A DNA stretch of 64,000 nt from assembly GCA_026003335.1 (NCBI GenBank), contig BPHB01000001.1, forward strand, positions 508,591 to 572,590, written 5' to 3'. This document shows positions 1-64,000 of this stretch, piece by piece (within the stretch, counting starts at the first letter, position 1; each line of letters begins with the position of its first letter). Source of the DNA: Chitinophagales bacterium (GTDB lineage Bacteria; Bacteroidota; Bacteroidia; Chitinophagales; CAIOSU01). A program made the position numbers and the translations under genes. The notes beneath the pieces were generated by a model. That model made no database searches. It was not told the DNA's origin and saw nothing but the letters and a program-made list of their open reading frames with translations.

Positions 1-100
1 CCTATTTTTTTCATTACGGCTTTTACAGCAAGTATGAGCAAATTAAATACCAGCTTCACAGCAGTTTACACCAAACCCCGCGCATTCTCAAAAAATCTTA

Positions 101-736
101 TCAAGGCATGCGCTGCCAGACCCCTGTGCAATTGGATATGCCCGCCCTGTAACTTACCCTTACTGACTGCCGGTTATCGGAAAGTACACCTTCAAGGCTC
201 GAAAATTCTACTGCATTGATAACGGTCACACTGCTAATCTGCCTATAAATTACCGTACTACCCTGCTGACTTACACGTGCCTGAATTGAAACCGATGGAT
301 TCGTAGCCCTCAAGCCGAAAATCTCCAGGTCGGTCTGCAGGGAAGCAGGTTTGATCTTTGCTACATATAGATATGGCATTCCGCTGCAGGTATCGGAAGC
401 GCTCCAGTAAGACGTATCATATTGTACATCGTGCAGCTGCAGAAAACGGTCACGTAAAAAAGATTTGCATGAATCTGCCGGATCGTAATTGCTCAAACAA
501 ACGCAGGCGCCTTCAACACATTTACTGTTGGGATAACAGAGAACTCCGGCACAGGGATCCTGAATACTGCAGTCCTCTCCGCTCCAGCCAAAGTCGCAAT
601 TGCAGACACAGTCTTTATAGTCCTCCAGGGGCGTTCCGTGCTTGCAGGGATAATTTTCGCATGGCTTCAGGTCGCACGAGGCCATCCACCCCAACAATAA
701 CAAAGCATAAAATACAGTTGACTGGGAGCGTATCAT
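101..736 (-). CDS. EGF-like domain lipoprotein, function unknown
   Basis: The 211-residue product begins with a lipoprotein signal peptide: a hydrophobic stretch from about residue 9 to 20 ending in the lipobox WMASC, so Cys21 should be lipidated. It is followed by a cysteine-rich section (about residues 24-90) with EGF-like spacing, including C-x-C-x-C-x2-GWSGEDC, a classic EGF ending. The remaining 120 residues have no motif I recognise and look like a beta-rich domain. An extracytoplasmic, membrane-anchored location is likely. It is divergent from the EF-G-like gene, with 139 bases between the two starts. No function is assigned. Confidence 0.75.
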   Translation of the reverse strand: MIRSQSTVFYALLLLGWMASCDLKPCENYPCKHGTPLEDYKDCVCNCDFGWSGEDCSIQDPCAGVLCYPNSKCVEGACVCLSNYDPADSCKSFLRDRFLQLHDVQYDTSYWSASDTCSGMPYLYVAKIKPASLQTDLEIFGLRATNPSVSIQARVSQQGSTVIYRQISSVTVINAVEFSSLEGVLSDNRQSVRVSYRAGISNCTGVWQRMP

Positions 737-790
737 TGCTGTTTCGAAGTTACTATTTTGTCATAAGCCCTCCACTATCATTTCCGCGGC

Positions 791-822
791 TTTGGATAAT
801 TCAGCGAAACTTTCATATTTTG
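791..822 (+). promoter_or_regulatory. Candidate Bacteroidota-type promoter for the EF-G-like gene
   Basis: TTTG at 791-794 and TATTTTG at 816-822 are 21 bases apart, close to the Bacteroidota pattern TTTG / TAnnTTTG with a spacer of about 19-21. The -7 element lacks one base of the consensus. It lies about 55 bases before the start codon at 876. Pattern match only. Confidence 0.3.
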
Positions 823-875
823 TAGTAACACCTGCACTGAAAAGACGGATTGCTAAACAATAAAATCATTGAACC

Positions 876-3005
876 ATGAAGGTATATGATACTGCCCACA
901 TTAAAAACATTGTGTTACTGGGACATGCCCATGCTGGCAAAACCACCCTCACTGAAACGATGATTTATGAAGCAGGACTAATCACCCGCAGGGGAAAAGT
1001 GACCGAAAAGAATACCGTTTCTGACTATCACGAGCTGGAACAGGAGAGAGGCAATTCTGTATTTAGTACACTGACTTTTACGGAATGGCGAGGGAATAAA
1101 ATAAACATTATTGATACGCCCGGCTACGATGATTTTATTGGCGAAATCATTGCTCCCCTCAGAGTTGCCGACACTGGCATTCTGCTGATTAATGCTCAAT
1201 ACGGTGTGGAAGTGGGTACGGAGCATATTTGGGAATATGCCGAAAAATTCGGCACCCCTTTGATTCTGGCAGTAAACCAGATTGACCGGGAAGAAGCCAA
1301 TTTTGAGTTATGTGTTGAGCAAGCCAAACAGCGGTTCGGCAATAAGGTTACCGTTGTTCAATATCCGCTGAATCCCGGGCTCGGATTTGACTCGGTGATT
1401 GATGTGCTAAAGATGACCATGTATAAATTTCCGCCTGAAGGAGGCAAACCGGAAAAGCTTCCTATTCCCGATAGTGAGCGAGAACGCGCTAAGCAACTGC
1501 ATAATGAACTGGTAGAGCTGGCTGCCCAGGAAGATGAAAAGCTGATGGAACTATATTTTGACAAAGGCGAGCTGGATGAAGACCACATGGTGCAGGGTTT
1601 GCGTATGGCTATGATTAAGAGAGATATTTTTCCCCTGTTTTGTATTTCTGCTGAACGCAACATGGGCAGTGGCCGTCTGATGGGCTTTATCAACAATGTG
1701 GCCCCTTCGGCAGCAGATATGCCCCCGGCCCGCCTGACAAATGGCCAGACCCTTCCTTGCGATCCCAATGGCCCTCCCTGCATCTTTATCTACAAAACCA
1801 TTTCCGAGCCCCATCTGGGTGATCTCTCCTTTTTCAAAGTCATGTCCGGAGAAATTAAATCCGGAATGGAACTGGTAAACTATCAGAGTGGCCAAACGGA
1901 GCGTTTAAACCAGCTGTTCGTCATGGAAGGGAAAAAACGCGAGCCGATTTCTTCCCTCAATGCCGGAGACCTTGGGGCCGTGGTTAAACTGAAATCCTCG
2001 CACACCAACGAAACACTGCATCTCAAAAATACCCCTCTTGCCGTAGAGCCTATCCCCTTCCCCGAACCGATTATACGCACGGCAGTTGTTGCGGTAAAAC
2101 AGGGAGAGGAGGAAAAGCTCTCTCAGGCTTTACATGTTATTCACGGAGAAGATCCTACCTTAAACGTAGAACACAACAGCGAGCTCAAGCAATTGATTAT
2201 CAGCGGGCAGGGTGAACTCCATCTGAACACCGTGAAATGGAAGCTGGAAAAGATGTTTAAGGTTGATGTACAGTTTATAGAACCCAAAATACCCTACCGG
2301 GAAACGATTACCAAACCCGTTAAATCTGAATATCGCCACAAAAAACAAAGTGGCGGTGCCGGTCAGTTTGCAGAAGTGCACATGCTGGTAGAACCCTGGT
2401 ATGAAGGTATGGAAAAGCCCCATGGACTGAATGTGCGCTCCGAAGAAGTCATTGACCTGCCCTGGGGCGGCAAACTGGTGTTTTTGAACTGCATTGTGGG
2501 TGGCGCCATTGATGCACGGTTCATGCCATCCATTCTCAAAGGCGTCATGGAAAAAATGGAAAACGGCCCGCTGACCGGCTCTCGTGTACGAGATGTGCGC
2601 GTATCCGTATTTGACGGCAAAATGCATCCGGTAGACAGCAATGACATGGCATTTAAAATAGCCGGACTTATGGCTTTCCGACAGGCCTTTACCCAGGCTG
2701 CCCCCCGTATTCTGGAACCGATTTATGAAGTTGAAGTAACCACTCCGGAAGACTACATGGGAGATGTCATCACAGACCTGCAAGGAAGAAGAGCCATCAT
2801 CCTGGGCATGGAACAAGACGGGCATTATCAAAAAATACGCGCCAACGTACCCCTGGCCGAGCTGTATAAATACAGTTCTGCCCTGCGCTCCATTACACAG
2901 GGCCGAGCCAAGCATACAAGAAAATTTGTAGAATACGCTGTTGTTCCGCCTGACATACAGCAAAAACTGGTAGCTGCCTTTAAGGAAGAATTACAGGAGG
3001 CCTAA
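876..3005 (+). CDS. Elongation factor G-like translational GTPase (EF-G paralog)
   Basis: The 709-residue protein has the five-domain length and order of EF-G. The GTPase motifs are visible but altered: P-loop GHAHAGKT at 16-23, ERGNSV for the switch I motif (EF-G usually ERGITI), DTPGYDDF at 80-87 (usually DTPGHVDF), NQID at 133-136 (usually NKMD) and SAERNMG for G5. Domain IV/V sequence follows, including the GGAGQFA stretch and the domain V motif DLQGRRAIILGM. These deviations match the EF-G-like paralog group rather than the canonical fusA product, so it may act in a side role of translation or ribosome recycling; that role is inferred. It ends 47 bases from the convergent cmk gene. Confidence 0.9.
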   Translation: MKVYDTAHIKNIVLLGHAHAGKTTLTETMIYEAGLITRRGKVTEKNTVSDYHELEQERGNSVFSTLTFTEWRGNKINIIDTPGYDDFIGEIIAPLRVADTGILLINAQYGVEVGTEHIWEYAEKFGTPLILAVNQIDREEANFELCVEQAKQRFGNKVTVVQYPLNPGLGFDSVIDVLKMTMYKFPPEGGKPEKLPIPDSERERAKQLHNELVELAAQEDEKLMELYFDKGELDEDHMVQGLRMAMIKRDIFPLFCISAERNMGSGRLMGFINNVAPSAADMPPARLTNGQTLPCDPNGPPCIFIYKTISEPHLGDLSFFKVMSGEIKSGMELVNYQSGQTERLNQLFVMEGKKREPISSLNAGDLGAVVKLKSSHTNETLHLKNTPLAVEPIPFPEPIIRTAVVAVKQGEEEKLSQALHVIHGEDPTLNVEHNSELKQLIISGQGELHLNTVKWKLEKMFKVDVQFIEPKIPYRETITKPVKSEYRHKKQSGGAGQFAEVHMLVEPWYEGMEKPHGLNVRSEEVIDLPWGGKLVFLNCIVGGAIDARFMPSILKGVMEKMENGPLTGSRVRDVRVSVFDGKMHPVDSNDMAFKIAGLMAFRQAFTQAAPRILEPIYEVEVTTPEDYMGDVITDLQGRRAIILGMEQDGHYQKIRANVPLAELYKYSSALRSITQGRAKHTRKFVEYAVVPPDIQQKLVAAFKEELQEA

Positions 3006-3052
3006 GCATTAAGGATGCTGCAAAAATTCCAAACACCAGCAGCGCTCAATGC

Positions 3053-3745
3053 TCAATGCAAGGGGTGTATTTTTTTCCATGCCATCTCATACACAAGCTG
3101 CAGTTGCTGTGCAGGAGTGAGATGCGTATTGTCCACCTCCACAGCGTCAGGAGCTTTGCGTAAAGGGCTTTCCTTGCGATGGATGTCGGCCTCATCACGT
3201 TCCCTGAGATTTTGAGCAATCTCCTCACGGCTTACGGACACTCCCTTTTGCTTCAGCTCCTCATACCGCCTGCGGATACGTTCCTGAAAGTCTGCGGTCA
3301 CAAACAACTTTAATTCGGCATCCGGAAAAACTACTGTCCCGATATCACGTCCGTCCATTACTATGCCTTTGTCCTTTCCTATTTCCCGTAACAGTTCTAC
3401 CACTCGTTGGCGTACAGCTTTAATCTTACTCAGTTCACTCACCTTTCTGGAAACACGCATATCGCGAATTTCACTTTCTACATTTCGTCCATTCAGACAG
3501 ACTTCGTTGGTCCGTGTTTGCGGGTTGAAGCGAAAAGATATCTTCGCCTCCGATAATCCTTGTTGCAGAGCATTGGGGTCATTGAAGTCCAGATTGTTTT
3601 TCAGAAAATAAAGCATTAAGGCACGGTATATAGCTCCGGAATCAATGTACACATAACCCAGTTTTTCAGCCAATTGGCGTGCTAACGTGCTTTTACCGCA
3701 TGAAGCAAAACCGTCAATAGCTATAATGATTTTCTTTTCGTTCAA
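3053..3745 (-). CDS. cmk: Cytidylate kinase (CMP/dCMP kinase)
   Basis: Phosphorylates CMP and dCMP with ATP in pyrimidine nucleotide supply. From the chosen start the product is 230 residues, the usual Cmk size. The P-loop GFASCGKST is at 12-20, followed by IDSGAIYRALM and, in the CMP-binding half, GRDIGTVVFPDA. The frame stays open upstream to 3904, but that extension runs into porQ and has no family resemblance. The best start is a TTG at 3745-3743, giving (M)NEKKIIIAIDG, since family members start a few residues before this strand. It lies 68 bases after porQ; porQ-cmk adjacency is a recurrent Bacteroidota arrangement. Confidence 0.88.
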   Translation of the reverse strand: MNEKKIIIAIDGFASCGKSTLARQLAEKLGYVYIDSGAIYRALMLYFLKNNLDFNDPNALQQGLSEAKISFRFNPQTRTNEVCLNGRNVESEIRDMRVSRKVSELSKIKAVRQRVVELLREIGKDKGIVMDGRDIGTVVFPDAELKLFVTADFQERIRRRYEELKQKGVSVSREEIAQNLRERDEADIHRKESPLRKAPDAVEVDNTHLTPAQQLQLVYEMAWKKIHPLH

Positions 3746-3813
3746 AGCTGGCTGCTGTTGACCGGTGCAAGATAAAAAGTTTACCCTACATGCCGGAAGG
3801 TATATGTAAAGGG

Positions 3814-4878
3814 CTATTCTGAAGTTGCCGGCTTCTTTTTGATGAGTTCGTTGAAACTCACCCCTACGCTGATATGATGCACGGGACCGGTAAAATGATA
3901 CCACTCAGGAGCATAGCCAAAGGCAAACTGCCGGATGTTGATTTTAATGCCCACGGAAAATCCCGCAAGTCCTTTTTTGGATTCCGTTTTCATTTCCTGT
4001 CTGCGCTGATGATTATAGGCAAAGCCGAGAATAACCACTTTCTTCTTTATGTACACCTCTCCGGCAATGATAAAATGCCGGAATATCTCATCAAACACTT
4101 CTCCGGCCGTAGTTCGCTGTTGCACGGTGTCTGCTCCGAAAAAAACATTGCTGTTTTCATTTTCAGGGTTATCATAGCGGAGCTGGAAGTTCTGAAGGTC
4201 ATGCAGTGTAATGCTAAGCCTGAAAGGCAAATGCTTAAAGCGCACCGAAAATCCGGCCTGAATCTCAAAAGGCAGCGGTTCACGATGGCGGCCATAGTAG
4301 GGTTTAAACTGCAATCCTGCGTTTTTGATAACCAGGGTAGCGGTAATGTTTTTTTCAGGATGGTAAAAGCTGGCGGCAAAATCCACTGCAGCGCCAAAGG
4401 AGTAGTACGACTCCAGTTGAGATAACATGAATTTCAGATTAGCTCCGAGAGTATAATATGTGCCAAGGGTATATGCCCCTCCTGCATTTAAGCTATATTC
4501 ACTTGCGCGAAATTCACCGCTGGCCTTTCCGGTAATATCGGTTTGTATAAACTTGCCGTAAGCGATATACTGCAGACCGGTTTGAAAAGTACCCAAACCA
4601 GCATAATGGCGCACATAATTGAAATTGCCATAGTTAATTCCCGAATAGAATACTACAGAGCTGGCATGAAAACGATTGTGCATGGAGGCATTCAACAAGG
4701 AAGGATTTTGAAAAGCCAGGCCAGGGTCGTCATCTACTACCGTAATTAAACTTCCCCCTGCTGCAGAAGCTCTTGATGAAGAAGGTAAATTGATAAAGCT
4801 GAAAACGCGTTCTCCTCCAATTTGCGCCTGGAGAGCCGTAGTAAAAAGCAAAAAAAATACAGTAATGTATGTCCGCAA
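3814..4878 (-). CDS. porQ: Type IX secretion system outer-membrane protein PorQ
   Basis: The 354-residue protein has a cleavable signal peptide (hydrophobic to about residue 16, cleavage near LQAQ) and then FINLPSSSRASAAGGS...DDDPGLAFQNPSLL, the N-terminal signature of the PorQ/PorV-type barrel family. The rest alternates short aromatic beta strands as in an outer-membrane beta-barrel. In the T9SS, PorQ works with other outer-membrane and surface components in handling cargo with C-terminal sorting domains. It is directly upstream of cmk on the same strand, which supports the PorQ call. Cargo candidates in this window are at 14592, 52894 and 59171. Confidence 0.85.
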   Translation of the reverse strand: MRTYITVFFLLFTTALQAQIGGERVFSFINLPSSSRASAAGGSLITVVDDDPGLAFQNPSLLNASMHNRFHASSVVFYSGINYGNFNYVRHYAGLGTFQTGLQYIAYGKFIQTDITGKASGEFRASEYSLNAGGAYTLGTYYTLGANLKFMLSQLESYYSFGAAVDFAASFYHPEKNITATLVIKNAGLQFKPYYGRHREPLPFEIQAGFSVRFKHLPFRLSITLHDLQNFQLRYDNPENENSNVFFGADTVQQRTTAGEVFDEIFRHFIIAGEVYIKKKVVILGFAYNHQRRQEMKTESKKGLAGFSVGIKINIRQFAFGYAPEWYHFTGPVHHISVGVSFNELIKKKPATSE

Positions 4879-5011
4879 AACGCCCTTTTTGTTAGCGAGC
4901 TAAATTACGATTTAACGCCAAAGCCGCCAGATTATGGCATCCTGGATTCAAATTTGTTGGCAAAGCCCGGTTCTGAAGGAATGTGCAGCCGGGAATGTTC
5001 TTCTTACCGGT

Positions 5012-7489
5012 TTACTTCCTGCCTAAAGACTTCCTGTTGTTCGCTCGTTTGCCGTCATTTTTTTCCATGGCAATATCCAGTACCTGCATCATGGTGTCCA
5101 CATAGTAAAAGGTCAGCCCCTTAATAAACTCTTTATTTATTTCTTCCACATGCTTGCGGTTAGCCGAACACAGGATGATGTTTTTCAGACCTGCCCGTTT
5201 GGCAGCAAGTATTTTTTCTTTGATTCCTCCTACGGGCAGCACTTTGCCGCGCAGGGTAATTTCTCCGGTCATGGCAAAGAATGGTTTAATTCTTCTTCCG
5301 GTGAAGGCTGAGGCAACAGAAGCCATAATGGTAATGCCGGCTGATGGTCCGTCTTTCGGAATAGCCCCTTCCGGAACATGGATGTGTACGTTGGTTTTGC
5401 CGAACACATCAGGTGAAATACCCAGTTCCTCGGCACGTGATTTAATGAAGCTCAATGCTGTCGTTGCGGACTCCTTCATCACATTGCCCAGGTTGCCGGT
5501 AAGCGTTAAATCTCCCTTCCCCTGACTCAGGCTGGTTTCAATAAAGAGAATATCTCCACCGGTATAGGTCCATGCCAGTCCGATAGCCACTCCGGGGGGT
5601 TGGTTTTCCTGATAGATTTCGCGGTCAACCATCTCAGGACCTAATATTTTTCTTACCTCTTCTTCGGTAACGGAAGGCTCGTGGGTTTCGGACATGGCTA
5701 CCTGTTTGGCAATGGAGCGCATGACGGCAGACAGTTTCCTTTCCAGATCGCGTACACCGGACTCGCGCGTATAGTTGTCAATGATAAACTGAATTACCTT
5801 ATCGGAAAGTTTTACCTGTTTTGCTTTCAACCCATGAGCTTCTCTGACTTTGGGGATGAGGTGCCTGCGGGCAATTTCAATTTTTTCCTCTGTAGAGTAG
5901 CCGCTGATTTCAATGACCTCCATGCGGTCGCGCAATGCCGGTTGAATCGTATTCAGCGTGTTGGCAGTAGCTATAAACAGTACACGGGATAAATCGTATT
6001 CCAGCTCCAGATAGTTGTCATAAAAGCGGTTGTTCTGCTCCGGGTCCAGCACCTCCAGGAGAGCAGAAGAGGGGTCGCCCCTGAAGTCGGTGCCCACCTT
6101 GTCTATTTCATCCAGAATAAACACCGGATTGGATGATTGTGCTTTTTTCAGTGACTGGATGATACGCCCCGGCATGGCGCCAATGTAAGTCTTGCGGTGG
6201 CCTCGTATTTCCGACTCATCATGCAGTCCGCCCAATGACATGCGGATAAACTTCCTTCCTATGGCATCGGCAATGGATCGTCCCAGAGAAGTTTTACCCA
6301 CACCGGGCGGCCCAACAAAACACAGAATGGGAGACTTCATGTCGCCTTTGAGCTTGAGCACGGCAAGATATTCCAGTATCCTTTCCTTCACTTTTTCCAG
6401 GCCATAGTGATCGCGGTCTAAAATCTCTTTGGTGCGCTTCAAATCAATGTTATCTTCGGTATAGACTCCCCAGGGAAGTTCCAGCAGCAGGTCAAGATAG
6501 TTGAGCTGAACAGGATATTCTGCCGAGTTCACGTGCATGCGTTCCAGCCGCTCCAGTTCACGATTGAACACATCAGCCACTTCTTTACTCCATTTCTTGG
6601 TCTGCGCTTTTTCTTTCAGGCGTTTAATATCCTGGTTTGCATATTCACCACCCAGCTCTTCCTGCATTTTCTTGATTTGCTGATGCAGAAAGTATTCGCG
6701 CTGTTGCTTTTCAATATCTGTTCTTACTTTGGTTTGAATCTTGTTTTTCAGCTCCAGCAACTGCAGCTCCGTGTTCAGATGTTTCAAAACCAGATGTGCC
6801 CTGTCTTGCAGAGAATCTACCTCCAGAATAGCCTGCTTGTCTTTCAGTTCCGCATTGAGGTTGGAGGAAATGAAATGCATAAGGAAGGTCGGGTTATCAA
6901 TGTTGCGCAGAACAACGGCCGCCTCGGAAGGAATGTTGGGTGAAAGTTTAATAATCTCGGCCGCAAGGTCTTTGAGGGAAGCAGTGATGGCCATAAACTC
7001 TTTCTGGTCTTTGGGGGGAACATCCTGCAAAATCTCAATTCGGGCACGCATGAAGGGCTCTTCGCTGAGAATTTCTACGGTTTTAAAACGGTGCAAACCC
7101 TGTATGATAACCGTAGTGCTGCCGTCTGGCATCTTCAGCAGGCGGGCGATGCGGGCTATGGTGCCAATGGTGTTTAAATCTTTCTGATCGGGGTCTTCTA
7201 TGCTCGGATCTTTTTGTGCGATGACTCCCACAATCCGGTTGCCCTTGTAAGCTTCCTTTACGGCTTTTATGGACTTATCACGTCCTACGGTGATAGGCAA
7301 TACTACCCCGGGGAAAAGCACCGTATTCCGTAACGGCAAAATTGGCACCTCTTCGGGCAGGGGTCCGGCTTCCTTTTTTACCTGAGTCTCTGGTTCTATA
7401 TCAATGGAAAGCATGGGTAAATATTCTACATCCTCTTCCTGAAAAAAGAAATTCATTCTATTTTGGTTTTTTGCTGGACAAAATGTCAC
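5012..7489 (-). CDS. lon: ATP-dependent Lon protease
   Basis: 825 residues, the normal length for a LonA protease. The N-terminal substrate-binding domain begins at [18 protein letters not shown]; the AAA+ module has Walker [10 protein letters not shown] and Walker [11 protein letters not shown]; the C-terminal protease domain has the Ser-Lys dyad, Ser716 in KDGPSAG and Lys759 in GGIKEK, with the family's 43-residue spacing. It degrades misfolded and regulatory proteins in the cytoplasm. An internal Met at residue 12 (7456) is an alternative start. The C-terminal tail is short and basic. It stands alone, divergent from the gene at 7605. Confidence 0.97.
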
Positions 7490-7604
7490 ATCCTTCGTTG
7501 CGAAAGATGGTTCTTTATGTATTCAATTAGTATGCCACGCCCTACAGGTGTCATAGCTGAAAATTAAGCTGTATTTTGAGCTTCCATCCGATTCAAAATC
7601 TACA

Positions 7605-9059
7605 ATGCCGGTTTTCTTAGTCAGCCTGATCGGGCTTGCGCTGCTCGCATACGCTGTAAATCCTTACGGCATAGGCATTTCCGAAGACTCTGTTTCTTAC
7701 CTTGCTGCTGCCAAGAGTTTCATGGAGCAAGGGAAAATACTTACGCTCGGAGGGTATCCTTCTACCCGATGGGCTCCTCTCTACCCTGTTATATTGGCTT
7801 TCCTGCAAAAACTACCTGTATCACTGGGTGACAGTATGACGGTTTTTAATGGGCTCCTCTATGTGTTCACCGTGTGGACCGCCTGGAAAATCATGCGTTT
7901 CAGCATTACCATCCCGCTTTTACAATGGGCTGCCCTGGTTTCGATAAGCTGGTCATTTGCCTGGATTCAGGCATTCGCTTCCATGTGGACTGAACCTCTG
8001 TTTTTGTTCCTTATTCACTTCGTGGTATTGCTCCTATTCCGATACTACCACCGCAGCCATAGCGGGCTTTGGTTCTTGCTGGGTATGGTGACAGGGCTGG
8101 CTATTCTACAGCGTTATCCGGGCATTTTCCTGCTGCCGGTGGTTTGCTTCTTTGTTTTCTGGAAAACAAAAGATCTGAAAAGTCTCCTATTGGCTACAAG
8201 CACCGCAGCCATAGCTTTGCTGCCAATATCAATATGGCTGATACGAAACTACCTGCTCACCGAAACATTGACCGGACAACGGATTTACGGAGGATATCTT
8301 TTTTGGAAAAACATGCTTGTTTTGGCCGATACACTTACCTCCTGGTTTGTGCCTGTTCAGGTGCCTCTCGCCTTGCGGATTATTTTGGTTTTCCCTCCTC
8401 TGCTGCTCTTGTTTATCTGGATACTTAGAAGTCGGAAATTGCAGAATAACATCCATCTGTTGCTGATTGCGTCCTACCTGCTGATACTCATTATATCTTA
8501 TCTGACAGACATTGAAGAGCCCCGTGACCGTCTGCTTTCACCGGTTTTAACCAGCCTCTATGTTTTGGTTTTTTCCGGCCTGCAGCACCTTGTCACCTCT
8601 TCCATGCGGCCAGCCTTCCCTTCCTGGATATGGAAAGCTATGGTGCTCATATGGTTGCTCTACCCCACCTCGCGCATTCTGAAAAATGCACACCACTGGC
8701 ATGTGACAGGGGTTACTATCTATAATGATCCGGCATGGCAACAATCGGGTACCATCCACTGGCTAAAACAGCATGAACTGGAGGGCAGATCGTTCAGCAA
8801 CGACATTTTCGCCATATACTATTTTACTGGCCGGAGGTCGGGTTTTGTGCCTAAAACACTATATAAAAGACGCTTCCCCGTCTTTTACCAATCCGTCAAG
8901 CCGGGTGATTATCTTATATGGTTTGAAAATAAGACATGGTATCGCTGGCACAATCTCGGTGCAATTCAGCAAAAGCTGAAAATGCAGGAGATTCATCGAT
9001 TTAATGATGGCCGCATCTTTGTGATTCTTGAAAACAACATTTCCCCTTCGGAATCATGA
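7605..9059 (+). CDS. Polytopic membrane protein, GT-C glycosyltransferase-like
   Basis: 484 residues with roughly ten hydrophobic membrane segments over the first 370 residues and a soluble C-terminal part. Near the N-terminus the sequence GISEDSVSYLAAA resembles the first-loop acidic motif plus DSxxYLxxA of GT-C fold enzymes (ArnT/PMT-like), which transfer sugars from lipid-linked donors on the outer face of the inner membrane. Substrate cannot be told from sequence. The stop overlaps the start of the LigD-type polymerase gene by four bases (ATGA), so the two are probably co-translated, an odd pairing of membrane glycosylation and DNA repair functions. Confidence 0.7.
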   Translation: MPVFLVSLIGLALLAYAVNPYGIGISEDSVSYLAAAKSFMEQGKILTLGGYPSTRWAPLYPVILAFLQKLPVSLGDSMTVFNGLLYVFTVWTAWKIMRFSITIPLLQWAALVSISWSFAWIQAFASMWTEPLFLFLIHFVVLLLFRYYHRSHSGLWFLLGMVTGLAILQRYPGIFLLPVVCFFVFWKTKDLKSLLLATSTAAIALLPISIWLIRNYLLTETLTGQRIYGGYLFWKNMLVLADTLTSWFVPVQVPLALRIILVFPPLLLLFIWILRSRKLQNNIHLLLIASYLLILIISYLTDIEEPRDRLLSPVLTSLYVLVFSGLQHLVTSSMRPAFPSWIWKAMVLIWLLYPTSRILKNAHHWHVTGVTIYNDPAWQQSGTIHWLKQHELEGRSFSNDIFAIYYFTGRRSGFVPKTLYKRRFPVFYQSVKPGDYLIWFENKTWYRWHNLGAIQQKLKMQEIHRFNDGRIFVILENNISPSES

Positions 9060-9952
9060 AACCACAATCTGTCAGTATACAGGTCGGGGATAAAGCTATT
9101 GAATTATCCCACCCGGACAAGGTGCTCTATCCGGATGACTCCCTGACCAAAACCGATGTGGCAATTTATTACCAGCAGGTGGCACCGGTCATGTTAAAGC
9201 ACATAAGTAATCGTCCTTTATCCCTGAAGCGTTTCCCTGACGGTATTCATGAAGAAGGTTTTTTTCAAAAAAATCGTCCTGCCGGAGCACCTGAATGGGT
9301 TGCACATGCCAGCTTCGGTCATGGTGCAACGCAAAAGGATTATGTGATAGCTACGGAAGAAGCAACCCTTGTATGGTTAGCCAATCTGGCATGCCTGGAA
9401 CTACATCAGATGCATTGCTTCTATAATTTTCCGGATACCCCCGATTATTTCGTTTTTGACCTGGATCCTCCGGCTGAATATCCCTTCCGACAACTAACCG
9501 CCATAGCCATTGAATTAAAAAGGCATATTGAATCGTATGGATATGCTGTATTTGTCAAAACATCCGGAGGAAAAGGCGTACATCTGCTTTCCCCCATTGT
9601 GCCCCGGCATGACTTCAGGGATGTGTTTAAAGCTGTGGAGATGATTGCAAGGACATTTACCGCTAGTTTTCCGAATGAAACTACGCTGAGTCTTAAAAAG
9701 CATGACCGTAAAGGGAGGATTTTTATTGACATATTTAGAAACCATCCCGGACAAACCATTGTAAGTCCTTACAGCTTAAGGGCCAGACCAGGTGCCCCGG
9801 TATCGGCTCCGCTCGACTGGGAAAAATTCAGCGAAACCACTGACCCAAAAAGCTTTAATCTGAAAACCATTCCGGAACTACTGCGCACTGCCGGAGATCC
9901 CTGGCAGGATTTCGCTCAGCAGGCCAGAGCTTTGCACACCAGCAGGAGCTAA
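9056..9952 (+). CDS. Stand-alone LigD-type DNA polymerase/primase domain protein
   Basis: 298 residues matching only the polymerase domain of LigD (archaeo-eukaryotic primase fold) used in bacterial non-homologous end joining. Visible marks are HPDKVLYP near the N-terminus, RFPDGI, the metal-binding FDLDPP with Asp135 and Asp137, TSGGKGVHL, and the late RNHPGQT. No ligase or nuclease domain is fused, and neither Ku nor a ligase gene is within this window. Family members of this size exist as separate polypeptides and add nucleotides at DNA ends or gaps. It overlaps the preceding membrane protein gene by four bases. Repair partners elsewhere in the genome are likely but unseen. Confidence 0.9.
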   Translation: MKPQSVSIQVGDKAIELSHPDKVLYPDDSLTKTDVAIYYQQVAPVMLKHISNRPLSLKRFPDGIHEEGFFQKNRPAGAPEWVAHASFGHGATQKDYVIATEEATLVWLANLACLELHQMHCFYNFPDTPDYFVFDLDPPAEYPFRQLTAIAIELKRHIESYGYAVFVKTSGGKGVHLLSPIVPRHDFRDVFKAVEMIARTFTASFPNETTLSLKKHDRKGRIFIDIFRNHPGQTIVSPYSLRARPGAPVSAPLDWEKFSETTDPKSFNLKTIPELLRTAGDPWQDFAQQARALHTSRS

Positions 9953-10071
9953 ATAGTCAGGAGTTAAATGTACGTTCAATAGCCCGGTGCGTACAAGCAA
10001 CAGGAGGAATAACAACCAGTTTTACATGTGGAAGACCGCGGATAGAGAGTTTATTTACTCACGAAGGCACA

Positions 10072-10623
10072 TCAATTAAACATTACGTTGCCCGCATAAA
10101 TTTCACCCTGTGTGTTGCGCACAACGTAAACATAGCGGTGGTTAGGCAGAAGAAGGGATTTATCTACCATGACCATTTCTTCGTTTAAATTGATAAAGTT
10201 CATCACACGGGTTCCGTTTTGATCGTAAATTTCCAGAGAGAAATTATACTGTGGGTTGTGTACCTGCAGAGCGAGATGCGTAGGAGAATACTGCACATGC
10301 CATTTTACGGAGTTGTATTGTTTACGGATAGTATCCCGTTCAAAACTGCGGTCTTTCAGTAAACCAAGTTCCTCTCCGGTGAGCAGGGAAAGTATATCAG
10401 GCAAGGCAGGACGAAATGCCGGTATGTTACTATCGGCCGAGCTTTTGCCTCCGGCTTTGGCTTTATCGCTATGCCCTAAATTCAGGTAAATAAACACCAT
10501 CCCCATAACTACCGTTAGGAGGATAGCCCCGCCTATAATGTATTTTACCGTCAACAGCCTTGGTTTTACCTTGACCGTGACGTGAGCGGAGGTGCCAAGC
10601 TTAGTTTTCAAATCCTGATCCAC
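10072..10623 (-). CDS. Hypothetical single-pass membrane protein
   Basis: 183 residues. A short basic cytoplasmic segment is followed by one membrane helix at about residues 28-50 (YIIGGAILLTVVMGMVFIYL), then a linker and a globular extracytoplasmic domain of about 110 residues with beta-strand-like alternation. There is no catalytic motif I recognise. It is monocistronic by spacing: 141 bases from the DUF212 gene upstream and convergent with the LigD-type gene. Function unknown. Confidence 0.65.
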   Translation of the reverse strand: MDQDLKTKLGTSAHVTVKVKPRLLTVKYIIGGAILLTVVMGMVFIYLNLGHSDKAKAGGKSSADSNIPAFRPALPDILSLLTGEELGLLKDRSFERDTIRKQYNSVKWHVQYSPTHLALQVHNPQYNFSLEIYDQNGTRVMNFINLNEEMVMVDKSLLLPNHRYVYVVRNTQGEIYAGNVMFN

Positions 10624-10764
10624 GAGGTTTTTATCAAACCATCTTACGGAAAATCAGAGGGAAGGTTGCCGGGCATTGAAAATTTTATGCAAGGCAGAAT
10701 AAGCCCACCCACTTAGAAGGCTACGCTACCGAACTTATAAACAAACTTATGCGGTATTACCGCC

Positions 10765-11253
10765 TTATCCTAAAGCGGATAAATACCAGCGCAGGAGAAC
10801 ACTTACCAAAATACCCAGCATGGCCCCGGCCAGCACTTCTACCGGGGTATGTCCCAGCAGTTCTTTGAGTTTACCTTTGTTTAATTCGGGATTATTCTGA
10901 AAAAGATTCTGAATGATCCTGTTTAGCACTACAGCCTGACGGCTTGCCGCACGCCTGACTCCTGCAGCATCATACATAACAATGGCCGCAAAGCAGACAG
11001 CAATGGCAAACAACACCGAATCAAAGCCCTCAATAAGCCCCACAGAAGCTGCCATGCCTGTTACCGTTGCACTATGACTGGATGGCATTCCTCCGGTAGA
11101 AAAAAGCATGGAGAGGTTGAATTTCTTGCCTGTTATAGCAAAAATTAATGTTTTCAACCATTGCGCAGCCACGTTTGCGAGCGTGGCCGCAATGAGCACC
11201 TCGTAGCCATTTGACTCAATGGCCCTTAAAAAGGCTTGATACTTTTCCTCCAT
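10765..11253 (-). CDS. Divergent PAP2 family membrane protein (DUF212, YuiD-like)
   Basis: 162 residues with four to five hydrophobic segments and the family's signature GGMPSSHSATVTGMA near residue 55, then YDAAGVRRAASRQA and the C-terminal LGHTPVEVLAGAMLG. These match the acid phosphatase/haloperoxidase-related DUF212 family and resemble the phosphatase motif of PAP2 enzymes (SSHS and a late HTPxEV). It may act on a lipid-linked phosphate in the inner membrane, which is inference. It lies 51 bases downstream of purC on the same strand and may be read with phoH-like and purC. Confidence 0.85.
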   Translation of the reverse strand: MEEKYQAFLRAIESNGYEVLIAATLANVAAQWLKTLIFAITGKKFNLSMLFSTGGMPSSHSATVTGMAASVGLIEGFDSVLFAIAVCFAAIVMYDAAGVRRAASRQAVVLNRIIQNLFQNNPELNKGKLKELLGHTPVEVLAGAMLGILVSVLLRWYLSALG

Positions 11254-11304
11254 CCGGTGAAAATAAGAAAACAGCTATCCAGCAAATATCCCTTTCAAGG
11301 AGCA

Positions 11305-12282
11305 TCAGGATGAACGCAATCGTTCCAATGCCCGTAGCACATTGGCTTCAATTCGTTCCAGTACATTTCCTTGCGCTGCCGGTTGAAAAGGTGTACCTAA
11401 AAGCTTTTCGTAAAGCTCAATATAGCGGCCGGTTACCTGTGCCACAAATGCATCGTCCAGCTCCGGCATTACCTGTCCGGGGAGCCCCTGAAAATTGTGC
11501 GCTATAAGCCATTCCCGGACGAATTCCTTAGACAGCTGCTTTTGTCCTTGTCTGCTTGCCTGACGCTGCTCATACCCTTCACTGTAAAAATAACGCGATG
11601 AGTCGGGTGTATGCACTTCATCCATCAGATAGAGCATGCCGTTGAGCCGACCAAATTCATACTTGGTATCCACCAGCAGCAGCCCTCTCCGTGAAGCCAT
11701 CTCGCTGCCCCGCGCAAAAAGGTCACGTGTGTAGCGCTCCAGGGTTTCCCATTCTTTGGGTGTAACGATTCCTCGTTTAAGTATTTCCTCTTTTGAAATA
11801 TCCTCATCATGGCCTGATTCGGCTTTAATGGCTGGGGTAATGATGGGATACGGCAGACGATCGTGCTCCCTGAGTCCTTCAGGCAAGATGTTGCCGCAAA
11901 GCTCTCGTTTGCCGCTTTTATACACCCGCCATGCATGGCCGGTGAGGTAAGCCCGGATGACCATTTCTATACGTATGGGCTCACACTTAAGTCCTATGGT
12001 AACGTTGGGGTCAGGAGATTCAATAAACCAGTTAGGACAGATGTCAATGCACGATTTCAGAAACCTGACGGCAATCTGATTCAGCACCTGGCCTTTATAC
12101 GGTATCGGACGGGGCAGAATAACGTCAAAAGCGGAAATACGGTCTGTGGCAATCATGACCAGATACCGATCATCAATATTGTACACATCCCTCACCTTTC
12201 CGCGGTAAAGACCTTTCTGACCGGGGAACTGAAAATCGGTTTTAGTTATGCAGGGTACCTGCTGTAATGCGGATTGTGTCAT
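11305..12282 (-). CDS. purC: Phosphoribosylaminoimidazole-succinocarboxamide synthase
   Basis: Joins aspartate to CAIR with ATP in de novo purine synthesis. The 325-residue product contains GKVRDVYNIDDRYLVMIATDRISAFD in pieces typical of SAICAR synthetase: GKVRDVY near residue 28, ATDRISAFDV, IRIEMVIRAYLTGHAW, and VDTKYEFG with DEVHTPDSSRY. It is about 300 residues plus a C-terminal extension, like yeast-type and Bacteroidota PurC. The start ATG overlaps the stop of the PhoH-like gene by four bases, so the two are translationally coupled. Confidence 0.96.
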   Translation of the reverse strand: MTQSALQQVPCITKTDFQFPGQKGLYRGKVRDVYNIDDRYLVMIATDRISAFDVILPRPIPYKGQVLNQIAVRFLKSCIDICPNWFIESPDPNVTIGLKCEPIRIEMVIRAYLTGHAWRVYKSGKRELCGNILPEGLREHDRLPYPIITPAIKAESGHDEDISKEEILKRGIVTPKEWETLERYTRDLFARGSEMASRRGLLLVDTKYEFGRLNGMLYLMDEVHTPDSSRYFYSEGYEQRQASRQGQKQLSKEFVREWLIAHNFQGLPGQVMPELDDAFVAQVTGRYIELYEKLLGTPFQPAAQGNVLERIEANVLRALERLRSS

Positions 12283-13286
12283 AGAGAAATATTATCCTTG
12301 TTGTAGTTGCCGGTGTTCGCATTTTCGGGGTTCTCTGTGTCTGCGCTCCAGCGGTCATACGCATGAATGATTTTCTTTACCAACCGGTGACGAATGACAT
12401 CCCCTTCATTGAGATAAACCGTAGCAATGCCTTCAATGCCTTCCAGAATTTTTACCGCAGTAGTGAGTCCTGATTTCTGATTTTTAGGCAGGTCAATCTG
12501 GGTGAGGTCGCCCGTCACAATACATTTGGCAGCCGGCCCGATACGGGTAAGAAACATTTTGAGCTGGGCATTGGTTGCGTTTTGCGCCTCATCCAAAATA
12601 ATATAAGAGTGATCCAATGTCCTCCCGCGCATGAAAGCAAGAGGGGCAACTTCAATCACCCGGTTTTGCATGAAGTAGTTCAGCTTATCAATCGGAATCA
12701 TGTCATCCAGCGCATCATACAGGGGGCGCAGGTAAGGATCAATTTTTTCCTTCAGGTCACCGGGCAGAAACCCCAGACTTTCACCGGCTTCTACAGCAGG
12801 ACGGGTGAGAATGATTTTCTTCACCACCTTGTTTTTCAGAGCTCTTACTGCTATAGCCACGGCTGTGTAGGTTTTACCAGTTCCTGCAGGTCCGATAGCA
12901 AACAAAATATCGTTGCTTTCACTGAGTCTCACCATCTGCCTTTGGTTGTATGTACGTGCACGTACCTGCAGACCATTACGGCCATACACCAGCACTTCAC
13001 TTTCGCTGAAATGGTCAAAGGTGTTTTCGCTCGGCAGATTGAGTAAAATGTCTTCCATATTTTTCTCTGAAATACTGACTCCCCGCGACATCAGCTCCAA
13101 AAGCTGATTGACCTTTTCGTGAAAATTTTCAATTTCCTCTTCTGCTCCGTTGACTTTAATCTTATTGCCGCGCGAAACAATTCTTAATTTGGGAAATGCC
13201 TTTTTGAGCAGATTGAGATTGGAATTATTAATGCCGAAAAATTCCAGAAGGTTGATATCCTCCAGGCTGATGATACGCTCGCTCAA
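12279..13286 (-). CDS. PhoH-like ATPase
   Basis: 335 residues. After an N-terminal KH-like segment (about 1-80) comes a P-loop ATPase core with Walker A GPAGTGKT at 132-139, the PhoH motif LTRPAVEAGESLGFLPGD, and Walker B ILDEAQNAT near 230. This is the long PhoH/YbeZ-type form, linked in other bacteria to RNA metabolism with YbeY; YbeY is not in this window. A perfect -7 element TAATTTTG lies on the minus strand at 13317-13310, but with no good -33 partner. It is followed, with a four-base overlap, by purC. Confidence 0.93.
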   Translation of the reverse strand: MSERIISLEDINLLEFFGINNSNLNLLKKAFPKLRIVSRGNKIKVNGAEEEIENFHEKVNQLLELMSRGVSISEKNMEDILLNLPSENTFDHFSESEVLVYGRNGLQVRARTYNQRQMVRLSESNDILFAIGPAGTGKTYTAVAIAVRALKNKVVKKIILTRPAVEAGESLGFLPGDLKEKIDPYLRPLYDALDDMIPIDKLNYFMQNRVIEVAPLAFMRGRTLDHSYIILDEAQNATNAQLKMFLTRIGPAAKCIVTGDLTQIDLPKNQKSGLTTAVKILEGIEGIATVYLNEGDVIRHRLVKKIIHAYDRWSADTENPENANTGNYNKDNISL

Positions 13287-13338
13287 ATTTTTATCCTAAT
13301 TTCGATCATCAAAATTAACCAAAGTATACCAACCTGCG

Positions 13339-14127
13339 GTGCCCATTGTCACCCTAACAACCGACTTCGGAAACAAGGATTACTCGGTCGGAACCCTGAA
13401 AGGTTTATTGCTCAGTTATAATCCAGGAATTCAGATAGTTGATATTACGCATAACGTAAATGCCTTTAACATTGTCGAAGGGGCCTTTGTGCTGAAAAAT
13501 GCATATCCCTACTTTCCGCAAGATACCGTTCATCTGATTACCATAAACGATGAGGATCTGCGCACTGTGCGCCTTGTTGCTGCCCGATATCACAACCATT
13601 ACTTTGTTGGGCTGGATAATGGTTTGTTTACCATTCTGTTTGATAATAAAGAGCCGGATGTGGTCATTGAGCTGTCGGATGATAGCTTCACCGACAATGA
13701 TGCCTTACACGGCTGGAAAAAGCTTCTGGCTCTCGTTGCTGCACGGCTCAGCAATGGAGAAGATATACGAAAGCTGGGGCGTCCCCTCAGCGAGTTAAAG
13801 AAAAAATCAGACCTCCACCCCGCTCTTTACGGTTCGGCTCTCAGAGGAACAGTTATCTATGTGGACAACTTTCAGAATGTGATTATCAACATCACCAAAG
13901 ACATCTTCAGACGAGTGGGACAAAACCGTGAGTTTACCCTACGCTACCGAAACAAAACCGGGGAATCCCTTCACAGCATAAGCGAAAGTTATCATGATGT
14001 TCCTCCGGGTGAATGTCTTTGCCGTTTCAATGCATCCGGATATCTGGAGATCGCCATTAACTCCGGTAAAGCAAGTAGTCTGTTAGGTCTTAAGGTAGGT
14101 GATTACGTTCAAATAGATTTTCAATGA
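13339..14127 (+). CDS. S-adenosyl-L-methionine hydrolase (DUF62 family)
   Basis: 262 residues starting with a GTG codon. The N-terminus TLTTDFGNKDYSVG with Asp9, then DITHNV and FVGLDNGLF are hallmarks of the DUF62/fluorinase-like family, whose ordinary members hydrolyse SAM to adenosine and methionine using a bound hydroxide. The C-terminal barrel domain ends in GDYVQIDF. An upstream ATG giving a longer protein is not seen. Its stop overlaps the next gene by four bases (ATGA), so it is co-translated with the ABM-domain protein. Divergent from the PhoH-like gene by 52 bases. Confidence 0.93.
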   Translation: MPIVTLTTDFGNKDYSVGTLKGLLLSYNPGIQIVDITHNVNAFNIVEGAFVLKNAYPYFPQDTVHLITINDEDLRTVRLVAARYHNHYFVGLDNGLFTILFDNKEPDVVIELSDDSFTDNDALHGWKKLLALVAARLSNGEDIRKLGRPLSELKKKSDLHPALYGSALRGTVIYVDNFQNVIINITKDIFRRVGQNREFTLRYRNKTGESLHSISESYHDVPPGECLCRFNASGYLEIAINSGKASSLLGLKVGDYVQIDFQ

Positions 14128-14426
14128 TAATCCGCATAGTCAAACTGACTTTCCATCCCGAAAGCATACGTAGTTTTCTGGAAATATTTAACGCGGAGCA
14201 AAAAAGGATTGCGTCTTTTGCAGGATGCCGTAAGCTCTTGCTTCTGAAAGATCAGCAAAACCCGAACGTTTTTTTCACCTATAGCGAATGGGACCATGCA
14301 GAAGCATTGGAAAACTACCGTCAGTCCGCATTATTCAAAAGCATCTGGGCTAATGCCCGAAAGCACTTTGCTGACCGTCCGGAAGCCTGGACTCTGCAAA
14401 CTATTTCTAACAATTCTGATTATTAA
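14124..14426 (+). CDS. Small ABM-domain protein (antibiotic biosynthesis monooxygenase-like)
   Basis: 100 residues with the dimeric alpha-beta barrel pattern: an N-terminal strand IIRIVKLTFHPE, a helix FLEIFNAEQKRIASFAGC, LLLKDQQNPNVFFTYSEWDHAEAL and YRQSALFKSIW. The EW...AL..Y..S..F motif is typical of ABM proteins, which range from quinol monooxygenases to heme-degrading enzymes; residues here do not decide which. It starts inside the stop of the SAM hydrolase gene, suggesting a linked function that is not known. Confidence 0.8.
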   Translation: MIIRIVKLTFHPESIRSFLEIFNAEQKRIASFAGCRKLLLLKDQQNPNVFFTYSEWDHAEALENYRQSALFKSIWANARKHFADRPEAWTLQTISNNSDY

Positions 14427-14443
14427 GTTCCGAATCGTCTGAT

Positions 14444-14451
14444 TAAATTTG
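14444..14451 (+). promoter_or_regulatory. -7 promoter element of tRNA-Leu
   Basis: TAAATTTG fits the Bacteroidota -7 consensus TAnnTTTG exactly and lies 18 bases before the tRNA, leaving a leader of about a dozen bases. A clear -33 TTTG is not seen; an AT-rich TTAT sits near the expected place. Confidence 0.45.
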
Positions 14452-14469
14452 TGGCGCTTTAATCATCAG

Positions 14470-14553
14470 GCCGGAGTGGTGAAACTGGTAGACACGCACG
14501 TTTCAGGGGCGTGTGGCCTTACGGCCATGTGGGTTCGAGTCCCACCTCCGGCA
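14470..14553 (+). tRNA. tRNA-Leu (anticodon CAG)
   Basis: An 84-base class II tRNA can be folded by eye: acceptor GCCGGAG/CTCCGGC, D stem GTG/CAC with the GG of the D loop, anticodon stem CACGT/GCGTG around loop TTCAGGG (anticodon CAG at 14504-14506), a long variable arm TGGCC-TTAC-GGCCA, and T arm GTGGG-TTCGAGT-CCCAC. The discriminator base is A. The 3' CCA is not encoded. The long variable arm and CAG anticodon identify leucine, reading CUG codons. Confidence 0.97.
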
Positions 14554-14566
14554 CAATAAAAAAAGT

Positions 14567-14590
14567 AACAGGCCTCCTTAAAGGCCTGTT
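14567..14590. terminator. Bidirectional intrinsic terminator
   Basis: A nine-base-pair perfect stem, AACAGGCCT/AGGCCTGTT, closes a six-base loop (CCTTAA). It is followed on the plus strand by a T-rich run and on the minus strand by a run of seven T residues. It can end both the tRNA transcript and the convergent gene whose stop is at 14592. Confidence 0.85.
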
Positions 14591-14591
14591 T

Positions 14592-17500
14592 TTATTTTAT
14601 CAGCGTCACGTTGCCCTTAAGTAACAGCTTACGACCGCTTTGGAGATACAGCTCCGCAACATAGGCATACACTCCGGCTTCCTGATTCTCCCCTTTAAAG
14701 CTACCATCCCAACCTCCTGGCGCTGCCGGATTACTGCTGATGAGGCTCAGATCATCGGTAGCATACACCAATTGCCCCCACCGATTGTAAATACGCAATA
14801 CATACCTGCTCACCTGAGCACGGTCACCCATCACATAAATAAAATCATTCACACCGTCACCATTGGGTGAAAAAGCCGAGGGTATCAGGTATAGCGGCAC
14901 ATCTTCCCGGCATTCCGTAACTATTACCAAGCTGTCGCCACAAAGACGGCTATCCAGCACAGTAACTCTGTAAGAGCCATTCTCCAGACCAACGAGAGAA
15001 GACGAGTTCTCCGCATTACTCCAGAAATAAGTATAGGGAGGATTACCACCCTGAGCTATGAGCTCAATAGCTGCCTTGCCCAAAATACAGGTATCGTAAT
15101 AACTTACAACAGGGTTTGGATTTACTGTTACCTGTACCGTATCGCTGCCACTGCAGCCCGTACCTGAACTTACCGTTACAGCATACAGTCCGCCTGAAGA
15201 AACCACTACGGTTTGGGTTGTTTCGGCAGTACTCCATATATAATAATCATATCCCATACCGGCATCCAGCGTTACACTATGTCCTGCACAAAAATCCAGA
15301 GGTCCGGAAGCCGTGATAACCGGCTTCAGATCCGCAGCAGATGTAACCGTTACCTGAGGCGCAACGCCTGAACACGTGCCATTGGAAACTGTCACTGCAT
15401 AATTTCCGGACTGAGTAACTGTAATAGTTCGGCTGGTATCACCGGTGTTCCATAGGTAGGAAGTGTATCCGCTTCCGGCATCCAACACCACACTACCACC
15501 GATGCAAAAAGAAAGCGGACCGTTGGCGGTTATTAGCGGAGAAGGCGCAGGATCTACCGTCACAGTAACCGGTTGGGATACACCTGAGCACGATGAGGAA
15601 GTAACGGTGACAGCAAAGTTTCCTGGCGCCTTTACGGTTATGGATGCAGTGGTTTCACCGGTAGACCAGCTATAGGAATCATATCCTCCTCCGGCATGCA
15701 GCACCACACTATCGCCCGCACAGAAGGTAAGCGGGCCGCTGGCTGTTATGATGGGGCTCAAAGTATTGGAAGCCGTAATGCTGAGAGATGCCGTGCCGGT
15801 ACAACCGCTGGCATCCATAACTGTTACGCTATAGCTACCTGTCTGACTTACCGTGAGAGTTTGCAACGTGTCTCCTGTACTCCATTGATAGGATGCATAA
15901 CTGCCGGCATCCAGTGTCACACTATCTCCGAGGCAAAATGAAACGGGGCCGTCAGCGCTGATTACCGGTGCCGGGGCCGGTTGCACCTGCACTACAACGG
16001 AGTCTGTTGCCGAACACCCACCTGTAGTACCGGTAACCCTATAAGTTGTGGTAGTTTGCGGAGCCGCCCTGACCACTGCACCGGTAGAAGTATTCAGTCC
16101 TGCGACCGGTGTCCAATTGTAAGTAGATGCCCCGCTGGCGGTGAGTAACACACTATCGCCCGGACACAACGTGGCAACCGAAGGATTTACTGATACAGAT
16201 ATGTTTGTAACGGTAACCACCACCGAATCTCTTTGTGTGCCTGAACATCCCGGACTGCTGACGATGTATGTGGTAGTAACCGTGGGGCTAACAGTAACAC
16301 TGGCTGTGTTGGCGCTAAAACCAGGAGGGTCTGAACTCCATGTGTAAGAGGCTCCCCCGCTGGCGGTAAGCGTTACCGAGGCCCCGCTACAAATGCTCGT
16401 ATCGGCAGATGCCACAAGAGAATTGCCTGTAGACAACACTGTTACAGAAACCGTTGCCGAATGGGAGCATCCCCCTACCAAAGTATCCTGAGCTGTTAGT
16501 GTAACGTCATACACTCCCGGAGAAGTAAACGTATGGGTGGGATTTGTGGCTGCAAGGGATAACTGGGTGGTCACAGTACCATCATCAAAATTCCATATAA
16601 GAAAAGTGGGGTTAGGTATGCAGATAATAGGCGGCAAAATGCAGGTCTGAAGATAAGTACTTGTATTGGTGAAAGTTACCGGTTGCCCCGCACATACAGG
16701 GTTAGGGCTTACTGTGAAAGCTGCCGTTGGAGCATCTTTTACCGTGATGGTTTTAGATGCAGTCTGCACACATGTACCGTTTGTTACCGTCACAGAAAAG
16801 GTAGTGTTGCTAACGGGACTCACTTGAATACTTTGTGTTGTAGCCCCGGTATTCCAGTTGTAGGATGTACCCTGAGATGCGGTTAAAGTAATAGGATTAC
16901 CTTTACACACATCGGCAGGTCCCAGTATGCTGGCAGGTGGAGGCGTGGCAGTGAAGGTGAGCGATGTGCCTGCCTGTGCAGCATTTCCGCAATTATCAAT
17001 GAGCGTGTTGTTGTCCGTACCTCTATTAATTGTCAGGGTGTAGGTGCTTCCTATGGTCACCGGAGGTGAAAAGTTTATGGTTATCTGAGAGGTAGCGTTG
17101 CCGCAGTTGACGCCTGAAGCTCCGGTAATAGTGAAGGGACCGCCAGGCCCCGATAAGGAAAAGTCACTCCCATCAGCAGCAATACTGCTGCATAAAACGG
17201 CTTCTGACATTTGCAAAGTCATGAAGTTGGTATTGCACGGAGTGGTAACAGAAGATGGCACCGGGGGCTGATTATCAAAGATGCTGGCTGTGCCTCCGAA
17301 AGTAAGAGTATAGCCAGACTGAGATGAACTGTAATTACTTACAACGAGCGTATAGGTTTGCCCGGTGGTTACATTGAGTATGGAGCTGAACTGGCATCCG
17401 GGTGAATTAGTGCAGCAATCCTCAGAGGCATTCACTCCGGCTGCAGAGATTCCCGTATTGCCCGGATCCACGCAGTAATTGCATCGTACTTCAGGTGCTG

Positions 17501-17912
17501 CTCCGGTAATGATGTCGGAGCAGTTTAAGCCGGTAATGTTGTATAGAGCAAAATCGTAATCATCATTCATGTCGTTGGGTGAGATGGTAAAAGTCAGCGT
17601 GCCTGAATTCTGCACGGTAAAAATGTACCAGACTGAATTTTTTTCCTGCGAGCCCAGACACGAGCTGGTGGGCACTTCCTGGATATTACCAAAACCGGAG
17701 TAGGCGCTTGGCTGTATAAAGGTGCTTTGACACACGGCAATGGCATTATTGCAATCCTGTTCAGGAGCCCCCCCTCGCGCACTTCCTGCGGATACATTGC
17801 TGCCGAGTAATTTTTCAATCTTTCTCTGCTCCAGCTGCTGAGGAGTGAGCTGGGCATCCATCTGCAGGGCTAAACACATGAAAAACATCGTGGCAGGAAT
17901 CCATCGTAGCAT
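14592..17912 (-). CDS. T9SS type-B sorted, multi-repeat surface protein (gliding-associated C-terminal domain)
   Basis: 1106 residues. A signal peptide covers the first 20 residues (ends MDAQ). About 40-220 hold a pre-peptidase-like domain with DYDFALYN and paired cysteines. A PKD-type domain lies near 390-500 (IWNFDDGT). From about 500 to 900 there are some seven Ig-like repeats of about 80 residues, with a recurring S-x-C-x-G-D-S-V-x-L-x-A and Y-x-W-S-T-G motif, each with two cysteines. The last 90 residues hold AFSPNGDGVND and LRIYNRWGQLVY, the type-B T9SS sorting domain. It is therefore predicted to be exported by the T9SS and surface-attached or released; adhesion is inferred. Ends at the shared terminator. 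Confidence 0.9.
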   Translation of the reverse strand: MLRWIPATMFFMCLALQMDAQLTPQQLEQRKIEKLLGSNVSAGSARGGAPEQDCNNAIAVCQSTFIQPSAYSGFGNIQEVPTSSCLGSQEKNSVWYIFTVQNSGTLTFTISPNDMNDDYDFALYNITGLNCSDIITGAAPEVRCNYCVDPGNTGISAAGVNASEDCCTNSPGCQFSSILNVTTGQTYTLVVSNYSSSQSGYTLTFGGTASIFDNQPPVPSSVTTPCNTNFMTLQMSEAVLCSSIAADGSDFSLSGPGGPFTITGASGVNCGNATSQITINFSPPVTIGSTYTLTINRGTDNNTLIDNCGNAAQAGTSLTFTATPPPASILGPADVCKGNPITLTASQGTSYNWNTGATTQSIQVSPVSNTTFSVTVTNGTCVQTASKTITVKDAPTAAFTVSPNPVCAGQPVTFTNTSTYLQTCILPPIICIPNPTFLIWNFDDGTVTTQLSLAATNPTHTFTSPGVYDVTLTAQDTLVGGCSHSATVSVTVLSTGNSLVASADTSICSGASVTLTASGGASYTWSSDPPGFSANTASVTVSPTVTTTYIVSSPGCSGTQRDSVVVTVTNISVSVNPSVATLCPGDSVLLTASGASTYNWTPVAGLNTSTGAVVRAAPQTTTTYRVTGTTGGCSATDSVVVQVQPAPAPVISADGPVSFCLGDSVTLDAGSYASYQWSTGDTLQTLTVSQTGSYSVTVMDASGCTGTASLSITASNTLSPIITASGPLTFCAGDSVVLHAGGGYDSYSWSTGETTASITVKAPGNFAVTVTSSSCSGVSQPVTVTVDPAPSPLITANGPLSFCIGGSVVLDAGSGYTSYLWNTGDTSRTITVTQSGNYAVTVSNGTCSGVAPQVTVTSAADLKPVITASGPLDFCAGHSVTLDAGMGYDYYIWSTAETTQTVVVSSGGLYAVTVSSGTGCSGSDTVQVTVNPNPVVSYYDTCILGKAAIELIAQGGNPPYTYFWSNAENSSSLVGLENGSYRVTVLDSRLCGDSLVIVTECREDVPLYLIPSAFSPNGDGVNDFIYVMGDRAQVSRYVLRIYNRWGQLVYATDDLSLISSNPAAPGGWDGSFKGENQEAGVYAYVAELYLQSGRKLLLKGNVTLIK

Positions 17913-17943
17913 GTTAAAAGTTTATCACGAAAGTAAAAATATT

Positions 17944-18486
17944 TTATCTCACAAAAGGAAAGCTCTTTAATGCAGTGTACACCGGAAACCCCTTTGTCAA
18001 ACGCGATGCATACAGGGTAATATGCCTCACATCAAAACAAGTCATTTCCAATGAAGGCGGGGAAGTCAGGTGCGGTAATGATTGATTTCTTATCCTTGCA
18101 AGCGTGACGTGTGGCTCCGCTATCCTGCGGCTGTCTCCGGGTAAAGTTTGCTGCAGGGATACAGCCAGCAGGTGAAATTCCGCTGAGGGCTTTGCCGAAG
18201 CCCATATCATTACAGGCCTGCCTCGTTTCTTTATCAGCTTTGTGCCTTCAAGTGTCAAGGGAAACCTTTGCGTTCCGGAAGCAATCCTGTCAATCATTTC
18301 TGATAAAGCGGGTACCTTATCTTCCGCAACATCTCCGATAAAATGCACCGTAATATGCAGATTTTCCGGAGGTGTCCATCTCAGGGCAGGATGCTCCATG
18401 TATGCAGAAATACGGGTCAGTTGTTCCCGCACCGTATCGGGAAGGTCTATAGCTACAAATAGGCGTTGGGCAGACATCTGAACCAT
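17944..18486 (-). CDS. thpR: RNA 2',3'-cyclic phosphodiesterase
   Basis: 180 residues of the 2H phosphoesterase superfamily. The two catalytic H-x-T motifs are His44-x-Thr46 (HITVHF) and His126-x-Thr128 (HVTLAR), and the N-terminus RLFVAIDLP is typical of ThpR/LigT. These enzymes open 2',3'-cyclic phosphate on RNA ends. The Met at residue 4 (18477) is an equally good start. It lies 31 bases upstream of the 1106-residue surface protein on the same strand, though the functions do not suggest a link. Confidence 0.92.
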   Translation of the reverse strand: MVQMSAQRLFVAIDLPDTVREQLTRISAYMEHPALRWTPPENLHITVHFIGDVAEDKVPALSEMIDRIASGTQRFPLTLEGTKLIKKRGRPVMIWASAKPSAEFHLLAVSLQQTLPGDSRRIAEPHVTLARIRNQSLPHLTSPPSLEMTCFDVRHITLYASRLTKGFPVYTALKSFPFVR

Positions 18487-18681
18487 TCATGGGTTCTTCG
18501 CTAAATTAACTTCTCAAAAGTTGTTATCATGTGCAAAGCCAGGCATGGATACTCTATGCAATTCCTTTATCCATGAACCAGCACCACCGGTGAGGTCTCC
18601 GATGCGTTGGTGCTCATACATCTCGCACAACGCCCAACCTGGGCATATAAAAAATTACTTTCGCAAAAGACTTTCTCCGGT

Positions 18682-19362
18682 ATGTCGCAATTGTTAGTCT
18701 CTCTTTCCCAAAAAATAATCACCTGCCGGAAGTGCCCCCGATTGGTCACTTATCGGGAAGAAGTTGCCCGGACAAAGGTGCGTAGGTTTCTTCAGCAGTC
18801 ATACTGGGGTAAGGCTGTTCCCGGCTTTGGTGACGACCAGGCCTCATTATTTATCATAGGATTGGCACCCGCTGCCCATGGAGCCAATCGCACCGGACGC
18901 ATGTTTACAGGCGATGCATCGGGTGACTGGCTTTACAGGGCACTTTATGAAACCGGCTTTGCCAATCAACCCCAGAGTGTTGCCGCAGATGATGGAATGA
19001 CGCTGCAAGATGCTTATATCTCGGCAGTAGTGCGCTGCGCTCCTCCGGGCAATAAACCTTTGCCTTCCGAAATAGAGAACTGCTCCACGTATCTGCAACA
19101 GGAGTTATTGCTCCTGGGGAAAGCAAAGATATTCTTATGTCTGGGACACATTGCATTCCGGCAATTCTGCCGCATCAGCCGGCTGCAGGGGTTGCAGTTT
19201 GGCCATGGGCTCAGGTATCCTCTGCATAAAGGCAAGTGGCTTTTCTGTTCCTATCACCCCAGCCGGCAGAATACCCAGACGGGCAGACTCACATGGGAGG
19301 CATGGATAGCTGTATTCAAAGAAGTCAGAGCAACGCTGCAGAAAATAAATCCTAATCATTAA
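18682..19362 (+). CDS. Family 5 uracil-DNA glycosylase (UDGb)
   Basis: 226 residues from the ATG at 18682; the frame is open back to 18607 but the extra residues do not resemble the family. Cys15 and Cys18 (CRKC) plus two later cysteines (VRCAPPGNK and IENC) fit the 4Fe-4S ligands of the thermostable UDG families. The catalytic region GLAPAAHGANRTGRMFTGD at 60-78 is the family-5 signature, in which the usual Asp/Asn of motif A is replaced by Ala; the second motif here reads LGHIAFRQF. Removes uracil and related deaminated bases from DNA. Its 3' end overlaps the convergent hydrolase gene by 11 bases. Confidence 0.93.
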   Translation: MSQLLVSLSQKIITCRKCPRLVTYREEVARTKVRRFLQQSYWGKAVPGFGDDQASLFIIGLAPAAHGANRTGRMFTGDASGDWLYRALYETGFANQPQSVAADDGMTLQDAYISAVVRCAPPGNKPLPSEIENCSTYLQQELLLLGKAKIFLCLGHIAFRQFCRISRLQGLQFGHGLRYPLHKGKWLFCSYHPSRQNTQTGRLTWEAWIAVFKEVRATLQKINPNH

Positions 19363-21313
19363 TCTCAGTTCTGCCTGTTTCCTTCGGAATCACAGGCAAG
19401 ATGATCCGGGAAGGATATGCTTCCGTGCAGCTCACCACAAAGCGTGAAGGTGTGTCATCAGGATTATCAAAATGAATGGTATCAGCGCCTGCAATGGAGA
19501 GACGCAGGGCATGACCGGCCTTAAACTGATAGGAAATAGGCAACAGGTCAAAGTAAAACCTGGCCGTCTCCCCGGGCACCAGCGGCAGGGCATCTTCTTT
19601 ATTGAATGAATGGTAAGGACCCGGCTGCCGGTATCCTGTGGTATCTGTTGACACCTTGCGATGCAGGGCGCGCAACATGCCTTCCGTTACATAGGTCACG
19701 CTGCTGTCCGGTCCTACATCTTCAATGTAGCAAAACACAGCGGCATCGATGGCATCCGCACTTAAATACAGGTCAGCAATAATGTGACCGGTAATTTCTA
19801 CCTCTGTTTCAAACGGCTGTGTAGTAAATCCCAGCAGCCTGGCGCTGACCTCTCTTCGGTCTGCATAATGTGTATGCCCGTTCTTATACAACGGAGTCTG
19901 CGAATTCCATCTGCTTGTGTTGCCCGAGTTGACCGAATAATCTATCACGTATTCCCTGCTGCCCGTTTGTACATACTCGGGAGCATTTACCAAACGGCCA
20001 TCAGCCGAGAGGTAGTACGGCTCACTTATCTGTTGAGGCAATGGCCAGCTATCGGCTTCTTTCCATTTTTCCTCGCCAACGGTATAGTAGTGAATTTTCT
20101 TTTCTCTGCCGATGCCGTTATCAATCCCTTTCAGATGATAATCCAGAAAACGGAGAATTTCGGTTATGACGCTAAAATTCAAATCCTTTGAGTCAGCATA
20201 GGGACTGGTGTTGGCATGCGGTCCGTGATCCCAGGGCCCTATAAGCACACGCTCTGTATTGGAGGTATTCAGCATTCCCTCAATGACTGACTTACATAAA
20301 GCTCCGTCATACCATCCTCCAATGCGGTAAATTGCCGTGCCTGACTCTTCAATAGCCTTCCTGTTGCTATGTATACTGTAATCATTGGGGCAGAGCGTAG
20401 TGCCCGGGTGCAGATCATTCCGGAAGTTGACTTGCAGCATGCCTGCATATACATCAAAGTTAGAGGCGTGCATAGCTATTGACTCCTTCAGCATGCCGTT
20501 GTGCCCCTTTACAGGATTGATACCTTTAATCAGTTTCTGGGCTTTAGGACCGAATATGGAAAAATCATTATGGTCGAGAGCGTGGGTTGTCTTGCCCCAG
20601 ATCTTAATGAATGGCCCCTGCCTTACGCCATTCGGGAATACGATGTGATTGTACAAATCAAAAATATTGGAGCGTGGAACGCAGGCCTTTACGGCAGGAT
20701 GTTGATTAATCAGCAACAACTCGGCCGTAGTACCCACATAGGAAATACCTGTGCTGGCAACTTTTCCGTTTGACCAGGGTTGGCTGATAATCCAATCTAC
20801 AATTTCAGCTCCGTCCTTTACTTCTTCGGGACTAAACTCCATGGTGCGTGTGCCGGTAGAAGCCCCCGAACCGCGTACATCCACAATAACCACCGCATAG
20901 CCATGAGAGGTAAAAAAATTGATTTCCGACTCCCTGACCATCACCAGCACCGGATGCTTAAACAGACTTATGGGGAATTTGGCTTTCAGAGAACGTACAT
21001 AGCGCGTCAGGTAAACAATAGTGGGAAACTTCTCTCCCTTTTTTGCTTTTTTGGGAAGAAACACATCCGTGGCAAGCTGCACTCCGTCACGCATAGGCAG
21101 GTATAGCGAGAAATATTTAAATCCCTTATACTCAGGTTGGGAATACCCCTGGTATATGCCGAGGGTGCTGACTTTCTCTTCGGTGGCATTTTTCCCTGCG
21201 CGCTCATCCGGAGGAGCAGCGTGCGCAACACCTCCTGCCAACCCAATCTGAATAAGAATAAAAATACAATACAACCTCAGCAATATCTTACTACTGAACA
21301 TGTACGTATACAT
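19352..21313 (-). CDS. Exported CocE/NonD family (S15-type) hydrolase
   Basis: 653 residues with a signal peptide (hydrophobic to about residue 30, VAHAAP). The alpha/beta-hydrolase core has the nucleophile motif STGISYVGTT (GxSYxG), an aspartate region GGWYDGALC, and the histidine region IGPWDHGPHAN, in the order of the S15/CocE family. The C-terminal beta-jellyroll of this family is present from about residue 430 on. Members cleave X-Pro peptides, cocaine-like esters or acylated antibiotics; substrate cannot be fixed here. A second Met at residue 5 could be the start. Convergent with UDGb. Confidence 0.9.
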   Translation of the reverse strand: MYTYMFSSKILLRLYCIFILIQIGLAGGVAHAAPPDERAGKNATEEKVSTLGIYQGYSQPEYKGFKYFSLYLPMRDGVQLATDVFLPKKAKKGEKFPTIVYLTRYVRSLKAKFPISLFKHPVLVMVRESEINFFTSHGYAVVIVDVRGSGASTGTRTMEFSPEEVKDGAEIVDWIISQPWSNGKVASTGISYVGTTAELLLINQHPAVKACVPRSNIFDLYNHIVFPNGVRQGPFIKIWGKTTHALDHNDFSIFGPKAQKLIKGINPVKGHNGMLKESIAMHASNFDVYAGMLQVNFRNDLHPGTTLCPNDYSIHSNRKAIEESGTAIYRIGGWYDGALCKSVIEGMLNTSNTERVLIGPWDHGPHANTSPYADSKDLNFSVITEILRFLDYHLKGIDNGIGREKKIHYYTVGEEKWKEADSWPLPQQISEPYYLSADGRLVNAPEYVQTGSREYVIDYSVNSGNTSRWNSQTPLYKNGHTHYADRREVSARLLGFTTQPFETEVEITGHIIADLYLSADAIDAAVFCYIEDVGPDSSVTYVTEGMLRALHRKVSTDTTGYRQPGPYHSFNKEDALPLVPGETARFYFDLLPISYQFKAGHALRLSIAGADTIHFDNPDDTPSRFVVSCTEAYPSRIILPVIPKETGRTEIND

Positions 21314-21411
21314 TTTTTTAAGAAGACAAGAATACCAGCTTTAAGAGACAAACTTAACGTAAAAGGTTGCAGCCGCATCCTAAAGAAAAAAACAAAACAC
21401 CGGGTGCAACA

Positions 21412-22059
21412 TCATTCCGGAGTCAGAATGGGCTGCAGGCTGTAAGTCAACACGTAGTTGCCGATAAATGTGAAATATACCTGCATCTCTGTGCGAAGGT
21501 TGGGCCTGTTGCACTACATACGCGAACAGAGCTGTCTTGCTGACGCAGCGGCAGCTGCAGACGTATCTCTTCGCGAAATGATAACGCAGGTATGCCCATG
21601 ACCTTAAACACGCTTTCTTTAACCGACCAGCACAGAGTGAGCAAACGCAAATCGGTAGAGTCAACCAGCCCAGCCATTTCCTCATCCGAAAGAAATTTAT
21701 GCATGACGCGTTGTACTTTCGGTCGCACTTCCTCCACATCCACACCAGGGTTAAACCGTTGACTGATCAATGCGGCAATCATGAGGTTGCTGTGCGACAG
21801 GGAAACTCCTCCACGTACTGTCAACTATGCGCAGTTGTCCCTGTTCTGAGCGGCTAAGCACTGCAGTTTCATCCTGCAGCAGGTTACACAAAAGATAGCG
21901 GGAAGCCAGAAATTCCTTTTTTCTTTTTGCACTGAAATCGGCTGAAAACCCTGTAAGGTATCCCTGTGGGAGAGGCTGAAAAAATGTATCAGGCTCGGTA
22001 GCCTCCCACAACCCCAGAAGGGTCGTGTCTGCGATATGTTCTATTTTTATCAGGGGCAT
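21412..22059 (-). pseudogene. 4'-phosphopantetheinyl transferase, interrupted by two compensating frameshifts
   Basis: Read as one gene this is 216 codons, the Sfp-type length. Residues from 22059 to about 21815 are in one frame (IKIEHI...LLGLWEA, ending GQLRIVDST). The middle, about 21812 to 21500, is in a shifted frame and carries the family's motifs VSLSHS, GVDVEEV and WSVKES. The end, from about 21490 to the stop at 21412, is back in the first frame (MQVYFTFIGNYVLTYSL, as at the end of related enzymes). The enzyme loads phosphopantetheine on carrier proteins. Two one-base-class indels could be sequencing errors or real decay; both halves keep conserved motifs, which favours a recent or artefactual break. 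Confidence 0.75.
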
Positions 22060-22097
22060 GCAGTAAAATTATCACTCCCTCAGACGCTTAGTGCATT

Positions 22098-23036
22098 ATG
22101 CTACCGAAAGCAGGCATACAAATTTCAAGGAAAGCCGCGTATACCGGACATACCGGCTCTGTGTTCAGCCTCATCAGAGATGTCCGAAATCCCGGGGTTT
22201 TCTATTCGGCAGGTGGCGACCAGCGTATCATACAATGGGATACCCGCAAGCCCTCAACAGGCTCAAGGATTGGCGTGGGTTCGGGAACCATTTTTGCCCT
22301 GCTTAGCCTGCCCGGAGAGCAGTTAGCCATCGGACAAATGAACGGAATACTCAGCCTCTTCACTCCCGGGTCGGAGAATCTGAAAACTCTGCTTCCTGCT
22401 ACCGGTTATAGCATCTTTGACCTCCTCTGTTATGACAACCGGATGATCGCTGCCCATGGCAACGGCAGACTCACAATATGGAATCTGGAAGACGAAGCAT
22501 TGCTTCAGACCATTCAGCTCAGCGATAAAAGCATTCGCCAGATGAGCCTCCATCCGGAAGGTAGATTGCTCGCGGCAGGAGTCAGTGACAACACCATTTA
22601 TCTGATTGAAACAGAAAACTACACCGTTGTCCGTAAGCTCAATGGTCATCAAAACTCGGTTTTTGCGGTATGCTTTTCTCCTGACGGGAACTATCTGCTG
22701 AGCGGATCTCGCGATGCACAGGTGAAAATCTGGGATGCGCGGAACAACTATACCCTTGTGCATTCCATACCAGCTCATATGTTTACGGTAAACAGCATTG
22801 CTTGCAGTCCGGATGGGAGATACTTCGCTACCGGCAGCCGCGATCATTCCATTCGCATATGGGATGCGCAAAGCTTTGCGCTTCTTAAAGTCATTGATCG
22901 GGAGAAATATGTCGGACACACGCATTCTGTAAATCGTATTCTATGGCTGGAAGAAGACAACCTGCTGATTTCCACCGGGGATGACCGGAAGATTATGGTG
23001 TGGGAGATAAAGACAGCACGTGAAGAGTTGGAGTAG
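22098..23036 (+). CDS. WD40 repeat protein
   Basis: 312 residues made of about seven WD40 blades with no signal peptide, so probably a cytoplasmic beta-propeller scaffold. Clear blades have GHTGSVFSL...IIQWDT, GHQNSVFAVCFSPDGNYLLSGSRD in parts followed by VKIWDA, and AHMFTVNSIACSPDGRYFATGSRD followed by IRIWDA; the last closes with ISTGDDRKIMVWEI. No enzymatic domain is fused. It starts 38 bases from the divergent PPTase gene and is 46 bases before dcd, with which it may be co-transcribed. Binding partners unknown. Confidence 0.9.
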   Translation: MLPKAGIQISRKAAYTGHTGSVFSLIRDVRNPGVFYSAGGDQRIIQWDTRKPSTGSRIGVGSGTIFALLSLPGEQLAIGQMNGILSLFTPGSENLKTLLPATGYSIFDLLCYDNRMIAAHGNGRLTIWNLEDEALLQTIQLSDKSIRQMSLHPEGRLLAAGVSDNTIYLIETENYTVVRKLNGHQNSVFAVCFSPDGNYLLSGSRDAQVKIWDARNNYTLVHSIPAHMFTVNSIACSPDGRYFATGSRDHSIRIWDAQSFALLKVIDREKYVGHTHSVNRILWLEEDNLLISTGDDRKIMVWEIKTAREELE

Positions 23037-23082
23037 CTTTTTCCAAGTCACCTTAATATCTTAGCGCATCAATGCCCTAGCC

Positions 23083-23619
23083 ATGATTCTTACCGACAAA
23101 GAAATTTTACGGGAAATTGAAAACGAAAATATTCTCATAGAGCCTTTTCGCCCGGAATGTCTGGGCAGCAATTCCTATGACGTGCATCTGGGACGCTATC
23201 TTTCGGTGTATAAAAATCATGTGCTGGATGCCCGTGCCCATAATGAAATCCAGGAGATACTTATTCCTGAAGAAGGTTTTGTTATACAGCCGGGTACGCT
23301 GTATCTGGGTGTTACAGAAGAATATACTGAAACACACAAACACGTGCCCTTCCTGGAGGGGAAGTCAAGCCTCGGACGGCTGGGCCTGAACATTCACGCC
23401 ACTGCCGGCAAAGGAGATATCGGTTTTTGCAACACCTGGACCTTGGAGATATCCTGCATTCAGCCGGTGCGCATCTATCCCGGTATGCCTATTGGGCAGT
23501 TAATCTATTTTACCGTGAAGGGGGAAGTGGAAACGCCTTATTACAAAAAGCATACAGCCAAATACACCAAGCGCACACTGAAGCCTGTGGAATCTATGAT
23601 GTGGAAAAATAAATTCTGA
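23083..23619 (+). CDS. dcd: dCTP deaminase
   Basis: 178 residues, the normal length. MILTDKEI at the start, then PFRPECLGSNSYDVHLG, EGKSSLGRLGLNIHATAGKGD split by a short gap from the catalytic-glutamate strand TWTLEIS, and GMPIGQLIYF near the end are family landmarks. Deaminates dCTP to dUTP to supply thymidylate synthesis. The usual deaminase form; nothing visible tells whether it also hydrolyses dUTP. It lies 8 bases from the convergent porT gene. Confidence 0.95.
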   Translation: MILTDKEILREIENENILIEPFRPECLGSNSYDVHLGRYLSVYKNHVLDARAHNEIQEILIPEEGFVIQPGTLYLGVTEEYTETHKHVPFLEGKSSLGRLGLNIHATAGKGDIGFCNTWTLEISCIQPVRIYPGMPIGQLIYFTVKGEVETPYYKKHTAKYTKRTLKPVESMMWKNKF

Positions 23620-23627
23620 AGGCCGGT

Positions 23628-24347
23628 CTATCCTTCAAAATGCAGCGATATGATGATTGAGCGGGAAAAAAGCTTATCCAGCACCCGCGAATAGATGAGG
23701 GTTTCGTTGCGCGAATGGATATTCAGAAAGCCATTGGCAATCTTTACTTCGGGAGAAAAAATAAACAGCGGGAAAAAAATCTGAATCCCTGCTCCCAGCT
23801 CGTAGGACATATCATGGCGGCCTACCTTTACCTGATCATCAGCCCTGCGGGCCTTGGCATTGGAAGCCATATCGGCACTGTATTTTAAACCGGCAAGCAC
23901 ATATACGCGGATGTCTTTTATCGGCTGCGACTTAAAGCGCACCTGAAGAGGCAGTTCAATGCTGATGGACTCAATGTCTTTTTCGGCAAAACGGTTGTTG
24001 GATAGGTCATAGCGTATACTCTTTCCGGCAAAAGACAACGTGGGTATAAACCGCAGATCAAAATATTTGCCCATACGTAGGTTGGAGATAATGCCCAGAT
24101 TAAAACCAGGTCCCCACTTTGAACTTACTACCAGCACGGAATCATTATAGAGGAAATCTTCCGAATGTGTGATTTTAAACTTGGAAGTATTGAACCCCAG
24201 CGTAATCCCGAAATAAAGGCGCTTGTTCAGATAGTCCAGATAATTAAGCTGGCCCTTGACCACCCCCGGCAGGAATATCACCAGCACACCCATCAGGATT
24301 TTGTTCCTGTATAGACGGATGCTATTCCAAACGTAAGACTTATGCAT
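23628..24347 (-). CDS. porT: Type IX secretion system protein PorT
   Basis: 239 residues with a basic N-terminal region, a hydrophobic core (ILMGVLVIFLPGVV) and a likely cleavage near VKGQ, followed by amphipathic strands of an outer-membrane beta-barrel (LYFGITLGFNTSKFKI, ending IIISLHF). Sequence style and position directly after ubiE match PorT of the T9SS, needed for export of sorted cargo. The chosen ATG overlaps ubiE by 55 bases; an internal ATG at 24293 overlaps the ubiE stop by one base but would leave a signal peptide without a basic region, so I prefer the upstream start. Confidence 0.82.
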   Translation of the reverse strand: MHKSYVWNSIRLYRNKILMGVLVIFLPGVVKGQLNYLDYLNKRLYFGITLGFNTSKFKITHSEDFLYNDSVLVVSSKWGPGFNLGIISNLRMGKYFDLRFIPTLSFAGKSIRYDLSNNRFAEKDIESISIELPLQVRFKSQPIKDIRVYVLAGLKYSADMASNAKARRADDQVKVGRHDMSYELGAGIQIFFPLFIFSPEVKIANGFLNIHSRNETLIYSRVLDKLFSRSIIISLHFEG

Positions 24348-25060
24348 TTTACATGATTAATTCCGGCTGCCTGCAACAGCGACATAAATTTCTGTCCTTC
24401 CGGAAATGCTTTAACGGATTCGGGTAAATAAGAGTATGCTCTCCTGTCGCGGGAAAAAAAACGACCAATTGCCGGAAGGATGTAATGAAAATACAGGTTA
24501 AACAGCTCCCGAAAAGGAAACACCGAGGGTTTGGAAAACTCCAGCACCACCAGTCTGCACCCGGGCTTCAGTACGCGCGTCATCTCAGCAAGGCCTGCTT
24601 CCAGGTTTTCAAAATTTCTTACTCCAAAAGCTACGGTAACGGCATCAAAGCTGTTATCCGCAAAGGGCAGATTTTCAGAGTCGGCTTTCTGAAAGGTAAT
24701 CAAACCATCCAGGTGTCGCGCCTGAATTTTCCGTTTCCCTAATTCCAGCATGTTAGCCGAAATGTCCACGCCTATAATGCGCTCAGGTTGTAGCCGGGCC
24801 AGCTCAATGGCCAAGTCACCCGTGCCGGTGGCCACATCCAGGATAGAGCGCGGTCTTTCCTGTTCCAGAAGCCTACGCACCTTGCGCCTCCATATCTTAT
24901 CAATATTGGCCGAAAGGAGATGATTCAGAAAATCATAGCGCGGAGCAATATGGTCAAACATCTGCTCCACCTGTTGTTTCTTGCTGCCTTTTTGACTATA
25001 TGGCTTAACCTCTGCCGATTCCAAAATTCTATGCTTACTTTGACAAGGAAGACATTCCAA
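24293..25060 (-). CDS. ubiE: Demethylmenaquinone methyltransferase
   Basis: 255 residues. Class I SAM-dependent methyltransferase with VEQMFDHIAPRYDFLNHLLS at the N-terminus in pieces, motif I LDVATGTGDLAIE, motif II-like GVDISANML, and VAFGVRNFENL, which is diagnostic for UbiE/MenG. It methylates demethylmenaquinone in menaquinone synthesis, the usual quinone of Bacteroidota. It starts 18 bases from the divergent engB start and overlaps porT at its end, so porT is likely in the same transcript. Confidence 0.95.
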   Translation of the reverse strand: MECLPCQSKHRILESAEVKPYSQKGSKKQQVEQMFDHIAPRYDFLNHLLSANIDKIWRRKVRRLLEQERPRSILDVATGTGDLAIELARLQPERIIGVDISANMLELGKRKIQARHLDGLITFQKADSENLPFADNSFDAVTVAFGVRNFENLEAGLAEMTRVLKPGCRLVVLEFSKPSVFPFRELFNLYFHYILPAIGRFFSRDRRAYSYLPESVKAFPEGQKFMSLLQAAGINHVKCISLTFGIASVYTGTKS

Positions 25061-25078
25061 ACCCGTCCGAAGTTAATT

Positions 25079-25679
25079 ATGTTTTTTAAAAGTTATCGTT
25101 TTATCGGCAGCTTCCCTTCAGCACAGGATTGCCCTCAAACAGGACTTCCCGAGTTTGCTTTCGGAGGACGCTCAAACGTGGGTAAATCATCACTTATCAA
25201 CTATCTGACCAATAACCGCCACCTGGCCCGCACTTCGCAAACCCCGGGAAAGACGCAGTTGTTAAATTACTATCTGGTAGATGAACGCTGGTATCTGGTG
25301 GACTTACCCGGCTATGGCTTTGCCAAAGTTTCAAAAGAAAAACGGCACCAATTTCAGCAACTTATCAGGGACTATCTGATACAACGCAGCACATTGCAGT
25401 GCTTGTTTTTGCTGATTGATGCCCGTATTCCTCCCCAACCCATTGACCTGAGATTTGTCAACTGGTTGGGCGAACACCGGATTCCTTTTGCTTCTGGTGT
25501 TTACCAAGGCTGACCGCTACCCGTCATCTGCCTTGAAACACAACATAGAGGATTTTAAAAATGCCTTGCGTGAACACTGGGAAGAATTACCCCCGCAGTT
25601 TATTACCTCGGCCAGGAAAAAAACCGGACGAGATGCACTACTAAAATTCATGCTTTCCGCAGCTCAGCACAAAATCTGA
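25079..25679 (+). pseudogene. engB: Ribosome biogenesis GTP-binding protein EngB/YsxC with one frameshift
   Basis: The first frame from the ATG at 25079 gives FAFGGRSNVGKSSL (G1), RTSQTPGKTQ (G2) and DLPGYGFAKV (G3) but then loses homology at the sequence IPFASGVYQG. The next frame picks up exactly there with LVFTKADRY (G4) and ITSARKKTG (G5) and ends at 25679. Adding one T to the TTTT run near 25486-25489 restores IPFLLLVFTKAD, giving a normal protein of about 200 residues. EngB is usually essential for 50S assembly, so a sequence error in this homopolymer, or programmed shifting, is more likely than true loss. The open frame upstream to 24920 runs into ubiE and is not coding. Confidence 0.85.
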
Positions 25680-25761
25680 ATTGTCCACTTACCGATTGCA
25701 ATCTGTCCCTGTGATTATATAACATGCCCCTATTTTTATACCCTCACAAATAGTACGACTT

Positions 25762-26781
25762 ATGAAACGACAAATAAACTGGTCAAAAATACGCGAAAGC
25801 CATGCCGTAGGCAGCTTCCTCATTGACCTGACCATGATAATACTGGTCATCTTAAATCTGCTTTTCATTGTATTTGACTGGCATTTTCAGTTTGGATTTT
25901 TTAAAAATCTTATAGCTGCCCTGTCACCTGCTTTTTACCAGTTTTACAGCCAGCAGGTGCATCCGAATTTTTTATTGTATGACGGAATTTTCGTTGCCAT
26001 CTTTCTTACTGAACTCTTCATACGGTGGGCGCTGGCTGTAAAAAGAAAAACTTACGATAAGTGGTTTTTTTATCCGTTTGTACGCTGGTATGACGTACTG
26101 GGATGCATTCCCCTGGGTACCTTCCGCTGGTTGAGGATTCTGCGTATTGTGTCCATGATGATTCGCCTCCACAAAATGGGAGTCATCAACCTCACCAATA
26201 CGTTTATATACCGTGAACTGCAGAAAATCATTCAAATCCTCACCGAGGAAATTTCCGACCGGGTAGTAATCCATGTATTGAATGGGGTGCAAAGGGAAAT
26301 CAAACAAGACAACCCGATTGTCACACGCATGATTACTGAAGTTATCCGCCCGCATCAGGATGTGCTCACATTATGGATAGCCCACCGTGTCAAAAAAGCT
26401 ACCGAACAGAATTATGCTCTGTATCATGAAGACATAAGGAATTACATCCGATCATTGGTTGAAAAGGCCGTAGAAAACAATCAGGAAGTAAAAAACATAG
26501 CTGCCATACCTGTTATTGGCCGGCAAATAAGGCAGGCGCTGAAAACTTCCGTGAGCGACATTACTTTCACTGTCATTCACGGAATGGTGCAGGACCTCTC
26601 CGGCAATCACAACAATAAATTCATTGATGAAGCGACCAGTATTATTTTTGATACCGTTTTGGTGAAAGAAGAAGACCCCGAATTAAATCGGGTGGCAAAA
26701 GACATTTTCCTGCGTGCAATAGAACTGGTCAAAGAGCAGATAGCACTGAAATTGTGGAAGCTTGAAGAAAGGGCTTCCTGA
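25762..26781 (+). CDS. Voltage-sensor-like membrane protein without a pore domain
   Basis: 339 residues. Four N-terminal segments have the layout of a voltage-sensor domain: S1 at about 19-40; S2 at 72-93 with Glu84 and Arg88 (FLTELFIRW); S3 at 105-118 with Asp111 in RWYDVLGCIP; S4 at 122-138 with Arg122, Arg125, Arg128, Arg135 and Lys138. No S5-S6 pore or selectivity filter follows. Instead residues 140-339 are soluble and helical, with heptad-like stretches and repeated short I-H-V/I-H pieces. It may be a sensor or proton pathway coupled to a cytoplasmic domain; that is inference. Starts 82 bases after engB. Confidence 0.6.
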   Translation: MKRQINWSKIRESHAVGSFLIDLTMIILVILNLLFIVFDWHFQFGFFKNLIAALSPAFYQFYSQQVHPNFLLYDGIFVAIFLTELFIRWALAVKRKTYDKWFFYPFVRWYDVLGCIPLGTFRWLRILRIVSMMIRLHKMGVINLTNTFIYRELQKIIQILTEEISDRVVIHVLNGVQREIKQDNPIVTRMITEVIRPHQDVLTLWIAHRVKKATEQNYALYHEDIRNYIRSLVEKAVENNQEVKNIAAIPVIGRQIRQALKTSVSDITFTVIHGMVQDLSGNHNNKFIDEATSIIFDTVLVKEEDPELNRVAKDIFLRAIELVKEQIALKLWKLEERAS

Positions 26782-26821
26782 AAAGCGGTTGCGTAAACAG
26801 TCCGTCTTTTTTCTATTTTTT

Positions 26822-27727
26822 CTATTTCAGAATAAAGGCGCCCACCCCGCTGAAAAATCCATCTACGAAAACTTTTACGGTATAGCTTCCCTTTGTAAGC
26901 GGTATGTCGTAGCTCCAGGTGACACAATAATTTTTGCGTTGATTTTGATAATCAATCTGGGTAGTAGCAGTATACCGTGCCTGCGTATTATCGTCTTTGA
27001 TAGTGAAAGTGCCAGCCCCCGAAGCATCTGTTCCCAGCACCACACCGTCGGGTGACAAAATCTGCAGGTAAATGGTTTTCGTGCCGGAGGCTGCTATTTT
27101 ATTTTCCAGTAAATCAAAACAGATCTCCACCCTATTGGTTTTTGAGGCGATAGCTGTGTTGACAAACTTTCCGCTGGCTTTCCGTTTCTGGGGCGATGCG
27201 GTCACATTGTCGGCTGTGAGAATAGAGCCCTTTTCAATGGTTTTCTTCTGCTGCTCAATAGTAGCTGTTTGATCTTGCAGGGTAGTCTGATATGCAACAA
27301 TCTCTTCCTTGAGCAGATTATTGGCAGATATCAACGAATCAATCTGTTCCAGATAGCGCTCTTTCAGCCGCTTCAGCTCAGCCACCTCAGCTGCAAGTTC
27401 TTTCGCTTTGGAGGCATCTTTCTTTAACTGAGCTATGCGGGCTTCCTTGCGGGCAATATCTTTTTTAGCCTCCGCCAGCAGACTATCCAGCTCGGCAGAT
27501 AAACCTTTAAATTCATCCAGCTCACTGGTGGTTTCTTCTACCTTGGCAACCAACTCAGTTCTTAGCATGGACAACGAGTCCACTTTTTCCTGTAAGGCAG
27601 CCACTTTTTTGTCCAGTTCATTATTTTCAGTCAGTTTTATGTAGAGAAAGTATAGCACTATCACATTCAGCACAACTGAAATGAGCAACAGTATAGTTAT
27701 AGGTCTGTTTGAATTGGTTGCAGCCAT
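26822..27727 (-). CDS. Membrane-anchored coiled-coil protein, function unknown
   Basis: 301 residues. One membrane helix at about 9-30 (ITILLLISVVLNVIVLYFLYI) is followed by a long coiled coil from about 35 to 165 rich in Lys, Glu, Ala and Leu, then a C-terminal beta domain of about 120 residues with two cysteines (EICFDLLEN and NYCVTWSYD). This helix-coil-beta plan is common in Bacteroidota envelope proteins, with the globular domain held away from the inner membrane. A -7-like TACCTTTA (27755-27748, minus) lies just upstream. No enzymatic motif is seen. Confidence 0.75.
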   Translation of the reverse strand: MAATNSNRPITILLLISVVLNVIVLYFLYIKLTENNELDKKVAALQEKVDSLSMLRTELVAKVEETTSELDEFKGLSAELDSLLAEAKKDIARKEARIAQLKKDASKAKELAAEVAELKRLKERYLEQIDSLISANNLLKEEIVAYQTTLQDQTATIEQQKKTIEKGSILTADNVTASPQKRKASGKFVNTAIASKTNRVEICFDLLENKIAASGTKTIYLQILSPDGVVLGTDASGAGTFTIKDDNTQARYTATTQIDYQNQRKNYCVTWSYDIPLTKGSYTVKVFVDGFFSGVGAFILK

Positions 27728-27975
27728 GGTGTAATGAATTTTTCCCGTAAAGGTATTAAAATTATTCAGAGCAAGAAATCTGTATGCTGATTATCCTGAA
27801 TAGCCTCCATTTTCATGCACTGTAAAGAAATGGAATACCAGCTTAAATAACCCGGTCAACAGTTATGAGGGTAATTACAAATACAACAGCAGATTGGCTT
27901 CCAACATTACACGGAAAGCCGCAGAAAATGTGACAGCAAAAACTCCGCTCAGATATGAAGGATGGTGCATGGCAA

Positions 27976-28323
27976 TTATTCTTCTTCCGGTTGTTCCTCC
28001 GGTAACACAACAAAGTGTTTTGCCTTAAATCGCCCTTTTACCACTTCTCCTGAAACTTCAGCTTTTCTTACTTTGTTGCACATACCGTTATGGACATGGG
28101 GATCGCCAAAATCATGCAGTGAAAATCCATCAACCGGATAAGATTTCCCATCTATTTTTACTGCAAGAAAACAGCCTCCTTTCATACCGAAATTGCAGGA
28201 GCCACAGGAAGCCTCTACGATACGTTTTTCTGTTAATTTGTCTGCTGTGGTTGCTTTTTCCGCCTGAGCATAAGCTGATAAGACTGCGAATGCAATAAGG
28301 GCAGTGAAAATGAGATGTTTCAT
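27976..28323 (-). CDS. DUF6370-type small exported protein
   Basis: 115 residues with a signal peptide (hydrophobic core to about residue 19, AYAQA). The mature part has the family-like core VEASCGSCNFGMKGGCFLAV, then GFSLHDFGDPHVHNGMC and KAEVSGEVVKGRF. The CGSC pair, further cysteines and clustered His residues suggest metal binding or a redox site in the periplasm, which is inference. The acidic tail PEEQPEEE is unusual. A consensus -7 element lies 29 bases upstream. Confidence 0.75.
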   Translation of the reverse strand: MKHLIFTALIAFAVLSAYAQAEKATTADKLTEKRIVEASCGSCNFGMKGGCFLAVKIDGKSYPVDGFSLHDFGDPHVHNGMCNKVRKAEVSGEVVKGRFKAKHFVVLPEEQPEEE

Positions 28324-28351
28324 TTTTATTGTTTTTATTGTTGGCCTTGGG

Positions 28352-28359
28352 CAAAGTTA
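28352..28359 (-). promoter_or_regulatory. -7 promoter element of the DUF6370 gene
   Basis: On the minus strand the sequence reads TAACTTTG, an exact TAnnTTTG match, with the transcript start expected about 20 bases before the ATG at 28323. The -33 position is AT-rich without a clean TTTG. Confidence 0.4.
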
Positions 28360-28435
28360 TATTATCTGATGCAAAAAAAGGGAAAACCCGTTGAATTCCT
28401 CATTTTTGCATGTATATGTTTTAAAACAGCAGACT

Positions 28436-29227
28436 ATGTTTCAACCCGGTTTATTTAAGGATAAAGTGGTTATGGTTTCCGGAGGCGGCAGCGGCATAGG
28501 CAAGGCCATAGCGAAACAGTTTCTTTCGTACGGAGCTACGGTTTACATAGGCTCAAGAAAAAAAGAGCGCTTAATGGCTGCCGCGGAAGAACTAAAACAA
28601 TCAGGTAGGTGCGATTATGTGGAGCTGAACATTCGTGAGCCTGAATCTATCGGGCAGGCTGTGGAAGCAATCAGGCAAAAAGAAGGCCGGGTTGACATTC
28701 TGATTAACAATGCTGGCGGGCAGTTTCCGCTGGCAGCCGAAGCCATAACTCCCAACGGCTGGAAAGCCGTGATTGACACAAATCTGAACGGCACCTTTTT
28801 CATGTCTCAAGCTTTTGCCAGGCATTTTTTTATACCCCAACGCAAAGGTATCATCGTGAATATTATCGCCAACATTTTCAGAGGCTTTCCCGGCATGTCA
28901 CACACCGGAGCGGCACGGGCCGGGGTAAGTAATTTAACCATGACTCTGGCCGTGGAATGGGCAGTACATAATATACGCGTGAATGCCATTGCTCCTGGCA
29001 TCATCCAGTCTTCGGGATTAGAACAATATCCTCCGGAATTTCTCCGCGGGGTAACGTCTAAAATACCCATGAAACGCATGGGCACAGTAGAGGAGGTGGC
29101 ATGGCTGGCTTGTTTTCTGGCATCCCCGATGTCGGAGTTCATTACGGGAGAAACTATTTATGTGGATGGCGGACAGCGCCTTTGGGGCGATTTATGGGAA
29201 ATACCTGATCCTCCGGCCGCAAGCTGA
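28436..29227 (+). CDS. PECR/dienoyl-CoA reductase-like short-chain dehydrogenase
   Basis: 263 residues from the ATG at 28436. Rossmann motif SGGGSGIGKA, then NNAGGQFPLAAEAI and VNAIAPGII define the SDR fold, with YVDGGQRLWG near the end. The normal catalytic Tyr-x3-Lys is missing: the equivalent stretch is FPGMSHTGAARAGVSNLT, as in peroxisomal trans-2-enoyl-CoA reductase and its bacterial relatives. It probably reduces an unsaturated fatty acyl-CoA with NADPH; exact substrate open. The upstream in-frame Met at 28391 adds 15 residues unlike the family. It is 31 bases before coaD, probably one transcript. Confidence 0.88.
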   Translation: MFQPGLFKDKVVMVSGGGSGIGKAIAKQFLSYGATVYIGSRKKERLMAAAEELKQSGRCDYVELNIREPESIGQAVEAIRQKEGRVDILINNAGGQFPLAAEAITPNGWKAVIDTNLNGTFFMSQAFARHFFIPQRKGIIVNIIANIFRGFPGMSHTGAARAGVSNLTMTLAVEWAVHNIRVNAIAPGIIQSSGLEQYPPEFLRGVTSKIPMKRMGTVEEVAWLACFLASPMSEFITGETIYVDGGQRLWGDLWEIPDPPAAS

Positions 29228-29258
29228 TATGCATCATTAAACTTTTAAATGTACGATT

Positions 29259-29720
29259 ATGTCTGCAAAGATTGCTTTATTCCCCGGTTCCTTTGATCCC
29301 ATTACAAAAGGGCATGTCAATGTGCTGTTACGTGCTTTGCCTCTCTTTGACAAGGTCATCGTTGCCCTTGGGAACAACACCTCAAAACGGTATGCCTTCC
29401 CTTTTGAAAAACGGCATCAATGGATTAAAGAAATTTTCCGCTCCTATCCTACCGTGGAAGTGATGGCCTACCAGGGACTGACCGTAGATTTTGCCCGGAA
29501 AGTTAATGCCCGCTATCTGATTCGCGGCATTCGTAACAGCAGTGATTTTGAATACGAGAAAACCATAGCGCAGCTCAACAAGTCTATGATGCCTGAACTG
29601 GAAACCATTTGCATCCTCAGTGATCCCGAGCATGGGCACATCAGCTCTACTATAGTGCGCGAAATTATTCTCAACGGAGGTGATCCGGGCATTTTCCTGC
29701 CTCCGGAAGTGCAGCTTTAG
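29259..29720 (+). CDS. coaD: Phosphopantetheine adenylyltransferase
   Basis: 153 residues, the standard length. FPGSFDPITKGHVNVL holds the T/HxGH nucleotidyl-transferase motif (TKGH), RGIRNSSDFEYE binds the pantetheine substrate, and ISSTIVREI is the second ATP motif. Fourth step of coenzyme A synthesis. It follows an acyl-CoA reductase-like gene. Its stop TAG and the stop TAA of the convergent gene share the four bases TTAG at 29717-29720. Confidence 0.97.
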   Translation: MSAKIALFPGSFDPITKGHVNVLLRALPLFDKVIVALGNNTSKRYAFPFEKRHQWIKEIFRSYPTVEVMAYQGLTVDFARKVNARYLIRGIRNSSDFEYEKTIAQLNKSMMPELETICILSDPEHGHISSTIVREIILNGGDPGIFLPPEVQL

Positions 29721-30466
29721 CGTTTGCCTCCGATCTCTTCTTCATACGCATGCCTGTCAATATGTTTACCTAAGGTTCCTCTAAACCTCTGCCAGGAAGT
29801 CTGCCGCTCCGTCAAAGGAACAAAATCCTGTACGTAGGCTTGTTGATAGTTAATCTCCGGGTTTTTAAAGGGCATAATTGTGAATAAAGAATCAAATACT
29901 ATAGGGATAAATCTGATATCCTGACTAAGCTTTCGTCTGGCAAAACCCCGCAGCATTTTGGTCTGAAAGGGATCGGATGCCAGTCCAATTTTTTTTAATC
30001 CGAGCTGGTGAGCCAACTTGTAGGAGTAATAAATATTTTCGGTGCTGTGTTCGGCTTTTGTTTCCTTAAAAATGTGTTTTTCCGGAATGCCCAGATCCTG
30101 CGCATAGAGAGCCATAATTTCAGCTTCTATGTATGGAGTATAAACAGCAGAACCACTGTAGATAATATTTTTGGTGATACCGCGGTCATACAGAAACTTT
30201 GACCAGTAAACCCTTGCTTTCATGATTTTGCTCCAGCTTCCTTTTTCAAAAGGTACCCCGGGCACTATAATGGCATCCAGTGTATCACCCTGCAAGGCGC
30301 GTTCCCTAGCCTGTGCATAAAGACGATGCATGGCTTTGTTGGAGTAGGTACATCCGGTGTGCAACAAAACAGCAATAGCAGCCATAGGCAGCCATGTGGT
30401 GTATTTAAAGGAGTGCAATGACCTCACACACCCGAATAGTAAACTTCTGTCAGATGATGCGTTCAT
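29717..30466 (-). CDS. YdcF/DUF218 family lipoprotein
   Basis: About 249 residues from the ATG at 30466, chosen because it gives a basic region, hydrophobic core and lipobox LLHTGC. The DUF218 core has DAIIVPGVPFEKG, YDRGITKNIIYSGSAVYTPYIEAEIM, KETKAEHSTENI and LASDPFQTKM, close to the usual G-x-S-x-E-A and T-x-E-N patterns. The family is linked to envelope biology, including the vancomycin-sensitivity protein SanA, but has no fixed reaction. A longer frame to 30544 lies inside the next gene; a shorter start at 30385 would lose the basic region. It overlaps the aldolase/SDR gene by 17 bases. Confidence 0.82.
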   Translation of the reverse strand: MNASSDRSLLFGCVRSLHSFKYTTWLPMAAIAVLLHTGCTYSNKAMHRLYAQARERALQGDTLDAIIVPGVPFEKGSWSKIMKARVYWSKFLYDRGITKNIIYSGSAVYTPYIEAEIMALYAQDLGIPEKHIFKETKAEHSTENIYYSYKLAHQLGLKKIGLASDPFQTKMLRGFARRKLSQDIRFIPIVFDSLFTIMPFKNPEINYQQAYVQDFVPLTERQTSWQRFRGTLGKHIDRHAYEEEIGGKR

Positions 30467-32420
30467 TGCCTCCGTCCACGGGGACCTGAGCCCCGGTTGT
30501 TTTTGAGAAAGCGGGTCCAAGCATAGACACAACCATACGGGCAACGTCCTTTGACCTTACTTCCGTGTGCAACACATTATTTTTTTTATATGCTTCTACG
30601 GTGAGGCCATAGTGTGCAGCTCTTTTGCGCAGCACTTCATCGGTCCAGATGGCAGTATCAAACACTGCATTCGGATGCACAACATTAACGCGGATACCTT
30701 TGCGGCCGGATTCCAGAGCTGCAACGCGCGCAAGCTGAGTCAGAGCTGCTTTTGCTGCTGAATAGGCTGCAGCAGCCGGGCCGGGAGCAGGTACGTTCTT
30801 AGAGCCAATAATCACCACAGCAGGGTCAAGGCCATGCTCCAAAAATGGCAGACAATATTTTAGCATGAGCCGATGACTGTTGAGGTTTACAGCCATACTT
30901 ACGTTCCATGTGGCTTCATCCAGTTCAGTAAGCTCAGCGCTCTTTGTAAACACTCCGGCATTGCTCACAAGCATATCTAGCCCGCCAAAGTGCAGAACAG
31001 TTTTTTCAATAGCTTTCTTCACTGCCGCTTCGCGGGTAACGTCACATTGCAGAGGCAATATTTCCTGTGCATAGAAAATCTTACCGATATCCTTCCGCAT
31101 ATCTAAGGCTGCCACTACAGCTCCTTCGCTTAACAGAGCTTCCACACAGGCCTTTCCGATACCGCTGGCTGCTCCGGTGACGATAGCAATCTTTCCCTGA
31201 AAGATTTTACCTATGCCGCCTTTTTTAAGTTTTGCCTGCTCCAGCTCCCAGTATTCCACATCAAAAAGGGCTTTCTGCGGCAATGCTTTCCAGCCACCCA
31301 GCTTTTCGGCCTGCTGAATAGCTCGAATGGTGTGGCGGGTGATATCTTGCACTATGCGGGCATCTTTCAGGGTTTTACCAAAATGCAGAATGCCTCTGCC
31401 TGGCCACACAGCCCATCGCGGAGCGCTATCCAGCATAGTGAGCTTACCATTGGTAAATCTGTTGAAATATTTTTCATACGAAGCCGTAAACTGCTCAACC
31501 GATTTGACCGGATCTGCACCGGCAACCATGGCTGTACGCTTGGTGCGAATGATATGATCAGGGGTAAGAGGGCCTCTTGATACCAGACTGGACACATTTT
31601 TCAGACTACTGAAACCCACCGCTTCCGGTGATGTATCTGTGGATACGATTACCGCTGATCCGGTTTTGGCTGCCACTGCTTTTCTGAGGCGGGCAAGGTA
31701 ATGCAGATCAATGGATGGCCTTACCCGGCTGCGGACAAAACCCGCTTTTTTGCGTTTCAAATACCGTTCAGCAAGTGTCACAAGCCTGATCATGCGCAGA
31801 TAACTTTCTTTAGCTTCATCATGAAATGTAAATACTCCATGCTGAAGCAGGATAATGCCGGTGAGCTTGTCCCATTGTACGTTTTGCGTAAGGGCATACA
31901 CCTTTTGGGCAAGGACAAAACCCGGCATCACATAGGGGACAATGAGCACTTCTTCCCCATAAATTTCCTGAATCCGTCTGGCCCCTTCAGGTGTGTTGCT
32001 CACGGTCACCACGGCATCCGCATGGGTATGATCTACAAAGCGGAAAGGCAAAATAGCATGGAGGATGGCTTCAACCGAAGGATTAGGTGCGTATGGGTCT
32101 GTCATTGCAGCCCGTTGTAGTTTAACCATTTCACTGTCCGACAACTCCGGCAAAGTAACCATTTGTAACAGAGCTTTCATACGCACAGGGGCAAAACCTT
32201 CCGCCTGAATGGTAGCCAGATCCCAACCGCTTCCCTTTACGTATAGCAATTCCTCCGTTTCGCCAAAGAGGTTAGTTTCCGTTATTTTCACCGAGGTGTT
32301 ACCTCCGCCATGTAATACCAAATCAGGATTTTGGCCCAGCAATCTTGAAGAATATACGCGCAGGCCCAACAGGTCGTCCCTAAACACGGAGGCGTGCCTG
32401 TCATTCCAGAGACTTTTCAT
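30450..32420 (-). CDS. Bifunctional class II aldolase / short-chain dehydrogenase
   Basis: 656 residues. The N-terminal part to about 390 is a class II (zinc) aldolase/adducin domain: LHGGGNTSVK, then VDHTHADAVV with the metal-binding histidines, and LLQHGVFTF. The C-terminal part from about 405 is an SDR: IVTGAASGIGKA, VSNAGVFTKS, and YSAAKAALTQL carrying the Tyr-x3-Lys pair, ending GAQVPVDGGN. The same fusion is known in rhamnulose-phosphate aldolase/lactaldehyde dehydrogenase-type proteins of sugar catabolism. No other sugar genes are nearby, so the substrate is unassigned. Confidence 0.92.
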   Translation of the reverse strand: MKSLWNDRHASVFRDDLLGLRVYSSRLLGQNPDLVLHGGGNTSVKITETNLFGETEELLYVKGSGWDLATIQAEGFAPVRMKALLQMVTLPELSDSEMVKLQRAAMTDPYAPNPSVEAILHAILPFRFVDHTHADAVVTVSNTPEGARRIQEIYGEEVLIVPYVMPGFVLAQKVYALTQNVQWDKLTGIILLQHGVFTFHDEAKESYLRMIRLVTLAERYLKRKKAGFVRSRVRPSIDLHYLARLRKAVAAKTGSAVIVSTDTSPEAVGFSSLKNVSSLVSRGPLTPDHIIRTKRTAMVAGADPVKSVEQFTASYEKYFNRFTNGKLTMLDSAPRWAVWPGRGILHFGKTLKDARIVQDITRHTIRAIQQAEKLGGWKALPQKALFDVEYWELEQAKLKKGGIGKIFQGKIAIVTGAASGIGKACVEALLSEGAVVAALDMRKDIGKIFYAQEILPLQCDVTREAAVKKAIEKTVLHFGGLDMLVSNAGVFTKSAELTELDEATWNVSMAVNLNSHRLMLKYCLPFLEHGLDPAVVIIGSKNVPAPGPAAAAYSAAKAALTQLARVAALESGRKGIRVNVVHPNAVFDTAIWTDEVLRKRAAHYGLTVEAYKKNNVLHTEVRSKDVARMVVSMLGPAFSKTTGAQVPVDGGNERII

Positions 32421-32499
32421 GCTCTAAAAATAGAAAAAGGGCTGCTCGCTGTATTCAATGTTACACAAGAAAAACAGGGCTGGAAAGTCGGGTGATGAT

Positions 32500-32928
32500 T
32501 CAATATCCCATCCAAGCAATCTGCACACGGACTTTAAGCAGTTTACCCGGAGAAGAATTTTCCAGCGCCACGCCAAGCACAAAGCCGGGCTGCGTGGCTT
32601 TCATACAGTGTCCAGGGAGGGCGGAGCTGGTAACCCAATCGCCTTTTCTCACATCACCATTTGAGCTGTCAAATTTCACCATGGCTATACCTGATTCCAG
32701 AATTGCCGGCACATTACGTGTTTCGGTTTTTTCATTGAAAACACCTGCCATGAATTCTGAATAAGGTGTATTACAGCGCTCCAGTACGCCATCAGCTGTT
32801 CGCCCCGTAGAGGAAACCACCACGTCACCATGCTCCAGCATAGATCGCATCCGTTCAGACTGTGCCCAGGCAAAGATTGCCGGACAAAAGGCCAGAATAG
32901 CTATCATCAGAAGTTTCATGTTCCCCAT
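32500..32928 (-). CDS. Exported protein with spike-type C-terminal domain
   Basis: 142 residues with a signal peptide (cleavage near FAWAQS). The mature part has GDVVVSSTGRTADGVL, FMAGVFNE, GIAMVKFDSSNGDVRKGDWVTSSALPGHCMKAT in pieces, and GKLLKVRVQIAW. This follows the order of a small beta domain often found at the C-terminus of bacterial spike and tail-fibre-like proteins (GDLL.TS..PGHAM.., GKA...G.GK..V.V). The ATG shares one base with the stop of the preceding gene (TAATG), so the two are translationally coupled. Alternative start at 32919. Confidence 0.75.
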   Translation of the reverse strand: MGNMKLLMIAILAFCPAIFAWAQSERMRSMLEHGDVVVSSTGRTADGVLERCNTPYSEFMAGVFNEKTETRNVPAILESGIAMVKFDSSNGDVRKGDWVTSSALPGHCMKATQPGFVLGVALENSSPGKLLKVRVQIAWMGY

Positions 32929-35003
32929 TATTTGGCAAGTTCAATTACATTCATATAGCGTTCCCCCAGTCTTACATTTTCCGTAGCTGAGTGTTCATTG
33001 GGAAGCCAATATTCCAGTGAATAGGTTTGATTGCCTGAAACCCCCGTATCCATGATACTCATGGAAAGGTTGCTGCTGATATAGTACCAAAACCCGGAGG
33101 GTACATAATTGGCCGTGGTCATCATCACGGCTGTGCGAGCGAGTTCAGTGGAGCCCCGCATCAAACGGAAATAAGCTGAGCTGGGCACGTAGGTATTGTA
33201 ATTATCCCCTTCCACACGGGCTGTAACAGTGATAAGGACAGTGCTTCCTGCGGTAATATTCCGTGTGACCGAAAACCCGGAGACAGCCTGCCAAGTACCG
33301 GGGGTCCATCCGGCTCCGGTGGGAGTATAGGAGAAGCTTCCGGTATTATTTCCATTCAGAGCAATTTCGGAAGTACTGGTATATACGGTGGCTCCCTGAT
33401 TGCCGGCCACAATTTTGGTCCATGGCTGGGCGGGATTGTTATTGGTCTTACGATAATAGAGGTCCTGATCAAAAAAACTGCCGGCAATCTGCAAAGCATA
33501 ATTATTGTTGTTATTGCTGTGCCTGACGTCCAGCAGGTGCCACCAGCTGGAAGCTCCGGGAGGCCAGTTGGATGCCGGTGCAGGAGATGAGGTTTCAAAA
33601 AATCCGCTGCGCGCTCCGGCATTTCCCTGTAAGCCGGCATCATTGCGCGTTTCCGTTCTTACCAGACCGTTACCCCAGTAAACAATGCCATCGGACCTTA
33701 TATGGGAAGCCACATGTAAGAACTCAGCTGGATTTGTGGTTCCGATACCGGTATTTCCGCTCTTGGGCATGATGGCTACATGATTGCCCGTAGTGTTCAG
33801 CGTGAGCAGGTTTCCGTTCTCAGCTGTGATGGAAAACTCGTTGGAGAGACTGTTGGCACCTCCCCAGGGGCCGTCATATAAGATAATGCCCTGACGAGTT
33901 GTATTGGAATAAAACCCTATCCATTCATAGCTGTTATCATCAGCGCGTACTCCATACATTACTTTCAGATTATCGCCTTCGGTATTCAGGGCGTAGTTGC
34001 CTCCGATACGTATGTTGCCCCCCGCAACGTGTAATCTTTCGGCCGGAGTCAGTGTGCCGATACCTACATGTCCATTGCTGTTCAATACGGCTATGCGGGT
34101 ATTCCCAGATGTTTGCAGGTATAGATCTTCATTATAGCTACCGACAAGACCTTCATCTACCGTTATGCCTTTGTTGAAATAATAGCGGGGACGATCAGTA
34201 TAAAAATGAGACCACGAAGAATTTTGGGAGCCTATTTCAGTATAACCCGAACTGGTAGTTACCCGCAGGGAATTGCCATTGCCCTGCGTCAGCGCTGTAT
34301 TTTGATTGGTAAGCTGAAGCTGGCTCACCCTTCCAATGCCGCTGATACGGAAATCGCCTGTTTGGTCCGCAGAAAACTGATTTTTGATAAAGTCGCCGGC
34401 ATTGGTGACATCCGGCACGTTGACGATATAGCTGAAATTGGAAAGGTTGGTTACCTGGCTAATTGTCCAGTTATCGGCATAAGCCTCATTGATGGACGAA
34501 TGTCCCTGCATAAAGGTTGTGACGGTGATTTTGGGATAAGAATATGTAGCAGTTTCGTCTCCCAGCAGAATAGCTACAGTAGAGGTGGTATTGTTTTTAG
34601 CCAGCCTGACCTGCAACTTTTTGCTTCCCGTATTGATGTATCCGTAGTTGTAGAAATTATTATTCGTGTAGATGTAGCCACCCACGGTTAGCTCAAAGGG
34701 ACCGGTAATATCGTAGAAGTAACCTTCAATTTTCACCCGGAACATGCAGGCTGAGTTCCATGGTTGTGCGGTTGTGATGGCAAAAGCTCCCGCAGCAGTT
34801 GGACTGGAGTTGTTGTAGGTAGCCAGATTGCGATACACCCGATAGGCTGAACTTCCTTCTACCATCATGTTGTCGTCCAGCCGGATGTTGCCTGCCACAT
34901 CCAGACGCTGCAAGGGATTGGCAGTGCCGATGCCCACATTCTGGGCATAACTCCCTACATAAAGAAAAAGAAATGAAATGAAAACCAGTGCATACTTTTT
35001 CAT
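32928..35003 (-). CDS. Exported stalk/tail-fibre-like surface protein
   Basis: 691 residues. Signal peptide to about residue 20 (GSYAQN), directly followed by NVGIGTANPLQRLDVAGN, the stalk repeat that recurs at about residues 315-330 and 420-430 (VGIGT..PAE.LHVA). Between and after are beta-rich segments with many Asn, Tyr and Thr, including an apparent C-terminal jelly-roll. No T9SS sorting domain is obvious. Probably a trimeric cell-surface fibre, inferred from the stalk motif. It is coupled by TAATG to the smaller spike-domain gene, and a 21-base palindrome sits 16 bases upstream of its start. Confidence 0.78.
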   Translation of the reverse strand: MKKYALVFISFLFLYVGSYAQNVGIGTANPLQRLDVAGNIRLDDNMMVEGSSAYRVYRNLATYNNSSPTAAGAFAITTAQPWNSACMFRVKIEGYFYDITGPFELTVGGYIYTNNNFYNYGYINTGSKKLQVRLAKNNTTSTVAILLGDETATYSYPKITVTTFMQGHSSINEAYADNWTISQVTNLSNFSYIVNVPDVTNAGDFIKNQFSADQTGDFRISGIGRVSQLQLTNQNTALTQGNGNSLRVTTSSGYTEIGSQNSSWSHFYTDRPRYYFNKGITVDEGLVGSYNEDLYLQTSGNTRIAVLNSNGHVGIGTLTPAERLHVAGGNIRIGGNYALNTEGDNLKVMYGVRADDNSYEWIGFYSNTTRQGIILYDGPWGGANSLSNEFSITAENGNLLTLNTTGNHVAIMPKSGNTGIGTTNPAEFLHVASHIRSDGIVYWGNGLVRTETRNDAGLQGNAGARSGFFETSSPAPASNWPPGASSWWHLLDVRHSNNNNNYALQIAGSFFDQDLYYRKTNNNPAQPWTKIVAGNQGATVYTSTSEIALNGNNTGSFSYTPTGAGWTPGTWQAVSGFSVTRNITAGSTVLITVTARVEGDNYNTYVPSSAYFRLMRGSTELARTAVMMTTANYVPSGFWYYISSNLSMSIMDTGVSGNQTYSLEYWLPNEHSATENVRLGERYMNVIELAK

Positions 35004-35018
35004 TCAGGGCAGTTATAT

Positions 35019-35039
35019 GTTCAATTTAATGAATTGAAC
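35019..35039. promoter_or_regulatory. 21-base palindrome upstream of the stalk-protein gene
   Basis: GTTCAATT-TAATG-AATTGAAC is a perfect inverted repeat with eight-base arms, 16 to 36 bases before the ATG at 35003. It could be an operator for a dimeric regulator or a hairpin in the leader. Confidence 0.4.
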
Positions 35040-35183
35040 GATAAAAACAAAACCTTCACTGCCGGTTATGCACATCGGCCATGCACATGGCTGAATAAAG
35101 TTGCTGGTAATGCGTTACCGGCCTATCGGATAGCTGTACATACTAAATGTGTCAAGGCTTATCCGGTGGCGATGAGCGCGATT

Positions 35184-35498
35184 TTATCCACAAAAATTTT
35201 TTAAGCTCTGCCAGGAGCCTGCATTATAGACCCGCTCAAATCCTTTGGATTGCAGGATGCTTTTTGCCTGAGCGCTGCGCATGCCGGATGCACAGCATAC
35301 TATTACCGGTTTGTTTCTTTTGAGTTTTGAAAGGGATCGCTCCAGATTGGACAGGGGTATATTTAATGAACCCTTCACATGTCCAGTCCGGAACTCCTCC
35401 GGTGAGCGCACATCAACAATCTGAGCGCCCTCTGCAAGCAGAGCGGCAAGATCTGTTTCGGATTTTACCCCCAGCAGTTGTTTTAAAGCCTCAATCAT
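35184..35498 (-). CDS. Single-domain rhodanese-like protein
   Basis: 105 residues from the ATG at 35498. One rhodanese domain: AQIVDVRSPEEFRTGHV, GSLNIPLSNLE, and the active-site loop CCASGMRSAQA with the catalytic cysteine in C-A-S-G-M-R-S. Transfers sulfane sulfur or carries persulfide; cytoplasmic, as no signal peptide is seen. The open frame back to 35585 overlaps gltB and does not resemble the family. It lies 73 bases after gltB on the same strand. Confidence 0.9.
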   Translation of the reverse strand: MIEALKQLLGVKSETDLAALLAEGAQIVDVRSPEEFRTGHVKGSLNIPLSNLERSLSKLKRNKPVIVCCASGMRSAQAKSILQSKGFERVYNAGSWQSLKNFCG

Positions 35499-35571
35499 GT
35501 TTGTGTTTTTTGTCAAAACTACAATGGGCGCTACAGTGATTTTGTGATATCGGTTACAATGGAAAGGACAT

Positions 35572-38500
35572 TTAATTTCCTTCAAAGGGGTTGAGTGGTG
35601 CTTTCATATCCTTGGGAGTAACCAGCCAGAAGAAACGCATCTCAGCAAGAAAGTTATCCAGTATTTTTTTTGCTCTGGGGCTTTGTGTGCGGAAGTAGTA
35701 GCTTTTCAGAATAGACCGCAGATAATGACGGGCTTCTTCGCCTTCATCGGTATCAATTCGTTCCAGTTTCACCAGCTCCATGTTTACTTTATCAAAGAAA
35801 TTTAATTTTTCATCATACACAAAGGCAGCTCCACCGGTCATGCCTGCTCCGAAATTAATGCCGGTTTCTCCCAGGACCACTACCGTGCCTCCGGTCATGT
35901 ATTCACAGGGATGATCACCGGTGCCTTCCACTACCGCAAGGGCTCCAGAATTCCGCACGGCAAAGCGTTCGCCCACGGTGCCTGAAATGAAGAGTTTGCC
36001 TCCGGTAGCTCCATAAAGGCAGGTGTTGCCGGCAAGGTTTTTTATTTTGTTTAAATCTTCCGGAACAATGACGATGCGCCCACCCCGCATGCTTTTTCCT
36101 ACGTAATCGTTTGCATTACCCGTCAGTCGGATGGACATCCCATAACTTAAAAAAGCACCCAGTGACTGCCCTGCATTACCCCGTAGTTCAATATGAATGA
36201 AATCTTTTTTCGGTAATCCGGCATCTCCGTATTTTTCAGCTATCTTACCACTGATATAGGCACCAAAAGCACGATTGGTGTTGTTGATGGTACGCTCAAC
36301 GGTTACAGGTTCCTGAGGGTTATCAATGGCGTGTTTTATTTCTTCATATAATTCCTTTTCAAAAGTATTTTTATCCCAGGGCGTATTGGAGCGTGTACGT
36401 ACATTGGGGCCTTCAATGCGTTTCAGCAGGGCAGAAAAATCAAAGTGCCTGGCTTTTTCATTTTCTACTATTTTAAGTAATTCGGTTCTCCCGATTATCT
36501 CATCCAGAGATCGGTAACCCATCTTGGATAAGATTTCCCTCACCTCTTCGGCCACCTGACGCAGATAACTGACAATAGCTTCCACACTACCACGATAATA
36601 GGTTCTCAACTTTTCATCCTGTGTGGCAATTCCCACGCTGCATTTGTTCAGATGACATACCCGCAAAATTTTGCATCCGATAGTATTCAGCAATACCGTC
36701 CCAAAGCCATACGATTCGGCACCCAGAATGGCTGCTTTCACCACATCCATACCGGTTTTGAGTCCACCATCTGTCTGCAGTTCCACGTATTCTCTGAGCT
36801 TATTTACCTTCAGGGCATTATGAGCCTCAATGAGTCCGAGTTCCCAGGGGTTCCCTGCATATTTTATAGATGACAACTGTGCTGCTCCAGTTCCTCCATC
36901 ACAGCCGGATATGATGATTTTATCTGCATAAGCTTTTGCCACACCCACAGCAATAGTGCCTACCCCGGCTGTGCTGACCAGCTTCACACTCACCATGGCG
37001 TGAGGATTTATCTGTTTCAGGTCATAGATAAGTTGAGCAAGATCCTCAATAGAGTAAATGTCATGATGAGGCGGAGGAGAAATCAGGGCAATACCCGGAA
37101 CGGTATGACGCAAGGTAGCAATCAATGGAGAAACTTTTGAGCCGGGTAATTGGCCCCCTTCTCCCGGCTTGGCTCCCTGAGCTATTTTGATCTGCAGCTC
37201 ATCTGCATGACGCAGATAGGCCGGTGTAACTCCAAAGCGACCCGAAGCTACTTGCTTGATGCGGCTGTTTCGGATAGTGTGATAACGTGCGGGGTCTTCT
37301 CCTCCCTCCCCGCAGTTTGACATGCCTCCTATCAGATTCATTGCTTCGGCAATGGCTTCATGCGCTTCCGGGGAAATGGAGCCCAGACTCATAGCCGCAG
37401 AATTAAATCTGCGGGTAATATTTTCAACGGGCTCTACTTCTTCCAGCGGTATCGGATCAAGCTGGGGATGCAGTTGGAGGAAGTCGCGAACCATGCGCAG
37501 GCCTCTTTCATTGATGCGTTTACTTACAACACGATAATCTTCCAAAGAAAGGGTTTGGGCAAACTTTCGAATGCCTATGGACACATCAGGTGAATAATCA
37601 TGATATTCTCCTCCGGCCGCATATTTATAGTATCCTCCTACTTCAAGTGCATACTGTCGCTGGTATTTCGTTTTGTGAAAAACGTGCTGGTGCACGCGCA
37701 GAATTCTGTGCTCTATGTCTTCGTAGGTTAAACCCGGGAGCAAACTGTAAGCTTCGGGGAAACATTCTTCCGTAATATCTTTGCCCAACCCAATGATGTC
37801 AAACATGCAACTGTGCTGGTAACTGTCCATGGCACAGATGCCCATTTTTGACATGATTTTAAGCAGCCCGGCATTCAGAGCTTTGTTAATGTTTTTAAGA
37901 GCCTGCTTTTTTCTTTTCAACAAAGAACCATTAAACTGGCCTGCTTTGCGCTCGGCAATCTGCAGGGCCGTGGCGTACAGCAAATAGGGATATACTGCGG
38001 TTGCACCAAAGGCAATCATTACCGCACAGGAATGAGCATCAAACACTTCTCCGCTTATGGCTATCAGAGAAGCTTTGCTGCGGATGTTCTTTTTCAGGAG
38101 AAAGGCATTCAGATAACCCAGCACCATTGGCATCGGGATAAGAGCTTCCTCAGCCGACAAACTACGGTCGTCCAGAATAACCAATCGCACCCCATCCTGC
38201 TCAATAGCATTCGCAATAGCATACCCTAACCTGCGCAGGGATTGCCTGATATCTTTTTTAAAGGTGGTGGGAAATATGCGATGAATATAAATGGGGTTAA
38301 ATGCAGGATTTTCCTTCTTCCCAAAGGATAAAATAGCATCCAGCTTCTCCTTTGACAAGATGGGGCTGTTCAGTTTTATTCCTGATGCATTTTCAGGAAT
38401 TTCTTTTAACACATTTCCTCTTGGTCCAATCATCACACTGGTAGACATGATAAGTTTCTCCCGGATGGGATCAATAGGCGGATTGGTAACCTGAGCAAAA

Positions 38501-40011
38501 CGCTGGCGGAAGAAATCTGTAAAATTTCTCTGTACTTCACTAAAGCATGCCAGCGGTGTATCATCACCCATGGAGCCGGTTTCTTCCTTTCCCTCATTGG
38601 CCATGGGCTGAATGATGGATTCTACCACTTCACTTGTATAGTTATGGTAGCGCTGTAGCTCATTGATATTGCCATAAACATAGTCGGCATAATCCACAAA
38701 GTTTTCCTCCACATGCTCAGCAATATAAATCTGCCGCTGACTCAACCATTTGTCGTAGGGCTGAGAATCTTTGAGATAATCTCGGATATTGTCATTTTTC
38801 AGGATGTGTCCATGACGGGTATCCAGGGCAATCATTTCTCCGCTTTTGAGCTTGCCTTGTTCCACAATGTCATTTTCCGGGATATCCAGTACACCCAGCT
38901 CGCTGGCTATAAGTAGCCGCTGGTCTTTGGTAATGATGTATTTTGCCGGCCGCAATCCGTTGCGATCCATCACACAGGCCAAGTAGCGTCCATCGGTAAA
39001 ATTCACTGCTGCAGGGCCATCCCAGGCTTCATAGGCAGCCGACATGTATTCATAAAAAGCCCGGATTTTGGAATCCTGTTTTGGCAGATTTTGCCAGGGA
39101 GGCGGAAACATGCAGCGCACGGCCTTGAAAAAATCCAGTCCGTTGGTAATCAGATATTCAAAAACATTATCTACGCTGCCACTGTCACTGCTACCCTTTT
39201 GCAGCACCGGCAATATTTTTTTTATTTCCTCGCGCGTAAAAACGGGGCTGTCCGGGTCTTCAGAATTCACACGCGCATTATAGCGGTTGGCGGTTATGGA
39301 ATTGATTTCTCCGTTATGCGCCAATGTTCTGAAGGGCTGAGCAATAGCCCATCGGGGAAGGGTATTGGTAGAAAAACGCTGATGGAACAGCGCAAAACCG
39401 ATTTCAAAAAGCGGATGCTGCAGGTCGGAATAAAACTCGCTGATATGCGTGGGCATTACCAGCCCTTTGTAACACAGGAGCTTGTCAGAAAACGAAGCGA
39501 TGTAAAACTCATCCTCACCGGCAAGTGCATTTTCAACCTGTTTGCGCGTAAGATAGAGAAAAGAGGAAAAACGCGTAGCGCTTATCAAAGACCCCGGCAC
39601 CACTACTGCCTGGGTGATCCGCGGAAGACTCACAAAGGCCTGTACTCCAAGCATACGCGTATCTACCGGCACATCACGATAGAACAACAGTTTCAAATCA
39701 TTTGCAGCACAGATGTCGGCAAAAACCTGAAGCTGATAATCCTGCGTGAAAAATATCATTGCGACCGCATATGCTCCCGGCAGGTCAAAGCCTTTTTCCA
39801 TGGCAACATGCCGGATAAAGGCATCAGGCATGGAAAAAAGAAAGCCGCAACCGTCACCGCTTTTTCCGTCTGCTGCAATAGCCCCGCGATGTGCCATTCG
39901 GCTCAATGCCGTAATAGCGTCATCGGTTAGCTTTCTTGAGGGCCTGTTTTTAAAATCGGCTATCAGCCCGATTCCGCAACTATCTTTAAACGTTGTGTAT
40001 AAATCTTCCAT
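35572..40011 (-). CDS. gltB: Glutamate synthase large subunit
   Basis: 1479 residues from the ATG at 40011, which places Cys12 (DSCGIGL) so that propeptide removal would expose the N-terminal cysteine of the class II glutamine amidotransferase domain. Then come the central domain, the FMN-binding synthase domain (about 800-1180; GEGGEDPARY, ISGCDGGTGAAQLSSIK), the 3Fe-4S cysteines in GCKILRVCHLNKC, and the C-terminal beta-helix repeats (GNDYVGKSMRGG). It converts glutamine and 2-oxoglutarate to two glutamates. The small subunit gltD is not adjacent, unlike in many genomes. The frame extending to 40215 crosses the divergent gene start. Confidence 0.96.
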   Translation of the reverse strand: MEDLYTTFKDSCGIGLIADFKNRPSRKLTDDAITALSRMAHRGAIAADGKSGDGCGFLFSMPDAFIRHVAMEKGFDLPGAYAVAMIFFTQDYQLQVFADICAANDLKLLFYRDVPVDTRMLGVQAFVSLPRITQAVVVPGSLISATRFSSFLYLTRKQVENALAGEDEFYIASFSDKLLCYKGLVMPTHISEFYSDLQHPLFEIGFALFHQRFSTNTLPRWAIAQPFRTLAHNGEINSITANRYNARVNSEDPDSPVFTREEIKKILPVLQKGSSDSGSVDNVFEYLITNGLDFFKAVRCMFPPPWQNLPKQDSKIRAFYEYMSAAYEAWDGPAAVNFTDGRYLACVMDRNGLRPAKYIITKDQRLLIASELGVLDIPENDIVEQGKLKSGEMIALDTRHGHILKNDNIRDYLKDSQPYDKWLSQRQIYIAEHVEENFVDYADYVYGNINELQRYHNYTSEVVESIIQPMANEGKEETGSMGDDTPLACFSEVQRNFTDFFRQRFAQVTNPPIDPIREKLIMSTSVMIGPRGNVLKEIPENASGIKLNSPILSKEKLDAILSFGKKENPAFNPIYIHRIFPTTFKKDIRQSLRRLGYAIANAIEQDGVRLVILDDRSLSAEEALIPMPMVLGYLNAFLLKKNIRSKASLIAISGEVFDAHSCAVMIAFGATAVYPYLLYATALQIAERKAGQFNGSLLKRKKQALKNINKALNAGLLKIMSKMGICAMDSYQHSCMFDIIGLGKDITEECFPEAYSLLPGLTYEDIEHRILRVHQHVFHKTKYQRQYALEVGGYYKYAAGGEYHDYSPDVSIGIRKFAQTLSLEDYRVVSKRINERGLRMVRDFLQLHPQLDPIPLEEVEPVENITRRFNSAAMSLGSISPEAHEAIAEAMNLIGGMSNCGEGGEDPARYHTIRNSRIKQVASGRFGVTPAYLRHADELQIKIAQGAKPGEGGQLPGSKVSPLIATLRHTVPGIALISPPPHHDIYSIEDLAQLIYDLKQINPHAMVSVKLVSTAGVGTIAVGVAKAYADKIIISGCDGGTGAAQLSSIKYAGNPWELGLIEAHNALKVNKLREYVELQTDGGLKTGMDVVKAAILGAESYGFGTVLLNTIGCKILRVCHLNKCSVGIATQDEKLRTYYRGSVEAIVSYLRQVAEEVREILSKMGYRSLDEIIGRTELLKIVENEKARHFDFSALLKRIEGPNVRTRSNTPWDKNTFEKELYEEIKHAIDNPQEPVTVERTINNTNRAFGAYISGKIAEKYGDAGLPKKDFIHIELRGNAGQSLGAFLSYGMSIRLTGNANDYVGKSMRGGRIVIVPEDLNKIKNLAGNTCLYGATGGKLFISGTVGERFAVRNSGALAVVEGTGDHPCEYMTGGTVVVLGETGINFGAGMTGGAAFVYDEKLNFFDKVNMELVKLERIDTDEGEEARHYLRSILKSYYFRTQSPRAKKILDNFLAEMRFFWLVTPKDMKAPLNPFEGN

Positions 40012-40177
40012 GCATCTTTTTTGCTTATAAAAACCAGGTTTTACGGAGGAAAACCAAGGTAGGCAACAAGCCGCTGAAGTTAATAAAAATTTCACCTGGA
40101 TATGACAGTTTACCCAGAAAAAATCATTGGCCACATGCCAGTGAACCAGCTTTTTACATTTCATGAGAGATAAACTA

Positions 40178-40208
40178 TTTCCGCATTGCTGGCTTGTTTT
40201 TACATTTG
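40178..40208 (+). promoter_or_regulatory. Candidate promoter of the GMC oxidoreductase gene
   Basis: TACATTTG at 40201-40208 is a perfect TAnnTTTG -7 element, and TTTC at 40178-40181 is a three-of-four match to the -33 TTTG with a 19-base spacer. The start codon is 43 bases downstream at 40251. Confidence 0.5.
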
Positions 40209-40250
40209 TCACCAAGACCGGCCATGTGCCTTGCGGGTCGGAGCTTTATT

Positions 40251-41630
40251 ATGTATGATTTTGTAATTATCGGTTCAGGGCCTTCAGGTGGCAATCTGGC
40301 TTATAACCTAAGCCGCCAGGGGGCTAAATGCCTGATGATTGAGGCAGGCAAATTTTACCGCAAACACACGTTCCCTCGTAATGAGGCTGACGCTTCAGCT
40401 CAGCTTTACTGGGGAGGAGGTATCGAATTTGATGCAGAAGCGCGTATGGCTTTTCTGCGGGCACGCGTTGTAGGAGGCACATCCATTGTCAACCAGTGTC
40501 TGTTGGATCGCTTTGATGATCTTGTGTGGAACGACTGGCAGGCTCGCACGGGAGTGGATTTTTTCACTGCTGAGAAAATGGCTCCTTACTACGAAAAGGT
40601 AGAAAAGCATCTTAGCCTGCATACCTTTTCAGCTGCTGAGCGCAACCGTAATGCCGAATTATTTACTGCGGCCTGCGACCAACTGCAATACCACTGGCAC
40701 TATCTGCGCAAAGGGCAAAGCGATTGTGCCCATGACCGGGGAAACGATTGTATTGCCTGCCTCAGCGGTTGCCATCGTGATTCCAAGCAAAGCTCTCTGG
40801 TGGCTTATATTCAAAAAGCCGAAAAAGCCGGCCTGGATATAGTAGCGGAAGCCATGGCCGAAAAAATTGATGTGAACAAGGAGCGTGCGCGTATTTTTGT
40901 AAACAGAAACGGCTCTACGGAAGAATATTATTCTCGGCACCTTATCCTTGCCGGAGGATCGTTCGGCACCACGCAGCTGCTGTTGCGCTCAGGGTTCGGA
41001 GAAAAACTGCCTGCACTGGGGAAATATTTTTCCGCACATCCGCAGTATATGTCTTTCGGAATATTTGATGAACCGGTGAATTCCCATAAAGGCTACTTTC
41101 AGACGGTCGCTTCCAAAGATGCTGCATTCAGGCAAAAGGGCTTTAAGCTGGAGAATGTTTTTGCTCCTCCTATATCGCTGGCTATGCTATTTAATGCAAC
41201 AGGGAAAGAGCATCAGGAAATTATGCGTAATTACACCCGGATGTCCTGCATAGAAGTAGCTATAAGAGATGACAACACAGGAGTGATTCGTGTTACCCGC
41301 AAAGGAAAACTCTCAGTGAGCAAGCCGCTCACCGATGCAGATAAACAGAAACGGGATGCAGGCCTTGAGGCCGTCCGGAACATATTAGTGGCCAGCGGGG
41401 CAATAAAAATTATTCAGTCTCCATATTATTTCGGCCTGCATCTGATGGGTGGTTGCGCTATAGGCACTGATGCCCAAAAATCAGTAGTGAACCCGGAATT
41501 CAAGGTGCATGGTTATCCTAATCTCTATATCGCAGATTCCAGTATTTATCCTGCTGCCCCGGGCATCAATCCGTCATTGACCATTATGGCTCTGTCTGAA
41601 AAACTCAGCGAACAGCTTATAAAACATTGA
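40251..41630 (+). CDS. GMC family FAD-dependent oxidoreductase
   Basis: 459 residues. FAD-binding motif VIIGSGPSGGN at the start, then ARVVGGTSIVNQC, and near the C-terminus HLMGGCAIGTD and NLYIADSSIYPAAPGINPSLTI, the two ends of the GMC active-site region. A cysteine-rich loop (DCAHDRGNDCIACLSGCHRDSK, read in two pieces) matches the C-x2-C-x3-C loop seen in sugar- and alcohol-type members. Oxidises an alcohol group of an unknown substrate. A small partner gene follows after three bases, so electrons may pass to a membrane acceptor. No export signal is visible on this subunit. Confidence 0.9.
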   Translation: MYDFVIIGSGPSGGNLAYNLSRQGAKCLMIEAGKFYRKHTFPRNEADASAQLYWGGGIEFDAEARMAFLRARVVGGTSIVNQCLLDRFDDLVWNDWQARTGVDFFTAEKMAPYYEKVEKHLSLHTFSAAERNRNAELFTAACDQLQYHWHYLRKGQSDCAHDRGNDCIACLSGCHRDSKQSSLVAYIQKAEKAGLDIVAEAMAEKIDVNKERARIFVNRNGSTEEYYSRHLILAGGSFGTTQLLLRSGFGEKLPALGKYFSAHPQYMSFGIFDEPVNSHKGYFQTVASKDAAFRQKGFKLENVFAPPISLAMLFNATGKEHQEIMRNYTRMSCIEVAIRDDNTGVIRVTRKGKLSVSKPLTDADKQKRDAGLEAVRNILVASGAIKIIQSPYYFGLHLMGGCAIGTDAQKSVVNPEFKVHGYPNLYIADSSIYPAAPGINPSLTIMALSEKLSEQLIKH

Positions 41631-41633
41631 TGT

Positions 41634-42029
41634 ATGGCGCAGCTCAGTACAAAAGCCAAAAAAACACTCACCCGCATCGGGGATATTCTTCTGCCGCGCA
41701 ACGGAGACTTTCCATCCTTTTCCGAAACCGGCTCTGTGGAGTATGTGGATGAATTAACCCGTTACGCTCCTGAAAGCGACATGCACGACCTGAACATCGT
41801 GCTTGTTTTGCTTGGGTTTATGCCTGACTCAGTGCTAAGATGGTTGGTTCGCAAAATGGGAAAAGCGCATCACCATGAAGGCGTTGCCGGCTCTCTATTG
41901 CGCCAACTGGATTATGGGCTGAGAGGTCTTATTTACTCTTGTTACTACTCTGGTAAAACAAGCCCACAGTTTAGCGGGAAAAACCCGCTGGATGTAATAG
42001 ACTTTAAAATAACAAGGATAGAAGATTAA
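41634..42029 (+). CDS. Small partner of the GMC oxidoreductase (gluconate dehydrogenase subunit 3-like)
   Basis: 131 residues starting three bases after the GMC gene. STKAKKTLTRIGDILLPRNGDFPSFSETG, followed by VEYVDELT, resembles the pattern of gluconate 2-dehydrogenase subunit 3-type proteins (LxxIxDxLxPxxGxxPS), which accompany GMC enzymes. A hydrophobic central part (LNIVLVLLGFMP) could contact the partner or membrane. No signal peptide is evident. The family assignment is by gene order and a short motif only. Confidence 0.6.
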   Translation: MAQLSTKAKKTLTRIGDILLPRNGDFPSFSETGSVEYVDELTRYAPESDMHDLNIVLVLLGFMPDSVLRWLVRKMGKAHHHEGVAGSLLRQLDYGLRGLIYSCYYSGKTSPQFSGKNPLDVIDFKITRIED

Positions 42030-42055
42030 CACCTGGCGCTTCTGCATGCCGTATT

Positions 42056-42982
42056 TCAGAATTCAACCCTCATCAACACGGCATTGTGGTCAGAGAGGTC
42101 TTTGTACTTTTTTGACCAACGATGCTGGTATTGCCGCACGTGGCGCTTTACTGATTTGGGTTTATACCCGTTTTCTCTGATCAAAACATAATCTATTACT
42201 TTCCTTTTGGGCTTGTGACCCGGGGCTGGCAGGTTCATATCATTCAGCAATTCGTCAGAGGTGTAGGTTAATTCTCCTTCCAGGTCTCCGTCAAGGGCTT
42301 CCAGAGTAAAAAGCATATCGTTGTATAAATCAGACTTCAAATCTTTGTCCGTGTTGAAATCACCGCACAACACCTGGGGCACATTCTTTTTTTTGTGGCG
42401 ATCAAGCAACTGCCGTATTTCCCTATACTGATTCCGTTTAATGCTATCCGGTCCTCCGGCTTCCAGGTGTGTTCCAAGAAGCTGAAAAACTTTACCCTCC
42501 CATGCCCCTTCGGCAAGCAAAGCACCTTTGCGAGCATAACAGTCTTCCCCTTCGCAATCCTTGAACCTGATTTCTCCCAGATGTTTCAGCGGAATCTTGC
42601 TGAACATCATCACCCCGCTATTACCCTTCAGACTGCCGGGCTTTCGGTTAGCCGGGCCTACAATATGGGGGTAATGATCCTTCAGTCTTTTTTTCAACAT
42701 CCTTCTTGCCCGTCCGTCAAACACCTCCTGAAAGACGATGATATCAATCTGGTCATCCACTACCTTAGAAGGAATAAGGCGTGCTCTGCGCATCGGGCCC
42801 CGGGAAATTTTTACAAGAAAGCGCGGAAGCATCTGGATGTTCCATGACAAGATGCGTAACTCTTTCCCCCCGACATCTTCCTCCATCCCATTGTATTTGG
42901 CTTTACGCTGCGCCTCACATGGTTGAGGCATTACAACCAAAACCAGCAGAAGAAGGAATAGAGGGATAACCGTTAACTTCAT
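42056..42982 (-). CDS. Exported endonuclease/exonuclease/phosphatase family protein
   Basis: 308 residues with a signal peptide (hydrophobic 6-20, cleaved near CEAQR). The EEP fold motifs are in order: ILSWNIQM (metal-binding Asn), FQEVFDG (Glu), GTHLEAG, CGDFNTD (Asp/Asn), VIDYVLI and LSDHNAVLM (catalytic His). Sequence around THLEAGG and the length resemble neutral sphingomyelinase C-type members rather than DNA repair ExoIII, so a secreted phosphodiesterase is likely; the substrate is inferred. Starts 38 bases from the divergent queG. Confidence 0.87.
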   Translation of the reverse strand: MKLTVIPLFLLLLVLVVMPQPCEAQRKAKYNGMEEDVGGKELRILSWNIQMLPRFLVKISRGPMRRARLIPSKVVDDQIDIIVFQEVFDGRARRMLKKRLKDHYPHIVGPANRKPGSLKGNSGVMMFSKIPLKHLGEIRFKDCEGEDCYARKGALLAEGAWEGKVFQLLGTHLEAGGPDSIKRNQYREIRQLLDRHKKKNVPQVLCGDFNTDKDLKSDLYNDMLFTLEALDGDLEGELTYTSDELLNDMNLPAPGHKPKRKVIDYVLIRENGYKPKSVKRHVRQYQHRWSKKYKDLSDHNAVLMRVEF

Positions 42983-43020
42983 CTGAAAATTTTACGCACT
43001 AAAATTATGCATTCCACAGT

Positions 43021-43968
43021 ATGCAGTTGGTTAAAAAATCTGAAGCCACACAAAAAATAAAAGCTGAAGCAAAACGGCTGGGATTCAGTTACGTGGGCGT
43101 AGCCAAAGCCATGCCTCTGCAAGAGGAAGCCGAGAAACTGAAACACTGGCTGCACCAGAACATGCATGGCAGCATGCACTATATGGCCAGGTATTTTGAC
43201 CTGCGCACTGACCCTACACGGCTGGTCCCCGGAGCTCAATCGGTTATCAGTCTGATGTATAACTATTATACCCCCAAACAACAGCATTCGTCCGCGCCCA
43301 AAATCTCACGCTACGCTTACGGTAAAGACTACCATAAGGTACTCAAAAAAAAACTGAAACAGCTTTTACGCTTTATCCGCACGCACATAGGGGAAGTGCA
43401 TGGAAGGGCTTTTGTGGACTCTGGTCCCGTGTTAGAAAAGGCCTGGGCTGCAAAAAGCGGACTGGGCTGGATAGGCAAAAACTCCAATCTCATTCATCCC
43501 AGGACGGGTTCTTTCTTTTTCCTTGCTGAGCTGATAATAGACCTGCCGCTGGAGTATGACGGCCCCATTAAAGATTATTGTGGTTCGTGCACCGCATGCC
43601 TGGATGCCTGTCCTACCGGGGCAATCGTTCAACCTTATGTGGTGGACGGCAGCAAATGCATCTCTTATTTCACTATTGAATTAAAGGAAGACAGCATTCC
43701 TCACAGCATGAAGGGGAAATTTGGTAACTGGGTATTCGGGTGTGACATATGCCAGGAGGTATGCCCCTGGAACCGCTTTGCCCGGCCGCACAATGAACCG
43801 GAGTTTGAACCTGCACCCGAAATGCTGGGTATGACCAGAGAGCAGTGGTATGAAATAACCGAAGAGGTTTTTGAGAAGCTCTTCCGGCATACACCTCTGA
43901 AAAGAGCCGGTTTTAAGGGCATAAAAAGAAATTTACGTTTTATTGAAGAAACGTCAGCCCCGGATTAG
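43021..43968 (+). CDS. queG: Epoxyqueuosine reductase
   Basis: 315 residues. Cobalamin-dependent enzyme that makes queuosine from epoxyqueuosine in tRNA. The N-terminal half has [12 protein letters not shown] and [25 protein letters not shown], in pieces typical of QueG. Two 4Fe-4S motifs follow: [16 protein letters not shown] and [11 protein letters not shown]. Length is as usual for forms without the C-terminal HEAT repeats. It shares the four bases TTAG at 43965-43968 with the stop of the convergent gene. Confidence 0.96.
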
Positions 43969-44327
43969 TCGGGTCTCTTTTCCGAAACCGATAAAATAAA
44001 ATGTTCCAGAATGGAATTAATCAGCGCAAGTACAATACTGAATAGCAACGCCCACCAAAAGCCGGTAACTTCAAATCCGCTAATAAGTTTTCCGGCAATG
44101 ATTATAATTACTGCATTAATTACCAGCAAGAACAGGCCAAAAGTGAGCACGGTAAAAGGAATAGTCAAAAAGATGAGCACGGGCTTAACCGTCACGTTCA
44201 GCAGAGAGAGCACCAGAGCTGCAAGCAGGGCAGTAAGCGGATCCTGAACATGAATACCCGGCAACAGCTCAGCTGTCAATAATACGGCCAGGGTATTGAT
44301 CAATAGTTTTCCGAAAAATTTTATCAT
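43965..44327 (-). CDS. Small four-helix membrane protein (phage holin superfamily IV-like)
   Basis: 120 residues with four hydrophobic helices: 7-24, 31-54, 58-80 and 88-110. [25 protein letters not shown] matches the PF04020-type pattern (short pieces: [25 protein letters not shown]). Despite the family name it is a widespread chromosomal inner-membrane protein, with no phage genes around it. Function unknown. Ends within the queG stop. Confidence 0.85.
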
Positions 44328-44428
44328 ACCGGCAAAACTACATGTTTTAACATCTATCTGTACATCAGCCGGGAATAGAAGTTAACTTCGCAGGGCACTC
44401 TGCCACATAATTATAATTCATATTCACC

Positions 44429-44989
44429 ATGCCCTTGTTGTTATCCGAGCAATTCTCTTATATGGAATGGGTTGTTATACCCGCACTGATCTTCATCGCC
44501 CGCATATTTGACGTGTCCATTTCTACTTTACGCATCATGTACACCATTAATGAAAGGCAAATGCTTGCTTCTCTGCTGGGCTTTGTAGAAGTATTGATCT
44601 GGCTGGTTGCGGTGAGTCAGGCACTCAAACATCTTTCTACTCCTGCCGCCTATGTGGCCTTTGCGGGAGGTTTTGCCACCGGCACCTACGTAGGCATGGT
44701 CATTGAAAAAAGACTTGCTGCCGGTATTGTGCTGATAAGGATTATTACAGTTAAAAAAGATAGCGATGCCTTGGTTGCGCACCTGAGAAATTGTGGATAT
44801 TGGGTTACAGTTTTAGACGCAATAGGCAATGAAGGGCATGTGAATGTGGTTTTCCTACCCGCAAGAAGGAAAGAGCTGCCTGCCCTGGTTGAAATTGTGC
44901 AAAAGTACAATCCCAATGCGCTCTACACCATTGAAAACCTCCGCTTCGTCAGCTCCCTGCGTTCCCAACTTTCGCAAATGCAGAGATAA
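44429..44989 (+). CDS. UPF0316/DUF2179 membrane protein
   Basis: 186 residues. Three N-terminal membrane helices (about 14-32, 44-62, 70-88) contain RIFDVSISTLRIMYTINER and AGGFATGTYVGMVIEKRLA, the DUF5698 part of UPF0316 proteins. The C-terminal half is a soluble DUF2179-type domain (ALVAHLRNCGYWVTVLDAIGNEGHVNVVFLPARRKEL, seen in pieces). Such proteins may bind a small ligand or nucleotide next to the membrane. Followed after 59 bases by an SDR gene. Confidence 0.85.
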   Translation: MPLLLSEQFSYMEWVVIPALIFIARIFDVSISTLRIMYTINERQMLASLLGFVEVLIWLVAVSQALKHLSTPAAYVAFAGGFATGTYVGMVIEKRLAAGIVLIRIITVKKDSDALVAHLRNCGYWVTVLDAIGNEGHVNVVFLPARRKELPALVEIVQKYNPNALYTIENLRFVSSLRSQLSQMQR

Positions 44990-45048
44990 TTTTTACCTTT
45001 ATTTTCATGCCATATACGGTTATATCCCACCCGTAAACTTTATCGGCT

Positions 45049-45933
45049 ATGTACAGGCTAACGAAACAATTCCTATCCAGACGCGCTTTCATAACCGGTG
45101 CCGCATCTGGTCTTGGGAAGGCATTAAGCCTTCAGCTGGCACAAGACGGATGGATAATCGGTGTTAGCGATATTGCAGAAGAGGGGCTCATGGAAACCTC
45201 CCGCTTGATTGCGCAATACGGAGGCAGAGCAATTCCTTTTGTTCTGGATGTGGCCGACCGGTTGCGTTATGAAGAAGTTGCCCGGCAGTTTCTTGAACAG
45301 ACCGGTGGTATTGACCTGCTGATAAATAATGCCGGAGTCGGTGACGGAGGGCTTTTTGAAGAGTACGGCCTGGACAACTGGGAGTGGATTGTGAGGGTTA
45401 ACCAGATGAGTGTAATTTATGGATGTCATTTCTTCATTCCGGTGATGAAAAGACAAAAGAGCGGCCATATCATCAACATATCCAGTATTGCCTCCATGAC
45501 CAGTGCCCCGCTCATGGGAGGCTACAACGCCACCAAGGCTGCAGTAAAAGCTATTTCCGAAACCCTTTACGCGGAATTGCGGCCTTTCGGAATAGGCGTA
45601 TCGGTAGTTATGCCCTACTTTTTCAGAACCAACATTATTCAATATGCTCGTGGATCATACGGCACCAGTGACCTTGCATACTATATTGTACATAGCTCTA
45701 AGGTATCAGCTGAGGAAGTAGCTATTAAAATATTAAAGCGTGCGGGGAAAAAAACATTCTACATCCTCCATCCCTGGCAAGCCTGGCTCTTTTATTTGTG
45801 GAAACGCTTTTTCCCCCTCAGTTTGCTTCACTTCAACATATTTATGGCGCGGCATAAAGACACGTTGCTGAAACGCTATCGTGATAAATATTTCAAACAG
45901 ACAGGAAAAAAGAAAGGTGAAACGGTACAGTGA
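45049..45933 (+). CDS. Short-chain dehydrogenase/reductase
   Basis: 294 residues. TGAASGLGKALS is the NAD(P)-binding loop, DLLINNAGVGDGG the structural motif, NISSIASMTSAP holds the catalytic Ser, and YNATKAAVKA the Tyr-x3-Lys. A C-terminal extension of about 60 residues is basic and includes a hydrophobic stretch (WLFYLWKRFFPLSLLHFNIF), suggesting membrane association. Substrate unknown. The gene stands 59 bases after the UPF0316 gene and 104 bases before the collagen-like gene, with a pentanucleotide repeat between them. Confidence 0.88.
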   Translation: MYRLTKQFLSRRAFITGAASGLGKALSLQLAQDGWIIGVSDIAEEGLMETSRLIAQYGGRAIPFVLDVADRLRYEEVARQFLEQTGGIDLLINNAGVGDGGLFEEYGLDNWEWIVRVNQMSVIYGCHFFIPVMKRQKSGHIINISSIASMTSAPLMGGYNATKAAVKAISETLYAELRPFGIGVSVVMPYFFRTNIIQYARGSYGTSDLAYYIVHSSKVSAEEVAIKILKRAGKKTFYILHPWQAWLFYLWKRFFPLSLLHFNIFMARHKDTLLKRYRDKYFKQTGKKKGETVQ

Positions 45934-45950
45934 AACTGTTTCTGTTCTTC

Positions 45951-45980
45951 TCATATCATATCATATCAAATCAAATCAAA
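45951..45980 (+). repeat. Pentanucleotide tandem repeat (TCATA)3(TCAAA)3
   Basis: Six five-base units in a row, three TCATA then three TCAAA, differing at one position. It lies 58-87 bases before the start of the collagen-like surface protein gene and just downstream of the SDR gene. Such short repeats can change copy number by slippage; here it would alter promoter-region spacing. Confidence 0.85.
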
Positions 45981-46037
45981 ATAGGTAGGTCATATGCCAT
46001 ATTTTTAGAATTAGTCCAATTTGATTAATATTAGAAC

Positions 46038-49000
46038 ATGAAAAACGTTCTCTTATCCTGCTGTGCACTTTTGCTGGTAACGGCAGCCTTATCCCAGGTT
46101 CCGCAAGGGATAAAGTATCAGGCCATTGCCAGGGATGAATCGGGTAATTTATTGCGTAACCAGCAAATTACCCTGAAAATTACCATTATTGATAGCGCCC
46201 AGAGTGGAATACCTGTGTATTCGGAAATGCATAAATCCGGCACCAATGACTTTGGCCTTTTCAGCGTCTCCATCGGCCAGGGTATCAACCCCACAGGTAA
46301 TTTTAGCTCCATACCCTGGGCTACAGGGAAAAAATGGATGCAGGTGGAAATAGATCCAGCCGGAGGTACAAACTTCTATTTGCTGGGCATCACCGAACTG
46401 CTGGCTGTGCCTTATGCCCTGTATGCCGGTAATGCGAACAATTCCGCAAGTGCTATTTCCTCCGTGCAATTTGACTCCCTTACCCGTACCCTGACCATTC
46501 TTGAAGCAGGTATCCCTTTTTACACCAGCATTCCCATTGATGCGGATTATCTTACCGACAATTTTCTGAATGATCTCGCGGATGTAAATGCTACTCCCGC
46601 ACCCAATCAAATTCTCAAATGGAATGGCTCCGCCTGGGTAGCTGCCGATGACGAAACCAATGATCAAAATCTCTCACTGGTGGGCGGCACCCTCCTTTCT
46701 ATTTCCAGTGGCAACACAATTGACCTTTCCTCTTTTCTGGATAATACCGACAATCAGACGCTTTCCTATGATTCCGCTACCCATATTTTGAGTCTGCAAA
46801 ACGGGGGTTCGGTGAACCTTTCAGGATTAAAAAATGATGCGGATGCAGATCCTCAGAATGAAATACAGGATTTGGTATTATCGGGCAATCAATTATCCCT
46901 TACCCAAAGCACCGTGACCATCACCTTGCCCACCATTGCCGGAAACGGCATCGTGAATACGATTGACAACGGAAACGGCACGTTTACATTTATCTATTCC
47001 GATGGCTCCTCCTTCACCACCTCCAACCTTACCGGTCCTCCCGGACCGCAAGGACCTCAGGGACCTGCCGGTCTGCAAGGGCCTGCCGGCAATGACGGGG
47101 TCGGCATTACCAGCACCGTAGACAACGGCAACGGGACCTTTACACTTTATTTCTCCGATGGCTCCTCCTTCACCACCTCCAACCTCACCGGTCCTCCCGG
47201 ACCGCAAGGACCTCAGGGACCTGCCGGTCCGCAGGGGCCTCCCGGCAATGACGGGGTCGGCATTACCAGCACCGTAGACAACGGCAACGGTACTTTTACA
47301 CTTTATTTCTCCGATGGCTCCTCCTTCACCACCTCCAACCTCACCGGTCCTCCCGGACCGCAAGGACCTCAGGGACCTGCAGGGCCGCAAGGACCTCAGG
47401 GAGCTCAAGGGCCTGCTGGTCCACAGGGGCCTCAAGGACCAGGTGGACTCAAAAGCCTCATAACCTCTACCAATGAACCGGCCGGTGCCAACTGCGCCAA
47501 CGGTGGCAGAAGAATCCAGATCGGCCTGGATGCCAATAACAACAACGTCCTGGATGGTTCGGAAATCTCCCAGACCTTTTTCGTCTGCAATGGCGCCACA
47601 GGACCTCAAGGACCTGCAGGGCCTGCCGGCAATGACGGGGTCGGCATTACCAGCACCGTAGACAACGGCAACGGTACTTTTACACTTTATTTCTCCGATG
47701 GCTCCTCCTTCACCACCTCCAACCTCACCGGTCCTCCCGGACCGCAAGGACCTCAGGGACCTCAGGGACCTGCCGGTCCGCAAGGGCCTCCCGGCAATGA
47801 CGGAGTTGGCATTACCAGCACCGTAGACAACGGCAACGGTACTTTTACACTTTATTTCTCCGATGGCTCCTCCTTCACCACCTCCAACCTCACCGGTCCT
47901 CCCGGACCGCAAGGACCTCAGGGACCTCAGGGACCTGCCGGTCCGCAGGGGCCTCCCGGCAATGACGGGGTCGGCATTACCAGCACCGTAGACAACGGCA
48001 ACGGTACTTTTACACTTTATTTCTCCGATGGCTCCTCCTTCACCACCTCCAACCTCACCGGTCCTCCCGGACCGCAAGGACCTCAGGGACCTGCAGGGCC
48101 GCAAGGACCTCAGGGAGCTCAAGGGCCTGCTGGTCCACAGGGGCCTCAAGGACCAGGTGGACTCAAAAGCCTCATAACCTCTACCAATGAACCGGCCGGT
48201 GCCAACTGCGCCAACGGTGGCAGAAGAATCCAGATCGGCCTGGATGCCAATAACAACAACGTCCTGGATGGTTCGGAAATCTCCCAGACCTTTTTCGTCT
48301 GCAATGGCGCCACAGGACCTCAAGGACCTGCAGGGCCTGCCGGCAATGACGGGGTCGGCATTACCAGCACCGTAGACAACGGCAACGGTACTTTTACACT
48401 TTATTTCTCCGATGGCTCCTCCTTCACCACCTCCAACCTCACCGGTCCTCCCGGACCGCAAGGACCTCAGGGACCTGCAGGGCCGCAAGGACCTCAGGGA
48501 GCTCAAGGGCCTGCTGGTCCACAGGGGCCTCAAGGACCAGGTGGACTCAAAAGCCTCATAACCTCTACCAATGAACCGGCCGGTGCCAACTGCGCCAACG
48601 GTGGCAGAAGAATCCAGATCGGCCTGGATGCCAATAACAACAACGTCCTGGATGGTTCGGAAATCTCCCAGACCTTTTTCGTCTGCAATGGCGCCACAGG
48701 ACCTCAGGGACCTGCAGGGCCGCAAGGGCCTGCCGGTCCGCAAGGTCCACAGGGGCCTCAAGGACCAGGTGGACTCAAAAGCCTCATAACCTCTACCAAT
48801 GAACCGGCCGGTGCCAACTGCGCCAACGGTGGCAGAAGAATCCAGATCGGCCTGGATGCCAATAACAACAACGTCCTGGATGGTTCGGAAATCTCCCAGA
48901 CCTTTTTCGTCTGCAATGGCGCCACAGGACCTCAGGGACCTGCAGGGCCACAAGGGCCTGCCGGCAATGACGGGGTCGGCATTACCAGCACCGTAGACAA

Positions 49001-51158
49001 CGGCAACGGTACCTTTACACTTTATTTCTCCGATGGCTCCTCCTTTACCACCTCCAACCTCACCGGTCCTCCCGGACCGCAAGGACCTCAGGGAGCTCAA
49101 GGGCCTGCCGGACCTGCTGGACCGCAAGGACCAAGTGGACTCAAAAGCCTCATAACCTCTACCAATGAACCGGCCGGTGCCAACTGCGCCAACGGTGGCA
49201 GAAGAATCCAGATCGGCCTGGATGCTAATAACAACAACGTCCTGGATGGTTCGGAAATCTCCCAGACCTTTTTCGTCTGCAATGGTGCAACAGGACCTCA
49301 GGGACCTGCAGGGCCGCAAGGGCCTGCCGGTCCGCAAGGTCCACAGGGGCCTCAAGGACCAGGTGGACTCAAAAGCCTCATGACCTCTACCAATGAACCG
49401 GCCGGTGCCAACTGCGCCAACGGTGGCAGAAGAATCCAGATCGGCCTGGATGCTAATAACAACAACGTCCTGGATGGTTCGGAAATCTCCCAGACCTTTT
49501 TCGTCTGCAATGGCGCCACAGGACCTCAGGGACCTGCAGGGCCACAAGGGCCTGCCGGCAATGACGGGGTCGGCATTACCAGCACCGTAGACAACGGCAA
49601 CGGTACCTTTACACTTTATTTCTCCGATGGCTCCTCCTTCACCACCTCCAACCTCACCGGTCCTCCCGGACCGCAAGGACCTCAGGGAGCTCAAGGGCCT
49701 GCTGGTCCACAGGGGCCTCAAGGACCAGGTGGACTCAAAAGCCTCATGACCTCTACCAATGAACCGGCCGGTGCCAACTGCGCCAACGGTGGCAGAAGAA
49801 TCCAGATCGGCCTGGATGCTAATAACAACAACGTCCTGGATGGTTCGGAAATCTCCCAGACCTTTTTCGTCTGCAATGGTGCCACAGGACCTCAGGGACC
49901 TGCTGGTCCGCAGGGGCCTCAAGGACCAGGTGGACTCAAAAGCCTCATGACCTCTACCAATGAACCGGCCGGTGCCAACTGCGCCAACGGTGGCAGAAGG
50001 ATCCAGATCGGTCTGGATGCTAATAACAACAACGTCCTGGATGGTTCGGAAATCTCCCAGACCTTTTTCGTCTGCAATGGTCTGGACGGTGCGGGAGCAT
50101 CTGATGACCAGACTTTATCCTTTGATCCCGCAACCAATATATTATCTATTTCTGATGGCAACAGCGTGGACCTGAGCACGCTGGAATATTGGCGTGCTGC
50201 GGGGGCGAATATTTACAACACCAACACCGGAAACGTGGGAATCGGCATTTTCAATCCGATTACCAGACTGCACGTGGGCGGGATAGCCTCAGCCGCTTTT
50301 AGTCCTGTTGCTTCATCCCAACCTCCTCCGGCTGCAGGAAGTATCATCTATGCAGTGAACAACGCAAGCACTTCCAACTCTTCTTATGCAATATATGGTG
50401 AAAGTCGTTCAACGGATTTTGGATCGGCAGGAGTAGTAGGCGTTAGCACGGTAGATAGTCCGCATGAAATCGGAGTGCTGGGAGACTATTCCCTATGGGG
50501 GGCTGCTCTGCACGGTGTAGGTTGGAATGGAGACTGGATGGTGCCCAACCGGGATTATGGTATTTGGGGATCTGTAAATTTTGGAACGGGGGTTGGTGTA
50601 TATGGAAAAAACAATAATACCAATAACGGAGCTTATGCCGTATATGCTGAAGGGAACTTTGCCAATACAGGCACTAAATCTGCATCTGTTCCCACGTCAT
50701 TGGGCAATCAGTTGGTTTACGCACTTGAAAGCCCTGAAATATGGTTTGAAGATTTCGGCATCGGACAATTGAAAAACGGTGAAGCTTACGTGCAGCTGGA
50801 TAGGTTATTTTTGGAAATCGTGGTTATAGATGCGCAACATCCCATGCACGTATTTGTACAGGAGCACGGAGAAACAAACGGGTTATATGTTATACCCGGG
50901 ACTACCGGATTTAAGGTGAAAGAAAAAAACAACGGCACATCCAATTGCACTTTTTCTTACCGGATAGTAGCCAAGCGGGTAAACTATCAAGACCACCGGT
51001 TTGGTTTGGATCCAACATTCGGCTTTGAGGATACGCGCGGGCAATTTAAATATGTCCCCCCCTTCCCTATAGACCCGCAGATCATGCAACAGCGTATCGA
51101 GGAAATGCACAAAGCAAAAGAGGAAGAATATCGCAGACAAAAAGAGGCAAAACACTAA
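46038..51158 (+). CDS. Giant collagen-like / DUF7151-like repeat surface protein
   Basis: 1706 residues. Signal peptide to about residue 20 (ALSQV). Residues 20-140 match the Bacteroidota N-terminal domain beginning [17 protein letters not shown] and ending [12 protein letters not shown]. Residues about 330-1350 are alternating modules: Gly-x-y collagen-like stretches, nine [17 protein letters not shown] modules (first a variant) and eight cysteine-pair modules ([14 protein letters not shown]...[12 protein letters not shown]...FFVCNG) like DUF7151. At about 1400 there is a VGIG..NP..RLHVGG stalk motif. The last 150 residues hold [10 protein letters not shown]...GFKVKE...FSYRIVAKR, a C-terminal domain known from other surface fibres. 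No T9SS domain is seen. Probably an extended trimeric surface fibre; adhesion is inferred. Confidence 0.92.
47035..50090 (+). repeat. Modular repeat array coding collagen-like and DUF7151-like units
   Basis: Eight copies of the cysteine-pair module carry the NEPAG start at about 47473, 48187, 48571, 48799, 49165, 49393, 49759 and 49960. Spacings 228, 366, 228, 366 show a higher-order unit of 594 bases over the last third. Copies are nearly identical at the DNA level. Copies 1-4 read GATGCC where 5-8 read GATGCT, and copies 1-5 read ATAACC where 6-8 read ATGACC, so neighbours are most alike, as expected from stepwise duplication or gene conversion. Copy number may be wrong in an assembly. Confidence 0.95.
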
Positions 51159-51487
51159 TCTGTCTGTTACCTATTCTGAGTGCCACAAACTGCGAGCGCT
51201 ATGGCAGGTGTAAAGCAGGGTTCTTTTCTTGCCGCGGAAATTTGCATTCTGCCCGATATGCCGTGCAGTAATTTAGAATTTCGCTTATAGTTGTTTAAAC
51301 AGATGGAGGAGTTTTACTCATGTACGGACATACACAGGATAAAACAAAGTACATAATAGGTTGACAAGCCCCGCATAAAGTACCCGCATAAAGTAAGAGA
51401 CGACAGTACCGGCATCCATTTCAAAAGAGTATTTCCGTTCTGCACAAGTCAGCCCAAAGAAATTACCACTTTCCGGCTTTAGGCAAT
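51159..51487. other. 329-base intergenic region with a 13-base tandem duplication
   Basis: No gene is seen between the collagen-like gene and the Crp/Fnr gene. CCCGCATAAAGTA occurs twice in tandem, exactly, at 51370-51382 and 51383-51395, about 95 bases before the regulator start. It may be a binding site pair for the regulator or a chance duplication. No clear promoter or terminator is found. Confidence 0.6.
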
Positions 51488-52141
51488 GTGTGCAAATCGT
51501 TACATTTACAACCCCAACACCTTGGAGCCATGCTGGATCCTTTAACTCTTCAGAAATTAGAAAAACTGGGCAGCATACAACATTTCCACACCGGAGAAAC
51601 TATTCTGGCAGAAAACACTTACATCCGCTCTATCCCCATGGTTATCAGAGGAACCCTCCGTGTTATGCGCACGGATGAGGAAGGCCGCGAAATTCTGCTG
51701 TATTATGTCAGAGAAGGAGAAAGCTGTATTATGTCTGTATTGGGCAGTTTAACCCATGACATGAGCAAAATTAAAGCTATTGCTGAAGAAGACACGGATA
51801 TATTACTGATACCGGTAAGTAAGGCAAATGAACTAATTAAAACAGATCCCCGCTGGATAGATTACGTATTCAGGCTCTATTACAAGAGGTTTGAAGAGCT
51901 ACTGGATCTGGTTAACAGCATTGCCTTTCAGAAACTGGACCAGCGTATTCTGGATCTTCTCCGGAAAAAATCACAACTCAGCGGATCACCGGAAATTCAA
52001 ATTACCCATCAGCAACTAGCCGATGAGCTGGGTTCCTCGCGGGAAGTCATCTCCAGGCTTTTAAAACATATGGAAAATAAAAAGATCATTCGGCTTTCAA
52101 GAAATCGCATCCTTCTGCGTGACAAAAGTCACCAACATTGA
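51488..52141 (+). CDS. Crp/Fnr family transcriptional regulator
   Basis: 217 residues from a GTG; an ATG at residue 15 (51530) is an alternative start that better fits family length. The N-terminal cyclic-nucleotide-type domain has HTGETILAENTYIRSIPMVIRGTLRV and YYVREGESCIMS in pieces. The C-terminal winged helix has THQQLADELGSSREVISRLLKHME, the standard helix-turn-helix. There is no Fnr-type N-terminal cysteine cluster, so direct iron-sulfur oxygen sensing is unlikely. It is followed by DUF2892 and OsmC genes and probably controls them, an inference from gene order. Confidence 0.93.
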   Translation: MCKSLHLQPQHLGAMLDPLTLQKLEKLGSIQHFHTGETILAENTYIRSIPMVIRGTLRVMRTDEEGREILLYYVREGESCIMSVLGSLTHDMSKIKAIAEEDTDILLIPVSKANELIKTDPRWIDYVFRLYYKRFEELLDLVNSIAFQKLDQRILDLLRKKSQLSGSPEIQITHQQLADELGSSREVISRLLKHMENKKIIRLSRNRILLRDKSHQH

Positions 52142-52179
52142 GTTCCTGTATTTGTATGTTGGAACAAAAATTTTTTACC

Positions 52180-52392
52180 ATGAAAATCAACATGGGTTCT
52201 GCTGACCGCATTATCAGAATAATAGTGGCAGCCATTCTTGCTTCGCTGTATTTTATGGGAGTAATTAAAGGTACTGTAGCTATCATACTTTTGATAGTGT
52301 CGGTAATATTTGTGATCACAAGCTTTGTGGGATTCTGCCCGCTTTACTTCCCCTTTGGAATCAGCACACGCAAAGAAAAGAATCGTACATAA
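52180..52392 (+). CDS. DUF2892 small membrane protein
   Basis: 70 residues from the ATG at 52180. MGSADRIIRIIVAAILA and a second hydrophobic helix (GTVAIILLIVSVIFVITSF) followed by GFCPLYFPFGI are the DUF2892 pattern, as found at the C-terminus of YgaP-type rhodaneses. The GFCP cysteine is conserved in the family. It begins 38 bases after the regulator gene and ends two bases before the OsmC gene, so these are probably one operon. Sulfur or redox stress is a plausible setting but is not shown. Confidence 0.88.
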   Translation: MKINMGSADRIIRIIVAAILASLYFMGVIKGTVAIILLIVSVIFVITSFVGFCPLYFPFGISTRKEKNRT

Positions 52393-52394
52393 GG

Positions 52395-52850
52395 ATGGAG
52401 CATTATTATCATGTCCATGTAAAGTGGGAGCAGGAAAGAAAAGGCCTCATGTGTTCACCTGAGCTGGAGCAACATGCGGGAAAGTGTATTGAGGTTGCAA
52501 CCCCTCCTGAATTTCCTAAAGGCATACCGGGCATATGGTCACCGGAGCATTTATTTGTGGCTTCAGTGAGCAGTTGTTTTATGACAACTTTTCTGGCCAT
52601 TGCGGAAAATTCAAAACTGGAGTTCTTTTCCTTTGAATGTCCTGCAAAAGGCAAGTTAGCCCAGCAAGACGGCAAGTATATGATAACAGAAGTGCTCTTG
52701 GAGCCCCGTGTAACCATACTGCACGAAAAGGACTATGAGCGCACGCAAAGGATTCTTCAAAAAACCGAATCCGCCTGCCTGATTACCCATTCTATCAAGT
52801 CACGGGTAATAACTCGGTCAACGATACAGGTAGCCACTGAAGCCCAATAG
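52395..52850 (+). CDS. OsmC family peroxiredoxin-like protein
   Basis: 151 residues. The two redox cysteines of OsmC/Ohr proteins are in place: Cys61 in VASVSSCFMTTFLA and Cys127 in SACLITHSI. PEHLFVASVSSC is the family's helix. Such enzymes reduce organic hydroperoxides or sulfur species in the cytoplasm. Its ATG follows the DUF2892 stop by two bases with AAGG just before. Part of the Crp/Fnr-DUF2892-OsmC group. Confidence 0.92.
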   Translation: MEHYYHVHVKWEQERKGLMCSPELEQHAGKCIEVATPPEFPKGIPGIWSPEHLFVASVSSCFMTTFLAIAENSKLEFFSFECPAKGKLAQQDGKYMITEVLLEPRVTILHEKDYERTQRILQKTESACLITHSIKSRVITRSTIQVATEAQ

Positions 52851-52893
52851 GAGTAGCGGTTATTTCCGGGATTTAGCTTATTTTGGAAGAGTT

Positions 52894-54132
52894 ATGCTTC
52901 GCTGTTTTTTTTTCATAGCGGCATTTCTCTTCTTTAGCACAAGTATGACACATGCCCAGCCCGGACGCTACCAGCGGGCAATTTTTGACAGTGTGCGTAC
53001 CACCCATGATATTCAATATGGCTCAGCGGATTTCTATGATCCCAATCTCAATCATGATTTAGATCCGCTGTATCTGGATCTCTACGAACCCGTAGGAGAT
53101 AGCGCAACAAAGCGTCCGCTGGTAATTACTCTTTTTGGAGGAGCCTTCCTGGGCGGTCACAAACAGTGGGATGATATGGTAGCGTGGTGTGATAGTCTGG
53201 CCCTGTACGGTTACGTCTGTGCCTCCATCCAATACAGGTTGCTGTTTAATCCCCTCAATCAGGAGAGTATCATCCGAGCTTCTTATCGTGCGGTTCAGGA
53301 TACGCGTGCTGCTATTCGCTTTCTGAAAGAAATGGCTGCATCCTACCGTATTGATACTACCCGGATATTTTTAATCGGAAACAGCGCAGGTGCAATAACC
53401 AGCCTGCTTACTGCTTTTATCACATCGGAAAGTGAGCGGCCCTCCTCCACGTATGGATCCGGCAGCGGTTCTGATGCCGATGACCTGGGTTGTCTGGATT
53501 GTTCGGGAAACAGCTATACACATTCCGTAAACCTGGCGGGAATTATCTCACTTTGGGGAGGCATGTGGAGTCTGGATTGGATTGATCGGCATGAAACAAC
53601 ACCTGTTTTGCTGATACACGGCACCGCTGACGGCACAGTGCCGTTTGACAGCGGCTATGCATTTGGTACTACCCTCTCGCCTTTCGTGTATGGTTCCGTA
53701 GCCATTCACCGCAAGCTGGAGGAGTTTGCTATACCACACGCTTTTCAGCCTTTTGATTCTCTGGGTCATAATTTTTACATGGACAACAGGGGCTTTTCCT
53801 TCCCCAATATTTATTGGGAGCCCGTTTTTACTCTCGGACATCAGTTTCTATACCACATCATGAACAGCATGCTGCCTGCTACATCAAAACAGGTCTATCC
53901 CGCACATTTTCACATCCGACCTAATCCTGTAAGCAATATGCTGATTATTTCACCCCCGGAGCACATTGACGCCTATTTCATTGATCTATTTTCACTTCAG
54001 GGGAATAGAATCACGACCCGACTTTGCATGAAGGAGGAAACTATAGACCTTGGCATGCTGCCTAAAGGGATGTACACCCTTGGCATCCAAACGCACCGCT
54101 TTCATCAGTTTATCAAACTCGTGGTTCACTGA
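52894..54132 (+). CDS. Secreted alpha/beta-hydrolase (esterase-like) with T9SS type-A sorting domain
   Basis: 412 residues. Signal peptide to about 22 (THAQP). The esterase core has LDLYEP, LFGGAFLGGHK (HGG-like oxyanion region), GNSAGAIT with the nucleophile Ser, LLIHGTADGTVPFDS with the acidic residue, and FDSLGHNFY with the catalytic His. The final 75 residues (FHIRPNPVSNMLII...LPKGMYTLGI) form a type-A sorting domain, so it is predicted T9SS cargo. Closest in style to BD-FAE/carboxylesterase-type hydrolases; substrate not assigned. Confidence 0.9.
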   Translation: MLRCFFFIAAFLFFSTSMTHAQPGRYQRAIFDSVRTTHDIQYGSADFYDPNLNHDLDPLYLDLYEPVGDSATKRPLVITLFGGAFLGGHKQWDDMVAWCDSLALYGYVCASIQYRLLFNPLNQESIIRASYRAVQDTRAAIRFLKEMAASYRIDTTRIFLIGNSAGAITSLLTAFITSESERPSSTYGSGSGSDADDLGCLDCSGNSYTHSVNLAGIISLWGGMWSLDWIDRHETTPVLLIHGTADGTVPFDSGYAFGTTLSPFVYGSVAIHRKLEEFAIPHAFQPFDSLGHNFYMDNRGFSFPNIYWEPVFTLGHQFLYHIMNSMLPATSKQVYPAHFHIRPNPVSNMLIISPPEHIDAYFIDLFSLQGNRITTRLCMKEETIDLGMLPKGMYTLGIQTHRFHQFIKLVVH

Positions 54133-54240
54133 CTCCTTTGCGCATGCATTCAACCGCATACATACCCGCCAGCCACGCGGGCACGCCAACAGAAGCAAGC
54201 CCTTGTTGAAAAAAGACTTCACCTGTCTGCACTCGGGCTT

Positions 54241-54882
54241 TCAGAAAAGCACCGGCTCCATCTCCAGCAGCTTCAGGAGATAATTGGTAATTTCCATATA
54301 TCCATCAGCCGGTTTCAGGGTGCTGATATGGTGAAACTGCTTAAAATAAGGAATATACATTTCCATCACCGGCACTCTCAGGTGCTCCAGTATTTTATTG
54401 ATGGTGGAGGGAGCAGTGAGAAAGTGTATGCGATTGGGAAGCAAAACCACTTTAAGCTTTGTGTGCGTTTCGCAGGCCGGCAGCACATCTGCAAGGGTGC
54501 GTTCAGCTACGAGAATTTCCTGTCGCGACAATCCTGTAGGGACAACTACGATATCGCTGTTTAGGCTAATACGCCTGATGGCGTAAGCACTCATGTTGGC
54601 AGCTCCATCCACAATTACAAAGCTCACCATCTCTCTGCGAAGATTCACTATCTGCCGCTCGGCATCTGTTTCATCAGATTGCACAATATCCGGAACACCT
54701 CTGCCGAGATATTCTACAGACTCCAGTTCCTGCTTGCGCACCTGTAAAAGTGATCGGTTCGTGTCTGTTTCTATGAGGGCCACCTCAAAACCCATTTCTC
54801 TGAGGGAAGTAGCCACGTTAATGGCGCTGGTAGTTTTCCCCGTGCCCCCTTTTTTGTTGATGAATGATATTACCTTGGTCAT
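54241..54882 (-). CDS. Orphan ParA/MinD-type ATPase
   Basis: 213 residues. The deviant Walker A KGGTGKTT is at 11-18 with the signature lysine, then IETDTNRSLL in place of the usual DxDPQ, and FVIVDGAANMS for Walker B. The C-terminal half has LPNRIHFLT. No ParB-like gene or centromere-like repeats are found next to it, so a chromosome-partition role is uncertain; it may position another cargo. It ends the minus-strand run, 161 bases after the bifunctional nuclease gene. Confidence 0.9.
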   Translation of the reverse strand: MTKVISFINKKGGTGKTTSAINVATSLREMGFEVALIETDTNRSLLQVRKQELESVEYLGRGVPDIVQSDETDAERQIVNLRREMVSFVIVDGAANMSAYAIRRISLNSDIVVVPTGLSRQEILVAERTLADVLPACETHTKLKVVLLPNRIHFLTAPSTINKILEHLRVPVMEMYIPYFKQFHHISTLKPADGYMEITNYLLKLLEMEPVLF

Positions 54883-55043
54883 GGGATTGGGGTTTTTGAG
54901 TTACAGAATATTTGAAGTTTCGCATAAGAATTCAAAAAATCTTCTGCCTTTTCAACAGAAGCCGTGTTGAGAGATTAAAATTTTCGTCAATAATGCCAGC
55001 TAAGGAAGAGGAGGCTTTCTTCAGTGGATAAGGAATCGGGCCT

Positions 55044-55658
55044 TCAGGAGGAGCGTTTTTTTCTTTTTTCTATTTCGTCTCTGATTTTTATGGCTTTTTC
55101 GTATTCTTCATTTTTCAATACCTGATTCAGCAATTCCTGTAGCTGAGCATCGGAGAGTCTGGAGAGATTTTTAAAATCAAGGGGCTCTTCCTCAGAGGTA
55201 ACTTCTACTTTTTCTCTGCGCGGACTGCTTTCGCTGCCGGTATTCTGATCTTCCATAATGATACCGGCACTTTCAAGAATGAATTCGTAGGTGTATATAG
55301 GGCAATTAAATCTAACCGCCAAAGCAATAGCATCTGAAGTGCGGGAATCAATTTCATGCACCTGGTTGCCGATGCGGCAAATCAGCAGGGCATAAAAAAC
55401 TCCGTCTTTAAGATTGTTTATGATAATTTCCTGCAGTTCAATATTAAAGGTTTCAAACACGCTTTTGATGAGGTCATGTGTGAGCGGGCGTGCGGGTTGC
55501 ATTTTTTCAAGAGCTACAGCTATTGCCTGGGCCTCAAACCCGCCTATGATGATGGGCAGACGTCTGCGCCCATTGATCTCTTCCAGGACCACCGCATAAG
55601 ACTGGGTTTGGGTTACGCTGTGGGAAATAGCAACGATCTCAAGCGGTATTTTTTTCAT
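55044..55658 (-). CDS. Bifunctional nuclease domain protein (DUF151) with UVR motif
   Basis: 204 residues. The DUF151/BFN domain spans about 1-130, with LPIIIGGFEAQAIAVALE, RPLTHDLIKSVF and IDSRTSDAIALAVRF in pieces. A Ser/Glu-rich linker follows, and the end (LLNQVLKNEEYEKAIKIRDEIEKRKK, in pieces) is a UvrB/UvrC-type interaction motif. Relatives show ribonuclease and deoxyribonuclease activity in vitro. It is 36 bases after etfA on the same strand. Confidence 0.92.
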   Translation of the reverse strand: MKKIPLEIVAISHSVTQTQSYAVVLEEINGRRRLPIIIGGFEAQAIAVALEKMQPARPLTHDLIKSVFETFNIELQEIIINNLKDGVFYALLICRIGNQVHEIDSRTSDAIALAVRFNCPIYTYEFILESAGIIMEDQNTGSESSPRREKVEVTSEEEPLDFKNLSRLSDAQLQELLNQVLKNEEYEKAIKIRDEIEKRKKRSS

Positions 55659-55694
55659 AATGAGGGCCCTGTTCCCCGGTTTATCCCTTTAAAG

Positions 55695-56672
55695 TTAGTT
55701 GTTACTTTCAAAGTATTTTTTAAAAGCTGCCGTAAGTTTAGGTACAACTTCAAAGGCGTCTCCCACGATGCCATAGTCTGCATATTTGAAAAAGGGAGCT
55801 TCCGGGTCATTGTTTATGACCACAATGTATTTACTTCCGCTCACTCCGGCAAGATGCTGTATGGCTCCAGAAATGGCGATGGCGATATACAAATTAGGAC
55901 GAATGGTGAGGCCCGTCTGCCCTACATGCTCGTGATGAGGACGCCAGTGTACATCCGAAACAGCCCTGGAACAGGCCGTGGCAGCACCTAAAACTTTTGC
56001 CAGTTCTTCAATCATTCCCCAGTTTTCAGGCCCTTTTAAACCACGACCACCTGATACTACAATTTCGGCTTCCGGCAGGGGCACTCCCTGCGCTTCCTTT
56101 TCCTGTCCGATAACCTGCACTTTAAAATCTGAATCCTGGACACTCACCGTAATCGGCTCTACAGTGGCAGTTTTATCCACGGTGGTTACCTGAATGGAGT
56201 TGGGGTTAAGGGAAATGATTTTCACCGGAGTTTTAATGACAAAATGGGCAATGGCCTTACCGGAGAACACACTTTTTTTAACCACAAACGCACCATTTGT
56301 TTCCGGCAGGCTGATGGCTCCGGGTACAATTCCTGCTTTCAGGCGTGCCGACAGACGTGGTCCTAAAGCCTTGCCATTGGCACTAAATGGCATTACTACA
56401 ACCTGTGCCTGAACCTTACCGGCCACCTCTGCAACAGCTTTGGCAAACGCTCCCGAATCAAAACGGTCAAATCGGGAATCGTTCACATGGAGTACTTTAC
56501 CGGCTCCCACTTTCCCCAAGCCGGCAAGCTGGTCATCCGCAACAGTACCCATGACGAGGGTAATCAGTTCTTTGCCTATGGTTTCGGCAATTTTGGAGGC
56601 AAAATACACCGCTTCACGGGTAGCTTTTTTAAAAGTTCCTTCTGTGCTTTCAGCAAATACCAATACAGCCAT
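55695..56672 (-). CDS. etfA: Electron transfer flavoprotein alpha subunit
   Basis: 325 residues. The C-terminal FAD domain has [52 protein letters not shown] in pieces, and [21 protein letters not shown]. With EtfB it passes electrons from acyl-CoA and other flavin dehydrogenases to the quinone pool. Its ATG is three bases after the etfB stop. No CarD-type or bifurcating extension is seen; the size is standard. Confidence 0.96.
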
Positions 56673-56675
56673 CTG

Positions 56676-57416
56676 TTAAATTATTTTAGCTTCATTATGT
56701 AATAATTCCACAAGTTCTTCTACCTTATCCGGGCTGATAAGCTTTACGGAAGAGCGTTGCGGAGGCAACTCGTAGTTTTTTATTTCGGTAAACGTATCCA
56801 CCTGCACCGCAGGCACCACAGTAAGCGGTTTCGTGCGGGCAGCCATGATGCCCCGCATGTTGGCTATGCGCGCTTCGGCAAGCCCTTTTGTTGCGCTCAC
56901 GACAAAGGGCGTTTGCACTTTTACAATCTCCTTTCCGCCCTCAATTTCTCGTTTGATGGTGGCAGTATTCCCTTCTATCTCCAGAGAAGTTGCAAGACTC
57001 ACAAACGGTAGATCAAGCAATTCAGCCACCACACCTCCAACCATACATCCGTTGTAATCGATGGTTTCCTTACCTGTAAAAATAATATCATACCCCTTTC
57101 CCTTTGCATATTCTGCTATCTGGGCGGCTACATAATAGGAATCCGTTTCATCGGCATCTATCCTCACGGCATCATCGGCACCGATGGCAAGGGCTCTGCG
57201 GATAATCGGGTCATTCACTGCACGACCTACATTGATTACCGTTACAGTACCGCCAAATTTTTCTTTTAATTCCAGCGCCCGCACCAAAGCATACCACTCA
57301 TCGGTGGGATTAATTATCCAAGCTACGTTCTCATCATTAAAGCGTGTGTTGTTGTCTTTAAAACTGATTTTTGTTGTCGTGTCAGGCACCTTGCTGATGC
57401 AAACCAATAATTTCAT
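56676..57416 (-). CDS. etfB: Electron transfer flavoprotein beta subunit
   Basis: 246 residues from the ATG at 57416 (MKLLVCISKVPDTT); the frame continues to 57464 but those residues do not match the family. AMP-binding type features include ALAIGADDAVRID, IIFTGKETIDYNGCMVGGVVAELLDLP in pieces, and IANMRGIMAART. It lies first in the order etfB-etfA-bifunctional nuclease and diverges from the TPR-tilS pair by 71 bases. Confidence 0.96.
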   Translation of the reverse strand: MKLLVCISKVPDTTTKISFKDNNTRFNDENVAWIINPTDEWYALVRALELKEKFGGTVTVINVGRAVNDPIIRRALAIGADDAVRIDADETDSYYVAAQIAEYAKGKGYDIIFTGKETIDYNGCMVGGVVAELLDLPFVSLATSLEIEGNTATIKREIEGGKEIVKVQTPFVVSATKGLAEARIANMRGIMAARTKPLTVVPAVQVDTFTEIKNYELPPQRSSVKLISPDKVEELVELLHNEAKII

Positions 57417-57487
57417 ATGCCAAGGGTTTTTTAAATTGCCCTGCGAAAATAACATTTCCCGCAAATAATCTTCAACCGACCGCTTTT

Positions 57488-57820
57488 ATGGCCCGTGATA
57501 TACTGCAGGAGTTACATAATTTGCTGAATCAATCGCCTGATGATCCCTTTATTTTGTTTGCGCTTGCTCAGGAATATGGAAAACGTAGCCAGCTTGATGC
57601 AGCTTTGAGTTATTATCTGCAACTGATTACTGCATTTCCCGACTATACAGGAACTTATTACCACCTGGGTAAAATATATGAGCGGCTAGGACAGTATGAT
57701 AATGCAATAAAGACGTATCAAAAAGGCATGGACATTACCCAAAAAAAAGGCGACCAGCATGCCTATACAGAATTAAAAGCCGCCTTATCATCAATTACTT
57801 CTGAGGATGAATTTCAGTGA
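57488..57820 (+). CDS. Small tetratricopeptide-repeat protein
   Basis: 110 residues with about three TPR units; ALSYYLQLITAFPDYTGTYYHLGKIYERLGQYDNAIKTYQKGM shows the alternating small and aromatic positions. No signal peptide. Probably an adaptor protein. Its last 14 bases overlap the start of tilS in another frame, so the two are translated from one message. No partner can be named. Confidence 0.88.
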   Translation: MARDILQELHNLLNQSPDDPFILFALAQEYGKRSQLDAALSYYLQLITAFPDYTGTYYHLGKIYERLGQYDNAIKTYQKGMDITQKKGDQHAYTELKAALSSITSEDEFQ

Positions 57821-59162
57821 TTTGATATTGAAAAAGTTTCGGGACTATTGTTCGGAGCATCAGTTGCTGCAGCCCCGTCAACTTATACTGCTTGCTGTCA
57901 GCGGAGGAGTGGATTCTGTGGTGCTTTGTAAACTCTTTGCATTGTCGGGCCAGCCTTTTGGCATAGCACATTGCAATTTTCAGTTGCGTGGAAGGGCCTC
58001 CGATGAAGACCAACTATTTACCCGGCAGCTTGCCATCACGTATCAGGTACCCTTTTTTACAGAGACCTTTAACACACTGGAGCATGCAGCTATTCAGAAA
58101 ATTTCGGTGGAGATGGCTGCCAGAGAACTACGCTACTCTTGGCTGGAAAACATACGGAAGTCCCATGGTTTTCATGCCATAGCCACTGCGCACCACCGGG
58201 ACGACAATGTGGAAACTGTGTTGCTGCATTTAACCAAAGGAACAGGGTTGGCAGGGTTGCATGGCATGCACCCGCGCAGAGAACATATCATCCGCCCAAT
58301 GCTGGCGCTCAGCAAAACCGAAATAACCGAGTTTGCCCGCCAGCATCAGCTCCCGTTTCGGGAAGACGCATCCAACCGCGATTCCGTGTTTCAGCGCAAC
58401 CTGCTTCGCAATGAGGTTATACCTTTACTGGAAAAAATCAATCCGGCCTTCAAGGAATCATTTGCTGCAAGTATTCAAAAATTTCGTGATGCCGAAAGCA
58501 TCTACAAAAAAGGATTGGAATACTACCGCAAAAAACTGATTACTCAAAGAGGACCGGATTACTACATCCCCATAAAACTGCTTTTGCAGTTTGAAGGGAT
58601 TAAAACCATTCTGTATGAGCTGTTAAAAGATTACGGATTTAACGAAAAAGAAGTTGCTCAGATACATAGCAGGATGCGGGAAGGTTCCGGCCAACAGTAT
58701 TTTTCAGAATCGCACCGGGTAATTCAGTACAGGGATTTTTTGATCCTTACCTGCCGTGAGCCACAGCCCAGCAATATTGTGCTCGTGGGAAACATTAAAA
58801 AACCCGTGAGGTTACCTGACGGAGGTATGTTGAAATTTCACCTGTTAAAAGGTGCTCATATCAGCGATACACCGCCTGAAATTGCGCTCCTGGATCATTC
58901 AAAACTGCAGTTTCCTCTTGTCATCAGAAGATGGCGCCAAGGTGACTATTTCTATCCATTCGGCATGCAGCGAAAAAAGAAAAAGCTCAGCGACTTTTTT
59001 ACAGACAAAAAGTTGTCACAGTTAGATAAAGAGCGAGCATGGATAGTAGAATCAGATAAAAGAATCGTATGGGTAGTAGGCTACCGCATTGACGACAGGT
59101 TTCGGGTAGCCGCTACCACCCCTGAAACATTAAAAATCAGGTATTTAAAAGGCAAAGATTAA
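57807..59162 (+). CDS. tilS: tRNA(Ile)-lysidine synthase
   Basis: 451 residues. N-type ATP pyrophosphatase loop LAVSGGVDSVVL, then AHCNFQLRG, TAHHRDDNVETVLLHL and RPML, with the substrate domains following and a C-terminal TilS domain (RRWRQGDYFYPFGM, KLSDFFTDKKL). Modifies cytidine at position 34 of tRNA-Ile(CAU) to lysidine so that it reads AUA. Starts inside the TPR gene end. Convergent with the metalloprotease gene by eight bases. Confidence 0.96.
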   Translation: MNFSDLILKKFRDYCSEHQLLQPRQLILLAVSGGVDSVVLCKLFALSGQPFGIAHCNFQLRGRASDEDQLFTRQLAITYQVPFFTETFNTLEHAAIQKISVEMAARELRYSWLENIRKSHGFHAIATAHHRDDNVETVLLHLTKGTGLAGLHGMHPRREHIIRPMLALSKTEITEFARQHQLPFREDASNRDSVFQRNLLRNEVIPLLEKINPAFKESFAASIQKFRDAESIYKKGLEYYRKKLITQRGPDYYIPIKLLLQFEGIKTILYELLKDYGFNEKEVAQIHSRMREGSGQQYFSESHRVIQYRDFLILTCREPQPSNIVLVGNIKKPVRLPDGGMLKFHLLKGAHISDTPPEIALLDHSKLQFPLVIRRWRQGDYFYPFGMQRKKKKLSDFFTDKKLSQLDKERAWIVESDKRIVWVVGYRIDDRFRVAATTPETLKIRYLKGKD

Positions 59163-59170
59163 AGCTTTGA

Positions 59171-61036
59171 TTAAAAAACCACGAAAGAGGTTCTGCTTTG
59201 AAATTTATCGCCTGCTATTCTCAAGGAGTACACGCCGGCTGCCAGATTGGGCAGAGCTATCAGCTCCTTATTTGTTCCGGCGGCAAAGGATTTGGCCACA
59301 GCCCATACCATGCGTCCGGTAGGATCAAAAATTTCAATAGCTACCGGATGCGGATTTTTCAATCCAAATTCCACCACAATCACCTTGTCGTGCTGTATAG
59401 GGTTAGGATATACTCGTAAGTTTTCAACAAAGTCTGCGTTTTCCGTTCCCGTGTAAGTATAATTTTTAAAAAGCAAGCAACCCCGGCTATCACTCACGGT
59501 GATAGAATAAGTATTGCCTAGCATAGGGTTAGTATTTTGCGAACCTGAGCTCCCATCAGACCATGTGTAGGTATAAGGTGGCGTGCCTCCCGAAGCTATT
59601 ATCCTCAGCGAGGAGCCATCAAAGACAAGCTGTGCCTGCAGAGGCTCCGGCTCAGCGATGCTAAACTGCAACTGCACGGAGTTTGAATCACTATCTGTAA
59701 TGGTAACACGGTAGTTGCCCGCACTGAGGTTATGTACTTCGTTGTCCGTTGCCCCGTTAGACCAGCTAAAAGTATAAGGCGGTGTTCCTCCGGAGGGTGT
59801 CACCTGGATAAAGCCATCCAGTTGTCCGAAACAGCTCACATCGTTGACCTGAAAATTGGTAGTAATCGCTGAGACACCGGAGGTGATGAAGTTGGAGTTC
59901 ACCGTGTAGCTAGCACAGGTATAGCCTTCATTGAGTGCTCTTACCTTCCAGCGGTAGTTGACATTTGGCTCCAGATTGTTGAGCAGAATAGAGGTGTCCT
60001 GAACCAGAGTATCCGCGTTGAAAAAGTTGCCGTTGAAGTAGCGGGTTACCAACACATGATATCGCGTAGCACCCGGAACCTTTCTCCAGCGCAGATGGGC
60101 AAAATTGGGAGGAATGCCGGTGGACCCGTCTGGAGGATATACCAACGTTGTAAGTCCTACACTGTCTTTGGCCGGCTCAGGTTGAGCCAAAAGATTAGAG
60201 CGCACACTGAGCAGATAGGCGCGCATGGCATTAATCTGCTCGGCACTGAACCGATTCTGACAGGCATCATTGGAATAAGACATAAAAAGTGTGCCGTCCA
60301 CCTGATATTGATCTCCATTATAATCCAGCTTGGTCTTGTTGTAAGGACAGCTCCACCGGTCAGAAAGATAATCGGCCGGAGTGTCGCAGAAACGATCCCC
60401 TGCAGTCAGGCAGTTTGAGCCATTCACCCGCTCATCAAAAGCTGTAGCATTGGCGGTATTGGGATCACGTCCTTCCCATCCGAAAAAGGTATGCGGCAGG
60501 CTGAAGTAATGCCCGAATTCGTGAGCTACTGTGGAGTTGGTGGGGCCGGCGCAAGACTTGGCGATGGCAATAAAATCCCTGCTACCTCCGCTGAAATAGC
60601 CGCAATTGCCATCAGGGTCAAGCACATAATACACATTTGCCGCATTAGGTACACGCGTTGCCGCAACTGTGGAATTCACTCCACTGGTGTGTTCATAGAG
60701 ACCTGAATGATTGATATAGTTAAAATCACCGTAGATATAGAAATGAAAACCCACCTGCTCATACTGCTTGTTCAGGGTGCATAATCCGTCCAAAATGGTC
60801 TGGGTTTTATGATACCCTGAGCCGTTGTCATCCCCTACCACATGAATCTTAACGGGAATGTAGTACACCTGACCAGGGCTACCTTGTTTTCCAGCCTGAC
60901 CAGCTGAGGCCAGCTGGTGTGCTGTCAACCAGTCTATTATATCATCCGGCATGTGGGTGCCACAGTAGCCATTGGGCTGAGCGTGCAGGCTTGCCAGGTA
61001 TGCCATGCCGGCCAAAATCAGAAAAAATTGTTTCAT
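59171..61036 (-). CDS. Secreted zinc metalloprotease with fibronectin, SprB-type repeats and T9SS sorting domain
   Basis: 621 residues. Signal peptide to about 19 (SLHAQ). The metzincin zinc motif HEFGHYFSLPH is at 172-182, within a pappalysin/M43-like domain (NSTVAHEFGHYF, SDRW, FMSYSNDACQNRF with the Met-turn). Residues about 300-395 form a fibronectin type III-like domain. Two repeats with a GG-TPPYT-WS core (about 405-530) are SprB-type. The last 85 residues (VYPNPIQHDKVIVVEF...LAAGVYSLRI) are a type-A T9SS sorting domain. Predicted extracellular protease and T9SS cargo. Confidence 0.93.
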   Translation of the reverse strand: MKQFFLILAGMAYLASLHAQPNGYCGTHMPDDIIDWLTAHQLASAGQAGKQGSPGQVYYIPVKIHVVGDDNGSGYHKTQTILDGLCTLNKQYEQVGFHFYIYGDFNYINHSGLYEHTSGVNSTVAATRVPNAANVYYVLDPDGNCGYFSGGSRDFIAIAKSCAGPTNSTVAHEFGHYFSLPHTFFGWEGRDPNTANATAFDERVNGSNCLTAGDRFCDTPADYLSDRWSCPYNKTKLDYNGDQYQVDGTLFMSYSNDACQNRFSAEQINAMRAYLLSVRSNLLAQPEPAKDSVGLTTLVYPPDGSTGIPPNFAHLRWRKVPGATRYHVLVTRYFNGNFFNADTLVQDTSILLNNLEPNVNYRWKVRALNEGYTCASYTVNSNFITSGVSAITTNFQVNDVSCFGQLDGFIQVTPSGGTPPYTFSWSNGATDNEVHNLSAGNYRVTITDSDSNSVQLQFSIAEPEPLQAQLVFDGSSLRIIASGGTPPYTYTWSDGSSGSQNTNPMLGNTYSITVSDSRGCLLFKNYTYTGTENADFVENLRVYPNPIQHDKVIVVEFGLKNPHPVAIEIFDPTGRMVWAVAKSFAAGTNKELIALPNLAAGVYSLRIAGDKFQSRTSFVVF

Positions 61037-61183
61037 ATCGGTTTTAAAATGCTTTTGCTCCTAATTACTGTTAATGTAAAATTAAAATTCCCATGCAGTT
61101 TGCACAAGAATAGATTTGGCTTTATCTCTCCAGACTGCAACACATACTTCTCTGAGCGGTCTGTATTACCTACTGAGGTACGT

Positions 61184-61213
61184 TATTGTGAATGATTTAT
61201 TTCCATAAATTTC
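61184..61213 (+). promoter_or_regulatory. Candidate promoter before the first tandem paralog
   Basis: TAAATTTC at 61206-61213 is a seven-of-eight -7 match, with TTG at 61186-61188 and a short 17-base spacer. Weak on its own, but it stands just before the palindrome at 61229. Confidence 0.3.
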
Positions 61214-61228
61214 GTTCCCCTTTTTGCC

Positions 61229-61247
61229 GGATAAGATTACCTTATCC
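61229..61247. promoter_or_regulatory. 19-base palindrome upstream of the small paralog gene
   Basis: GGATAAG-ATTAC-CTTATCC is a perfect inverted repeat with seven-base arms, 27-45 bases before the GTG start at 61274 and just after the candidate promoter, where a repressor operator or leader hairpin would sit. Confidence 0.4.
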
Positions 61248-61273
61248 AGCGAATCAAATACCTAAAATTTTTC

Positions 61274-61603
61274 GTGGCAAAAAAACCCAACGACATAAAA
61301 GTTATTGACCGTTTTGCGCAGAACTATCTGAAAAAATTCAAGGGTAATGTGGATGCCGCCCGTCTGCTTGTCAATCTGATTACGGACAATCTTACTGATA
61401 TTGAGCGCATTCGAAACTATATTATCATTCATGAATACTACAGGCTTTTGCAGGAAAACAACGGTATCAGTTATTTGACTCTTATTCAGCTGGCAGACAA
61501 GTTTGACCTTTCGGAAAGGCAAATTCAGAATATAGTGTATAAGTGGTCCGATAAGTATAAAAAAGGGAGTAATATCATTCAGCACAATAAATCCCATTCA
61601 TAG
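61274..61603 (+). CDS. Small helical protein of unknown function, paralog 1
   Basis: 109 residues from a GTG. Basic and helical, no signal or membrane segment. The stretch FKGNVDAARLLVNLITDNLTDIERIRNYIIIHE parallels the gene 105 bases downstream (FKGEPDATRLIVNMLADNVTDVESLLKYIIRHE, compared piecewise). The C-terminal part (LTLIQLADKFDLSERQIQNIV) reads like a helix-turn-helix, so DNA binding is possible. The minus-strand frame at 61262-61597 is a shadow. I do not recognise a family. Confidence 0.7.
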   Translation: MAKKPNDIKVIDRFAQNYLKKFKGNVDAARLLVNLITDNLTDIERIRNYIIIHEYYRLLQENNGISYLTLIQLADKFDLSERQIQNIVYKWSDKYKKGSNIIQHNKSHS

Positions 61604-61649
61604 AGCTGTGGACGCCTCTTCTTCCGTCTATTCTGGTATGCATTGACAT

Positions 61650-61657
61650 TACATTTG
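61650..61657 (+). promoter_or_regulatory. -7 promoter element before the second tandem paralog
   Basis: TACATTTG is an exact TAnnTTTG match 52 bases before the ATG at 61709. No good -33 element is found at the expected place. Confidence 0.4.
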
Positions 61658-61708
61658 TGCATTCCTTCCTTCCGTTGGACGAATGGCAAGTACTACTTTT
61701 ATTCCCGC

Positions 61709-61975
61709 ATGCCCAAAATATCGTCCAAAGAGGCTGAAACCCGCAAGATCGTTGATCTTTATATCAACCGCTTCAAAGGAGAACCGGATGCCACGCGCCT
61801 TATTGTCAATATGTTGGCCGATAACGTAACTGACGTGGAATCCTTACTGAAGTACATCATCCGACATGAGTTGAAAGGAAAAACCGGCAGTGAGCGCTCT
61901 GCGCTCATGGAACAGCTTGCAAAAGTCTATGGTGTTAGCCTTACAAAAATAAAGGAACTAGCTTCCACAAAATAA
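61709..61975 (+). CDS. Small helical protein of unknown function, paralog 2
   Basis: 88 residues from the ATG at 61709, chosen because the upstream open frame from 61643 does not resemble paralog 1. KIVDLYINRFKGEPDATRLIV aligns with the N-terminal half of paralog 1, and LAKVYGVSLTKIKELA is a second HTH-like end. It may be an ancient tandem duplicate; identity is modest. The pair has a separate -7 element each, so they may be expressed separately. Confidence 0.7.
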   Translation: MPKISSKEAETRKIVDLYINRFKGEPDATRLIVNMLADNVTDVESLLKYIIRHELKGKTGSERSALMEQLAKVYGVSLTKIKELASTK

Positions 61976-62067
61976 AAACACCCTTAAATCACCAACTCAC
62001 TTGCTTGCGGTGTGTAGGGCAATGTACCTCGCCTCATAACATGCCTTTATCCTGAAACTGGAAAAGC

Positions 62068-62838
62068 TTATTGTTCACCTTCCAGCAAACCACCAAACAT
62101 GCCTCCTATACCCCGGCTTTCTTCTGTTCCACGCAAAGAGCGTGCTGCTGCAGCCACGCGGTCGGCAAGACGGGAGAATGGCAGGCTCTGCAGATAAACC
62201 AAACCCGGTCCGCGCAGCAGAGCCAGGAAAAGGCCTTCCCCACCAAAGAGTGCATTCCGGAAGCCGCCAATGAATTTAATATCGTAATCCACAGTAGGAG
62301 CAAAGGCCACAAGACACCCTGTATCTACCCTCAAGGTCTCACCGGATGCAAGTTCTTTTTTAATCACCGTGCCTCCGGCATGTATAAAAGCCAGTCCATC
62401 ACCCTCCAGACGTTGAAGAATAAAACCTTCACCGCCAAAGAGACCAGTACCCAGCCTCTTGGTAAAGGCCACATTAATATCTATGCCCTTGGCAGCACAC
62501 AAAAAACCATCTTTCTGACAGATGAATGAGCCGTTATGCTCGGTGAGATTAATTGGAATAATCTTTCCCGGGTATGGAGCTGCAAAAGCCACTTTCCTTT
62601 TGCCGGTGCCCTTATTGTAGAAGTTGGAAATGAAAAAACTGTCCCCCGTAATGAGCCGTTTGAACCCCTTTAGCAGTCCTCCTCCGGTAGATGTTTCCAT
62701 CTCAATGCCATCTTCCATGAACAACATGGAGCCCACTTCAGCACGCACCCCTTCACCCGGATCCAACTCTACCTCCACCACCTGCATATCATCTCCAATG
62801 ATGTGATAATCTATGACGTCAGCAGTTTGTCTTTGCAT
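62068..62838 (-). CDS. AIM24 / TIGR00266 family protein
   Basis: 256 residues of repeated beta structure: [51 protein letters not shown] and [24 protein letters not shown] in pieces, the last two being duplicated LFGGEG elements. This is the double-stranded beta-helix family named after yeast AIM24. The biochemical role is unknown. Cytoplasmic by lack of signal. Glycine-rich tail [12 protein letters not shown]. Confidence 0.92.
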
Positions 62839-63182
62839 GTTTGTATATTTTAAGATTACTAAAGCAGGTGCAAGTTAGTTCAGGCGTCTGAATAAATAGA
62901 AATAAATTATACCGGTATTCACGCCGGTATTTTGCTTTCCTGCCGGTAGCCGATTTCAGCAATAACTTTTTTACGAATAGATGTTTTCATGTGGGCTGCT
63001 TTCAGCTTAAATGAAACCATCCTGGGCCCGCCTGTACAAAACATGCCTGTGAATACAATGCCCGCAAAACCCAAACCTGAGCATGCTGCCAGACGATATG
63101 CAAAAAGACCGGATAAATGGTGCACGCAAGAAATGGGATACTGTCAGCTATCTGCACGAAATAACAGAAGCGTGAAGACTTC
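62839..63182. other. 344-base region without a convincing gene, one short hairpin
   Basis: Short open frames on both strands here (for example 62919-63125 minus) have no family features. A hairpin ATACCGG-TATTCACG-CCGGTAT at 62909-62930 with four T after it could be a weak terminator, for the zinc-ribbon gene transcript or a passing one. Nothing else is seen. Confidence 0.5.
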
Positions 63183-63383
63183 TTAACGGTTTTTTTTTTC
63201 TCCTTGCGAAGCCTGTTTGACAGGCGACAGATGTGCCCGACCACTCCAGTCACAATTCTGACAACGCAGGCGCTCAATCAGATCGTTGCTGATCAAAGAA
63301 ATAAATTTATCGTAAGAAGTAAGTGGCAAGCGCTCAAGTTGGCCGCTGCCGCAACGAGGACATTGAAGGCCGTCTAAACTCAT
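63183..63383 (-). CDS. Small zinc-ribbon protein
   Basis: 66 residues from the ATG at 63383. Two CxxC pairs, CPRC at the start and CQNC about 33 residues later, form a zinc ribbon; LQCPRCGSGQLERLPLTSYDKFISLIS and RCQNCDWSGR resemble small ribbon proteins of unknown role. A GTG two codons upstream (63389) is an alternative start. The basic tail ends KKNR. A well-spaced promoter lies just before it. Confidence 0.65.
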   Translation of the reverse strand: MSLDGLQCPRCGSGQLERLPLTSYDKFISLISNDLIERLRCQNCDWSGRAHLSPVKQASQGEKKNR

Positions 63384-63402
63384 AACCACAGATTTTGGGC
63401 CG

Positions 63403-63432
63403 CCAATTTACACTTTTCCCTGATTTGCGCAA
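63403..63432 (-). promoter_or_regulatory. Candidate promoter of the zinc-ribbon gene
   Basis: On the minus strand TTG at 63432-63430 and TAAATTGG at 63410-63403 are separated by 19 bases; the second is one base from TAnnTTTG. The start codon is 20 bases downstream. Confidence 0.4.
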
Positions 63433-63551
63433 TTGACAGAAATAAAAAGTCTGCTCCTCCCCCTGCCTTAACAGAGTTCTGTTTTGCTTGTAAATGTTTT
63501 TTTTTGAAGAATTTTACAGGCAATATTTGGCAGAAGCAGAAGACGCTAGGC

Positions 63552-64000
63552 ATGCAATCAGGCGATAAAGGGGCTTCGGTTCCGCAGCAAAGAACAGAAT
63601 CTTTTGATGAGCCTCCTATCCGAGAAGTTCCGCGGATTCTATATTTCAAGACACGGGAGGAGTTTAACGAGGCTGTGGGGAAAGACTTTATTCAGGCAGC
63701 CAACACAGTAACCGCAGAGGGGAAAAAATTTATTGCAGGCCTCTCTCACGGGCAATCACCTGCCGGCAGCTATCAGTATATTTTTGATCACTTCTCCGAA
63801 ATACAGCGCCCTGACCTTTTGCGATTTACTTTCGTCAATTCTCCCTTTAAGTCGCAACGTGACCTGCAAAACGTGTTTGAAGCACGGGTGTTTCTGAAAA
63901 AACTTATCAAAGCCGGATTAATCAGGAAAGAGCAGATTATCGGGGCAGATTTTAAAAGGACTAGCTTGGAGGAGTATGTAAAAAAATTCAATGAAGAGCT
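63552..64000 (+). CDS. NagB/6-phosphogluconolactonase-like protein, 3' end outside the window
   Basis: 149 codons are visible from the ATG at 63552 to the window edge, with no stop. FIAGLSHGQSPAGSYQYIF corresponds to the G-(L/A)-(S/A)-x-G-x-(S/T)-P-x-G-x-Y phosphate-binding loop of glucosamine-6-phosphate deaminase and 6-phosphogluconolactonase. The following RFTFVNSPF departs from the usual FNLDEY metal/catalytic segment, so the activity may differ. A longer in-frame N-terminus is possible. The remainder would settle the assignment. Confidence 0.7.
   Translation, partial: MQSGDKGASVPQQRTESFDEPPIREVPRILYFKTREEFNEAVGKDFIQAANTVTAEGKKFIAGLSHGQSPAGSYQYIFDHFSEIQRPDLLRFTFVNSPFKSQRDLQNVFEARVFLKKLIKAGLIRKEQIIGADFKRTSLEEYVKKFNEE

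Follow-up and report, generated by a model that had tools for sequence, protein, structure and literature searches.

A window of 64,000 nucleotides from a Chitinophagales bacterium contains an ORF (46038-51158, plus strand; 1706 amino acids), free of internal stops and frameshifts, whose central part is a repeat array that grew via repeated recent duplications. We consider it likely that the product is secreted and serves in adhesion as a surface fibre, probably homotrimeric, with a rod of variable length. In this model, the fibre would be held at the cell by its N-terminal domain, the rod would consist of short Gly-x-y triple helices, and two types of folded module would interrupt it: the A module, which probably nucleates the triple helix and keeps its register, and the B module, putatively a small fold of three strands that carries an EF-hand-type loop and a Cys pair, which may serve as a bead, stabilised by calcium and disulphide, that stiffens or spaces the rod. 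A C-terminal domain of putative tailspike type would bind the target. Unequal exchange or slippage between near-identical modules, always in frame, would let the array grow or shrink, altering fibre length while leaving the reading frame and triplet phase intact. Trimerisation, surface display, adhesion, and length variation in the population are what we infer here; Lcl offers a precedent for length-dependent adhesion (PMC6460258), and E. coli prophage fibres offer one for a rod combined with a trimeriser (PMC3368898).

All features of the gene lie on the plus strand. A predicted signal peptide of 19 residues (46038-46094, by sequence inspection) is followed by a β-rich N-terminal domain (46095-46439), which is also present in five intact paralogues and one decayed copy, and by a proximal shaft of DNTDNQ/LSLSGG-type repeats (46440-46946), also found in the paralogues. 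Beyond the array (46947-50078), the sequence continues into a distal shaft with a DDQTLSF repeat, an NVGIG..P motif, and GVYG-type repeats (50079-50588), and ends in a C-terminal tip (50589-51155). The signal peptide and the fibre-type ends fit the modular surface fibre of the original prediction, which had placed the array too narrowly, at 47035-50090. An antisense ORF (46893-49922; 1009 amino acids) was attributed to the repeat composition, similar antisense ORFs occurring across the paralogues, and the promoter-like sites that recur once with each A module were dismissed, being copies of a single chance match. No Rfam match was found near the fibre gene.

The array has the order AAABAAABABBABBABB and consists of nine VDNGNGTF modules (A; 31 amino acids, the first being a diverged variant) and eight DUF7151 modules (B; beginning LKSL[I/M]), joined by Gly-x-y linkers of 15-34 residues. 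The A modules are A1 (46947-47033), A2 (47097-47189), A3 (47253-47345), A4 (47637-47729), A5 (47802-47894), A6 (47967-48059), A7 (48351-48443), A8 (48972-49064), and A9 (49566-49658), and the B modules are B1 (47448-47591), B2 (48162-48305), B3 (48546-48689, with Cys codons at 48591 and 48684), B4 (48774-48917), B5 (49140-49283), B6 (49368-49511), B7 (49734-49877), and B8 (49935-50078). The predicted mosaic of collagen-like and DUF7151-like modules was borne out by Pfam: DUF7151 (PF23657) scored 495.8 bits over eight stretches against a cut-off of 27.2, each copy alone giving 72.8-74.1 bits, and collagen (PF01391) scored 159.6 bits over 11 stretches, also above its cut-off. The profile search of the two module types thus identified B as DUF7151, but A had no Pfam match.

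DUF7151 has no function on record, and we did not find it named in the literature searched. Scanning named genomes yielded 56 loci, in Bacteroidota, Myxococcota and other 'Deltaproteobacteria', Pseudomonadota, Acidobacteriota, Nitrospirae, and Melainabacteria, many of them with Gly-x-y linkers and one (L084) with up to 15 modules in a single ORF. Within 208 distinct modules, D29 was conserved in 100%, L36 and E40 in 99% each, and both Cys in 206, and the strongly conserved loop reads D-x-[ND]-x-[ND]-G-x-L-[DE]-x-x-E, its D, L, and E being kept in 99-100%; this sample leans towards the loop since one of the two scan patterns overlapped part of it, a bias reduced, not removed, by multi-module ORFs and by copies found with Pfam. 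The EF-hand loop pattern D-x-[DNS]-x-[DNS]-G-x-[LIV]-x-x-x-E (PS00018) fitted 171 of the 208 modules versus 0.04% of shuffled modules, and occurred together with the Cys pair in all eight copies of the window. When the DUF7151 profile was compared with PDB sequences, the best matches were EF-hand loops of known calcium-binding proteins (E 0.001-0.1), at positions 28-43.

The AF2 model of B (pLDDT 92.8), for which two rows from phage or plasmid records were left out of the alignment, contained three strands (4-11, 21-28, and 41-48), of which the second and third enclose the loop. Since the EF-type loop is flanked by strands in this model, and not by a helix-loop-helix, the scaffold is not that of an EF-hand, and a true EF-hand domain was rejected; no solved structure matched the fold at E ≤ 0.001. 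The loop motif and the Cys pair, present in every B copy of the window, suggest that these copies may serve as calcium- and disulphide-stiffened spacers. For the family as a whole, we propose, tentatively, that DUF7151 is a hitherto undescribed calcium-binding module, in which a disulphide-locked EF-type loop between β-strands would form a stiffening bead between collagen-like rods, used in Bacteroidota, Myxococcota, Pseudomonadota, and a Maribacter phage, with the length of the array tuned by unequal exchange. If this is true, the stiffness or assembly of the fibre would depend on external calcium. The proposal gives an unnamed family a testable role as a calcium and disulphide bead, and collagen-like rods with built-in folded beads may be of interest for protein materials.

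On the other hand, the B modules may be ligand-binding units of a polyvalent adhesive shaft, and not spacers, in which case expansion would raise avidity. DUF7151 modules occur in tandem directly behind putative lipoprotein signals and without collagen at two loci (four modules in L029, six in L112), and binding by Lcl rises with repeat number (PMC6460258). However, the eight copies in the window are near-identical as protein, with one I/M change, and no diversification of a binding site was seen among them. We therefore regard polyvalent binding by B as somewhat unlikely, and a spacer role as the better description of these modules.

The DUF7151 modules were absent elsewhere in the same genome and in the 60 relatives searched, and within the phylum they were present in six of 395 genomes, including this one. 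These counts, together with a best module identity of 64% among the modules seen, lend no support to a recent gain of DUF7151 from a close donor.

Each A module of the window directly precedes a Gly-x-y stretch, and the same position is taken by A modules in other Bacteroidota (L140 and L141); in L143, a weaker match stands ahead of a Gly-x-y array. The phage search gave no match to the A module. From this placement, the A module likely starts the triple helix. Gly was in register in all 118 complete Gly-x-y triplets counted, and linkers of the same kind differed in length by whole Gly-x-y triplets only; taken together, these features point to selection for a triple helix.

The array is much more repetitive than chance would allow, its longest exact repeat covering 555 bases (47208-47762 and 47922-48476; offset 714). 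Further exact repeats extend over 367 (offsets 384 and 1098), 206 (offset 228), 191, and 185 bases, the last at offset 594. Mismatches numbered zero in 555 bases at period 714, two in 389 at period 384, and one in 221 at period 228; a period of 201 was present as well. The 594-base higher-order unit originally reported is real, but is not the sole period, and is among the more diverged ones, with 29 mismatches in 843 bases, most of them within one linker block. The 714-base duplication is the most recent-looking, and on account of those 29 mismatches the 594-base duplications look older than the 714- and 384-base ones.

The 594-base spacing itself is exact: B3, which opens the series, is followed by B5 and B7 (starts at 48546, 49140, and 49734), and B4 by B6 (48774 and 49368). 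The positions first given for these modules (48571/49165/49759 and 48799/49393) reproduce the spacing, but mark the NEPAG codons and are one base off. The base changes described along the array do fall in steps, with GCC in B1-B4 and GCT from B5 to B8, and ATA in B1-B5 and ATG from B6 (49368) to B8. The edge copies A1 and B8 are the most divergent of their kinds, as turnover of the array by unequal exchange would predict.

A paralogue in the same genome (G000:C1, 762.4-766.0 kb; L022, 2930-6520) carries eight A modules that differ from those of the window by one amino acid (Y/F). A modules differed at 0-4 of 93 bases inside the window gene and at 0-4 inside the paralogue, versus 12-15 between the two genes. 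It follows that, after the genes parted, homogenisation acted within each array separately, and a single genome thus holds two such arrays. Homogenisation within genes, stepped substitutions, and exact repeats all agree with the recent unequal exchange originally suggested.

The same exact repeats raise the question of whether the assembler inflated, collapsed, or misordered the array, so that the true number or order of modules differs. Those of 555, 367, and 206 bases exceed common short-read lengths, and the genome is in 24 contigs. However, the array lies inside a contig of 2.08 Mb, 5.1 kb remain in frame with the triplet phase kept, divergent edge copies and stepped substitutions are not easily made by misassembly, and the paralogue has its own, separately homogenised A-module array. 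A misassembled array is, on this evidence, improbable.

The genome has a family of six fibre genes, of which the window gene is the collagen-like one; they share a domain of approximately 130 amino acids behind the signal peptide (the window gene, five intact genes, and a decayed copy in addition), with differing tips. This N-domain was found in 40 of 61 genomes searched (its own and 60 of the same order or closer), in up to 15 copies. The unnamed repeat mosaic is thereby placed in a fibre family widespread in one order of Bacteroidota. In the same-family relatives L079 and L080, the N-domain, shaft, and collagen are joined to a related tip, and A and B modules are lacking.

At the other end of the protein, residues 1524-1655 of the tip matched PHROG 6616 (tail protein; E 1.9e-12), and homologues of the tip were found in 27 of 100 genomes searched, its own included. 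A tip model built from 13 sequences had a confident core, and Foldseek gave a probability of 1.00 to a cyanophage Pam1 tailspike and an R2 pyocin fibre, but with E 0.0018, TMq 0.35, and coverage of part of the domain only. By profile and model, the tip may thus resemble the C-termini of phage tailspikes and pyocin fibres.

That the gene encodes not a cell-surface fibre but a tail fibre of phage or prophage origin, captured in the chromosome, might be suspected from the matches to several PHROG tail families, the tip included, and from the occurrence of DUF7151 in tail fibres of Maribacter phage, one of which was the sole confident viral fold match to the AF2 model of B; no B module was found in the viral contigs scanned. 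Against this origin, a signal peptide is present, most of the PHROG matches fall on collagen stretches, the N-domain forms a multi-gene family throughout the order, and the ORFs next to it resemble ordinary bacterial genes (SDR-like and Crp/Fnr-like by inspection, and an esterase with a T9SS sorting domain at 52894-54132), among which phage structural genes were not seen. A captured phage fibre is thus very improbable. The T9SS sorting domain of the esterase, together with the relatives of the fibre, points to a Bacteroidota host; in the fibre protein itself, Pfam found no T9SS sorting domain.

The original prediction was unable to place the arrangement of modules. DUF7151 with Gly-x-y linkers is, however, common in several phyla, and the same module types are combined in other Bacteroidota, namely in MAGs of Flavobacteriia or Flavobacteriales. 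Five ORFs (one each in L083, L094, and L108, and two in L086) have the N-domain and one DUF7151 module, four of them with collagen, which is missing in L094, and the order in L092 is Gly-x-y, B, Gly-x-y, A, Gly-x-y, B. Since the N-domain recurs with DUF7151 in four of these genomes and the collagen-B-collagen-A-collagen-B order occurs in the fifth, the arrangement is not unique; the window gene belongs to a recognisable type of mosaic fibre, of which it is a large example, notable for its size and for the DUF7151 motif. These ORFs differ from it in having one or two B and at most one A module, no expanded array, and other tips, and none of the other ORFs examined unites all four parts (N-domain, A, B, and collagen) or has both module types expanded to a comparable degree. 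Compared with the DUF7151 family at large, in which a near-invariant Cys pair, GG, and the D..E loop are the common traits and Gly-x-y linkers are frequent, the window copies share all of these residues, but are interspersed with a second module type within a higher-order array, behind an N-domain resembling that of mosaic adhesive trimer (MAT) fibres.

Identity with Legionella Lcl or streptococcal Scl was rejected: NF046116 scored 129.4 bits (cut-off 500), NF038329 150.2 (325), and a third adhesin equivalog 113.7 (400), all below the curated cut-offs, the first two from stretches including Gly-x-y parts. The fibre has in common with these proteins a Gly-x-y rod, putative variation in repeat number (as in Lcl), and a putative C-terminal adhesive domain, but its rod is interrupted by A and B modules, and no Lcl_C domain was found. 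The collagen-like fibres EPclA and EPclB of E. coli prophages combine Gly-x-y rods with non-collagen domains, some of them trimerising (PMC3368898), and their length, as in the window gene, changes in multiples of three; they differ in being phage-encoded, with PfN, PCoil, and PfC domains and without DUF7151 or A modules.

The N-domain, whose β content was judged from sequence, scored 29.1 bits with NF053851 (Bdello_MAT_N; cut-off 60), and all nine fibres tested matched this profile at 24-37 bits, below the same cut-off and always near the profile start. This suggests a distant kinship with the N-domain of Bdellovibrio MAT proteins, and not membership, so that the host fibre family distantly resembles prey-recognition fibres. 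The two have in common a β-rich domain of approximately 130 amino acids after a signal peptide, a multi-gene repertoire, and exchanged tips, whereas the phyla differ and collagen is unmentioned in the MAT paper (PMC10769870). In that study, 13 of 21 MAT proteins end in an S74 chaperone domain (PMC10769870), and one paralogue of the window gene (L025) ends in an S74 chaperone domain as well.

Two paralogues of the fibre gene in its own genome, at loci L023 and L026, shared a long, nearly identical stretch from the DNTDAQTLALSGTNLSISGGN repeats to SAKVIDWDNSSYYVDP, while their ends differed; this combination suggested that fibre genes have undergone exchange with one another. A further paralogue, of 2181 amino acids (positions 7090-13635 of locus L022; G000:C1 ~766.6-773.1 kb), was located immediately 3' of the A-module paralogue, and its numerous, near-identical FNK.FTFDSLTNTITITDDGGSFTLSLQDLVNDA repeats are another expanded shaft. 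The decayed fibre gene (L024; G000:C1 ~138.3-139.0 kb, minus strand) had its N-domain and shaft broken up by a stop and a frame change.

DUF7151 modules were also arrayed outside this genome: 8-15 were found per single ORF in Myxococcota/deltaproteobacterial proteins (L084, L119, and L096), and the 'tail fiber protein' of Maribacter phage Molly_1 (L037, 7334-9316) was built from six modules of this type, half of which (three) lacked the Cys pair. The phage protein started with a lipoprotein-like signal at the N-terminus.

The module array was overlain by an antisense ORF of 1009 amino acids (46893-49922, minus strand), which was rejected as a real gene and regarded as a by-product of the repeat codons because the fibre paralogues were overlain by similar antisense ORFs. 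A pentanucleotide repeat (three CATAT, two CAAAT, and one CAAAA; 45952-45981), 57-86 bases before the start codon of the fibre gene, could be a promoter element prone to slippage; no similar repeat was found in the upstream regions of the paralogues. In the intergenic sequence 3' of the fibre gene, the 13-base CCCGCATAAAGTA occurred twice as a perfect tandem repeat (51370-51395).
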